A stretch of 38,219 nucleotides of DNA. Source: a virus. The stretch is taken from positions 1 through 38,219 of the IMG/VR virus record IMGVR_UViG_3300008516_000274, one strand, 5' to 3'. The position numbers and the translations under genes are program-made. Position 1 is the first letter of the stretch, and every line of letters begins with the position of its first letter. The notes under the pieces were generated by a model that ran no database searches, was not told where the DNA came from, and saw nothing but the letters and a program-made list of their open reading frames with translations. Below are positions 1 through 38,219 of this stretch, one piece after another.

Positions 1-104
1 CTTGTCATCATTAGCTTTCTCTAAATCTTCTTTTGTGTATTTCATTTCTGCACCCCTGCTTTTTTTAGGAAGAGGGTTTTGTTGAATTTATCTCTTAGTC
101 CGCC
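1..104. repeat. Terminal direct repeat, left copy
   Basis: These 104 bases are identical to 38116-38219. Only part of the copy lies in the 21-bp coding repeats of the neighbouring gene; the rest is unique sequence, so the match is not just a repeat artefact. It indicates a circular molecule of about 38,115 bp or a linear genome with a short exact terminal repeat. Confidence 0.93.
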
Positions 105-242
105 ATCATCAGCTGGTTGCTTTGCTTCTTCCTCGTAGATGTCTGCTATTGCATTTACAAACTTCTTATACATTTCTTCATTTACAAAGCAAGGAATAAA
201 CTCTTTGCAAGTTTCAGCAATCTTTCTTTGGGTTGGGTTCAT
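42..242 (-). CDS. Hypothetical small helical protein (66 aa)
   Basis: The start ATG at 242 overlaps the stop of the upstream zinc-ribbon gene in an ATGA junction; a longer reading from 269 would run through that gene and is less likely. The N-terminus reads MNPTQRKIAE and the protein looks helical and charged, with no domain I recognise. Its last residues KKAGVQK are encoded by a G-rich stretch (GCAGGGGTGCAG) that doubles as the ribosome binding site of the next gene, whose ATG overlaps this stop. In the circular genome that next gene is the heptad-repeat protein at 37978-38160. Confidence 0.75.
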   Translation of the reverse strand: MNPTQRKIAETCKEFIPCFVNEEMYKKFVNAIADIYEEEAKQPADDGGLRDKFNKTLFLKKAGVQK

Positions 243-343
243 TTTATCTCCGCCCTGCAAAAAGGGCATTTAATCTTCTTTCCAGTTTCTTCCCCTGGAT
301 GGCTCACGATTGCACCACAACCAGGACAGATTTTTCTAACCAT
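239..343 (-). CDS. Mini zinc-ribbon protein (34 aa)
   Basis: A 34-residue ORF beginning MVRKICPGCG. Two knuckles, C6-x2-C9 (CPGC) and C26-x2-C29 (CPFC), form one complete zinc ribbon and nearly nothing else. A Shine-Dalgarno AAAGGAG lies just before the ATG at 343, and the stop overlaps the next ATG (ATGA). The intact ribbon, RBS and coupling support a real gene despite the size. It may bind nucleic acid or protein; no specific function can be assigned. Confidence 0.8.
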   Translation of the reverse strand: MVRKICPGCGAIVSHPGEETGKKIKCPFCRAEIK

Positions 344-344
344 T

Positions 345-416
345 TTAATTCTCCTTTAAGATAACATTCTTTGGATCAAACAAAACTTTAATTTCTTGAG
401 ATTTAATTATTGTCAT
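345..416 (-). CDS. Possible 23-aa micropeptide
   Basis: A 23-codon ORF (starts MTIIKSQEIK) with a well-spaced AGGAG five bases before its ATG. Its stop lies just before the zinc-ribbon start and its 3' end contains that gene's AAAGGAG site. It may be a translated micropeptide or only a leader that couples translation of the two flanking genes. No domain is visible. Confidence 0.5.
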   Translation of the reverse strand: MTIIKSQEIKVLFDPKNVILKEN

Positions 417-417
417 A

Positions 418-813
418 TTATCTCCTGGAAGATATGAAATCAACCATTTTTCTAATCGCTCTGAATCTGTTTGTCTTGTAGTTGAACTCTATTTGTTGCT
501 TCTTTTCTAGGTTGTCCCTGTCCAGGAAGTCCTTCCTCATCCTCTGGTACTCAGGGGATATGTTCTTCCTGTTCTCCAACTCCGCCTTCCTTGCTATGTC
601 GTTTGGGTACTTGTGCTTGACCTTCTCTCCGTTGGTCTCTACCTTGATCTCCTCCTTGGCTATGTTGGCCATCTCAGCGTATTCCCAGTTGTCCATGAGC
701 TTCTTAAGCTCGGACTTCTTGAATATGTAACCTAAGATTCTGCTCTCTATCTCCTTGATCTCCCCAGGTAGCTCATCCAGCTCCTTCATTATTGTTTCTT
801 GTTTTTCTTGCAT
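418..813 (-). CDS. Coiled-coil protein (131 aa), function unknown
   Basis: A long charged helix-rich protein. Residues 1-40 (ELDELPGEIKEIESRI) and the C-terminal half look like coiled coil. Its general plan resembles charged helical phage proteins often found in early regions, but I cannot name a family with certainty. GGAGG lies about 11 bases before the ATG at 813, which favours this start over the internal ATG at 789. It overlaps the upstream gene by 25 bases. The gene looks more GC-rich at third codon positions than its neighbours, which may indicate separate acquisition. Confidence 0.75.
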   Translation of the reverse strand: MQEKQETIMKELDELPGEIKEIESRILGYIFKKSELKKLMDNWEYAEMANIAKEEIKVETNGEKVKHKYPNDIARKAELENRKNISPEYQRMRKDFLDRDNLEKKQQIEFNYKTNRFRAIRKMVDFISSRR

Positions 814-1079
814 TTTTTAATCGCCTCCGTTATCCTTTTATCAGCTTTGGAAAACCATTCATCCATCAATCTTAGCTTACCAAATAAACTCCATATTAAA
901 CTATCTAAGTAAGGTCCAAGACCATAACATCCTGCCCAGCAATTAACTTCTCTTATTCTATTATTATAACTGATAGTTACTTTCCAATGGTTTATACTCA
1001 AAAATCTTACTAAGAAATTTCTTTTTCTAATTGACAATATTCTTATGCTTTTTCCCCTAATTGGTAATTCTATTTTCAT
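789..1079 (-). CDS. Hypothetical basic protein (96 aa)
   Basis: Start set at 1079 (MKIELPIRGK), where GGAGG lies about 10 bases upstream; an in-frame upstream extension to 1118 lacks such a site. The N-terminal half is predicted beta-rich (KIELPIRGKSIRILSIRKRN), the middle contains the short motif CWAGC, and the C-terminus is a basic helix ending KKCKKNKKQ. No known family recognised. The basic tail suggests nucleic-acid contact, which is inference. Confidence 0.68.
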   Translation of the reverse strand: MKIELPIRGKSIRILSIRKRNFLVRFLSINHWKVTISYNNRIREVNCWAGCYGLGPYLDSLIWSLFGKLRLMDEWFSKADKRITEAIKKCKKNKKQ

Positions 1080-1202
1080 TTGATATTCGCCTCCTGTTAT
1101 GTTATCATTTATAATCATATATTTAGGAACCTAGAATGAAGGGTAACAAAAAAGATGATGCTCATCACAATTTATCACTATTCTGAGGTCTTCCTTATAT
1201 GA

Positions 1203-1349
1203 TTACAATTCCATGATGATGAAACCCGATTCTGATTTCTTGATTAGTTCTGCCAGTTGCTCTTTATTCAGTACTGCTCTTAAGTCAACAACAAACTCAT
1301 CGCACTTAGAATGTGGTTCTATCGTCTTGATTATGCTGCTTATTTTCAT
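1203..1349 (-). CDS. Hypothetical 48-aa protein with leaderless-type start
   Basis: A 48-codon ORF beginning MKISSIIKTI and ending FIIMEL. There is no convincing Shine-Dalgarno site, but a TTTATAAA box is centred about 27 nt upstream of the ATG, the distance expected for an archaeal leaderless transcript that begins at the start codon. The ORF fills the otherwise empty stretch between its neighbours. Function unknown; the mix of charged helix and short strands suggests a compact alpha/beta fold. Confidence 0.68.
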   Translation of the reverse strand: MKISSIIKTIEPHSKCDEFVVDLRAVLNKEQLAELIKKSESGFIIMEL

Positions 1350-1372
1350 ATTAATTGTCTCAGTCTTATTCC

Positions 1373-1380
1373 TTTATAAA
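1373..1380 (-). promoter_or_regulatory. TATA-like box TTTATAAA
   Basis: Read on the minus strand the box is followed by GGAATAAGAC and then, about 27 nt from its centre, the ATG at 1349. That spacing fits the archaeal TATA-to-start distance. The region upstream of it is A-rich (GAAAAAAATAAATC), compatible with a BRE, though that match is loose. Confidence 0.5.
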
Positions 1381-1402
1381 GATTTATTTTTTTCATTATA
1401 TA

Positions 1403-1795
1403 CTATCCGATGTAAGATGGTGTTTTTTCTTTCTCTTGCTTTTTGACGTCCATGGTGTCGTAGAGCTCTAGGAAGGCCTTCTCCAAAGTCTTGGCCATGT
1501 GTATCAATTCTTTCTTGTCTGTGCCTGCCCTCTTCATCGCATCGATTATGGGAACCATCAGGTTCATGCAGAGGGTAACAGTGATTGATTCTGCGATTGC
1601 CATGGATTGGTCTTTCTCATCTAAGGAAAGGAAGAAATCCCCGATTCCTCTTTTCAGATCCTCCAGGGTTCCTATGTTCTCTGCCATGCCCTTCTGGACG
1701 ATATCCTTCATCCTCTCGATCTGCTTCTTCTTTTTTGGGGATAACTTCTCAAAAGCTTCTTTGTCTCCAATATCTGTGAATTTCATGTCAGTCAT
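1403..1795 (-). CDS. Helical hypothetical protein (130 aa)
   Basis: An all-helical protein. Residues 15-40 are highly basic (LSPKKKKQIERMK), followed by a more hydrophobic middle (residues about 65-95, including TVTLCMNLMVPIIDAM) and a Lys/Glu-rich C-terminus. AAGGAG lies 8-9 bases before the ATG, inside the end of the upstream 29-codon ORF, implying translational coupling. No family recognised. Third codon positions look GC-richer than in adjacent genes, as in the gene at 418-813. Confidence 0.72.
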   Translation of the reverse strand: MTDMKFTDIGDKEAFEKLSPKKKKQIERMKDIVQKGMAENIGTLEDLKRGIGDFFLSLDEKDQSMAIAESITVTLCMNLMVPIIDAMKRAGTDKKELIHMAKTLEKAFLELYDTMDVKKQEKEKTPSYIG

Positions 1796-1877
1796 CTTCC
1801 CTTCTCCTTTCTTCTGATCTTATGTTTTTGGTGAGCCAGTACAGCTCGCTTTCATTCATATCGCAAATTTGTTTCAT
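1788..1877 (-). CDS. 29-aa micropeptide, coupled
   Basis: Begins MKQICDMNES and ends RSEERRREDD. Its ATG overlaps the stop of the membrane protein upstream (ATGA), and its own stop overlaps the start of the next gene; its last codons provide that gene's AAGGAG. Both overlaps support translation, but no function can be inferred. Confidence 0.58.
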   Translation of the reverse strand: MKQICDMNESELYWLTKNIRSEERRREDD

Positions 1878-2050
1878 TTTAAAATCCCATCCTTCTTCCA
1901 TATAAAGAAGTTGAAGGCTATTGAAGAGCCAATTGCAAAACTTAGAGGTAATTTTAATTCTGTCCAATTAGTAAAAAGATATACAAACCACAACATAAGC
2001 CAGACAAAATTTATTCCGGCTAACATTTGACACAGTTTCTTTGAATTCAT
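1874..2050 (-). CDS. Small membrane protein, two TM segments (58 aa)
   Basis: Start set at 2050 (MNSKKLCQML), with GGGGT five bases upstream and an ATGA overlap with the preceding ORF. Residues about 9-28 (AGINFVWLMLWFVYLF) and 36-50 (LPLSFAIGSSIAFNFF) are two hydrophobic segments; the C-terminus is basic (WKKDGILK). It could be a virus-encoded envelope-directed protein, but nothing identifies a role. Confidence 0.7.
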   Translation of the reverse strand: MNSKKLCQMLAGINFVWLMLWFVYLFTNWTELKLPLSFAIGSSIAFNFFIWKKDGILK

Positions 2051-2160
2051 TTTTCTACCCCGCAAGCTAATAGAAATCCGTCATCAGTTTTCCAACCTTC
2101 CTTATACGCTTTTTCTATTAGCTTGATTGCTTCTCCTAAAGTTAGATCATCAATATGCAT
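2047..2160 (-). CDS. Hypothetical 37-aa protein
   Basis: Begins MHIDDLTLGE and ends LLACGVEK. The ATG overlaps the stop of the upstream gene in TAATG, and the stop overlaps the next ATG. The codons for CGVEK contain GCGGGGTAGA, the G-rich ribosome binding site of the next gene, an arrangement repeated at other junctions in this operon. An amphipathic helix (LGEAIKLIEKAYKEGW) is the only visible structure. Confidence 0.65.
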   Translation of the reverse strand: MHIDDLTLGEAIKLIEKAYKEGWKTDDGFLLACGVEK

Positions 2161-2414
2161 TATTCATCAACCCCGCATTTCTTTTTGAAATCTTCCTCAT
2201 TAAAAAAAATTGGATCTATTTTTTTGAAATATTCAGATAAATCTTTAATAAGCTTTTCTTTAGCTATTTTGAACTGTTCTTCTGCATACAACACTTCATA
2301 CGACTCAGTTTCAGTTCCCTTAAAAAGGTGTGCATGGTGACCATCGTCATAAACTGGTAGCTTATGATTCTTAATCCTCCTCGATATTTCATCAATGTGT
2401 TTAGTTCCAACCAT
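2160..2414 (-). CDS. Hypothetical protein (84 aa)
   Basis: Starts MVGTKHIDEI with GGAG 11 bases upstream; a TTG at 2420 is an alternative start. Mainly helical and charged, with a His-rich stretch near residue 25 (DDGHHAHLFKG) and C-terminal KKCGVDE, whose codons hold the GCGGGGTTGA binding site for the next gene. No family recognised; the HHAH segment could bind metal. Confidence 0.68.
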   Translation of the reverse strand: MVGTKHIDEISRRIKNHKLPVYDDGHHAHLFKGTETESYEVLYAEEQFKIAKEKLIKDLSEYFKKIDPIFFNEEDFKKKCGVDE

Positions 2415-2416
2415 CT

Positions 2417-2527
2417 TCAAATTATCTCCACATGCTCAACATCAACCAACAGCATTTCTCCTGTCGGAGCAATAGTTATTTCTAACTTTGTGCCACAGTG
2501 TGGGCATCTAGTCTTTTTAGTTTCCAT
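2417..2527 (-). CDS. Mini CPHC protein (36 aa)
   Basis: Begins METKKTRCPH. A single CPHC knuckle (C8, C11) is followed by short beta strands; a second Cys pair is missing, so it would form only half a zinc site or dimerise around one. It starts just before the stop of the upstream gene and its stop falls just before the next ATG. Confidence 0.62.
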   Translation of the reverse strand: METKKTRCPHCGTKLEITIAPTGEMLLVDVEHVEII

Positions 2528-2528
2528 T

Positions 2529-2741
2529 CTAATCAACAATAGTCTTTTCAAATTGTTTTAAAGCTTCAAAGACTCCTTTAACCTCAGAATCTAAGCCAAG
2601 ACTATCAAAGCCTTTCAACTTCCTCATCAAGTAAACAAGATAATGGCCTTCTATTCTTGCATCAGCTTGATATCTGTTTCTTGTCACTAGTGCCAAAGCT
2701 ATAAGATTTAATGTCTCTTCGTTATAATCGCATTTTGTCAT
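2529..2741 (-). CDS. Hypothetical helical protein (70 aa)
   Basis: Start at 2741 (MTKCDYNEET) with GGAGG about 12 bases upstream; the longer reading to 2804 would overlap the upstream gene. All-helical, with segments LNLIALALVTRNRYQADAR and GVFEALKQFEKTIVD. No family recognised. Confidence 0.66.
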   Translation of the reverse strand: MTKCDYNEETLNLIALALVTRNRYQADARIEGHYLVYLMRKLKGFDSLGLDSEVKGVFEALKQFEKTIVD

Positions 2742-2784
2742 TTTTCCTAAACCTCCATTTATAGTCTTCAACATATAGGTTCTT

Positions 2785-2949
2785 TTATAAATGTTTCTGT
2801 TCATTCTTCCTCTGCCTTTCTTTCCTCATGATACCTTTTATCTGCAACTGGCTTGTCTGATGTTCGGAGCGGAAGCATCCCTGGCAGACCGGCTTCCCTC
2901 TCCAGTAGGCTGTTGGTTCTGCATTAAAACATATCTGACAATCTTTCAT
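2785..2949 (-). CDS. Small zinc-finger protein (54 aa)
   Basis: Begins MKDCQICFNA. Two Cys pairs, C4-x2-C7 and C22-x2-C25 (CQGC), form a complete treble-clef or ribbon-like site in the first 26 residues; the rest is a basic helix (IMRKERQRKNEQKHL). The ATG overlaps the stop of the upstream zinc ribbon (ATGA). A nucleic-acid-binding role is plausible from the basic tail. It is one of several mini zinc proteins in this operon. Confidence 0.78.
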   Translation of the reverse strand: MKDCQICFNAEPTAYWRGKPVCQGCFRSEHQTSQLQIKGIMRKERQRKNEQKHL

Positions 2950-3158
2950 CTTCTTGCCTCTTGCAGTTCCTTTAGTTTTGCCTGGCCTTCTTTAAAATCT
3001 TTATGTTTCGACACTATGTTCCCCAATCCAAAAGCATTCTTCAGCTGGATCTTCTTTGATTTGCCGCAGTAAGGACAGACAAATATGTATCTAGTGCTGA
3101 CAACATCCCTCAACGAGTACTTATTACAAAAATTGCATATCAGGATTGCGTATACTAT
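2946..3158 (-). CDS. Zinc-ribbon protein, apparent ATA start (70 aa)
   Basis: The frame encodes a complete zinc ribbon, C-x2-C (CNFC) at residues 8-11 and CPYC at 28-31, followed by a basic helical tail ending LQEARR. No ATG, GTG or TTG lies upstream of the first knuckle. GGAGG sits 7 bases before an ATA codon at 3158, giving a plausible N-terminus (Met)-VYAILICNFC. Either ATA (or the CTG at 3143) starts translation, or ribosomes finishing the upstream gene, whose stop overlaps here, reinitiate. A sequence error is also possible. The stop overlaps the next ATG. Confidence 0.62.
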   Translation of the reverse strand: MVYAILICNFCNKYSLRDVVSTRYIFVCPYCGKSKKIQLKNAFGLGNIVSKHKDFKEGQAKLKELQEARR

Positions 3159-3550
3159 CTTTCCGCCTCCTTCAGCAGTATCTTGAACTGTCTGAGAGTT
3201 AACTTTTCATTGAACTTATTGTTGAAGAACTTCAGCACTCCTTCGACTGTTGCATTCTTGGCCCTGGCTACTCCTTCATTCCTGATCCATTCAACTGCTT
3301 TTTTTGAAACAATTTTTGGAATGTTTTCTTCTTCCTTCTTCAATCTCTTAATTTCTTTTCTTAGATATTCAGCTTTTATCAAGTTATCCTTTAGTTTATT
3401 TTTCGCTTTTTCTAACCGCATGAATTCTTTTTTATATGTAGAATTGAACCAATTTGAAAGACTTTTGATACATGGATTATTTTTGGAATGCTCTAAAACA
3501 TCGTCTTCGAGATAAACTGTTGTGATAGTTGTCTTATCTCTTTTTTCCAT
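3155..3550 (-). CDS. Ribbon-helix-helix DNA-binding protein with coiled coil (131 aa)
   Basis: Residues 6-44 fit a ribbon-helix-helix domain: strand TTITTVYL, helix DDVLEHSKN, then SLSNWFNSTYKKEF as second helix. RHH proteins dimerise and bind palindromic operators through the strand. A long coiled coil follows (about 45-85, ending at KKEEENIPKIV), then a C-terminal helical domain rich in basic residues. Start ATG at 3550 with a GGTGG site; the GTG at 3559 is an alternative. It is the second gene downstream of the 3801-3985 inverted repeats, so an autoregulator, origin-binding or partition protein acting there is the natural hypothesis. Not a match to a named family. Confidence 0.68.
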   Translation of the reverse strand: MEKRDKTTITTVYLEDDVLEHSKNNPCIKSLSNWFNSTYKKEFMRLEKAKNKLKDNLIKAEYLRKEIKRLKKEEENIPKIVSKKAVEWIRNEGVARAKNATVEGVLKFFNNKFNEKLTLRQFKILLKEAER

Positions 3551-3737
3551 TCCCACCACCTGTACTGTTCTGATCTCTTAATCTGGCTTTTAAGATATTT
3601 TCTTTGCTTAGAATATCTTCCTGTCCATCAACTTCTGAAACAATCTTTATAGAAAACTGGTCTTCATCGACAATCTTGGCAGTGAAGTGCAAGCCGTCCT
3701 TTGTCTTTATTTTATAAACTTTGTCTGGGCTGTACAT
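3534..3737 (-). CDS. Small beta-barrel (Sm/SH3-like) protein (67 aa)
   Basis: Residues 5-50 alternate short strands (KVYKIKTKDGLHFTAKIV, then QFSIKIVSEVDGQEDIL), the spacing expected of an Sm-like or SH3-type small barrel; an Sm-fold RNA-binding role is possible but the match is structural impression only. The C-terminus is Gly/Lys rich (GGGNGKKR). First gene after the promoter and inverted-repeat region, with a GAGTGAT binding site. It overlaps the RHH gene by 17 bases. Confidence 0.62.
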   Translation of the reverse strand: MYSPDKVYKIKTKDGLHFTAKIVDEDQFSIKIVSEVDGQEDILSKENILKARLRDQNSTGGGNGKKR

Positions 3738-3777
3738 AATTAATCACTCTCTTTTTCAATAAGTAAATCTTTTAACC

Positions 3778-3787
3778 TTTATAAAAC
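3778..3787 (-). promoter_or_regulatory. TATA-like promoter of the small-protein operon
   Basis: Minus-strand TTTTATAAGG, centred about 45 nt before the ATG at 3737. This leaves room for a short leader with the GAGTGAT ribosome binding site. The first 34-bp inverted repeat begins about 14 bases upstream of it, well placed to control it. Confidence 0.5.
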
Positions 3788-3800
3788 TTTCCAGACTTCT

Positions 3801-3834
3801 GTCATAGATTATTAATAATTAAATAATCTGTGAC
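3801..3834. repeat. 34-bp imperfect inverted repeat, site 1
   Basis: Left arm GTCATAGATTATTAA and right arm TAAATAATCTGTGAC are reverse complements at 13 of 15 positions, with a short AT centre. The same arrangement and overall length recur at 3952-3985, so it is a repeated protein-binding site rather than a chance palindrome. Confidence 0.8.
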
Positions 3835-3885
3835 AACCCCCCCTAATCATTTCTAGTGGAATCTTAATTTTCAATTTGTATGCCA

Positions 3886-3923
3886 GTCGTAAATAAATAA
3901 ATAATAAATAAATAATCTATGAC
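3886..3923. repeat. Degenerate inverted repeat, site 2
   Basis: The right arm TAAATAATCTATGAC (3909-3923) matches the right arms of the other two sites with one change (A for G). The left arm (AGTCGTAAATAAATAA) keeps only the outer AGTCNTA part, so this may act as a half site. Confidence 0.6.
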
Positions 3924-3951
3924 TATACATACATACATACATACATACTAA

Positions 3952-3985
3952 GTAATAGATTATTAATATATAAATAATCTGTGAC
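3952..3985. repeat. 34-bp imperfect inverted repeat, site 3
   Basis: Left arm GTAATAGATTATTAA and right arm TAAATAATCTGTGAC. The right arm is identical to that of site 1 and the left arm differs by one base over the first 14. Overall length is again 34 bp. Confidence 0.78.
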
Positions 3986-4000
3986 AAAATAAGAAGAAAA

Positions 4001-4049
4001 CTTGGGGTTCACATGCAAAAGGACTGGTATAACGCCCTCAAACCCCAAG
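4001..4049. repeat. 9-bp stem with 31-nt loop
   Basis: CTTGGGGTT (4001-4009) is perfectly complementary to AACCCCAAG (4041-4049). It lies just beyond inverted repeat 3. It could be a structured RNA, a processing signal downstream of the tRNA, or an extruded origin element. Confidence 0.5.
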
Positions 4050-4210
4050 GATAAGTACCCAATTTCTTGGATTTTTTGATGAAAACTAAGTAATATTTAA
4101 AGATTTCTCCAAATTTAGGTGATATTTCGGTAGTTTTTTGGTACTAATTAGGTGCATTGATGCTTAGAATAGCCCTAATAACTCCATAGTAGCTCCCTGG
4201 GAGGAGATTG

Positions 4211-4228
4211 TTATGCTGGATGGCATAA
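4211..4228 (-). other. Small hairpin downstream of tRNA
   Basis: TTATGC (4211-4216) and GCATAA (4223-4228) form a 6-bp stem with a 6-nt loop, starting about 21 bases beyond the 3' end of tRNA-Pro. It may help processing or termination; no T-run follows. Confidence 0.35.
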
Positions 4229-4249
4229 GTATCATATAACTAATTTTAA

Positions 4250-4320
4250 TGGGGCAGCTAGGATTCGAACCTAGATTGAGTGGTCCCAAACCGCCCGTGC
4301 TGCCATTACATCACTGCCCC
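4250..4320 (-). tRNA. tRNA-Pro (anticodon UGG)
   Basis: The minus strand gives a full cloverleaf: acceptor GGGGCAG/CTGCCCC (7 bp), D-arm TGT/GCA-type with loop AATGGCA, anticodon loop TTTGGGA (anticodon TGG, codon CCA), a 4-nt variable region and a perfect T-arm CTAGG-TTCGAAT-CCTAG. The discriminator is A and no CCA is encoded, usual in archaea and in some bacteria. The first D-stem pair (A10-C25) and the middle of the anticodon stem (C29-A41) are mismatched. The 5' ten bases overlap the end of the upstream CDS, including its TGA stop. No other tRNA was found. Confidence 0.93.
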
Positions 4321-4532
4321 AATTTACATTCATGATAAGGAAAATAGAAAGTGTTCTCTCCAGAACCCCTCTCTATCCAGATGACTTCTCCCTGGTAAGG
4401 ACATTCAACAGCGCACTTCAGCACATGCTCAAGCTTGCAGTAATTCCTGTCTCCGATCCCTATAAATTTTCTGTAAAGCTGACACTTGGCTATCTCTTCC
4501 CTTATTATTGCTTGTAGGATGTTCTTCTTCAT
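4311..4532 (-). CDS. Cys-rich hypothetical protein (73 aa)
   Basis: Five cysteines at about 17, 32, 40, 44 and 69 (with YCKLEH, CAVECPYQGEV and HECKLGQ) suggest a bound metal ion or an Fe-S cluster; the C-x7-C-x3-C core is not a standard zinc ribbon. The ATG overlaps the stop of the upstream membrane protein (ATGA). The final codons GGG CAG TGA are also the first bases of tRNA-Pro, so this mRNA and the tRNA cannot both be produced from the same transcript after tRNA 5' processing. Confidence 0.72.
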   Translation of the reverse strand: MKKNILQAIIREEIAKCQLYRKFIGIGDRNYCKLEHVLKCAVECPYQGEVIWIERGSGENTFYFPYHECKLGQ

Positions 4533-4732
4533 AGATCAACTTTCTTGAAGTAGAACTCTGCTAAAGCAAAGGCGATCTCAACAATTCCTGCAGACAAGCT
4601 TGCAACCAAAAAGCTATCTGAAATGAACCATCCCAATAACGCTCCCAGGACAGTTATCGCTGTCTTCTTTCTTCCCTTAACGAATCTCCATAGATTCCAA
4701 CCATACCAACTCCAATTCGGACTTTTTTGCAT
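4529..4732 (-). CDS. Small membrane protein, holin-like by context (67 aa)
   Basis: A short N-terminus with several Trp (WSWYGWNLWRF), then a basic stretch (VKGRKK) and two hydrophobic segments (TAITVLGALLGWFI and VASLSAGIVEIAFALAEFYF). GAGGTGA lies properly before the ATG. The size, two TM segments and place at the end of the tail module are typical of phage holins, but no lysin is seen and an archaeal host would lack bacterial peptidoglycan, so the role in exit is inference. Confidence 0.65.
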   Translation of the reverse strand: MQKSPNWSWYGWNLWRFVKGRKKTAITVLGALLGWFISDSFLVASLSAGIVEIAFALAEFYFKKVDL

Positions 4733-4747
4733 TTTTATTCACCTCAG

Positions 4748-4945
4748 TTATGTTAAAACAGATATTATTAATAAAATTATCCCAATCATACTAAAGATCC
4801 ACTTAATCATCGTTATTGAGGATCTGTTCCCGGCAACAATAGGGACTAAATCATCAACCTTAGTTACCAAGTACATTAACATTTCCTTGTTTGTGAAACT
4901 AGCATTCCCATTTCTCTTTTTGAATTCTTCTATCACTTCTTTCAT
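4748..4945 (-). CDS. Tail-anchored membrane protein, XhlA-like layout (65 aa)
   Basis: Residues 1-40 form a charged helix (EVIEEFKKRNGN, then KVDDLVPIVAGN) and residues 46-64 one C-terminal TM segment (MIKWIFSMIGIILLIISVL). This resembles the XhlA/haemolysin type of phage lysis accessory protein. It sits directly before the holin-like gene and its ATG overlaps the upstream stop. The layout alone does not prove function. Confidence 0.62.
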   Translation of the reverse strand: MKEVIEEFKKRNGNASFTNKEMLMYLVTKVDDLVPIVAGNRSSITMIKWIFSMIGIILLIISVLT

Positions 4946-5397
4946 ATATAAGCATTCCTTATTGATTCCTTTACTCCATCCTTGATGGTTTCCACGCTTG
5001 ACAGCTTACTATCAATCACGGTCTCTGCATTGCTTAGAGTTGTCAAGCTCTGCTCATAGTAAACCTTGTTTGAATCATCATCGTATTTTGTGGTTCCTAA
5101 TTCATCTTCAACATCAGAAAAGAATTGGATCTTTTGGTTATCCCATTCAGACATTGAAGAAGTAAACTTCTCATCTCCATCGTAGTCCTCTAACTCTGAC
5201 TTCTCTCCAACTGCTTCACTACCTCTAAGCAGATGGACAACTTGATATTCTCCTTTGTGGACTCCTACCACTGGCTTGAACTGATCTCCAACCACTACAA
5301 TAAATCCAAACTTATGAATGAAGTAAATGATATCACCATCTTTAAGTTCCACTTCTGCAATCTCTGATAAACTCTCAATAATTTTGTATTCAACCAT
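4942..5397 (-). CDS. Tail-region protein of unknown function (151 aa)
   Basis: Start at 5397 (MVEYKIIESL), inside the end of the upstream spike gene; the identical context ACTATGGTT also starts the upstream spike gene, which supports this choice over the ATG at 5409. Residues 10-70 are beta-rich (KDGDIIYFIHKFGFIVVVG); the C-terminal half is acidic and helical. It follows the adhesin genes, so a small tail-tip or chaperone role is possible. Confidence 0.68.
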   Translation of the reverse strand: MVEYKIIESLSEIAEVELKDGDIIYFIHKFGFIVVVGDQFKPVVGVHKGEYQVVHLLRGSEAVGEKSELEDYDGDEKFTSSMSEWDNQKIQFFSDVEDELGTTKYDDDSNKVYYEQSLTTLSNAETVIDSKLSSVETIKDGVKESIRNAYI

Positions 5398-6607
5398 AGT
5401 ACATCGCATAATCAGAAATGTAATCTATTTCTGAATTATCTCCTCTTTGTATTGTGAACTTAACAAATAAAAAAGTTCCTAAGTAATGTATCTTTGCTAA
5501 TTCTTTTTCAGTAACTTCAATCCAATGTGCTTGATTATCAAATGAAACTTCTGTTTTTAATGTTCCAGATGTTAAACTATGTAAAGATTTTATAATAACA
5601 CTGGTTTCATTTCCAGATAAGGTTCTTAAATCTGTTATGATGTAACCATTAACGTCATCAAAATCGGATAATTCAAATGCTGGATAATATTGAAATTGAG
5701 TATCAAAAACCTCTCTGGTAATGCTAAATCCATTGTTTACTATTGTTCCTTTGGTCATGGTTCCTTTACAAAGAACAATTCCTCTTGAATAAGCTTGTAG
5801 AGGAACATTGTACCAACAACCGTTAGCATTACATTGTATTCTGGTATTTGCCGGATTATCTGCTCGTTCAGAATCAGTATCTGTTCCATATTCATCTCCA
5901 CCACTATTAACTGTGGTTCCAGAAGGCATTTGCATTATAGCAGAAGTTACATTTGTTCCATAACAAATACTCCAAATTTGAGCATAGGTATTTGATTCAG
6001 TATCATCAAAGGTGTCAATCCTATAACAATTTCTCCCGCTTCCACCAGAAGTATCTTGTGTGCTAAAAGTACCAAGCAACTCAATGTAATAAGCTTGTTT
6101 TCCAACATCATTAGCATCACTTGTTTTGAGAGCAGTTACGCCTGTTACATAAGTGGAATTAAGTCTTGCACCTGTTGGTGTAGTTCCTGTTCCGACATAG
6201 AGAGTCTGCATAACTTTACTTCTTGCTTTTCCCCATGTAGAACTATCGTCATAGTAAAGTCTCCAAATACCAACATCTAAAGTTATCATCTTACAACCAT
6301 TAATCTCCCAGTCTCCAATACCTGAAATAGAAGTTGCATAAATATCTATAAAGTACATTGTAGAACTTGCCCAGTTAATTGTTTCATACCAATCATTTCC
6401 ACTATTATAATCCATGTTAGAAACAAAAGAAGCAGTATCAGAAGTGAAGTTATCTGACTTAAAATTATCCTGACTTGTTATTGTCTTTCCATCCAGGGCA
6501 TAATTGATTGGTCCTAGCAGACCGAAAGAATAATTGTGTTTCAGTTTCTCTTCTGTAACATGCTTCTTTATAGGATCAACGTCCTTGATGTAATAAAGCT
6601 TAACCAT
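5390..6607 (-). CDS. Tail spike/adhesin with large inserted domain (405 aa)
   Basis: Residues 25-85 (INYALDGKTITSQDN, NFTSDTASF) and the C-terminal 80 (EVSFDNQAHWIEVTEKELA, ending YISDYAMYYG) are clearly paralogous to the two ends of the next upstream protein. Between them sit about 240 extra residues, beta-rich and Gly/Thr/Ser-rich with several Cys, that the paralogue lacks. This is the pattern of a receptor-binding domain inserted into a tail-spike scaffold. Start at 6607 (MVKLYYIKD), overlapping the upstream stop. Exact ligand cannot be told from sequence. Confidence 0.72.
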   Translation of the reverse strand: MVKLYYIKDVDPIKKHVTEEKLKHNYSFGLLGPINYALDGKTITSQDNFKSDNFTSDTASFVSNMDYNSGNDWYETINWASSTMYFIDIYATSISGIGDWEINGCKMITLDVGIWRLYYDDSSTWGKARSKVMQTLYVGTGTTPTGARLNSTYVTGVTALKTSDANDVGKQAYYIELLGTFSTQDTSGGSGRNCYRIDTFDDTESNTYAQIWSICYGTNVTSAIMQMPSGTTVNSGGDEYGTDTDSERADNPANTRIQCNANGCWYNVPLQAYSRGIVLCKGTMTKGTIVNNGFSITREVFDTQFQYYPAFELSDFDDVNGYIITDLRTLSGNETSVIIKSLHSLTSGTLKTEVSFDNQAHWIEVTEKELAKIHYLGTFLFVKFTIQRGDNSEIDYISDYAMYYG

Positions 6608-7100
6608 AGTAGCAGCCATAACCGGTTATATAATCTGTTCCGGTGTTCCCTCCAGTCCTGTCAAAATACCACTTGATCTTGAGCTGTGTGCCTGCATTTA
6701 GTATCTCTGACAATTCTTTTTCAGTAACAGCAGTCCAATTAGATCCGTTGTCGAAACTCACTGAGGTTGTGACAACTGTTGTGGATTCCTTAGTTATGTC
6801 TCCCTTCACTATGGCCACAGTTTCGCTTCCGCCAATCGTATGAACATCTGTAATCAGGGTGCAATAATCCTGTCCACTATTGCAGTTGTATCTATCATTC
6901 CCAGCATCGTAAGTTAAGTTTGTTTTTGTTGAAGCCGTGTCTGATGTAAATAAATCGACATCCAGATTATCCTGGTTGGTGGTTGTCTCTCCGTCCAGAG
7001 CGAAGTTTATCGAGCTAGTTAGCATGAAACCCAGATTCTCCATAAGGTCAGATCCGAATAGATCATCCCCATCCTTTTTGTAATTAAATTCAAAAGCCAT
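6600..7100 (-). CDS. Tail appendage protein, short paralogue (166 aa)
   Basis: Start at 7100 (MAFEFNYKKD) with GAGGTGA well placed; the longer ORF to 7169 overlaps the upstream gene. The N-terminal motif SSINFALDGETTTNQDNLD and C-terminal motif SVSFDNGSNWTAVTEKELS, ending TGYGCYYG, recur in the 405-aa protein encoded next. It seems to be the uninterrupted version of that scaffold. Its position after the hub and fibre genes supports a virion appendage. Confidence 0.72.
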   Translation of the reverse strand: MAFEFNYKKDGDDLFGSDLMENLGFMLTSSINFALDGETTTNQDNLDVDLFTSDTASTKTNLTYDAGNDRYNCNSGQDYCTLITDVHTIGGSETVAIVKGDITKESTTVVTTSVSFDNGSNWTAVTEKELSEILNAGTQLKIKWYFDRTGGNTGTDYITGYGCYYG

Positions 7101-7384
7101 TATGCATTCACCTCTATTTCTATATTTGTTATTGTGTAATTGTTTCCAATAGCCTTCCACTTGATCCATTTGCCTGTTGCTGTGAATGTGTGGATCGCCC
7201 CGCTTGTTGCTTCCTCGTAAGTGTAGGGTCCGTCAACATTATCAGATAGGCCCAAACGAAAGTCTAAAAAATCTCCACTACCAACCCAAATAGGTTTAGC
7301 AGTAGTAATTGCTTCATTGTTTCCCCATATTGGATTACTCTCTTGTGCCTTGAAACTTGGGAAATCAAACTTTATTTTAGCCAT
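7100..7384 (-). CDS. Small virion-associated protein (94 aa)
   Basis: A beta-rich protein (WVGSGDFLDFRLG, IHTFTATGKWIKWKAIG) without signal peptide. The pattern of short strands ending in NYTITNIEIEVNA looks like a beta-sandwich subunit. The stop overlaps the start of the next appendage gene, and the codons for EIEVNA contain its GAGGTGA. Probably a tail-tip component by position; no family recognised. Confidence 0.65.
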   Translation of the reverse strand: MAKIKFDFPSFKAQESNPIWGNNEAITTAKPIWVGSGDFLDFRLGLSDNVDGPYTYEEATSGAIHTFTATGKWIKWKAIGNNYTITNIEIEVNA

Positions 7385-7385
7385 T

Positions 7386-9383
7386 TTAGATTAGTTGGAA
7401 CTCGTCCTCAAACTCAGTTATACTTGTTGCATTAACATAACTTCCGGTAATGTTTATAAAATATTCAACACCAGCAGTAGCATTTATTATCGTTACCCAC
7501 GAGGTAGTAAGCAAGATGTTATTGTATTTAACCAATAAGGTTTCTGAAAATGCGTCTAATTTTGCTTGTACTTCTCCATCTATATCAGCGGTTATGTTGT
7601 AGCTGTAACCACAACTATCTTCATTCAAAGGGCTCATATCATATTGGTAAAAGGAACTTGTAGTCCAATTGTAGTAACTGAAATTTGTTAGGAAGTAAAC
7701 CAGTCCACTCATTCCGGGACAAAGTTCTACATTCACACCAAGAAGTATATAACTGAAATATCTCAGTTCTGATTGATGTGGTGTTTTATCAAAAGCAATA
7801 CAATTAACATCCCACCCATAGTTGCCTTCTGGAAAGGTTATTGGAGCAAAGTTATTTATTACGCTATTGTTGTCAACATTGTAAATAGTTTGGTTAATGG
7901 TTCCGTTTATTCTCAAGGAACAGCTTTCTGCGATATCATAATCAGTTATAGAGAAGTTAAATAGAACATTGGCTCCAAGAAAATAAGAAGAATCATTAGC
8001 CGGAGAATCTAAAGTAATCTCTATTCCACTTCCGGTTATATTAACTGTTCTTAAAGCAGATTGGTTTGTGGTAGTTTCATCAAAGGCAGTGCATACTACA
8101 TTCCACTCATATACTCCTGTTGGAAATTCCACATCATTAAAGTTTGTAACAACACTATTGTTGCTTACTCCATAGATTGTTTGATTTACTATTCCTTCTA
8201 TCTTTAAATCACAACTTTGAATGGGTTTGATATCACTTGCTGAGAAGTTAAAGGTAACTGGATGGTAAGCAAGGAACTCTTCCAAATCATCTGGCTTGTT
8301 GGAAGTAACAACCAATTCGCTTGGAAAGGTTAGATTGACTTGTAAGCACCCTGAAGTTGAATTTGCGTATTCATTACCCAATTCATCAATAAAAGAGCAG
8401 TAGAGGCAATGTATTCCCTCTGAGATGTCATCATATACTGTGTAGGCATGGGAAACTGTGTTCAAAGTAGCAAATAGGTAATTTTCATTCAAATCAATTG
8501 TAGCGGTATGGTTTAAGTTCTGGTCTAAAATACAAGAGCCATTTGAAATCTTATTAGTAGTTACAGTTAAAGATAAAAGGTCTGAGGTTATATGTACCAT
8601 TTCATCAGTATTCCAAGCCTCAGTATCTCCGATAACATTATTAGATGTTACATTCCAGCTTGAGTTGGTTGGTGGAGTTGTATCAGGTGGAGTAGGAAGA
8701 AGGTAAGAAAAGTTGTCAAATTTAAAATGAAAAGCTGGGTCAAAACCACCATTTAATGCACCTATACAAGCAGCTTCACTAAACTTAGGAGATTGTACTG
8801 TTGGGTTATCAAAATCCCAATAAGTTGTTGCAGTCCAACTTACGCCATTTGCACTATAATAACCAGTAATTCTGGTTAAAGTTTTCTCTATTTTTAAATA
8901 AACCGGAGTTGAAATAGACCAAGCAATTTGTTGATAAACTTCATTAACACCCGGAGTATGAATATAAAAACGGAGCTCTTCAGTACAGTCAGACCTCAAA
9001 TCAAACCCAGCATAATAATCAGTACTACTGCTCTTTCCATCTCTTCCACAATTAGCCATATCTCCTATATAAAAAGTACCAAGACCAACACAACCAGAAC
9101 TACCTACTCCAGACATATAAGTTTGAATTACAAAAGTTTCTTCTGAATCTTTTGCAAAAGACTCTGAACGACCAACACCAGAACCTGAACCAGAACAATC
9201 CATTACCTGACCAGTTTCAGAACAGGCAGTATTTGGACCAGTAGTTGGAGGACTCCATATCAAAGGGTCTATACTATTATCATCAAAATCGTCCAACACA
9301 TCAGCAGAAGCAAAACTACTTATAAGTATTGTTATAACTATACCAAACAATATAAGTAAAACCTTCTTTGACTTATAGCTCAT
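7386..9383 (-). CDS. Secreted multi-domain adhesin: ConA-like plus Ig-like repeats (665 aa)
   Basis: Residues 1-26 form a signal peptide (VLLILFGIVITILISSF, then ASA). About 27-230 resembles a concanavalin-like jelly roll (DVLDDFDDNSIDPLIW). About 240-345 is an Ig-like domain. Two tandem Ig-like units follow (about 355-450 and 455-545) with shared QSCDLKIEGIVNQTIYG / ESCSLRINGTINQTIYN motifs. The last 110 residues form another beta domain (TAGVEYFINITGSYVN). There are many NxS/T sequons and paired cysteines, as in archaeal, especially DPANN, surface proteins. A signal peptide on a structural gene is unusual for phages; it may be a spike glycoprotein displayed via the host envelope, or a host-derived surface protein. 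Confidence 0.72.
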   Translation of the reverse strand: MSYKSKKVLLILFGIVITILISSFASADVLDDFDDNSIDPLIWSPPTTGPNTACSETGQVMDCSGSGSGVGRSESFAKDSEETFVIQTYMSGVGSSGCVGLGTFYIGDMANCGRDGKSSSTDYYAGFDLRSDCTEELRFYIHTPGVNEVYQQIAWSISTPVYLKIEKTLTRITGYYSANGVSWTATTYWDFDNPTVQSPKFSEAACIGALNGGFDPAFHFKFDNFSYLLPTPPDTTPPTNSSWNVTSNNVIGDTEAWNTDEMVHITSDLLSLTVTTNKISNGSCILDQNLNHTATIDLNENYLFATLNTVSHAYTVYDDISEGIHCLYCSFIDELGNEYANSTSGCLQVNLTFPSELVVTSNKPDDLEEFLAYHPVTFNFSASDIKPIQSCDLKIEGIVNQTIYGVSNNSVVTNFNDVEFPTGVYEWNVVCTAFDETTTNQSALRTVNITGSGIEITLDSPANDSSYFLGANVLFNFSITDYDIAESCSLRINGTINQTIYNVDNNSVINNFAPITFPEGNYGWDVNCIAFDKTPHQSELRYFSYILLGVNVELCPGMSGLVYFLTNFSYYNWTTSSFYQYDMSPLNEDSCGYSYNITADIDGEVQAKLDAFSETLLVKYNNILLTTSWVTIINATAGVEYFINITGSYVNATSITEFEDEFQLI

Positions 9384-10159
9384 TTTAGTAAATTAACCTC
9401 ATCACAAACTCCCCTATCCATTTCATACCCTCTGCATCTTCCAAACTCATCAAAGTCTCTATCGCCTATTGGTACATTCCATTGTGAAACATACTCGTCC
9501 TTTAGATTAACATAACCTAAGTATTCCTTTCCACCTGCTTTTATCCCAATCCTTTCTCCAGAATAGTATTCAGTTTTGTATCCTTTTAATTCTGTAACAG
9601 TGTATTCATATCCACCTTCCCAAGATTTGTTTAAAGCATTATAAATTAATGGTACTTGGATAACTTTATCTTTATAAATTGGAACTTGCTTTGAAAGGTT
9701 CTCATAAATGTATTGGTAACCTATTAGTATTGGGTCCAAAGAACCAAATGTATATTTAATCCTATCAGCATCATGCATATCAACAATCAGTTTAAACTCT
9801 TTCTTAGAATATCTTGGAAAAACAAAGACATACAATCTATCATCCGGTATATTTCCTAACCTTGTCTCCATAGTAAAGTTAGTAAATTTCCACTTGCCAT
9901 AATACTTAACATAAAGGTCAAAGTTCTTAACGTCTGGAGAGAAGTCCATAGTCCAATCGCCTTTATTGTATAGATAAACACTTCTGCTTCCTTTGTTAGT
10001 TACATCACAATAAACTTCACAATGTAATCCATCGCAGACTTTATCTTCACACTCAATTGTAAGTCCCGGTATTAGAGATAGAAAAGCCATCAGAGCCACG
10101 AAAGTCGTAGCTGAGATTATGTAAACCCTGTTACCAAACATCTTTTTTAAATCTACCAT
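9380..10159 (-). CDS. Membrane-anchored or secreted beta-rich protein (259 aa)
   Basis: An N-terminal hydrophobic segment (residues 13-32, VYIISATTFVALMAFLSLIP) follows a basic start, either a signal anchor or signal peptide. The ectodomain has a Cys cluster (IECEDKVCDGLHCEVYC) and an Ig-like pattern (VTNKGSRSVYLYNKG, then KEFKLIVDMHDADRIKY), ending with further cysteines (CRGYEMDRGVCDEVN). It overlaps both neighbours by one to four bases, so it belongs to the tail-adhesin operon. Likely host-surface interaction; unrecognised family. Confidence 0.66.
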   Translation of the reverse strand: MVDLKKMFGNRVYIISATTFVALMAFLSLIPGLTIECEDKVCDGLHCEVYCDVTNKGSRSVYLYNKGDWTMDFSPDVKNFDLYVKYYGKWKFTNFTMETRLGNIPDDRLYVFVFPRYSKKEFKLIVDMHDADRIKYTFGSLDPILIGYQYIYENLSKQVPIYKDKVIQVPLIYNALNKSWEGGYEYTVTELKGYKTEYYSGERIGIKAGGKEYLGYVNLKDEYVSQWNVPIGDRDFDEFGRCRGYEMDRGVCDEVNLLK

Positions 10160-11055
10160 TATTCTATTAATGTTTTTATAACAAACACAATTTCATCTGT
10201 GTCTGTCTTTGAAATTGAATCAAATACATCTCTGCTTTTCATAAGCGGTGTTCCATCTGTATTGAATAAACCCATCTCTGAGATAGAATATCCATTAGCC
10301 TCAACTGTGCTTATCCTACATCTTATTTCTACTTGTAAATTGGTGTAATCAATTATTGGATAACCACTTTCAAATAGTTTAGTGTAATCATCACTGCTAA
10401 TTACTTTTATATCATCCATAGCAAAGTCTCCTACACTCCAAGTTATCCCTGCTCCGGTAGCAGTCAAACCAACATAAGTATAATCCATAGCTGAAAGAGA
10501 AGGAGAGCCAGTTGTACTATCTGAATTAGAACTTGTTAGGTTATCAATCAAATTCCAACCTACTGCTAAATCTGCTTTGTCCTTTTGCCATTCATAGTAA
10601 TCTCCTGCCCCGGAACCAAACCTAATTGTAAGACAATTGGAAGTAGCCAACTTGGTTAAGGCAGTAGCATCTTTGATATAAACCCAAATACTTAACTCTT
10701 TACTTGTAAAATCTCTACTTGTTGTTGTTTTGTAAGTAGAAGCTGTTGCACTTGCACTTCCATCTTTGGTTAGATTTAAACTATTACTTCCTTCTTTGTA
10801 AGTAGTGGAATTGAGTGAGGTGGTCATATCAGCTGAATCTGTCCAATCAGCAGTTTCACAATCATCTACTGATTCAGTTCCAGCTATTGGTATAGGATTT
10901 CCCATATCAGTATCTAAAACAGTAGCAGTAGTATCATCGCTACCTATCTTAAATTGAGTAACTTCACTTCTTGTTGGTACTGCTGAATATGTACGGTCAA
11001 GCATTATCTTTCTTCCTGAGTTTGTAATTAATCCTCCACTAACAATTTTGACCAC
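10159..11055 (-). CDS. Tail fibre/baseplate protein with inserted carbohydrate-binding-like domain (298 aa)
   Basis: The N-terminal 45 residues (GLITNSGRKIML, then FKIGSDDTTA) and C-terminal 90 (YSISEMGLFNTDGTPLMKS, SISKTDTDEIVFVIKTLI) follow the pattern of phage tail-fibre proteins. Residues about 65-215 form a separate beta-sandwich (TTYKEGSNSLNLTKDGSA, DFAMDDIKVIS) resembling a galactose-binding-like or CBM module. The listed start is GTG at 11055, but its Shine-Dalgarno GAGGTG overlaps it; an ATT at 11046 would be correctly spaced, so the true start is uncertain. Confidence 0.7.
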   Translation of the reverse strand: MVKIVSGGLITNSGRKIMLDRTYSAVPTRSEVTQFKIGSDDTTATVLDTDMGNPIPIAGTESVDDCETADWTDSADMTTSLNSTTYKEGSNSLNLTKDGSASATASTYKTTTSRDFTSKELSIWVYIKDATALTKLATSNCLTIRFGSGAGDYYEWQKDKADLAVGWNLIDNLTSSNSDSTTGSPSLSAMDYTYVGLTATGAGITWSVGDFAMDDIKVISSDDYTKLFESGYPIIDYTNLQVEIRCRISTVEANGYSISEMGLFNTDGTPLMKSRDVFDSISKTDTDEIVFVIKTLIE

Positions 11056-11075
11056 CTCTTTTGTTATTTGTCATT

Positions 11076-12677
11076 TTAAAACTCCAATTGTTTATCTACC
11101 AAATTCCAATTAGCATCTCCAACCCCCTTAAAGTCTTCATCATAAAAGTTTTCAATATACTTTTGGTCCTTCCATACTCTCCTAATCAATACCTCTCCGA
11201 CACTGAAAGCACTTCCTAACTTGTTTACTCCAACTACATCATAGTTTGGGTGTCCAACAATAAAACCATCAGCATCTATTGTTTTCCTATAAGCATCAAT
11301 ATATCTCCTATAATATCTAACTGAATTTGGTAAGTTTTTAATTGATATGATTAAATCAGTATTCTTTTGGTTCTCTTCTTCTAATCGTCTTATTCTTTCA
11401 ATTGTAAACATCCCCCAATCAGCAAGTTTATATTCCTTATCTCCGAGAGTTAGTTCATCTCCTTTGTGTGGAAACTTCTTTGTAATCTTACCGATAACTA
11501 AATCTCTATCTTCATCATTTAGAATATCAGTAACTCTTACTTTTTGTCCTGCTTCATAATCAATTACATTTTTAGGAATTAGTTGTGGAATAGTGATAAA
11601 AGGTTCAGAGTATTTACTTAACCAAGCATTACCTCTCTTCTCTGAATCATCAACAGTTTGAATATCTGAAAAGAATTTTTCATTCTCGTAAATTCCATAT
11701 TTGCTTTGACTTGCTGTATCTTCAACCCGTACTGGAACAGGAATAGCATTGGTGTAGGTTACTTTTACATTTTTGGAACCAATTGCCGGAGACCAATTAT
11801 CAGTTGCAGATAATTTCTTTGTTTCTTTATCAATATTATAATCATAAGTTCCAGAGGTAGAATCTTCAACTCCGGGAACTTTCAAGATAAGTGTTCCAGC
11901 TACATCCTCCCATACCTGAACAGCTATTGGTTTCTTAGCCAAAGTAAATATTTGATTTGCTAAGCCATCTCCATCAAAGAATACATCATCTTGTACTTCT
12001 TGTACTGCTCCTTTTACGGTTAGCTTGTTTACGCATTGGGTATTATCTTCCACCCACTTGGGAAGGTTGGAAACATTGTTATTTGCTCCACCAACATAAA
12101 GAGTATTTCCGCTTGTGTATCCTTTTGGTTCAAAATGAACTTTGCTATCAGAAGCATCATAGTAAATTTGATAATCATAGATATCTGCTAAGATTTGTAA
12201 TCTTGATAATACATCAGTTCCATTACAGATAAACTTCTTTAGTACTAATACTTCACCAGTATCAACTACTTCTGCTGTTAATCCCCCGTGTGTTTCAATT
12301 AAGTCTTTAGCTATATCACTTCCTTTGGATTCTGTTGAGGGGAATGAAATACCATCATAAGTATAAGTTACACTTGCTTTAATCAAATCAATCAATTTAT
12401 CTTTTCCATAGATAGTAACCTCTGGTCCTTGTTTATCTATTCGGTCTATGTATCCATCAAACTCATTGCTATCCGTAGAGGTGGTTAATCCTCTTTTGAT
12501 TGTAATTGGGTGACCACTTCTTAAATCAGAAATATCTGTGAATACTCCATAAGTTGTATTAATGATACAATCTTTTATTTCCTTTCCAGAAGTTTCAACT
12601 ATCTTCCAAGTTGTTAATCTTGATGAAGATATATCTACTGCATTTAGTTTCACTTGTGTTTTCATCTGTAAAGCCAT
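11076..12677 (-). CDS. Tail hub/baseplate hub protein (533 aa)
   Basis: The N-terminus (KTQVKLNAVDISSSRL, then GHPITIKRGL and FDGYIDRIDKQGPEVTIYG) is the usual opening of phage tail-hub proteins of the gp27/late-control-D type; the middle has the hub-typical VLSRLQILADIYDYQIYYD and a C-terminal extension (about 440-533) with a helix (TIERIRRLEEENQKN) and a tail-tip-like end. It lies directly after the minor tail protein and tape measure, the normal hub position. Forms the ring at the tail tip to which fibres attach. Confidence 0.78.
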   Translation of the reverse strand: MALQMKTQVKLNAVDISSSRLTTWKIVETSGKEIKDCIINTTYGVFTDISDLRSGHPITIKRGLTTSTDSNEFDGYIDRIDKQGPEVTIYGKDKLIDLIKASVTYTYDGISFPSTESKGSDIAKDLIETHGGLTAEVVDTGEVLVLKKFICNGTDVLSRLQILADIYDYQIYYDASDSKVHFEPKGYTSGNTLYVGGANNNVSNLPKWVEDNTQCVNKLTVKGAVQEVQDDVFFDGDGLANQIFTLAKKPIAVQVWEDVAGTLILKVPGVEDSTSGTYDYNIDKETKKLSATDNWSPAIGSKNVKVTYTNAIPVPVRVEDTASQSKYGIYENEKFFSDIQTVDDSEKRGNAWLSKYSEPFITIPQLIPKNVIDYEAGQKVRVTDILNDEDRDLVIGKITKKFPHKGDELTLGDKEYKLADWGMFTIERIRRLEEENQKNTDLIISIKNLPNSVRYYRRYIDAYRKTIDADGFIVGHPNYDVVGVNKLGSAFSVGEVLIRRVWKDQKYIENFYDEDFKGVGDANWNLVDKQLEF

Positions 12678-12678
12678 T

Positions 12679-13050
12679 TTAACCTATGTATTTTCCCTGT
12701 ATAAATTTAACCTCATAAGTACATTTAAAGCCCGGTAAATCCCAAACAGTTAAGGAACTTGCTATCATTCCAGTAATGGTTCCGGTTTGGTCACTTATGA
12801 ATTCAATTACATCTTGGTTTCCATCTATCAATGCTTCAAAGGCATTTACTTTAGCTCTGGTATTGGAAATTGTACCTTCTGCAAAAGTACCAACAATACT
12901 TATCATTTTAACTACACCCAACATATCAAAGACTTCTGTTTTATCACTATCTTCTGTTGGAATTGGAATTGGAATAATGTTAGCTGTCTTCTCTGGTCTA
13001 ATCTGTTCGCAACCAGTTAATTCTATTCCACCTAAAGTAGGTATAGTCAT
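12679..13050 (-). CDS. Minor tail protein (123 aa)
   Basis: Start at 13050 (MTIPTLGGIE) with GGAGG about 9 bases upstream; the longer reading overlaps the tape-measure gene. Residues 25-60 (IPIPIPTEDSDKTEVFDMLG) and the C-terminal WDLPGFKCTYEVKFIQGKYI give a compact beta-rich protein. Located between tape measure and hub, the usual place for a distal tail or tail-completion protein. Family not identified with certainty. Confidence 0.72.
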   Translation of the reverse strand: MTIPTLGGIELTGCEQIRPEKTANIIPIPIPTEDSDKTEVFDMLGVVKMISIVGTFAEGTISNTRAKVNAFEALIDGNQDVIEFISDQTGTITGMIASSLTVWDLPGFKCTYEVKFIQGKYIG

Positions 13051-13051
13051 T

Positions 13052-14290
13052 TTAAAATCCTCCGATAAATTCACTTGTTCTGTTTGACATTCCTCTTTGC
13101 ATTGCATCAGCAACAGCAGAACTTATTTTGTCAATTAAATTTCTATCTATTGAACTCGCATCTAAAGCATTAATATTGATTGTTATGTTACTTTTTCCAC
13201 CACTAACCATTGTTCCGGGTGTTTTAGTAGCAATAAGATAATCTTTTGGGTCTGTTTTGATTACCTGTCCCTGTGGAGTTATTACTGCATCTCCAACCCC
13301 AATGGTGGGAGATTTTATTCCAATTACATGTTTTGCTATATTCCAAATCCTTGATGAAATTCCACCGCCTGTTGATTGTCCTCCACTACCTCCGCCCATC
13401 CATCCTTTAAAATTTGCCCATAGTTCTTTGACCTTAGCTATCATATCTCTAACAAAACTTGGTATTGTATCAACAAAGAAAGTTTTAAGAGAAGTTTTCA
13501 TATCACTGTACCAAGTTACTATAACTGATTTCCATTCAGCATATTTTTCAACAATTGTTTCTTTGGTATCATTGTACCATTTTTTGATTGCAATACCCCA
13601 CTCACTATAATATTTCTTAATCATTGCTCCTTGTTCATCAAACCATCTAACCATTCCTCCCCAAATTTCACTACTGATTTCAGAAATTGATTCCCAAGCA
13701 CTTACAAAAGATTCTTTAATACTTTCCCAAACACTACTTGCTTTTTCTTTAAATGACTCCCACCATTCAGATATGTTTTCTGGAATGTCTGAGAATATTC
13801 CTTTAATACTTTCTCCCAAAGTTCTAAATATTTCAACTAAGGTTTCTAAATCTAAAGGACCAATACCAATTGGTGGTGTTATCCCTGTTGTTGGTTTAAG
13901 TACTTCAGAAGCTGGTTTTAGATATTGTCTTGCCCATTTATAAAAAGGAATTGCCCACCTAAGCATAGCCAAAGCAAATGGTCTCAATACCATACTAAGT
14001 AAATCTCCAACTGGTCTTAATAACAATGTAAGGGTCTTACCAAATATCTTCATAGTTGCCTGTAATTGTGGACTTGCGGCTACCAATCTATCTATCCCTT
14101 TCTTTATACCAGCAACTAAAAGGTTTCCAACTGCAACTCCCGCCGCTATCTTGCCTATGCCAACTGATTGTTTACCAAGTTCTCCAGTAATCTTATTTGT
14201 TTGTTGATTACCTCCTGCCATTTTACCCATTGGTCCAGCTACTCCGCTTGTATCAAATACAATTTTTGCTTTAACTATATCTTCAGGCAT
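13052..14290 (-). CDS. Tape measure protein (412 aa)
   Basis: Start at 14290 (MPEDIVKAKI) with GGAGG 13 bases upstream. The N-terminal region is Gly/Lys-rich; hydrophobic helices follow at about 50-125 (KIAAGVAVGNLLVAGI, SMVLRPFALAMLRWAI), then a Trp-rich repeated helical stretch (WWESFKEKASSVWESIKES and similar), and a C-terminal Gly-rich plus beta domain. This is the layout of a siphovirus tape measure. At about 0.15 nm per residue it predicts a tail near 60 nm. It directly follows the tail-assembly chaperones. Confidence 0.85.
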   Translation of the reverse strand: MPEDIVKAKIVFDTSGVAGPMGKMAGGNQQTNKITGELGKQSVGIGKIAAGVAVGNLLVAGIKKGIDRLVAASPQLQATMKIFGKTLTLLLRPVGDLLSMVLRPFALAMLRWAIPFYKWARQYLKPASEVLKPTTGITPPIGIGPLDLETLVEIFRTLGESIKGIFSDIPENISEWWESFKEKASSVWESIKESFVSAWESISEISSEIWGGMVRWFDEQGAMIKKYYSEWGIAIKKWYNDTKETIVEKYAEWKSVIVTWYSDMKTSLKTFFVDTIPSFVRDMIAKVKELWANFKGWMGGGSGGQSTGGGISSRIWNIAKHVIGIKSPTIGVGDAVITPQGQVIKTDPKDYLIATKTPGTMVSGGKSNITININALDASSIDRNLIDKISSAVADAMQRGMSNRTSEFIGGF

Positions 14291-14755
14291 TTTGTCTATC
14301 TCTTTCCTCCTTCTCAAACTTTTTAACTTCTTGTTCTATTAAGAGTAACATATCAACATCTTCCGCAAGACATAAGTCATATTCTCTTGGACTTATTTTG
14401 AATACCCTGCAAAACTGATATTTCCTCAGTTTCTCTCCAAGCCAACCAACTTCATCTATTCTTTTGGTTTGGACAGCTCTTCTGACTTTTTTGCTACATC
14501 ACTCTCGGTTGGATTCATCAATGTTCCTAATCCACCAATTAACTTATCATAATCTTTTATTGAAAGATTATCTAAAGCTTGTCTTATTGGTGTTGTTCCA
14601 AATGGATGAGAAACTATACAATGGGGTAGTAATTCCACCATTAAAACTGTTTTCTTAATACCTTCCACTGTCTCTGCTTTCATCAATGCTTTATTTCTTG
14701 CTCCTGCGAGTGCCTTTTTTAACACCACTTTTCCTTGAGTTATATTTATTTCCAT
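14283..14755 (-). CDS. Tail assembly chaperone, predicted -1 frameshift fusion (about 157 aa)
   Basis: The first 90 residues come from the 0 frame of the chaperone gene; a -1 slip at A AAA AAG (14492-14486) would join 67 further codons without a stop, up to TGA at 14285-14283 inside the tape-measure start. The extension (GWLGEKLRKYQFCRVF, then EYDLCLAEDVDMLLL) is absent otherwise, having no start of its own. This is the gpG/gpGT arrangement known from lambda-like tails, in the expected place just before the tape measure. A CCAAACC/GGTTGG hairpin downstream may stimulate it. The coordinates span the fusion. Confidence 0.8.
14456..14755 (-). CDS. Tail assembly chaperone, 0-frame product (99 aa)
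   Basis: Start at 14755 (MEINITQGKV) with GAGGTGA; the upstream ORF extension is not needed. Helical with a short beta start. It terminates at TAG (14458-14456) shortly after the slippery heptamer, so it is the shorter, more abundant product in the gpG/gpGT model. In lambda-like phages gpG keeps the tape measure soluble and helps tail-tube assembly, and is absent from the mature virion. Confidence 0.8.
   Translation of the reverse strand: MEINITQGKVVLKKALAGARNKALMKAETVEGIKKTVLMVELLPHCIVSHPFGTTPIRQALDNLSIKDYDKLIGGLGTLMNPTESDVAKKSEELSKPKE
14486..14492 (-). promoter_or_regulatory. Slippery heptamer A AAA AAG (-1 frameshift)
   Basis: In the 0 frame the codons read GCA AAA AAG TCA, so the heptamer has the X XXY YYZ register needed for tandem slippage, as at E. 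coli dnaX. The -1 frame is open for 67 codons. Confidence 0.8.
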
Positions 14756-14774
14756 TTTTAATTCACCTCTGTTT

Positions 14775-15827
14775 TTAAACGATAGTCCACCATTTACAAG
14801 GGACTCCACCAACACCAGCTAATCCAAATCCTGTTATTGTCATCTCTATTACTCCTTCTCCACCGCCACCTTCTGCTCCTGCCCCACCTGCTCCTATTGC
14901 GACTGGAGTTGAATGACTTTCAAAGTAACAATTTTCTAAATCAAAGTTAATTACCCTATCTCCTGCCCCGGAACCTTCAGCTAAATCAAAACTTAGTGGT
15001 ACTGCTGTATTCTCTGCTCCTGTGTTGGGCGTTGTAGCTGATGGGGTTCCATCAAATACTATTCCTCTTGCTTCTAATGCACTTAAAACATTACTTGCAT
15101 CATTGTAAGCCATCTTTACAGCAAAAGTAAAATCATATCTTCGTACTCCAGCTACGGGTTGTGAGATTAATCTGCTACCCATACTTCTGTAAGTAAAGAT
15201 ATTATTAGCACCAGTTAAAGAGAAACTTGTTAGTTCTCCTACCACATCACTTCCAACACTAACAGAGCCATCAATGAATGTAAGTGGTCTGTTTGTTGGT
15301 TCTACATATGTTTCTGTACTTGTAGAACTTGTACCAGTTCTTCCAATCCAATCAGCAGTACATTTAATAGTTTCTCCGGGCAATGCGTTTATAGTGAAAG
15401 TATTAATTGTAACTCCATCATAGGTCATTACATCATCATTTGCCCCACCATCTCTTCCTACTTCTAAGGTAAGGGTGTTTACTTCATCTGCACCATATCC
15501 TATTGCATCTTTTTCTGTAATTTTAAATGGGTCACCAACAGTATTACTTCCATCGGTTGTACCAATGAAACAATATTGTAAGAAATCTGGGTCAGTAAGT
15601 TCCCAAGCTATATTTCCATTACAATCTAAGTTACCATTAACCACTTTTGTTGCGTTCCTTCCTTCACCAATACCCTGAACCCTAACCATATTATTGGTTA
15701 TAGTAGCATTGAAAGAAGTTACTTTATCTACATAATCCCCGCCCGTTGGAACTCCAGCAGTTCCAAATGCTGTATCCTCTGCAAAGATTACATAAGTGCT
15801 TACTCCTCTATATTGTGAAAATGCCAT
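14775..15827 (-). CDS. Major tail tube protein (350 aa)
   Basis: Begins MAFSQYRGVSTYVIFAED with GGAGGT upstream. Features typical of tail tube proteins: N-terminal VDKVTSFNATITNNMVRVQG, then repeated beta-hairpins (CNGNIAWELTDPDFLQYCF, VSVGSDVVGELTSFSLTG) and a C-terminal Gly-rich turn (GAGGAGAEGGGGEG). It sits between the tail terminator genes and the chaperone pair, as in other siphoviruses. It polymerises into the hexameric tail tube. No sheath gene accompanies it, so the tail should be non-contractile. Confidence 0.82.
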   Translation of the reverse strand: MAFSQYRGVSTYVIFAEDTAFGTAGVPTGGDYVDKVTSFNATITNNMVRVQGIGEGRNATKVVNGNLDCNGNIAWELTDPDFLQYCFIGTTDGSNTVGDPFKITEKDAIGYGADEVNTLTLEVGRDGGANDDVMTYDGVTINTFTINALPGETIKCTADWIGRTGTSSTSTETYVEPTNRPLTFIDGSVSVGSDVVGELTSFSLTGANNIFTYRSMGSRLISQPVAGVRRYDFTFAVKMAYNDASNVLSALEARGIVFDGTPSATTPNTGAENTAVPLSFDLAEGSGAGDRVINFDLENCYFESHSTPVAIGAGGAGAEGGGGEGVIEMTITGFGLAGVGGVPCKWWTIV

Positions 15828-15828
15828 T

Positions 15829-16032
15829 CTATTCTACCTCCTTTAAGATTTCTTCAATTAGTTCTTCTTTGCTCGTATCTCTTGCTTTTAGTTTATTCAT
15901 CTTGACATAATTCCTAAGTTCCTTCATATCCATAGACTCTAAATCTTCTCTTAGACTTTTAACTTTTTCTTCTGGTTGTTCAGGTTTCTTTGAACCTCCA
16001 ATGGGTTTTCCCCAATTTTTTGTATTTGACAT
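15829..16032 (-). CDS. SAP/HeH-like small protein (67 aa)
   Basis: Start at 16032 (MSNTKNWGKP) with GAGGTGA seven bases upstream. The N-terminus is Lys/Pro/Glu-rich and flexible; residues about 33-67 (MDMKELRNYVKMNKLKA, then SKEELIEEILKEV) fit a helix-extended-loop-helix (SAP/LEM-like) DNA-binding fold. It lies among tail genes, where such small HeH proteins are found in many phages with an unknown, possibly assembly, role. Confidence 0.7.
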   Translation of the reverse strand: MSNTKNWGKPIGGSKKPEQPEEKVKSLREDLESMDMKELRNYVKMNKLKARDTSKEELIEEILKEVE

Positions 16033-16043
16033 ATTTATCACCT

Positions 16044-16691
16044 CTATATTTCGTGTACGAATTTTATCATACAATCTTGGTTTCTTTGGAATACTTTTTG
16101 TTCTCCAAACGGACTTGACATTATTGGTCCTAAAGCAGTTGGAGTAATGAAAGGAAAGTTATAAAAGTTCTTCTTGTTATTTTGTATTGCACCTCTTATA
16201 TCTGATACCATTGTTTCTACATCTGATTGGTCTCTGTCATAAGCAACTATTGTTACTCCATATTCAGATAAGTTACTACCTGCTCCAAGTACATATTCAC
16301 TTGTTAGACCGGAGATTATGTCAACTGCTATTCTTGGAAAGCTTGATAACTTTAAATAAGATTGAGGAAAGTCTGGATATATCTTATCACTTGTTCCTTG
16401 GTCATAATTAATGGTGTAGGCTCCTGTTTGAGGAGAAGTGAAACTTATTACACCAGTTACATAATTAACGGTGTAATCGCTTCCAAATGCTAATGGGATA
16501 GATGCTACCGTGATATCTCTAACATTTTTAACAAGTGTAGGATTGGTTGCGAGAGTATGATTACTATCTGCTGAGAATGAGCCAGTATCTTGAGAAGTGG
16601 TAACTCCTCTATCACTAATAGAAAGGATATCTAAGTTCCTTAGGAATACTACAAGTTCTTCTTTTATGTCATATATGCTTACCTTAGCCAT
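16044..16691 (-). CDS. Tail terminator-type protein with inserted beta domain (215 aa)
   Basis: The N-terminal helix (SIYDIKEELVVFLRNLDIL) and the C-terminal half (YLKLSSFPRIAVDIISG, then VTIVAYDRDQSDVETMVSD) match tail-terminator/tail-completion proteins. Residues about 35-105 are a beta insertion (FGSDYTVNYVTGVISFTSP) of a type often found in virion proteins. The position between gp10-like and tail tube genes agrees. It should cap the tail tube and join it to the head. Confidence 0.72.
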   Translation of the reverse strand: MAKVSIYDIKEELVVFLRNLDILSISDRGVTTSQDTGSFSADSNHTLATNPTLVKNVRDITVASIPLAFGSDYTVNYVTGVISFTSPQTGAYTINYDQGTSDKIYPDFPQSYLKLSSFPRIAVDIISGLTSEYVLGAGSNLSEYGVTIVAYDRDQSDVETMVSDIRGAIQNNKKNFYNFPFITPTALGPIMSSPFGEQKVFQRNQDCMIKFVHEI

Positions 16692-16707
16692 TCTCCACCT
16701 CTTGGTG

Positions 16708-17109
16708 TTATTTGAATGCTTGTATTAAATTCTTGTTGATTATTGGGATTAAGTTGTTGTTGAATGTGTTTCTTATGAAAGGAAATGGAATTGTACCTCT
16801 CTTTTTAATCGCCATAGCAACTGCCCAAGCAAGTTTTTCATTACCTAACTTTCTCCTTGCCCATCCTTTCAATTCATCAACAGGAGGCATATGTGGTGGT
16901 GTTCCGAACTCCACATACTTCCCGTGTTCAGGCATACTAATTGTGATTGTGTTTCCTTCAACCGAAGCTATTATGCCGGACTGCAATATACCGGTGTCCT
17001 TGCCATGCTCTTGGGTCAGCTTGTCCTTGAGACTCTCTTGAATCTCAATGGCCATTCCCCAAAGAGCTCTGTTGAGCTTTTTGTTGAAGTCTTCTTGATC
17101 TATTTTCAT
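16708..17109 (-). CDS. HK97 gp10-like head-tail joining protein (133 aa)
   Basis: Shows the family hallmarks: N-terminal helix (IEIQESLKDKLTQ), GILQSGIIASVEGN, YVEFGTPPHMPP, and the C-terminal PFIRNTFNNNL. The ATG overlaps the stop of the upstream connector (ATGA). Family role: head-tail joining/tail completion. The sequence looks GC-richer than the downstream tail genes, and a change in base usage seems to occur near its end. Confidence 0.82.
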   Translation of the reverse strand: MKIDQEDFNKKLNRALWGMAIEIQESLKDKLTQEHGKDTGILQSGIIASVEGNTITISMPEHGKYVEFGTPPHMPPVDELKGWARRKLGNEKLAWAVAMAIKKRGTIPFPFIRNTFNNNLIPIINKNLIQAFK

Positions 17110-17501
17110 TCTATCATAACCAATCGGCAGACTGTGTAAACCATCACTGTCCCTGAGCCATAGTTGTCCAATGTTCCAGGAACGTCATAAGATTCTATAA
17201 TTCTGTACTTTACACCATCTGCTGAAATCCTGTCCGCAGTCTTGACGCTATCAGCATACTTGGCCAACATTATTGCATCTCCTTTTTCTATGAATCCTGC
17301 CTTCTCAAAGTTCCAGAGCTGGGTAGTCCTCACGAAGTAAGCCTGGATAGTTACTGGCGAACCTTCCGCTATGCTCTCCTGCCCTGTTATGTTTGAAAGT
17401 GATTGAGTAGCTGGAATATGTGAAACGTGTCTGCCCCAGTCATCCAGGACGATCTGCCAACTAGCGGCAGGGAATAATTCATTGATTTGTTCATTAGCCA
17501 T
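17106..17501 (-). CDS. Head-tail adaptor/head closure protein (131 aa)
   Basis: A beta-barrel-like protein (SPVTIQAYFVRTTQLWNFEKA, with KGDAIMLAKYADSVKTADR and VKYRIIESYDVPG) resembling head-closure (SPP1 gp16/HK97-type stopper) proteins. It lies directly before the gp10-like gene and after the gp6-like connector, which is the usual order. The start overlaps the stop of the 43-aa ORF (TAATG). Confidence 0.72.
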   Translation of the reverse strand: MANEQINELFPAASWQIVLDDWGRHVSHIPATQSLSNITGQESIAEGSPVTIQAYFVRTTQLWNFEKAGFIEKGDAIMLAKYADSVKTADRISADGVKYRIIESYDVPGTLDNYGSGTVMVYTVCRLVMIE

Positions 17502-17632
17502 TATCTTTTAACCTTCTTTGCTTCCTTTGTAACTCTTTCCCAAAATTTCCTATAATCTTCATACCATCCAATGGTATCTAAAGGTCCACTTTTCTGTTTT
17601 GATTTCTTTTTGAATCTTTCTGGGCATGGCAT
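17501..17632 (-). CDS. Small basic protein (43 aa)
   Basis: Begins MPCPERFKKK and ends TKEAKKVKR. It fits exactly between two connector genes; its ATG follows the upstream stop and its TAA overlaps the next ATG. Lys/Arg-rich with one aromatic helix (TIGWYEDYRKFWERV). Function unknown; a competing short frame from 17627 is less complete. Confidence 0.6.
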   Translation of the reverse strand: MPCPERFKKKSKQKSGPLDTIGWYEDYRKFWERVTKEAKKVKR

Positions 17633-17633
17633 T

Positions 17634-18464
17634 TTATCCGAATAAAGCGAAAGGCCGGTAGCCTCTCTCTAGCTCCTTTACTTCTAGTCTTATCTCTTCC
17701 ACGCCAGCCTTTAAGTTAATATATGGCTGACCTTTAGATCCGCTGAATCCTCCAGGTAATGCAACGGTAGCGAAGTCCGTGTAAGATCCGCTTACCTTCG
17801 AAGCTACTACTCTCAGTGCAGCCAGGAGTGTTATGATTCTTTTGATTTGTCTTGGAATGGGATAAACTCCGTAAATATATTTGAAGTTGATCTGCTGGAA
17901 TTTATTATTCTTGAATATCTGTTCTTCAGCCTCATCTGACAATATAAGTTTTGTTGAGTCATTGTATTGGTAAATATATGCTGGAGTGATTGGATTGCTA
18001 TCAATAGTAACCGCATTCAGATTGATGAGTGGCTGGTGATCCAAGAACATAGTGTCTTTTCCGTTGCCGTCAACTGTCTCGTCCTTGTAACCTAACCTTG
18101 TGATGCGGTATTTAGATGTCGCATCAGGGGTTGTGTCGAATGCCGGACTGACTGTTATCTTGATCGCAGAATTCTCGGTGATCTCCCGGTACTGGCCTGC
18201 GCCTGTGCCTTCGTATATCCAGACCACCATTAATTGATAATAATCTACTGTCCAGGTCTTACCACTATCAGAGAATGTTGTTGTTGAGAAATCTCCATTA
18301 GCGGTTCCACTATCTTCCACATAACCGAACTGAGTGTGCCATCGTTTATAGACCTCCTCAGTTGAATCCTCTATGAATCTTTCGTAGGCATCATCTGATA
18401 CAGGCCCACCGGTAGTAGGGAAGTTTATTGCATCCTTTACTTCTTGAACTGTTACAACTGCCAT
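17634..18464 (-). CDS. Head-tail connector (gp6/adaptor-like) with insertion (276 aa)
   Basis: The N-terminus (VTVQEVKDAINFP, then DAYERFIEDSTEEVYKRW) and C-terminal helices (IPRQIKRIITLLAALRVVA, VEEIRLEVKELERGYRP) follow the head-tail connector pattern. Residues about 50-125 are a beta-hairpin insertion (GDFSTTTFSDSGKTWTVDY). It binds beneath the portal to continue the DNA channel. Position after the capsid genes and before closure proteins is typical. Confidence 0.75.
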   Translation of the reverse strand: MAVVTVQEVKDAINFPTTGGPVSDDAYERFIEDSTEEVYKRWHTQFGYVEDSGTANGDFSTTTFSDSGKTWTVDYYQLMVVWIYEGTGAGQYREITENSAIKITVSPAFDTTPDATSKYRITRLGYKDETVDGNGKDTMFLDHQPLINLNAVTIDSNPITPAYIYQYNDSTKLILSDEAEEQIFKNNKFQQINFKYIYGVYPIPRQIKRIITLLAALRVVASKVSGSYTDFATVALPGGFSGSKGQPYINLKAGVEEIRLEVKELERGYRPFALFG

Positions 18465-18469
18465 TTTAT

Positions 18470-19048
18470 TTATGCTTCAGCATCAGTCACATAAACTAGG
18501 AATCTATAAACTGCTTCTCCTCTAATCATAGTTCCTATTGCTTCTGCATCTAAATCATGTGAAGTGGAAGCTATTGTGAAGGTATCGGCATCTGTAATTG
18601 TAGCTACTGTAAATGTTCCATTATAACCAACGGTTCCAGCGATAGTTACTTTATCGCCAACACTTAGATTATGATTTGCGGAAGTATTGACAGTTATGGT
18701 GGTTGCATCTCCATCTATTCCACTAATAGCTACTGTGGAACCAGCAATTACCGCTTTAAAGGTTCCAGTTACAAATATTGGGATTGGGGCATCTGTGAAC
18801 GCACTTCCATCTGCAACTTTATTTGGAATTGCTCTTGGATACCACACAGCATCAGCAGTTCCTAAATCAGCTTTAACTAATATTGACTCACTGGTTGGTC
18901 CTTCGTTAGTTAAAGTTAAATCAGCAATTGCATCTCCATCAGTATAGTCCATAACTACTTTCTGCACGAAACCCTGAACATTGTCTGCTGAAGTAATTGT
19001 AAGGGCTCCCAGGGCATCAGTAGTTCCTGTGAGTTCAATTATCTTCAT
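18470..19048 (-). CDS. Virion protein, decoration-like, with inserted beta domain (192 aa)
   Basis: The outer part (residues 1-105 and 170-192, e.g. MKIIELTGTTDALGALTIT and EAVYRFLVYVTDAEA) is a small beta-rich unit placed after the capsid genes. Residues about 106-168 (SANHNLSVGDKVTIAGTVG, DADTFTIASTSHD) form an FCCH-like beta module common in phage virion proteins. It probably decorates the head or neck. AGGAG precedes the start. Confidence 0.66.
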   Translation of the reverse strand: MKIIELTGTTDALGALTITSADNVQGFVQKVVMDYTDGDAIADLTLTNEGPTSESILVKADLGTADAVWYPRAIPNKVADGSAFTDAPIPIFVTGTFKAVIAGSTVAISGIDGDATTITVNTSANHNLSVGDKVTIAGTVGYNGTFTVATITDADTFTIASTSHDLDAEAIGTMIRGEAVYRFLVYVTDAEA

Positions 19049-19248
19049 TTTTTCTTACTCCTCTTTGCTTTCTTTTCTTCTGCTGATTCTTCTGGCTTTT
19101 GTTCTTCCTTAGGTTCTTCCTTAAGTTCTTCTTTCTTTTCAAAACTATACCAGTAACCCTTACCTTCCTTGTCCAGCCTAACTTCGCCTTTCGGCTTCTC
19201 TTCCTTAGGTTCTTCTTTCTTATCCATTGAATCTGATTTAAGTACCAT
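19045..19248 (-). CDS. Lys/Glu-rich low-complexity protein (67 aa)
   Basis: Almost entirely Lys, Glu and Pro, with one ordered-looking stretch (EVRLDKEGKGYWYSFEKK). AGGAGGT upstream gives a strong start. Such charged tails are seen in head-associated accessory proteins, but no function can be assigned. A terminator-like hairpin lies upstream of it. Confidence 0.62.
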   Translation of the reverse strand: MVLKSDSMDKKEEPKEEKPKGEVRLDKEGKGYWYSFEKKEELKEEPKEEQKPEESAEEKKAKRSKKK

Positions 19249-19261
19249 CTTTAATTACCTC

Positions 19262-19298
19262 CTGGAAAAAATTAAAAAAAGGGCTGATTTCAACCCTT
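19262..19298 (-). terminator. Intrinsic terminator-like hairpin with T-run
   Basis: On the minus strand AAGGGTTG-AAAT-CAGCCCTT forms an 8-bp stem (one G-U pair), followed by TTTTTTTAATTTTTT. It lies after the capsid/decoration genes, so it could reduce transcription into the connector genes. Poly-T termination also works in archaea. Confidence 0.68.
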
Positions 19299-19301
19299 GA
19301 T

Positions 19302-19571
19302 TTATGCAGCTTCTCCAAAAATATATATTGTTCTTGCTTCGTTATCTGTCGCTCCTGGAAGGGTAACCACTCCTGCAGCCGAAACTGCCGCCGTGAGTAA
19401 ACCATCGCTTGCACCCAAACAATTTGCTGAATACACTTTTCCAGCTACTGATGAAACATCAACTGTATCCGCATCATCAGCTTCTGATGGAGTCACAATG
19501 CTCCAGAAATTCATACCAGCCATTGGGGTAATCAGAGTAACAGTACAATTCGCAATATCTATTACAGCCAT
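19302..19571 (-). CDS. Head decoration-like protein (89 aa)
   Basis: A small Ala/Val/Thr-rich beta protein (IANCTVTLITPMAGMNFWSIV, then GVVTLPGATDNEARTIYIF). It lies downstream of the major capsid gene alongside a similar small protein, the usual arrangement for capsid decoration or stabilisation proteins. GAGGTG precedes the ATG. Two Cys are present. Confidence 0.66.
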   Translation of the reverse strand: MAVIDIANCTVTLITPMAGMNFWSIVTPSEADDADTVDVSSVAGKVYSANCLGASDGLLTAAVSAAGVVTLPGATDNEARTIYIFGEAA

Positions 19572-19586
19572 CTTTTAACACCTCGT

Positions 19587-19850
19587 TTATTTGTATAAGA
19601 CTAATCCGCTTGCAGCGGTAGCCGTAGCACTAGTTAATGTCATCACATTACCTGAGATAGTCACTGGATCAGCAACGCCATCAGCGTCAGTTGTCAGACC
19701 TGCCCATTCCACAACTCTTGCATTGGTTATTGTAACCGTGTCGTTCTGAGCAGCTTTGTCAACAGAGTCCAGCCAGCCTAACTTTAATCCGTCATTGCCA
19801 GCACCGCCTACCGGTGCAATTTGTTTAACCGTAGCATTTACGTTTGTCAT
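19587..19850 (-). CDS. Head decoration-like protein (87 aa)
   Basis: Beta-rich with Asp/Val/Thr repeats (DTVTITNARVVEWAGLTTD, VTISGNVMTLTSATATAA). It follows the major capsid gene and resembles the next gene in size and composition, suggesting two decoration subunits. AGGTGATT lies before the ATG. Confidence 0.66.
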   Translation of the reverse strand: MTNVNATVKQIAPVGGAGNDGLKLGWLDSVDKAAQNDTVTITNARVVEWAGLTTDADGVADPVTISGNVMTLTSATATAASGLVLYK

Positions 19851-19891
19851 GATTAATCACCTATTAATATTAAGAAAGGAAAGATCCCTTC

Positions 19892-21019
19892 TTATCCAGA
19901 TATTTCTGTAATTGAACTACAGAAAGCTGTGTTTTTGATGATTAATGCTTCGTAAAGCTTAAGCATAAACTTTTCACTGTCGTTGGTTTTCGCTAAGTCT
20001 TCGTAAGTCAGGTCCTGCAATACTCTCATCTCTACAATACTCATGTCCAATAAGTACATTGCTTTGCTTCCAGAAACATTACTCATGAACATGCTTGGAA
20101 TAACTGGTACGTCTCCAACCATAGTATGCAAGACAATCGCTGAGAATCCCCAGAATACTTGCTGTTGAGGTTGCAAGTAACCGATTTTAGCGGTCAATAG
20201 TCCTAACAAGTCTTCATAAACTCCGCTTGAGCAGATTGCTAGGTTTGGTCTTCCGCCGTCATCAAAGGCATATCTTACTGCAGTATTAACGTCATCTAAG
20301 CCTAAAGCAGTTGTATTCTTGTCAACTGTGTTAGTGGCTCCCATTAATTGTATGATTCCATCGAACTGAGTTGCATCAGAACCAGTGTTACCATTAATCA
20401 ATAGGTTTTCTTCCAATTCCCTCATCTCTCTTGTCTTCACTAAAACTTCCATTTGCTTAGCGTTCAAGGCAGTCTGATCTCCGAAAGGTCCGACAGCTCC
20501 ACCTGCAGGGCTTATACCAGCTAGAATCCAACTTGGCATAGCAGCAATGGAAGGCCCAGTTACACGGCCAACAGCATATAAGAACTTAATTGCTGTGCTT
20601 TGCCTGTCAAAACCAGTTGAGGTTTCAACTAAGTCTGCATCTTCGCCTTTGGTTACTCCTCCGCCCTTAGAAATTATCTGGTTGTAGTCAGCAAACATTC
20701 CCTGGTTGGTTACTCTTGGCACTAATTCAACGAAAGGTGTGTATTTCCTTGTAGTATCCACAACTCTTGGGTCAACATATATAGGAACCATTGCATAACC
20801 AGCGGTTCCAGCTCCACCTGAGGTTGTCGTTAAGGCTTTCATGCCTACCATAGCAGTATCGTGCAGACCTTCTCTTAGATCCACTTCATACTTTAATTTA
20901 CCAAAACTTTTCAAATCAACTTTTTGATAAACAGTTTTGTCTGGCAAGTTCCCAAATGATTGTGCGTAAGCACCGCCAGCTTGGAAATCACTGCCGACAG
21001 ATTTTGTTCCAATTACCAT
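19892..21019 (-). CDS. HK97-fold major capsid protein (375 aa)
   Basis: Start at 21019 (MVIGTKSVGSDFQ): GGAG is 9 bases upstream, while the ATG at 21028 is too close to it. Typical landmarks: N-terminal extended arm, P-domain-like helix (LNAKQMEVLVKTREMRELEEN), the loop NLAICSSGVYEDLLGLL, and C-terminal VPVIPSMFMSNVSGSKAMYLL, ending IIKNTAFCSSITEISG. It follows the fused protease-scaffold gene, as in HK97-type heads. Assembles the icosahedral shell. No autocatalytic cross-linking residues can be assigned. Confidence 0.85.
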   Translation of the reverse strand: MVIGTKSVGSDFQAGGAYAQSFGNLPDKTVYQKVDLKSFGKLKYEVDLREGLHDTAMVGMKALTTTSGGAGTAGYAMVPIYVDPRVVDTTRKYTPFVELVPRVTNQGMFADYNQIISKGGGVTKGEDADLVETSTGFDRQSTAIKFLYAVGRVTGPSIAAMPSWILAGISPAGGAVGPFGDQTALNAKQMEVLVKTREMRELEENLLINGNTGSDATQFDGIIQLMGATNTVDKNTTALGLDDVNTAVRYAFDDGGRPNLAICSSGVYEDLLGLLTAKIGYLQPQQQVFWGFSAIVLHTMVGDVPVIPSMFMSNVSGSKAMYLLDMSIVEMRVLQDLTYEDLAKTNDSEKFMLKLYEALIIKNTAFCSSITEISG

Positions 21020-21041
21020 ATCTATCATCTCCTTTTTTTGT

Positions 21042-22034
21042 TTACCTGATCACTCCGAGAACTGATGATTTATCATCATCTTCGGACTTAGTTTCAGGTT
21101 GTGTTGGTGCTTGAGATTTGAAAACATCAGTGTCTTTCAAACTCTTTACTTCTTCCTTCAAAGACTTAACTTCTTCCTTTAAGTCATCAATAGCTTTCTG
21201 CTCAACACCAACTTTTTTCTTGTCCTCGTCTTTGTCGTCTTTCTTGCCATCTTTCTCCTGTTTAAGCTCTTCCTTCACTTGCTTCAATTCTTCTTTGACT
21301 TTATTGAGCTCTTTTTCCTTGTCATTAGCTTTCTCTTCTGGTTGGGACTCTTCTTCACTTGATTTATCTTCATCTGATTTAGATTCTCCTTCATCAGGCT
21401 TACTTTCATCTTGTTTAGATTCTTCTTCATCTCCCATTTCGTTCACCTCTTCTCCTTTTAAGGAGTTTTTGTTTTGTTCATCTCCCATATCATCTATGGC
21501 TTTGAGCATAATGGATTTCATTCCATAATTTGTTATTATAGAAGATGCATTAACTGGCGCTCCTGTCAATGCAACATTCAGAAGTTGCAAGTCCTCAATC
21601 AATCTGACCTTTGTTTCTCCCATGGTCTTCATTACCGTCTTTAATGGTTTGAATGCGATTGAGAATGCTTTAATAAATCCGCCTTTGATACTGTCCCACA
21701 TGTCCTTGAACTTTGGACTGGCTCTGTTCAACTCTGCTTTCACCCAGAGTCCTCTGTCGTCAATCTTGGCGTCAACAATCTTTCCCACTGGGATCAGAGT
21801 GTGGCTTTCTCTCCAGGCCTCATGGTCATAGTCCAGCATGATCGTGCTGTCGTTTATCTGCTTGAACATGGACTTCAAAGCATTGGGTGTGACCAAATCA
21901 TTATACAGATCAATCTCTGGAACGGAAATGTATCCAGTGATGAAATATTTCTTCCCTGATTTGGTCTCTATTTGCTCATAAGCGACTTGATCCGTTAAGA
22001 ATGAATAAGATTTTTGTTTATTTTCTTTAGCCAT
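21042..22034 (-). CDS. Prohead protease-scaffold fusion (330 aa)
   Basis: Residues 1-175 match the HK97-type S78 prohead protease: His71 in LDYDHEAWRESHTLIPVGK and Ser125 in GGFIKAFSIAFKP are at the catalytic positions. The rest (180-330) is an acidic Glu/Lys/Asp-rich coiled coil (VKEELKQVKEELKQEKDG), the expected scaffold segment that is cleaved in maturation. It directly precedes the capsid gene. A TATA-like box is centred about 28 bp before the ATG, along with an AGGTGAT site. Confidence 0.85.
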   Translation of the reverse strand: MAKENKQKSYSFLTDQVAYEQIETKSGKKYFITGYISVPEIDLYNDLVTPNALKSMFKQINDSTIMLDYDHEAWRESHTLIPVGKIVDAKIDDRGLWVKAELNRASPKFKDMWDSIKGGFIKAFSIAFKPLKTVMKTMGETKVRLIEDLQLLNVALTGAPVNASSIITNYGMKSIMLKAIDDMGDEQNKNSLKGEEVNEMGDEEESKQDESKPDEGESKSDEDKSSEEESQPEEKANDKEKELNKVKEELKQVKEELKQEKDGKKDDKDEDKKKVGVEQKAIDDLKEEVKSLKEEVKSLKDTDVFKSQAPTQPETKSEDDDKSSVLGVIR

Positions 22035-22055
22035 AATGTATCACCTATTTTATTA

Positions 22056-22074
22056 AACTTTATAAAACCAACGA
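22056..22074 (-). promoter_or_regulatory. TATA-containing promoter element, copy 1
   Basis: The 19 bases AACTTTATAAAACCAACGA (plus strand) are identical to 27532-27550. On the minus strand they hold TTTTATAAAG, centred about 28 nt before the protease ATG. A start of transcription at the ATG would be nearly leaderless although an AGGTGAT site is also present, so the exact use is uncertain. Confidence 0.55.
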
Positions 22075-22080
22075 AATATT

Positions 22081-22236
22081 TCAATTCTTCCTTAATTCTT
22101 TAAGTATCAAGATCAACAATTCTTTCTCGCTTAATTTACTTAAATCTTCTTCAAAATCTCTTATCTCTTTGGCTGTATATTTTGATTTGTGTTCTTCTTT
22201 TACTTTTCCGTTCTTTGTGTGTTCTTCTTTTATCAT
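22081..22236 (-). CDS. Small charged helical protein (51 aa)
   Basis: Begins MIKEEHTKNG and ends ILKELRKN. It occupies the gap between the LamG gene and the capsid promoter; the ATG lies 3 bases before the LamG stop region ends. Lys/Glu-rich with a C-terminal helix (LSKLSEKELLILILKEL). The ribosome binding site is weak. Possibly coupled to the LamG gene. Confidence 0.6.
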   Translation of the reverse strand: MIKEEHTKNGKVKEEHKSKYTAKEIRDFEEDLSKLSEKELLILILKELRKN

Positions 22237-22238
22237 TT

Positions 22239-23645
22239 TTATGGTGGTAAAACGTTCCTCCTATTTTCTAAATAAAGTATGCTGTTGTCAAAAATTTTAG
22301 GAGTAACAGCATCATCTGTCGTTGTCAAATCTGACTTCCATTGAATAAATCTCCCGTTGTCAGTTATGTCATCTCCATTAGCCAAAGCAGAACTCCACTC
22401 TCCCCATTCAATTCCGTCGTTACTTGTTCTTACTTTAAATGTAGTAGTTGTCCCAGTCGGCAAATTTATATTGAAAAATATTTTGTCCCAGTCTTTGTTA
22501 GGATAACCGCTGTCATAAGTATTGCTGGTGTATGTTCCAGACAGTTCATATACATCTTCTCCATTCCATTCTCTGCCAGCTCCGCCATTCCATCTTTCTG
22601 CAACTTCCGAACTGTTTAATTCTTTATCGTATATTATTACTTCATCTATATTTCCTATAAAATATTCAATTGCACTATTTCTACCGGCAATACAACAAGT
22701 ATGGGTATTTGACATTGTTGCGCTTAAACTATTGTATTCAATAGTTAATGTTTTATCTACACCGTCAACATAAATATGCACACCCAACGCAGATGAACTT
22801 CCATCATAGGTGGCGATAACGTGATGCCAACTATTATCAGCATAATTTATTGGGACGTCAGTTGCTATTAAATTAGTCCAGACAGCGTTAGCCAAAAATA
22901 ATCTAATATATCCATTATTGCGAACAACTAATCCCCAACCACGATAAGGAGCAGTATCGCCCATTCTTGAAATTATAGTTTGGTTACTTGAAACATTGGT
23001 TTTAAACCACGCTTCAATAGAAAAAGTTTTATTTCTTTCAAAATTAGCAATGTCCCCACAATCTACATATTCACTAACACCATCAAATAATAAACAATTA
23101 TTTAATTTACCAACTACCCAATTATCATCTAACATATTACTTGTCGTTCCATTTCTTAAATTTCCAGAACTATCTGCCACATTTGTTCCTTCTGTTTCAT
23201 TCAAATGCCAACAAGCATAGCAACTTATGCCGGTTCCAAATAAACTAACTCCTCCGCCTTCGTCAGAAATAGTTTGTGTTTTATCGTGAGTTCCTTTGTT
23301 AAAATCTGCTTCTGTCGTCCATCTGACTTCTGTTGTCTCTATTGGATAAGTTTTAAGAGCCTTCTCTATTATTTCAACATTATTGATTCCGTCTGTGATT
23401 TTAATAGATTGTAAATCATTGCAATCAACATCACTCTCGCCAGTCACAGTCTGGTCCTCAATATTTTTCTCGCTGTCATAAGTGAAGCTGTAAAAGACAT
23501 ACTTCCTTACCGCATTCTCTTCACAATTTTCGCACAGATAACTATACTTGCACCCTTCGTGATTGGTGTATTCAAGTTTTATACTGCCTACTATATAACC
23601 TTCTTGTTGCTTTATTACATTAAGTTTTTCTTGAACTGTTGTCAT
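22239..23645 (-). CDS. LamG/concanavalin-like virion protein (468 aa)
   Basis: Residues about 140-340 form a LamG-type domain: YACWHLNETEGTNVADSSG, YVDCGDIANFERNKTFSIE, the WHHVIATYDGSSS signature, GNIDEVIIYDKELNSSEV. The N-terminal region has Cys pairs (CKYSYLCENCEENA), and the C-terminal part (about 355-450, including IFFNINLPTGTTTTFKVRT) is a second beta domain. Such domains bind glycans or proteins. Unusually it lies within the head module rather than the tail region, implying a head-displayed adhesin. GAGGTTGAT precedes the start. Confidence 0.75.
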   Translation of the reverse strand: MTTVQEKLNVIKQQEGYIVGSIKLEYTNHEGCKYSYLCENCEENAVRKYVFYSFTYDSEKNIEDQTVTGESDVDCNDLQSIKITDGINNVEIIEKALKTYPIETTEVRWTTEADFNKGTHDKTQTISDEGGGVSLFGTGISCYACWHLNETEGTNVADSSGNLRNGTTSNMLDDNWVVGKLNNCLLFDGVSEYVDCGDIANFERNKTFSIEAWFKTNVSSNQTIISRMGDTAPYRGWGLVVRNNGYIRLFLANAVWTNLIATDVPINYADNSWHHVIATYDGSSSALGVHIYVDGVDKTLTIEYNSLSATMSNTHTCCIAGRNSAIEYFIGNIDEVIIYDKELNSSEVAERWNGGAGREWNGEDVYELSGTYTSNTYDSGYPNKDWDKIFFNINLPTGTTTTFKVRTSNDGIEWGEWSSALANGDDITDNGRFIQWKSDLTTTDDAVTPKIFDNSILYLENRRNVLPP

Positions 23646-23647
23646 AT

Positions 23648-24109
23648 TTAATCAACCTCGTCATAAGCCACAGCTACAAACAGTTCGTTGGCAGCGGCCA
23701 TATTTATGGTATTAACTACTAAGCTTTCGTTTGTCCCGCCAGTAATGTTTATTGGCATCCAACTTTGAATCGCTTTAGCTTTATCAAAAAAGTTTCTCCA
23801 AACTAAGACTCCGGCATCATTGACGAAAGTGAGTCTCGCACAACAGGCATTCGTGGCGGAGCTATCGATTAGTATTCCATGAATTTTTAATCTCTTTCCA
23901 GCTGTTGGCGTCAAGACATTTTCATTTACTAACTGGCCTATAAATTCTATTACCTTTGTCTTAGGAGGGATTGCATCCACAGGCAATCTGTTTGAATCAC
24001 TTATTTTATTTCCATCGCCGTCTGTTAAAGTTACTCTTCGAGCTTCAGCAACATTCTCATAAGTATACTGCCATTGTTCTTCAACACTTTTCTTATTGTC
24101 ATAAGTCAT
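23648..24109 (-). CDS. Beta-rich virion protein (153 aa)
   Basis: A mostly beta protein (KRLKIHGILIDSSATN, then INMAAANELFVAVAYDEV) with an N-terminal charged helix (SVEEQWQYTYENVAEARRV). It is immediately upstream of the LamG gene and overlaps its own upstream gene by four bases. The pair may form one head-surface structure, which is inference from gene order and similar base usage. No family recognised. Confidence 0.65.
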   Translation of the reverse strand: MTYDNKKSVEEQWQYTYENVAEARRVTLTDGDGNKISDSNRLPVDAIPPKTKVIEFIGQLVNENVLTPTAGKRLKIHGILIDSSATNACCARLTFVNDAGVLVWRNFFDKAKAIQSWMPINITGGTNESLVVNTINMAAANELFVAVAYDEVD

Positions 24110-24528
24110 CTTTCTTTAGCCGGTATCACTGGTTTCTTCTTCCAGGGCTTCTCCTTCCATGGTTTCTCCTGCCATGGTTTGTCTCCACTTTCTTTTTCCT
24201 TTGGTTCTTCCTGCTTAGTTTCGACATCTTCATCCTCGATGCCTTGCTCTTCTTCTAAATTCTTCTCCTCGAGAGGTTCTTCTTCCTGGATTGGGATTAC
24301 ACTATCCTCGATTTCTAAGGCTCGGACAATATTTGTTCTTCCGCTGAAATATCTCTCTATGAACATGATGTTTTCTTCTGCATTCTCCTTCTTTGGAACC
24401 ATTGTCTTGATTATAACTACCCCATCATAAGTGTAAAACTCATAATTAGTTGGGTTCTCCTTTGCGAAGACCGTGTTCTGGTTGAGATACTTCGTATGGA
24501 ACACTTCCCACTCAACTGTGATTATCAT
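24106..24528 (-). CDS. Acidic protein with KPW repeats (140 aa)
   Basis: Residues 1-72 form a small folded domain (EVFHTKYLNQNTVFAKENPTN). Residues about 73-115 are Glu/Asp/Pro-rich and likely unfolded. The C-terminus holds a tandem KPW(Q/K)E repeat (DKPWQEKPWKEKPWKKKPV). Such tails could bind a partner in head assembly, but no function can be named. It overlaps both neighbours by four bases. Confidence 0.65.
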   Translation of the reverse strand: MIITVEWEVFHTKYLNQNTVFAKENPTNYEFYTYDGVVIIKTMVPKKENAEENIMFIERYFSGRTNIVRALEIEDSVIPIQEEEPLEEKNLEEEQGIEDEDVETKQEEPKEKESGDKPWQEKPWKEKPWKKKPVIPAKER

Positions 24529-25199
24529 CTTTTAATGTCTTCCTCCTTGACAAATCTTACAACAGTCCTGCAATTCGGATGGAATGGTGGAGATTGTGCC
24601 CTGACTGTTGTGTTCCTTACCCTCACAATGAAATCCTTATCTAATCCTATTGATTGCTCTTTAGATCCGTACTTCCTATGTTCACCTTTACAAATATCAC
24701 TGGTTACTCCATCAAGAATAACACTAACATATTTCTTTAATTTCAATCCCGTCTGCCTGGCTCCTTCCAGGCTTCCGAAGTTGTTTGCCCTGATCTGCTC
24801 AGTTCTAAGGACTGTCTTTAATCGATTGGCGAACTTCTTATCCTTGAATACGTCCCTTATTCTTTTCTTGAGTTGCTTGACATTCTCTTTGTTAATCATT
24901 CCTCTTGATAGCTCTCCCCTAAGTGATTCTCCGATTGCGTCAGTGTGCTGTTTCATGTTATTGTTGACGTAATCATTCAAGAAATTAACATCCTTATCGC
25001 TGGGAATGAAGTTCATGTTGAACTGTATCTCGGAGCTCTCTATTCCTTTATGGTATTCTCCAGAAATAAAGTTGCTTATCCTTTGGCGGAACGGCTCGAG
25101 ATTGACAACATTAACCAGTTTCTTAACTATCCAATCAATAATATTCTTCTGTTCGATTTCAATTCTAGCTTGATTCGCCATTTCATCATTGCAGTTCAT
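24525..25199 (-). CDS. MuF-like head morphogenesis protein (about 224 aa)
   Basis: The C-terminal half has MuF-domain landmarks: RTEQIRANNFGSLEGARQTG, the Cys/His pair DICKGEHRKYGS and the closing SPPFHPNCRTVVRF. The N-terminal half is helical. It follows and overlaps the portal gene, the normal place of MuF proteins, which enter the head interior and aid head assembly. The start is uncertain: ATG at 25199 (MNCNDEM) or 25181 (MANQARIE). Confidence 0.8.
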   Translation of the reverse strand: MNCNDEMANQARIEIEQKNIIDWIVKKLVNVVNLEPFRQRISNFISGEYHKGIESSEIQFNMNFIPSDKDVNFLNDYVNNNMKQHTDAIGESLRGELSRGMINKENVKQLKKRIRDVFKDKKFANRLKTVLRTEQIRANNFGSLEGARQTGLKLKKYVSVILDGVTSDICKGEHRKYGSKEQSIGLDKDFIVRVRNTTVRAQSPPFHPNCRTVVRFVKEEDIKR

Positions 25200-26727
25200 G
25201 TTCAGGAATCTTGTCAACCAGTTGAAGTAGATTATCTCCTACTTCATCAATATATCCTTCGATCTCCTTCAAAGGACTCTTAGGTTCTTCTGGCTTGGCT
25301 TTCTTTGGTTTCTTAGGCAAAGCCTTCTCCTCTGGTTTCTCTATCTCCTCTTTTTCCTCAGCTTCTTCTGGTGGTGGCATTGGTGATCCTCCGAAAGGAG
25401 ACACTTTCTCCTTAGTCAAATCTCCAAATATGCTAGGCCCTAATTCTTCTTTCCCTTCTTCCAGTTCATCAACATTGATATCCAACTCCTTAGCTGCCAT
25501 AGTTGGGGTCTTTACTCCCATCTTGATCTCTTGCTCTAGTATATCATGCTTCTGCTTGTCTTCATCAGCATCATAGATATCGAAAGTGAATTCTAAAGGA
25601 ATATCAGCATAGTCCGGCAATTCCCTTCCTTTTGCAAAGAACTCAGTCATAAGCTGAGTGTTAATGTGATATTGAAAGACCTTGAGCAAAGGAATCAGCG
25701 CCTTTCTCTTTGAAAGCTTGACTTGGGACTGGTCGGTTGCCTTGTTGACAGACTCAGTGAAACCCATCTCGCTGGCGGTCACTCCGAAGCACATCCACAG
25801 CACTTTAGTGAACCATTGCTGCTGAGCCAGGAGTTCGATGTCCGATGCTTTGTATTGGAATGGTGTGAACTTGATCTCATTATTGTAAATAGGAAATTGA
25901 TAGAAGCGCTTCCTCTTCTGACCGAGCTTGTCAGTGTACTTGAACTGCTGCTCGAAGTTCTCCCTGAACTGCTTGATGTGTTCTGGCTGTGCGCCAATCA
26001 ACTGGATGGCACCCTCTGGCATGTTGTTGTTGGTGAAAAAATCCAGACTGAACTGCACTCCATAAATAAGATTCAAGATGATTTCTGCCAGGATCTCAAC
26101 TCCGCTCCTGCCATAGATACTGTCCCCTCTTGGATTCTGCATGAAATAGATTATCTCTCTTCTTCCGAAAGGAACCGGTAAGGAGCCTGCCGTCCAACCA
26201 TATTGAAAGTAAGCTGCTTGATCCTTGTAAAGTATCGAATAAGTCTTCATCATTTGCTGCTGTGCGATTGATGGAGATCCGCCGAAGCTTATGTTTTGTC
26301 CAGTGAAGGCATCAGACAGTGGCGCAACGAACTCAGCCCTGTCCCCTATGTAGCCGTAGATGTCTGGGTTCTTTAGGAATGTTGATCCGTCCCTGCCGAA
26401 TATGTGCTTCAGCTCGCCCATTCTGTTGAAAACCTTGACCATGACTCCGCTGTCCAACTCCAGGATGTCTGTGATGATCTGCCTCATTATATGCTCGAAG
26501 CTTTCCTCGTTGCCGTTCGGATTCCTAAAGAATTTGGTGACATCATTTATCTTTTCAGAATAATCAACATTGTCCTCGTTGAACTCTTCCTTGACTCTTA
26601 TCTTCCAGCCGACAGCAATCGCTTCATCGCACAGAGTCTTGACAACAGAGAAAATATAAGGGTTCTTGGCTAGCTTCTTCAAGTAGGGAAGATTGACCTT
26701 TCGAGGCATCCCATACGGTGGTTTCAC
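25186..26727 (-). CDS. Portal protein (513 aa)
   Basis: Portal landmarks: NPYIFSVVKTLCDEAIAVGW near the N-terminus, VPFGRREIIYFMQNPRGDS, IYGRSGVEILAEIILNLIYG and the long helix with AQQQWFTKVLWMCFGVTASE, ending in an acidic Pro/Glu/Lys-rich tail. The portal forms the packaging and ejection vertex. The N-terminus is short for the family: only about 17 residues precede the NPYIF motif. GTG at 26727 and ATG at 26709 are possible starts; an in-frame stop lies just upstream and the HNH gene ends 12 bases away. Confidence 0.85.
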   Translation of the reverse strand: MKPPYGMPRKVNLPYLKKLAKNPYIFSVVKTLCDEAIAVGWKIRVKEEFNEDNVDYSEKINDVTKFFRNPNGNEESFEHIMRQIITDILELDSGVMVKVFNRMGELKHIFGRDGSTFLKNPDIYGYIGDRAEFVAPLSDAFTGQNISFGGSPSIAQQQMMKTYSILYKDQAAYFQYGWTAGSLPVPFGRREIIYFMQNPRGDSIYGRSGVEILAEIILNLIYGVQFSLDFFTNNNMPEGAIQLIGAQPEHIKQFRENFEQQFKYTDKLGQKRKRFYQFPIYNNEIKFTPFQYKASDIELLAQQQWFTKVLWMCFGVTASEMGFTESVNKATDQSQVKLSKRKALIPLLKVFQYHINTQLMTEFFAKGRELPDYADIPLEFTFDIYDADEDKQKHDILEQEIKMGVKTPTMAAKELDINVDELEEGKEELGPSIFGDLTKEKVSPFGGSPMPPPEEAEEKEEIEKPEEKALPKKPKKAKPEEPKSPLKEIEGYIDEVGDNLLQLVDKIPEHELQ

Positions 26728-26739
26728 TCCTCAATTAAA

Positions 26740-27405
26740 CTAATGCTTAACTGATATAGAGAAAGTTTGGGATATAGGCCTTGAATATATCGTCATTATC
26801 TGTTTCCCTGGTGATTCTACCAATGGAAATATTTTTAAGTTCTGTTCCTGTCTTTTTGAGATAATTCCAAAATCCGATTTTTCTACCTCCTTCTTTTTAT
26901 GATGGACTTTAAAATGGCAAACATGACACAAAGTAATCAAATTTGAAGTGTCATAAGGATTAAAACATTCCTCTCTTGGAATGATATGATGTGCAACAAT
27001 ATTCTTTTTAGAATCGCATAATTGGCATTCATAATTATCTCTTTTGTAAACTTCATCTCTTACAATTATCCATTCTTGAGTTCTATAAAATTTACATCTT
27101 TCTGGTGTTGAGCCATCAATATAAAAAGGATTCAACTCAGGATATTCTTTAAAAACTTTTGATCGCCATTTTCCTCTGCATTCATTGGAACAACAAATTC
27201 CTTTTCCTTCCTTGATCTTATATTGTGGAACATAAAATTCTTCATGGCAAATCCGACAAGAACGATACTCTCCAGTCATTCTTTTCTGAGGAGCAGTTCT
27301 ATGCAAAGCTTCTAATCTACAAGAATTTGAACAAAACTTTCTGTTCTGACTTTTATAGCTATCGAACTCAGAACCGCATTCTTCACAAATTATTGATAAT
27401 TGCAT
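26740..27405 (-). CDS. HNH homing-type endonuclease with zinc fingers (221 aa)
   Basis: Start at 27405 (MQLSIICEECG). Two treble-clef-like Cys clusters occupy residues 7-35 (CEECGSEF, CSNSC) and 50-80 (CRICHEEF, CCSNEC). The HNH core follows: C127-x2-C130, HH at 139-140, LITLCHVCHFKVHH with C160, C163 and H168. Free-standing HNH genes act as homing nucleases or in packaging. It sits between the coiled-coil gene and the portal, and seems to be a mobile insert. Its leader carries a hairpin covering the ribosome binding site. Confidence 0.85.
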   Translation of the reverse strand: MQLSIICEECGSEFDSYKSQNRKFCSNSCRLEALHRTAPQKRMTGEYRSCRICHEEFYVPQYKIKEGKGICCSNECRGKWRSKVFKEYPELNPFYIDGSTPERCKFYRTQEWIIVRDEVYKRDNYECQLCDSKKNIVAHHIIPREECFNPYDTSNLITLCHVCHFKVHHKKKEVEKSDFGIISKRQEQNLKIFPLVESPGKQIMTIYSRPISQTFSISVKH

Positions 27406-27416
27406 GAATATGAGTA

Positions 27417-27449
27417 CCCCTGGGCCCAAAGCAGCAAGAGCCGGAGGGG
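27417..27449 (-). promoter_or_regulatory. Hairpin over the HNH ribosome binding site
   Basis: On the minus strand CCCCT/AGGGG and GGCTC/GGGCC can form about 10 bp (27417-27421 with 27445-27449, and 27423-27427 with 27438-27442) around a 10-nt loop. The AGGGG strand is the presumed Shine-Dalgarno for the HNH start at 27405. Folding of this hairpin would block translation. T4-type homing endonuclease genes are known to be restrained by such structures. Confidence 0.55.
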
Positions 27450-27531
27450 ATTTGATGTTTGAGGCAAATATCTATCTGGCAACTCCCTTGTGGGGCAAAG
27501 CAGCTAAATATTTAAGTTATTGATTCTCCCC

Positions 27532-27550
27532 AACTTTATAAAACCAACGA
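27532..27550 (-). promoter_or_regulatory. TATA-containing promoter element, copy 2
   Basis: Same 19-bp sequence as at 22056-22074. It overlaps the last codons of the coiled-coil gene and lies about 135 bases before the HNH start, so a transcript would have a leader of roughly 110 nt that contains the hairpin. Confidence 0.55.
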
Positions 27551-28021
27551 TTTCTTCAGAGCATCCCAGTCAGTTTTGATTAATTTGTTCTGCTTCTCCA
27601 GGAACTCTATCTGTTGCTTGATCTGTTTCTTCTTAATAATTTTACCTAGATTGTTATTAAGAGCTACTAATGCTTCATTGAGTTCCCCTTTCTTGTTTCC
27701 TTTTTTAAAATATTTCTCTAAATATTTCTTTGCATCATTCAATATCTTTTCTGGAACAATATCTTCTTTAAGTTCTTTGAGTCTAGCTAACTCATTCTCC
27801 AAGTTACTCAACTGCCCTTCGATTGAATCCTTCTGGTTCTTGATGAAGCTTTTCAGTATGTTTATCTTATCCTTATCGACATATTGGTGTGTCTTCTGCT
27901 TCATGTGTCCGATCCTTATGCTCTTCTTCTCATGGGGTATCGAAAGCTCATTTGTTGTGTCCACCTCAATCATCAATGTTCCGTTCTTCTGCAATTCAAA
28001 CTTTTTCACTTCTTTTAACAT
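27536..28021 (-). CDS. Coiled-coil protein (161 aa)
   Basis: The N-terminus is beta-like (KKFELQKNGTLMIEVDTT), followed by a long Lys/Leu/Glu-rich coiled coil (about 50-160, SNLENELARLKELKED). GGAGG precedes the ATG. Its stop codons overlap the second promoter element. No family recognised; it may be a head-assembly or DNA-associated factor by position. Confidence 0.68.
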   Translation of the reverse strand: MLKEVKKFELQKNGTLMIEVDTTNELSIPHEKKSIRIGHMKQKTHQYVDKDKINILKSFIKNQKDSIEGQLSNLENELARLKELKEDIVPEKILNDAKKYLEKYFKKGNKKGELNEALVALNNNLGKIIKKKQIKQQIEFLEKQNKLIKTDWDALKKSLVL

Positions 28022-28022
28022 T

Positions 28023-28247
28023 TTATTTGCCTCCTTGTTTTTTATTTTTAGGATTCCATATCGGAATCTTTAACCTGATTCTGCATTTGTCACAGTATTC
28101 CCGTTTACCTCCGATCTGTTGAAGAATAAATCTTTTACCACAACTTTTACATTTAATTTGTCTATTGAATATTTTTGCCATACCTTTATGTCCTTGTTTA
28201 TCCACTACCTTAGGGATCTCTTCCATCACATCAAATCTTCTTTTCAT
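28023..28247 (-). CDS. Zinc-ribbon protein with structured leader (74 aa)
   Basis: A ribbon formed by C33-x2-C36 (CKSC) and C52-x2-C55 (CDKC), with a basic N-terminus and C-terminus (WNPKNKKQGGK). The Shine-Dalgarno-like GGGGGCGA lies 6-7 bases before the ATG and is one strand of a predicted helix, so expression may be controlled at translation. It could bind nucleic acid. Confidence 0.72.
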   Translation of the reverse strand: MKRRFDVMEEIPKVVDKQGHKGMAKIFNRQIKCKSCGKRFILQQIGGKREYCDKCRIRLKIPIWNPKNKKQGGK

Positions 28248-28254
28248 TGTATTG

Positions 28255-28386
28255 TCGCCCCCGTGTCAGGATTTAGACTCGAGTAATTTTTATCGAGGAA
28301 GCAAGGTAATACGCTCCCCCGGACGACTTTCCCGAGTTGGTCAATTCCCTTGTGAGGATGAATAATGCCCTGACAGGATTTGGCGA
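28255..28386 (-). promoter_or_regulatory. Structured leader RNA covering a ribosome binding site
   Basis: About 130 nt between two genes with no ORF. On the minus strand four helices can form: TCGCC/GGCGA (28382-28386 with 28255-28259), TGTCAGG/CCTGACA (28369-28375 with 28264-28270), GGGAGCG/TGCTTCC (28312-28318 with 28297-28303, two G-U pairs) and CTCGA/TCGAG (28293-28297 with 28278-28282; the last two share one base, so one is slightly trimmed). The G-U pairs would be A-C mismatches on the plus strand, favouring minus transcription. The outermost helix contains the ribosome binding site of the next gene. It may be a riboswitch-like or temperature-sensitive leader; it matches no class I recognise. 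Confidence 0.6.
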
Positions 28387-28614
28387 TTATTTATTGAACG
28401 CTTTTCTCTCATGATAGCTCATATCGTCCCACAACAATATCTTACCCATCATCCTTACTCTGAAAGTTTTTAAACATTTCTGGCATTCAAATACTAGTAT
28501 TGTATCGCCTACTTTCTTTACTCTATATCTGCCAACCGTCCTGGGAACCTTTACTTGATGGCCTCCTTTGAATGGAATGCAGTACGGGCATCTTAAATAA
28601 CTTATTTTTGTCAT
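28387..28614 (-). CDS. Zinc-ribbon protein (75 aa)
   Basis: C9-x2-C12 (CPYC) and C44-x2-C47 (CQKC) define one ribbon, flanked by basic strands (HQVKVPRTVGRYRVKK). The ATG overlaps the stop of the large terminase (ATGA), so it is made together with it. It could assist packaging or bind DNA; this is inference from position. Confidence 0.75.
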   Translation of the reverse strand: MTKISYLRCPYCIPFKGGHQVKVPRTVGRYRVKKVGDTILVFECQKCLKTFRVRMMGKILLWDDMSYHERKAFNK

Positions 28615-30050
28615 CTTAAACCGAAATCTAGTATAACCTCATCATCAGTTTTCCATGTGAAGTAACATAAAGCGTCTGCGAAGTCTGGACTCTTGTTCTC
28701 TGGATCAATAACTTTTATCTTAGCTGAACTAGTAAGTTCCCATCTCATCTTCATCAGTTCATTGATAAGCTTCTTTTCCTCAGGAATCTGAATCCTTCCT
28801 CCGTCAAACAATTCTTTTAATCTAAAATATTGCTCTGCTTTCCTATTTGAGAACCTCTTCTTCTTGCTCTCTGATTGACGATCATGTATGCGCTCATTCT
28901 TCTGTGGAAGGAATTTCGAGCCTGAGCTTCCAACTCCTTCTCCGAAGTGACAGGCATTAACTGTAACAGATTCATTCTCTAGGACTTCCTTGACTCTGCT
29001 CACAACTCCGACTCCTACTCCAATTGTATCAATGTTGATCAGATTAGCACCTTTCTCTTTGTACCATTCAACAATCTTCCCGGCGATCTTCATGTTCTCA
29101 GACTTCGGCTCGTAATAGATGTCCACAATCATGAAGCAGTCCTCATACTCATAGCCCCACATTATCACAGTCCAATCCAGTCCCTTATCAGCCACATCGC
29201 AGCTGATTATCTTCCTGCCATCCTTCCAAAGCTTGACATTCTTCTTACAGGCTTCCTGGAGCTTCTGGTAGTTGAATAAACTGTCCTCTGCCTCGTCTGG
29301 GAACTTGGAATCATATAAAACAATAAACTCTAAGGTTGACATTCCCCCGTATTCCTTTGCCTGCTCCATAACGAATCTCTCAGTTGTCCTACCTTCCTTG
29401 ACAGCTTGCCGCCAACCTATCTTAATCACATGCCATTCTGGATCTATGGAATGCTCATAAGCCTGATTATCTTTATTCCAAGGGTTGTAAAGCTCAATCT
29501 GCATTCCATCATCGGGATTGTCTCCAAGCATACGACCGCTTTTGATATAAGCATCTCTATTTATCAGACAGGCTTCATCCCTTACTACAATATCCGCTCC
29601 GAACCCCATAAGTCTGTTTGCGTCTCCCTCTCCAGAGAAGACTCTATACTCTGCTCCAGTTATGAATGTCATTCTCTTTCTGCTTGCTTCCTTAGTTATC
29701 CTTATGTCTCCTTTAGAACTAATCATCGCCTTCTTCAGCAAACTCAGATCACTAAATATAAGCTCAGCTAGGTATTGCCTCAGGATTCCTGCCTGCTCTT
29801 GCTTCGGCCCTAGGAAGGCTATCTTGACCGGAACCCCAAAATCTATAAGCAAGGCAAGTCCCCAAGTCACACATTGGCTCTTTCCGTAACGTGTCATTGC
29901 AGAAACAGATATCTTATTGTATTCTCTAAAAGCTATTTTCCTGACTATGTCTTCCTGGCCTGGAGTGATATCAATACCCCATTTATGCTTGACCAGAAAC
30001 TTTACGTCCTTTTTTCTTATTATCTCCTTTAGGATTTCTTTGTTTTCCAT
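28611..30050 (-). CDS. terL: Terminase large subunit (479 aa)
   Basis: ATPase: a Walker A variant (AMTRYGKSQC, residues 51-60), Walker B (ADIVVRDEA, D158-E159) and a following coupling-type segment (MQIELYNPWNKDNQAYE). Nuclease: D285 in SCDVADKGLDWTVIMWG, D341 in LINIDTIGVG, and a C-terminal acidic site in PDFADALCYF. Together these power DNA packaging and cut the concatemer. It overlaps the small subunit by 68 bases; no clear Shine-Dalgarno is visible at its ATG. Confidence 0.92.
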   Translation of the reverse strand: MENKEILKEIIRKKDVKFLVKHKWGIDITPGQEDIVRKIAFREYNKISVSAMTRYGKSQCVTWGLALLIDFGVPVKIAFLGPKQEQAGILRQYLAELIFSDLSLLKKAMISSKGDIRITKEASRKRMTFITGAEYRVFSGEGDANRLMGFGADIVVRDEACLINRDAYIKSGRMLGDNPDDGMQIELYNPWNKDNQAYEHSIDPEWHVIKIGWRQAVKEGRTTERFVMEQAKEYGGMSTLEFIVLYDSKFPDEAEDSLFNYQKLQEACKKNVKLWKDGRKIISCDVADKGLDWTVIMWGYEYEDCFMIVDIYYEPKSENMKIAGKIVEWYKEKGANLINIDTIGVGVGVVSRVKEVLENESVTVNACHFGEGVGSSGSKFLPQKNERIHDRQSESKKKRFSNRKAEQYFRLKELFDGGRIQIPEEKKLINELMKMRWELTSSAKIKVIDPENKSPDFADALCYFTWKTDDEVILDFGLR

Positions 30051-30453
30051 GTATTTCTTTATAGGCGTCAGCTAAGGAGTAGTCTGTCTTGACATTGACT
30101 AGTTCAGCCACCTTCTCCTTGTAGTTGAAGTTCTCCATGAACTTAGTAAACTTCTCTTGTCCATCAAAGAAAACTCTTGCAGCTTGGATTTTAATTGAAC
30201 TCGAACCAGATTTCATTAGCTTGATAAGTTCTTTTAATGCTGTTTGAGAATTCATGTTTAATTCCTTACCCATCTTTTCAACATCTGGGATACCAAATTT
30301 TTTGATATATTGCTTCTTCCAACGAACAATATTGCAGTGAACCGTGTTTAGCTTATTTGCTGTCTCTACTGGTCGAACATTCCAGAATCCAAGACTATCG
30401 CAAAGTCTGAAGACCTCATCCCTTAATTCTTTGTTCGATAGCTTACCGTTCAC
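29983..30453 (-). CDS. terS: Terminase small subunit (156 aa)
   Basis: Helix-turn-helix-like N-terminus (NKELRDEVFRLCDSLGFW, then VETANKLNTVHCNIVRWKK), central oligomerisation helices (QTALKELIKLMKSGSSSIK) and a basic C-terminus (NKKKGRKVSGQA). The start is GTG at 30453 with GAGGT properly spaced. Gene order terS-terL is canonical. It recognises the packaging site. Confidence 0.82.
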   Translation of the reverse strand: MNGKLSNKELRDEVFRLCDSLGFWNVRPVETANKLNTVHCNIVRWKKQYIKKFGIPDVEKMGKELNMNSQTALKELIKLMKSGSSSIKIQAARVFFDGQEKFTKFMENFNYKEKVAELVNVKTDYSLADAYKEIHGKQRNPKGDNKKKGRKVSGQA

Positions 30454-30473
30454 TTTTATACCTCTTCTTTTTA

Positions 30474-30782
30474 TTATCCTGAAGTAGTTGTACTAGTCTT
30501 TAGTAGCTCTTCAAAATAATTAATCAAACTGCCTATTCTGCAAATTTCTTCATCGTACCTGTCAAAACTATGTAAAAGTTTGTCCACTCTGTTATGATAC
30601 ATTCTTGCTTCGGGGTTCACTGCTGTTGGTTCATTTGGTTTTTCATCAGAACTAGTTATTTCAACTTGATTCTTTAGTCGTAGTAGTCTTTCTCTTGTTT
30701 CAATCAATCTACTATGAACCTCCTCAAATCTTTTCTCAACCTGCTCTAAGTCCGAACAAGCTCTTTTTTTTGGTTCTTCCAT
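30474..30782 (-). CDS. Coiled-coil hypothetical protein (102 aa)
   Basis: Start at 30782 (MEEPKKRACSD) with GGAGG upstream. Two helical segments (LEQVEKRFEEVHSRLIETR and DRYDEEICRIGSLINYF) are separated by a flexible Ser/Pro part. It lies just before terS and may help packaging or regulation; no family recognised. Confidence 0.66.
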   Translation of the reverse strand: MEEPKKRACSDLEQVEKRFEEVHSRLIETRERLLRLKNQVEITSSDEKPNEPTAVNPEARMYHNRVDKLLHSFDRYDEEICRIGSLINYFEELLKTSTTTSG

Positions 30783-30787
30783 TTTTA

Positions 30788-30919
30788 TCAATCCTCCAGT
30801 TTTTTTATTTCTTTTCTTTGTGCCTCTGTGACTGGTATGAATAAAGCAAAGCTTTCCTGCAGGTTAACAAAGTCATCCCTGACTATGCACAGTTGATCTC
30901 CATCAATAAAGCATTTCAT
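30788..30919 (-). CDS. Hypothetical 43-aa protein
   Basis: Begins MKCFIDGDQL and ends EIKKLED. The ATG overlaps the stop of the upstream zinc-ribbon gene (ATGA), and its last codons contain the GGAGG of the next gene. A strand pair (CFIDGDQLCIVRDDFVN) and a C-terminal helix suggest a small folded domain. Function unknown. Confidence 0.65.
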   Translation of the reverse strand: MKCFIDGDQLCIVRDDFVNLQESFALFIPVTEAQRKEIKKLED

Positions 30920-31209
30920 CCTTTCTTCACCTTAGGTTTCTTCTTTTTCTTGGCTTTTAATTTCTTAATCTGATCAGTCTGTAAGTTTATTTCGTTTTCT
31001 AAGTGGTCTACATTTAATCTGAGTTCCTTGGTTTTTTCTTGTTCCTTTTTAAGTTTCTCCTTATCAGTTTCCCCCATATAACTTTGCTGATGTCCATTTG
31101 GGCAATAAAAAGAGCTCTTATTCTTTCTCAATACTACGTCATGTTCTTTATTAATCCAAAAAGAAATTCCACAACTTATACAGCTATGTTCTATTAATTC
31201 TATGTTCAT
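30916..31209 (-). CDS. Zinc-binding plus coiled-coil phage protein (97 aa)
   Basis: C10-x2-C13 (CISC) and C36-x3-H40 (CPNGH) make a zinc site, followed by a coiled coil (ETDKEKLKKEQEKTKELRL) and a Lys-rich end. The C-x2-C...FYCPNGH arrangement followed by coiled coil is common in phage proteins of unknown function. The start overlaps the ParB-like gene stop; both genes end in the same AAGGTGAAGAAAGGATGA-type junction. Confidence 0.76.
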   Translation of the reverse strand: MNIELIEHSCISCGISFWINKEHDVVLRKNKSSFYCPNGHQQSYMGETDKEKLKKEQEKTKELRLNVDHLENEINLQTDQIKKLKAKKKKKPKVKKG

Positions 31210-31745
31210 CCTTTCTTCACCTCTCCTTTCTTTAAAATCTTAATCTTTCCTTTGCAGTGGGGACAATCAATAGTTCTCTCAACACTAACATCCATTTCCT
31301 TATCTAAAATATCTTTAGATTCTTGGTCTGTCTTGTTAATAGCGTTTAATATCTCCTGCTCGGATATTGCAGTTAATAAAGTTAAATCCTCTAAATTAGA
31401 TTCAGCCAGTATTTTCTTAAATTCTTCTGCATCTAGTTCTTCGTTATGAGAGCCACGAAGTTTATTCATACTTTGTCTTAAGATCCTTCTCTGATTGTCT
31501 GTTAATTCCTTTCTTAGAACTGGTACTTTAGGTAAATTCATCTCTTTCGCTACAATCAATTTCTGTTCTCCATCAGCTATTAAATAGTTCATATTCGTTA
31601 TAATAGGCATGTTCCAACCGAACTTTTCTATATTTTTCTTTAAAGCAGCTTTCTCTTTGTCCGTCATACTATTTGGATTTTCTCCATCTGTTTTTAACTT
31701 ATTAATATCTACCCATTCCCAATTTGTTTGTTCAATTTTTATCAT
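31206..31745 (-). CDS. ParB/Srx-domain protein with C-terminal CPHC (179 aa)
   Basis: Residues 20-100 match a ParB-like nucleotide-binding domain: NPNSMTDKEKAALKKNIEKF, GWNMPIITNMNYLIADGEQK with GEQK in place of the usual GERR/GEHR, and the helix NQRRILRQSMNKLRGSHNEE. A CPHC knuckle (C161, C164) ends the protein. ParB-domain proteins in phages often accompany methyltransferases and may act as CTPases, nucleases or in partition; here it lies two small genes downstream of the methyltransferase. Confidence 0.78.
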   Translation of the reverse strand: MIKIEQTNWEWVDINKLKTDGENPNSMTDKEKAALKKNIEKFGWNMPIITNMNYLIADGEQKLIVAKEMNLPKVPVLRKELTDNQRRILRQSMNKLRGSHNEELDAEEFKKILAESNLEDLTLLTAISEQEILNAINKTDQESKDILDKEMDVSVERTIDCPHCKGKIKILKKGEVKKG

Positions 31746-31861
31746 TCTAAAACCTCCTCTTCTTCATAAATCATATTTAAACTGAACATTATTTGTTCTA
31801 CATCTTTGCCCATTTCATGAAGTTCAATTACGTTTTCTATAAATTTTCTGTTTGCTTCCAT
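31742..31861 (-). CDS. Hypothetical 39-aa protein
   Basis: Begins MEANRKFIEN and ends EEEEVLE. It is coupled on both sides (TAATG upstream, ATGA downstream), and the last codons provide the GAGGAGG of the ParB-like gene. A single amphipathic helix; perhaps a coupling leader or a small binding partner. Confidence 0.62.
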   Translation of the reverse strand: MEANRKFIENVIELHEMGKDVEQIMFSLNMIYEEEEVLE

Positions 31862-32094
31862 TATTCAAACACCTCATCAACACATTCTTCCATAAGATTA
31901 AGTGCTGCTTTCTTGTCATAAGTTGGTGGTAATGATTCTAGGAATATCTTTACTGCTTCTTTTACTTCATCAAATCCAGAAAGTCTTAATCCATCATTTG
32001 GTGAATTGCTTTCTGCATACCACAAAATCTCCTTTCCTTCTTCATTATTAAGCATATCTTCTGTTTTAGTTATGCTTATCCAGTGTCTATTCAT
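31861..32094 (-). CDS. Hypothetical acidic protein (77 aa)
   Basis: GAGGTGA lies before the ATG and overlaps the methyltransferase stop. An N-terminal beta part (HWISITKTEDMLNNEEG) and C-terminal helices (EVKEAVKIFLESLPPTYD) are visible. No family recognised. Located between the methyltransferase and the ParB-like gene. Confidence 0.66.
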   Translation of the reverse strand: MNRHWISITKTEDMLNNEEGKEILWYAESNSPNDGLRLSGFDEVKEAVKIFLESLPPTYDKKAALNLMEECVDEVFE

Positions 32095-32103
32095 ATTTTC
32101 ACC

Positions 32104-33570
32104 TCAATATTTTAAATTCCCTATGTTTTCTTGGTCAGATGAGTATTTTTCATCTGCTCTCCAGTTTCCTTTGTTTCCGAATTTTGCTGGGTCTGTTCCT
32201 TTGCTAAGCGAATCTGCAAAGGGTGGACTGAATGCAATTGTGTCAATTGCCCCCTCCTCTCCAGCTAGCTTCTGAAACACCAAAACATCCTCTTCTAAAG
32301 GATAAGGATGTGGTTTACCTGGATATTTCTTTTCATACTTTTGAATAGCATTTGTAATCCAGAAGGAAGGATTTGTTATTTTTCTGTAGTGCCTAGTTTT
32401 GTAAGTAAAACCTGCTTTTTCTACTAGTTTTATTGTGTCTAAGTCTAATCTAATTTGTACTCCTTTTCTTACGAAATTCTTTAAAACTAAAATCATAAAA
32501 CCTTGATTGCGTAATACTTTATAACACTCAAGATAAATCCTATACATCTCAGTTAGGTAATTTTTTCCTTTCTTATTTCCTAAATTCTTTTTGTCTTTTG
32601 AATAAAGCCATTTCTCATTTCCACCCATATCCGCAAATAATTGATGATTTGTTCTATCTTCATCAGCTAATCTATTTCCATAAGGAGGACTTGTTATGAT
32701 TGAATCAATCTCTCCATGAGGAAGATTTCCTAAGTTATTTTCATCTGGAGAATATTCAGAAAAACAATGCCAAGTTTCATCATAATTTTTTTTGTATCTT
32801 GGATCTCCTTTAGCAGAAAGATAAGCTTCCATTAAAATATTTCTTTTCTCTGGATATTTTTCAGCGAATTTGTCAGCTCTTTCTTTGAGTTGTTTTATAT
32901 CCTGTTCCTTGCAGTAAACTCTATCTTTTAACTTAGGATCCTTCCAATGACCTTTCTTTGCAATACCGCTACCCCTTTGAATTGCTTCCGAGTAGGGTGG
33001 AGAAGTAATTATCTGATCTACTTGGCCATAATCCATATTGCTTATATTATTTTTATCTTGAGAATGAATCTTATTTAAAAATCCCGAACCGCCTTTAACT
33101 TTATTTTTATCCCATTGTTCTTTTTGTTTCTCTCCTTGATTTTTATTTTCACAAGGATTACTATTGGCGAAAGGCGGACTAAAAATAATAGAGTCTGGAA
33201 TATCTGCTTTCGCCAATACTTGCGAAAGCTCTCTAGAATCTCCTTTTAAAATAACTCCTTTTCCTAAAGAACACATAAATTTCATTGATCTCTCTGTCTT
33301 TTTTATGTTTTCAGTTGCCATATCAACAAACTTCTGTTCATATTCAATACCTATTACATTTCTACCCAATAACATCCCTTCAATCAATGTGGTGCCGATT
33401 CCTGCCATTACATCTAAAATAAGTTCTCCGGGCTTAGAATAGCGCTTTATTATTTCTCTACATAAGTGTAAACTCATCTTAGCTGGATGAGAAATTGACT
33501 CTTTAGTATAGCAAATCAAATTTCTCTTTTCAGAACCAAACTTCCAAATATCTTTAAATTCTGTTTTCAT
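32104..33570 (-). CDS. DNA methyltransferase with four SPP(Y/F) motifs (488 aa)
   Basis: The SAM-binding motif I is N-terminal (LDVMAGIGTTLIEGMLLGR, residues 52-70). Catalytic-type motif IV occurs four times: IIFSPPFANSNP (about 129-140), IITSPPYSEAIQ (187-198), IITSPPYGNRLA (291-302) and IAFSPPFADSLS (445-456); three are preceded by a G-x-[VI]-D-x-I unit, and NNLGNLP/ENIGNL-like spacers recur. SPPY motifs are typical of N4-cytosine and some N6-adenine methyltransferases. A normal enzyme needs one. The order motif I then motif IV fits such enzymes. It overlaps the upstream nuclease-like gene by four bases. Probably modifies viral DNA against host restriction. Confidence 0.85.
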   Translation of the reverse strand: MKTEFKDIWKFGSEKRNLICYTKESISHPAKMSLHLCREIIKRYSKPGELILDVMAGIGTTLIEGMLLGRNVIGIEYEQKFVDMATENIKKTERSMKFMCSLGKGVILKGDSRELSQVLAKADIPDSIIFSPPFANSNPCENKNQGEKQKEQWDKNKVKGGSGFLNKIHSQDKNNISNMDYGQVDQIITSPPYSEAIQRGSGIAKKGHWKDPKLKDRVYCKEQDIKQLKERADKFAEKYPEKRNILMEAYLSAKGDPRYKKNYDETWHCFSEYSPDENNLGNLPHGEIDSIITSPPYGNRLADEDRTNHQLFADMGGNEKWLYSKDKKNLGNKKGKNYLTEMYRIYLECYKVLRNQGFMILVLKNFVRKGVQIRLDLDTIKLVEKAGFTYKTRHYRKITNPSFWITNAIQKYEKKYPGKPHPYPLEEDVLVFQKLAGEEGAIDTIAFSPPFADSLSKGTDPAKFGNKGNWRADEKYSSDQENIGNLKY

Positions 33571-33923
33571 TTGGCCATCACGATCATAACTCCTTCTTCT
33601 CCTAAGAACCTTTTCGCCCTTGATTTCTGTGTCTCAATTTCAATCTCAATATCACAAGTTAAATCAACAATATCAACTCTCCTTAAAACTCCGTTCCTGT
33701 CTTTATAATTTCTAACAGCTTCCGTTATAAATTTATGATTTCTTAATTTCAACTCTTGACAAATCTTTTTCTTTTTATTCTTATGGGCATTTGATTCTGC
33801 ATCGCTCTTATGAACTATATTTACTTCTCTTTTAAAATATAGTCCTTTTGGAGAATGATATCTTCGGTATACCTTTAGCTCTGATTTGCTTAAAATATTA
33901 GAATTACTATTCTGCCTCAACAT
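33567..33923 (-). CDS. PD-(D/E)XK-like nuclease (118 aa)
   Basis: Start ATG at 33923 with GAGGTGA seven bases upstream; the TTG at 33926 is unneeded. A basic helix (HKNKKKKICQELKLRNHKF) is followed by ITEA (E68), RRVDIVDL (D84) and a repeated acidic strand IEIEIETQKS (E93-E97, K100), the order expected in small archaeal and viral PD-(D/E)XK nucleases. It directly precedes the methyltransferase, which suggests a restriction-modification-like or genome-processing pairing. The match is by motif order only. Confidence 0.66.
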   Translation of the reverse strand: MLRQNSNSNILSKSELKVYRRYHSPKGLYFKREVNIVHKSDAESNAHKNKKKKICQELKLRNHKFITEAVRNYKDRNGVLRRVDIVDLTCDIEIEIETQKSRAKRFLGEEGVMIVMAK

Positions 33924-33970
33924 CAAACATTCACCTCTTCCTGATGGGTAATTCAGAAGATTATATAAAT

Positions 33971-34204
33971 TTATCCTTTCTTTGCTTTTGGTTTTTTGAT
34001 TTTTCCACAGGTTACTTTCAATTCTCCGCTAATAACAATATATCTCTTGTTGTTTTTTTGGGCTATTTCAAGTGCATGTTTAAATTTTATTAGTGTTTCA
34101 TGTGAAGTGTCCGGTGGGAGTTGAAAGACAAGCAACTCTCCTTTCTTTGGCTTTCTGATCCTGGTGTACTTGCATTCAATTATCTGTGGTTTCTTCTCGA
34201 ACAT
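33971..34204 (-). CDS. Hypothetical small protein (77 aa)
   Basis: Beta-alpha pattern (KGELLVFQLPPDTSHETLI, then KRYIVISGELKVTCG) with a basic C-terminus KPKAKKG. GGAGGTACT precedes the ATG. Could be a small alpha/beta nucleic-acid-binding protein; no family recognised. Confidence 0.66.
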   Translation of the reverse strand: MFEKKPQIIECKYTRIRKPKKGELLVFQLPPDTSHETLIKFKHALEIAQKNNKRYIVISGELKVTCGKIKKPKAKKG

Positions 34205-34337
34205 TTAGAGTACCTCCTAATTTATTATCTATATTCTTCAAACTATTCTTTACATCAGACAAGTCCATCATCAGCTGCATCTTTAGAACTTTGATCTCTC
34301 TGATAAGTTCTTTCAACAAGTCTTCTGTTTCGTTCAT
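34176..34337 (-). CDS. Coiled-coil 53-aa protein
   Basis: Begins MNETEDLLKE. A single Leu/Met-rich coiled coil (LIREIKVLKMQLMMDLS) with a short tail that overlaps the next gene in another frame. The binding site is weak (GTGAT). The overlap with the next gene and the weak site lower certainty. Confidence 0.55.
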   Translation of the reverse strand: MNETEDLLKELIREIKVLKMQLMMDLSDVKNSLKNIDNKLGGTLNVREETTDN

Positions 34338-34338
34338 T

Positions 34339-34635
34339 TTAACAAATCACAATCTTTTGAAAACAATAATAATCAAAAGTATAACTACACATCTGTTCTG
34401 ATCTTGTGCTTGCAACCATTCTTAAAATTGTTTCCAGTAATTTTAATTCTCCTTCTGGACATTTCTTAAAGATTATCTCGGCCATACAGAAATATTCTTT
34501 CTTTGCTTTCTTTAAAGATATTGGTTTTCCTTCTTGATTATATATTTGAGCTGAACAAAAATCCTTTCTATTTTTAATCTGTTCCTCCCAAACCCCACAA
34601 ATCATCATCCTAACCAATTCTGCTCCGGTAGCCAT
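34339..34635 (-). CDS. Hypothetical Cys-containing protein (98 aa)
   Basis: GGAGG is well placed before the ATG. Mainly helical with scattered cysteines (MICGVW, DFCSAQ, EYFCMAE, KKCPEGE, QMCSYTF, YYCFQK, VIC). No ribbon spacing is evident. A leader of about 110 bases with alternative stems precedes it. Confidence 0.66.
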   Translation of the reverse strand: MATGAELVRMMICGVWEEQIKNRKDFCSAQIYNQEGKPISLKKAKKEYFCMAEIIFKKCPEGELKLLETILRMVASTRSEQMCSYTFDYYCFQKIVIC

Positions 34636-34754
34636 TATTTATTCCTCCATGATTATTTAAATGGGCGGGAGATCACACCTTTCGATGAATAGGAAAAGAG
34701 CGAACTCGAAACCTGTCCCACATATAGATGTGACTTCCTCTACCCTATTTAATT
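34636..34754 (-). promoter_or_regulatory. Intergenic leader with alternative stems
   Basis: No ORF. On the minus strand GTCACATC (34727-34734) can pair with GGTGTGAT (34672-34679), or part of it can instead form the perfect hairpin CACAT-CTAT-ATGTG (34719-34732). AATAGG/CCTATT (34744-34749 with 34688-34693) would cross the first pairing. A TATA-like GCATAAAATT lies near 34750-34756. Mutually exclusive stems suggest regulation of the gene at 34635, but this is unverified. Confidence 0.4.
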
Positions 34755-36248
34755 TTATGCCTTCTCCATGATCTTGGGAACCTGACCCTTCTTCCATCCT
34801 TTCTTGATTACTTCAATTATCTCCGGGTTCTTCCTTGCTTTTCCTAAGTCTATTTTCAGTTCCTTTGCTAACTTAATCATCTGCTCTTTGGTGTACAACA
34901 TTAGGAACTCTTCCGTTATCTCAAAGTGTTTATTTAATTTAACACCTATCTTTTCAGCAGCCATCCTTAGTACTTCTTCATCCATATTGTAAAATATATT
35001 CTCTGCTAGTCTCTTTACTTCATCAAGTACTTGGCCTTTTGCGAATAGTTTCTTCATCTTGTCTTCCATTCCTTTACTGTGGTCTGGCTCAAAGTGATTC
35101 ATAAGATAATAAATCACAACCTTATCAGATAACGGCCCCGGCTTGAGCATTTCTTTGCATTTACCTATCAAGAAAGCTCTCTTGAACTCTGAAACTTTGC
35201 TCTTTAGTTTCTCCCTTCTATCTAAGTTCAGTGTTTTTCTTGCTTCCTCATTGTCTTCTGGAGTTGATTTTATATCATCTTTCTCCTTAGTCTTCTCCTT
35301 CTGAGGATCCAGTGCATAAATATCCTTATCCAATCCGCCTGCTGTAAAATCAACAACAATCGCAGCTCCTTTGCTCCCAGGTAATGATTTGACTACCCTT
35401 GGATATCTGTCTTCCCAGCTACCTATCCTAACAGCGTTTGGATATTCCTTCCTTATCTCTTCTTCGCTACTGAAGACCATTATCTTTTTGTCCCTGAGTT
35501 TCTTTCTTTCTGACTCCACATAAGCAGCCATCTCTTTCCTAAAAGCTGGGCTGTCTATCAAGTCGTGATCAACGTCAGATTTTGGGAAGAGTTCCTGTCC
35601 CAAGCTACTAAGTAAGGTCTTCTGTTTACTTCCAAATCCATACTCATCTCCGGGCCTAAACTTAAGTTCTCCGAAGTCAACCTTCTTCATCCATCTGATC
35701 TGATCGGAGAAGTTCTGCACAGTCAGGTCCCAGTCTATGATCTCTTTCATTGCCTCTTTCTGCTGGTCCTTGTTCATCTGACAAAGCAACTGTGCATGAC
35801 CAATCTCAAGCTTTCTTTTATTAACTGCATCCCAGCATGATTGGTCAAGCTTCAGTAGATTTATTCTTCGCTCTATGTATTCTATTGTCTTCCCCAATTT
35901 TGTTGCTAGTTTTCCAGCAGCAAGTCCTGTCTTTTTTAGATATCCATTAAAGGCTCTTGATTCTTCCATTGGTGTTAAGTCTTTTCTCTGGATGTTTTCT
36001 ATCAGCTTTACCTCTTCATGGAAATTCTTATCCTTAGATGAAAGTTCTATTGTTGGTACAACTTTCAAACCAAGTTCTAAGGCACATTTTAATCTCCTTT
36101 CCCCAGCAACCAATTCTTTCTTTGAATTAATTACTAGGGGATGAAGTATCCCACATGCGGTAATAGAGTTCCTAAGCTCTTCCATGTTCCCAAAGTCTTT
36201 CCTTGGGTTACTCACTACTTTTATCAATTTTGGGTCTATACTTTCCAT
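34755..36248 (-). CDS. ParB-like protein (497 aa)
   Basis: Start at 36248 (MESIDPKLIK) with GGAGG eight bases upstream. ParB N-terminal domain: NPRKDFGNMEELRNSITACG, LVAGERRLKCALELG (GERR, residues 49-53), IENIQRKDLTPMEESRAF, followed by a helix-turn-helix (GLAAGKLATKLGKTIEYIE, about 108-126). A long C-terminal extension (200-497) is charged, with several helical segments of unknown role. ParB proteins bind centromere-like sites and hydrolyse CTP. No ParA is present, so it may act in plasmid-like maintenance, gene regulation or DNA processing rather than classical partition. The inverted repeats at 3801-3985 are candidate targets. Confidence 0.82.
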   Translation of the reverse strand: MESIDPKLIKVVSNPRKDFGNMEELRNSITACGILHPLVINSKKELVAGERRLKCALELGLKVVPTIELSSKDKNFHEEVKLIENIQRKDLTPMEESRAFNGYLKKTGLAAGKLATKLGKTIEYIERRINLLKLDQSCWDAVNKRKLEIGHAQLLCQMNKDQQKEAMKEIIDWDLTVQNFSDQIRWMKKVDFGELKFRPGDEYGFGSKQKTLLSSLGQELFPKSDVDHDLIDSPAFRKEMAAYVESERKKLRDKKIMVFSSEEEIRKEYPNAVRIGSWEDRYPRVVKSLPGSKGAAIVVDFTAGGLDKDIYALDPQKEKTKEKDDIKSTPEDNEEARKTLNLDRREKLKSKVSEFKRAFLIGKCKEMLKPGPLSDKVVIYYLMNHFEPDHSKGMEDKMKKLFAKGQVLDEVKRLAENIFYNMDEEVLRMAAEKIGVKLNKHFEITEEFLMLYTKEQMIKLAKELKIDLGKARKNPEIIEVIKKGWKKGQVPKIMEKA

Positions 36249-36249
36249 T

Positions 36250-36483
36250 TTATTTACCTCCATTAACTAAATCTTTTATTGTTTCTGCATCGTTCAAGAT
36301 CTTAATGCAGTTGTTAATTGTCTCTTCCTGGTCGTATTCAGGGCAGTCTGGACACACTGGCCTAGGGCAGGTTACATCAGGGCATCCTCTGCCTTCTCCG
36401 TAGAAAGCTATGAATCCCCAAAACAAGCCTACAATCAATGTCGCAACAATTATTATGATGAAGTATTGCCATTTGATTTCCAT
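36250..36483 (-). CDS. Membrane-anchored Cys-rich protein (77 aa)
   Basis: Start at 36483 (MEIKWQYF) eight bases after GGAGG. One TM segment (residues 5-27, IIIIVATLIVGLFWGFIAFY) is followed by a Cys/Pro cluster GCPDVTCPRPVCPDCPE and a helical tail. The cluster would face outside the cytoplasm if the N-terminus is inside, and could bind metal or form disulfides. A superinfection-exclusion or envelope role is possible; nothing proves it. Confidence 0.68.
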   Translation of the reverse strand: MEIKWQYFIIIIVATLIVGLFWGFIAFYGEGRGCPDVTCPRPVCPDCPEYDQEETINNCIKILNDAETIKDLVNGGK

Positions 36484-36485
36484 TT

Positions 36486-37007
36486 TCATTCCTCCTTCTT
36501 CTTTGCTTCTTTTTGACATCCCCTGCAGAGTGTTCTTTTGTAAAATTTAATGCTATAATCTGCCACTACTTTAGGAATATCTACTCCACAACTATTACAG
36601 ATCAAAGGAACCTCAACACTTTCATCAAGCTGCTTGTTTGCTTCTGGTTTTTTACTTTCTGCCTGAGTTTCGTGTGAAATTTCGTCTATGCTGCACATTC
36701 CAATATTTGTAGCAAATCTTAAAGCTCTTGCTATGGCCCTAGTTTCAGCCATCCTTAGTTTGTGCTTCTTGACCATCTCATTTACATTGTCATTATCTGC
36801 ATCTCCCCATCCAGTAAAGGTATTTATGTTTCCCTCCTTATCTTTCAGTTCTACTATTGCTTTGAAGATTACTTGTTTCTCGTTGGATCTCTCATCCATC
36901 TCTGTTTCTATCTTGCTTAGGCCTTTCTTATGCGCTTCATCTAACAACCCTTCAAACAAGACGAATTCCTTGCCTTGTAGCTTTTTTATAAATTTTTTAT
37001 CCACCAT
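36486..37007 (-). CDS. Single-strand-annealing-like protein with zinc ribbon (173 aa)
   Basis: The core (residues 45-110) has beta strands (VIFKAIVELKDKEG, TFTGWGDADNDNV) then HKLRMAETRAIARALRFATN, IGMCSIDEI, a pattern of phage and archaeal proteins related to Rad52/Erf-type annealing proteins. The C-terminal ribbon has C137, C140 (CNSC) and C161, C164 (CRGC). GGGGGT precedes the start. It likely promotes recombination-dependent replication or genome circularisation. The Rad52/Erf link is inference from motif style. Confidence 0.66.
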   Translation of the reverse strand: MVDKKFIKKLQGKEFVLFEGLLDEAHKKGLSKIETEMDERSNEKQVIFKAIVELKDKEGNINTFTGWGDADNDNVNEMVKKHKLRMAETRAIARALRFATNIGMCSIDEISHETQAESKKPEANKQLDESVEVPLICNSCGVDIPKVVADYSIKFYKRTLCRGCQKEAKKKEE

Positions 37008-37054
37008 TTTTAACCCCCATTAATTTTTTAAGTACCCTGTTTCTTTCTATTGAC

Positions 37055-37062
37055 TTTATAAA
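37055..37062 (-). promoter_or_regulatory. TATA-like box TTTATAAA
   Basis: Centred about 51 nt before the ATG at 37007, leaving a leader of roughly 25 nt that includes the GGGGGT ribosome binding site. Confidence 0.5.
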
Positions 37063-37075
37063 TTTTATGCCTTAG

Positions 37076-37133
37076 ATAGATGGGGAAAGGATGAAAAGGG
37101 TGTTCTAATCCCTAGTGTGCCTCCCCCACCTAT
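37076..37133 (-). other. Long hairpin between genes
   Basis: On the minus strand ATAGGTGGGG (37133-37124) pairs with CCCCATCTAT (37085-37076) over 10 bp, one being a G-U pair that is a mismatch on the plus strand. A smaller AGGG/CCCT hairpin lies inside. It sits downstream of the AbrB-like gene and upstream of the TATA box, so it may terminate or protect the upstream mRNA. No T-run follows. Confidence 0.5.
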
Positions 37134-37144
37134 TATCTGCATCA

Positions 37145-37399
37145 TCACATCTTCTCCACGATCTTCTCTGCAGTCAACAGCACCACGTCTCCTTCCTCTA
37201 GGCTAAGACGTTTGGCCAGTTCGCTTCTCTCCGGTGTTACCAGGTAAGTGTAATTGTTAACCTTCAAATATAGAGTTCCCCGTCCTTTCTCTCCTTTTTG
37301 CTTTACTCTTGCATTCTCTCTAAAAGTCTTAGTTTCCAATTCCTTTCCCAATTCTTCTTTCTTTCCGATTATCTCGGACAATCTTTTCCAAAAACTCAT
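37145..37399 (-). CDS. AbrB/SpoVT-like small protein (84 aa)
   Basis: The second half (GRGTLYLKVNNYTYLVTPE, then AKRLSLEEGDVVLLTAEKI) resembles the swapped-hairpin AbrB-type DNA-binding fold; the first 35 residues form a charged helix (WKRLSEIIGKKEELGKEL). GAGGTGA precedes the ATG. A TATA-like box is centred about 27 nt upstream. It would be a transcription regulator of the early region. Confidence 0.62.
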   Translation of the reverse strand: MSFWKRLSEIIGKKEELGKELETKTFRENARVKQKGEKGRGTLYLKVNNYTYLVTPERSELAKRLSLEEGDVVLLTAEKIVEKM

Positions 37400-37577
37400 C
37401 TTTATTTCACCTCGTTTAGTTTTTTATACTCGCCCAGCCGAACAAACAACAAATACCTTTTAACTTGGTTGTCAGAGGTAAGGTTCTTACATCGTTACAA
37501 GCGTTTGCCCGTTTTAACTTGATGGCCGTTTAGCGTAAGTTACCTAACACACAAGCTCAACAAGTGCTGTTTAGCGA
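37400..37577 (-). other. Non-coding region with 11-bp stem and short repeats
   Basis: No ORF. On the minus strand AGGTAACTTAC (37545-37535) pairs with GTAAG and TTACCT (37490-37486 and 37481-37476) with a four-base bulge. CGCTAAAC occurs twice (near 37572 and 37535) and CAAGTTAAAA twice (near 37520 and 37467). It separates the end of the small-protein operon from the AbrB-like gene, so it probably holds a terminator or operators plus the promoter at 37421-37430. Confidence 0.5.
37421..37430 (-). promoter_or_regulatory. TATA-like box AGTATAAAAA
   Basis: Minus-strand box centred about 27 nt from the ATG at 37399. It follows G-rich sequence (GGCTGGGCG). Same spacing as at the 48-aa gene (1349) and the protease gene (22034). 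Confidence 0.5.
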
Positions 37578-37730
37578 TTATTTTGTCTGCGCCCCTGCTT
37601 TTTCTTTAGTTTTTTCATAGATTATCTTACAATCTTCATCAGCAACTATTACAAATATAAACTCTTCTGTTGGACTATTTATTTTAAATCTTCTTTTGAT
37701 TTCTGATACTGTTATTCTAACTTCTCTCAT
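37578..37730 (-). CDS. Hypothetical 50-aa protein
   Basis: Begins MREVRITVSE and ends EKAGAQTK. Its ATG overlaps the stop of the zinc-finger gene upstream (ATGA), with GAGGTG as binding site. Short beta strands and a basic stretch (EIKRRFKINSPTEEFIFVIV) suggest a small folded protein. Its C-terminal KAGAQTK is encoded by GCAGGGGCGCAG, a relic of the recurrent junction cassette, here not followed by a gene. Confidence 0.66.
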   Translation of the reverse strand: MREVRITVSEIKRRFKINSPTEEFIFVIVADEDCKIIYEKTKEKAGAQTK

Positions 37731-37981
37731 TTCTGCACCTCTGATGTTTCTAAAGACTCTAAATATACAATCCCCTTTCTTGATAAATAACCTTGTTCTC
37801 TGAAAAACTTTATATCTCTTAATGTAAATCTGGCTAATAACTTTCTTTTTTTTAGGTAGTTTGTGTTCGCCTTACAATCACTACAAAACTTATTTATGTA
37901 GTTACTGTGACCACATTCTTTACAAATTGGGAGTATTGCTTCTTCCTCAAATACTCTAATTTCTGTTTTAGTTTCCATCAT
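37727..37981 (-). CDS. Zinc-finger protein (84 aa)
   Basis: C20-x2-C23 (CKEC) and C33-x2-C36 (CSDC) form one zinc site, followed by basic helices (KKRKLLARFTLRDIKFFRE, YLSRKGIVYLESLE) that look like a winged-helix or helix-turn-helix. GGGGTG precedes two adjacent ATGs (37981 and 37978). It may be a DNA-binding regulator of the early or small-protein operon. Confidence 0.7.
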   Translation of the reverse strand: MMETKTEIRVFEEEAILPICKECGHSNYINKFCSDCKANTNYLKKRKLLARFTLRDIKFFREQGYLSRKGIVYLESLETSEVQK

Positions 37982-38160
37982 TCCTGCACCCCTGCTTTCT
38001 TAATCTCTTTGACTTTATCATCAGCTTTATTCCAGTTATCATAAGCTTTCTTCTTGTCATCATAAGCTTTATTCCAGTCATCATAAGCTTTATTCCAGTC
38101 ATCATAAGCTTTCTTCTTGTCATCATTAGCTTTCTCTAAATCTTCTTTTGTGTATTTCAT
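37978..38160 (-). CDS. Heptad-repeat coiled-coil protein (60 aa)
   Basis: After MKYTKEDLEKAND the protein is built from seven-residue units such as KKAYDDW and NKAYDDW, six copies, forming a charged coiled coil or alpha rod, and ends IKKAGVQE. The GGGGTG binding site and an ATGA junction link it to the gene at 42-242 across the circular join. Unit number could vary between strains by slippage, changing the rod length. Function unknown. Confidence 0.72.
   Translation of the reverse strand: MKYTKEDLEKANDDKKKAYDDWNKAYDDWNKAYDDKKKAYDNWNKADDKVKEIKKAGVQE
38017..38142. repeat. Six tandem 21-bp coding repeats
   Basis: Units have the form ATCATAAGCTTNNTNCNNGTC, starting at 38017, 38038, 38059, 38080, 38101 and 38122; units 3 and 4 are identical, as are units 2 and 5. 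Each encodes seven residues of the heptad-repeat protein. The window ends within reach of this array, where assemblers tend to break. Confidence 0.88.
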
Positions 38161-38219
38161 TTCTGCACCCCTGCTTTTTTTAGGAAGAGGGTTTTGTTGA
38201 ATTTATCTCTTAGTCCGCC
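38116..38219. repeat. Terminal direct repeat, right copy
   Basis: Exact second copy of bases 1-104. It carries the start of the repeat-protein gene (ATG at 38160) and the 3' end of the gene that is complete at 42-242, so joining the two copies restores a normal ATGA-coupled gene pair. Confidence 0.93.

Follow-up and report, generated by a model that had tools for sequence, protein, structure and literature searches.

An IMG/VR virus record of 38,219 nucleotides (IMGVR_UViG_3300008516_000274; this whole stretch is called the window below) encodes a predicted DNA methyltransferase in which one core, with one SAM-binding half, carries four cassettes, each with its own copy of the catalytic SPP(Y/F) motif. 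We consider it likely that this protein is a multispecific viral amino-methyltransferase, whose modules would share one SAM pocket, be swapped between viruses and direct methylation to several sites, allowing escape from restriction.

One core and four cassettes in a single reading frame

The initial annotation of this DNA had described four SPP(Y/F) motifs accompanying a single motif I, and both counts were confirmed in the 488-aa translation. The motifs start at residues 131 (SPPF), 190 (SPPY), 294 (SPPY) and 448 (SPPF), which correspond to window positions 33180, 33003, 32691 and 32229. The G-x-[IV]-D-x-I unit and the NLGNLP/NIGNL-type spacers that had been reported with them were also present, the four spacers reading NISN, NLGNLP, NLGN and NIGNL. 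The gene is divided as follows.

32104..33570, minus strand: gene of the putative multi-cassette amino-methyltransferase; ORF of 488 aa, stop included, ATG start; Pfam N6_N4_Mtase, E=1.3e-24
33208..33570, minus strand: N-terminal core, residues 1-121; motif X and motif I, the sole SAM-binding half
33394..33414, minus strand: motif I, DVMAGIG, residues 53-59, from the translation; near-invariant columns in alignments A2/A3
33031..33207, minus strand: cassette 1, residues 122-180; PDSIIF-SPPF, variable part, NNISNMD linker
32719..33030, minus strand: cassette 2, residues 181-284; VDQIIT-SPPY, variable part of 85 aa, NNLGNLP linker
32560..32718, minus strand: cassette 3, residues 285-337; IDSIIT-SPPY, short variable part of GNRL type, NLGN linker; adjoins alphaD
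32263..32559, minus strand: C-terminal core, residues 338-436; alphaD, beta5, alphaE, beta6 and beta7 of the Rossmann fold
32107..32262, minus strand: cassette 4, residues 437-488; IDTIAF-SPPF, variable part, ENIGNLKY, then the stop

The N-terminal core was delimited with the PF01555 profile (positions 138-220 of 221 on residues 3-86) and an AlphaFold pLDDT of ~90 for residues 30-120; its motif X, HPAK at residues 28-31, occurs in single copy. For the C-terminal core we relied on the secondary structure in both AlphaFold models and on the conserved series YLxAMxxVY...LVxKNF...SFW...HEDVLVF. Cassette 4 lies C-terminal to this core, beyond beta7, a point missing from the initial annotation; its placement is unique among the family members and its pLDDT is below 50 (AlphaFold). 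Chance or low complexity was ruled out as the source of the four motifs, since only seven matches to [SND]PP[YFW] were found in the six frames of the whole 38 kb and four of these fall inside the methyltransferase ORF.

Homologues and module layout

A scan of IMG/VR with the window protein as the single query found no close homologues, its patterns having sat in variable regions, and homologues were then reached by searching with a pattern for the motif and with an alignment of the core (A1, consisting of cassette-stripped constructs and used for searching only). The first family scan, in viral contigs, used a DNA pattern for GN(L/F)xxGx(I/V/M)DxxxTSPP(Y/F) that was seeded on the spacer, and all of the 15 stretches it returned encode related enzymes with 2-7 motifs. 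The second search used core motifs only, in order to avoid seeding on the spacer. It returned one-motif and multi-motif homologues from viral contigs; the GTDB genomes yielded mostly homologues with one motif. Once duplicates were removed, the set comprised 89 proteins with one motif and 35 with several (2-7 motifs, 130 cassettes); as with pattern-based scans in general, it captures part of the family diversity. This comparison of motif numbers had been proposed in the initial annotation, which would have taken one-motif homologues of otherwise unrelated sequence as refuting its view of the extra copies; one-motif homologues do exist, but they share the module layout.

In the single-motif proteins the chain runs from the core through beta4-SPPY, 35-50 variable residues and a YSxxxxN(I/L)G(N/H) linker to alphaD. 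The multi-motif proteins have the same core and the same X-I-IV order, but carry two to seven modules instead of one, the SPPY-variable-linker-beta4 unit being repeated with a median variable length of 38 aa. Nearly all of the multi-motif proteins came from viral contigs; they also include L103, with four motifs, from a Hadesarchaea contig and L166, with five SPP motifs and one SPSY, from a Bathyarchaeota contig. Single-motif homologues came from Actinomycetes, Chloroflexi and viruses (L096-L175, L017, L050 and others). Among 28 other genomes of the phylum of L103, one contained a weak, interrupted relative and the others none. Of two scans with cassette types, one yielded L178 as the only new member and the other nothing.

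Several loci of the family showed further peculiarities. A seven-cassette homologue (L008:10600-12050, minus strand) contains an intein with a LAGLIDADG domain at motif I (WCGN|SGSTG), as indicated by a Pfam LAGLIDADG_3 match and a weak Intein_splicing match. A four-cassette homologue (L003:12769-14670) has an insert of nearly 200 aa without a Pfam match between its last cassette and alphaD, possibly an unrecognised mobile element. The single-motif viral homologue at L019:3456-4289 contains another linker and a degenerate segment (GQIGQLHYVENSQPVAAARYDPSAENIGNL), apparently the site of a lost second cassette. Two adjacent multi-cassette genes, with four different cassettes in all, are found at L028:3450-4427 and 5333-6421. 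In Actinomycete MAGs and a relative, single-motif genes occur as overlapping pairs (L097:604-2422, L099:3890-5666 and L100:3890-5729), perhaps providing one methyltransferase per DNA strand.

Enzyme class and comparison with known systems

The window protein matched PF01555 (N6_N4_Mtase) with 87.8 bits against a cut-off of 26.7, as did all 33 members of alignment A3. Relative to this profile it is permuted, with X-I first and motif IV later; this order is gamma-like and is not the beta-class order of the profile (IV, then X-I). SPPY is motif IV of most bacterial N4-cytosine methyltransferases (PMC8885841), and the SPP(Y/F) form of this class is present in four copies. The window enzyme is thus probably an amino-methyltransferase of the N4-cytosine type, and N4-methylcytosine is its predicted product because SPPY marks most bacterial enzymes of this kind (PMC8885841). 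The cytosine-C5 domain (Pfam DNA_methylase, PF00145) was absent from its Pfam matches.

Multispecific m5C enzymes of the M.SPRI, M.Phi3TI, M.H2I and M.Rho11sI type methylate cytosine at C5 and have a single catalytic PC motif with separate TRDs. In Bacillus phages, such enzymes join several recognition modules to one core and protect against many restriction systems (PMC12707154). The window protein resembles those of temperate Bacillus phages in bearing several modules on one viral core within one polypeptide. The arrangement of one core with several exchangeable modules that characterises them is found in its sequence, where the modules would likewise serve recognition. It differs in being of the amino-methyltransferase type, and in that the catalytic motif and the beta4 strand are repeated with each module. 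Judged by layout, it is a multispecific methyltransferase outside the m5C multispecific family. M.FokI is a bifunctional fused amino-methyltransferase in which each half is complete with its own SAM site. Like M.FokI, the window protein would combine more than one specificity in one amino-methyltransferase polypeptide; unlike M.FokI, whose two domains each have a motif I, it has one motif I for all cassettes.

When solved folds were ranked by E-value, the nearest was that of the archaeal Trm11 tRNA m2G10 methyltransferase (6zxw, 5e71), also a Rossmann methyltransferase with motif I before motif IV. Trm11 differs from the window protein in its RNA substrate, its THUMP domain and its one motif IV, and the identity is ~11%. 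The second BFVD fold match, phage G gp294, has one motif. A full-text search of open-licence papers found no description of repeated SPPY motifs in one methyltransferase, and queries of the annotated phage collection found no multi-motif homologues in isolated phages. Nineteen representative cassettes gave no match at E<=1 when compared with phage and plasmid records, and no cassette matched a characterised enzyme.

Exchange of cassettes between viruses

Similarity between cassettes was found for none of the 208 pairs within a protein and for 117 of the 8177 pairs between proteins (E<=1e-3; 130 cassettes). Since only about three similar pairs would be expected by chance within proteins (208 x 0.0143), the zero is modest evidence of active non-redundancy. 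The lack of likeness within proteins rules out internal tandem duplication. At E<=1e-4, 69 of the 99 similar pairs occupied different ordinal positions in their proteins. Cassette 6 of L008 and cassette 1 of L031 were 86% identical, whereas the cores that carry them were only 39% identical. Conversely, L013 and L028, neighbouring genes on one viral contig, have cores with 95% identity and no cassette in common, and L011 and L025, with 90% identical cores, share none in a comparison of four against four. In another pair, the viral contigs L043 and L044, the 3.8 kb of DNA preceding the cassette array are 99.97% identical; within the array, one of the two has an extra whole cassette and a recognition stretch that is replaced right after the SPPYA codons, the remainder of the gene being intact. 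As read from these alignments, the L043/L044 difference and the mismatches between cores and cassettes are footprints of recent cassette exchange, with whole cassettes gained or lost. One cassette type is also present in L050, a single-motif enzyme, where it is the only recognition module.

Within the window protein, the variable part of cassette 2 was homologous to cassettes L013 c2, L178 c4 and L009 c1 (blastp E=9e-9, 6e-7 and 2e-6), and cassettes 1, 3 and 4 had no significant match among the other proteins. The GNRLxD of cassette 3 recurs in L007, L011, L031 and L038, a likeness that is not significant by itself. The initial annotation had suggested recombination between repeated cassettes. 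Exchange, gain and loss of cassettes as units agree with this suggestion, but the repeats are not those of one gene: because duplicates within a gene were absent, recombination appears to act mainly between viruses. Its suggestion of several target-recognition modes fits best when combined with recombination, the cassettes being non-redundant and common to different proteins and positions; each would then have a separate specificity.

Constraint on the catalytic motifs

SPP was kept in 129 of the 130 cassettes, and in 126 of these 129 the fourth residue was Y or F. The intact motif was equally frequent at first (34/34), middle (57/60) and last (34/35) positions. Among similar cassette pairs, pooled pN was 0.205 and pooled pS 0.754, a strong difference that indicates direction only since synonymous sites are near saturation. 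We conclude from these comparisons that the cassettes are under purifying selection irrespective of position. Decoys, as had been considered in the initial annotation, fit poorly with constraint on every motif, and decaying decoys are unlikely for the same reason. For the 203 within-protein pairs of the 35 multi-motif proteins, codon usage predicts 4.4 pairs with identical SPP codons, and 4 were observed; the motif is therefore conserved as protein and not as DNA. A DNA-level repeat or recombination element was ruled out, as the SPP codons differ in the way codon usage predicts.

Predicted structure

AlphaFold was run twice on the same window sequence, with an alignment of 71 homologues (run 1) and with multi-motif homologues only (run 2). 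Run 1 gave a confident Rossmann core with the strand of cassette 2 (residues 184-189) in the sheet (pLDDT 67.5, pTM 0.60), and run 2 placed the strand of cassette 3 (residues 288-293) there (pLDDT 65.3, pTM 0.56), with nearly equal alignment support for cassettes 1-3 (33, 32 and 27 rows). In each run the remaining three SPP segments were disordered, and two cassettes never occupied the beta4 slot together. The initial annotation had looked to structure prediction for the motif that lies by the SAM pocket; the answer was cassette 2 and then cassette 3, the occupant tracking the alignment. Because the occupant follows the alignment register and cassette pLDDT is low, the models speak to compatibility rather than to which cassette works, and they are compatible with one beta4 slot that has at least two possible occupants, cassettes 2 and 3.

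Proposed mechanism and alternative explanations

For the likely multispecific enzyme we propose that every module brings its own central beta4 strand, together with the catalytic SPP(Y/F) and a short recognition loop formed by the insert between motif IV and alphaD. At any moment a single module would occupy the beta4 position next to motif I, flanked by beta1 and beta5, and the remaining modules would be looped out, so that one polypeptide could methylate several short sequences, one per module and probably at cytosine N4. Recombination among related viruses would pass modules from one to another, add some and remove others, and thereby tune the repertoire to the restriction systems of their hosts. 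As with the Bacillus phage enzymes that carry several TRDs (PMC12707154), the benefit would be escape from several such systems. The sequence comparisons establish the architecture with one core per protein, its modularity, the constraint on every motif and the recent gain or loss of cassettes; a specificity for each module, the swapping in the slot, the N4-methylcytosine product and the restriction-escape role are what we infer. The fullest form of this proposal, in which 2-7 competing beta4/motif IV/recognition modules alternate in one slot and give combinatorial DNA specificities updated by recombination, we put forward tentatively, as an idea that may well fail. As for cassette 4 of the window, recombination may have misplaced it, or it may work after folding back, or in trans.

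It could also be argued that a single cassette is catalytic, either the first or the last before alphaD, and that the others are inactive recognition or scaffold segments, a reservoir from which recombination could assemble a fresh active enzyme, resembling phase or antigenic variation. The clear recombination of cassettes, the accommodation of one strand at a time by AlphaFold and the placement of the last cassette as in single-motif homologues are all in line with such a reservoir. Silent cassettes should, however, lose their catalytic residues, and the retention of SPP(Y/F) at first, middle and last positions, with constraint independent of cassette position, makes this explanation unlikely. 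Joint reading of one long or composite target by the cassettes, or a lowered specificity that approaches a non-specific methyltransferase, seems rather improbable to us. Non-specific phage methyltransferases such as M.EcoGII are known (PMC12707154), and the loops, with a median of 38 aa, are small compared with a classical recognition domain. The cassettes are nevertheless highly diverse, conserved within type and variable in number, and non-specific action needs neither type conservation nor exchange. Sharing of cassettes in an oligomer, where a core is completed by the cassette of a different chain and the extra motifs serve assembly or trans-complementation, would more easily explain window cassette 4 beyond beta7; we give it very little credence, given that all other proteins hold their cassettes between the two core halves, as suits action in cis.

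If the multispecific reading is true, multiplication of the catalytic strand along with the recognition loop is a new solution to the problem met by the m5C multispecific enzymes. Strand exchange in the beta4 slot would be, as a possibility, categorically new; we know of no earlier report of protein plasticity based on a swappable central beta strand. The more than 70 different small cassettes would constitute a natural library that could be grafted singly on a common core to link loop sequence with DNA site, and cassette repertoires would make anti-restriction history readable for viruses of uncultured hosts.

Genome setting

The window comes from a tailed virus, with genes for a terminase, an SU10-like major capsid protein, a portal and a tail tube. 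The methyltransferase gene is flanked on both sides by ParB-like genes, the second of which lies at 34755-36263 and the first, a possible functional neighbour, at the following position.

31206..31745, minus strand: ParB-like protein gene, PHROG 498/620 matches; downstream of the methyltransferase

On the Hadesarchaea contig, a ParB-like gene (L103:3138-3956) and the methyltransferase gene, with its four cassettes, overlap at the start of the latter. ParB was rejected as a conserved neighbour of the family, since the window and L103 were the only cases. Elsewhere, the window contains a viral tRNA-Pro (TGG) gene at 4249-4321 and, near its end, 5.6 tandem copies of a 21-bp unit at 38017-38133.
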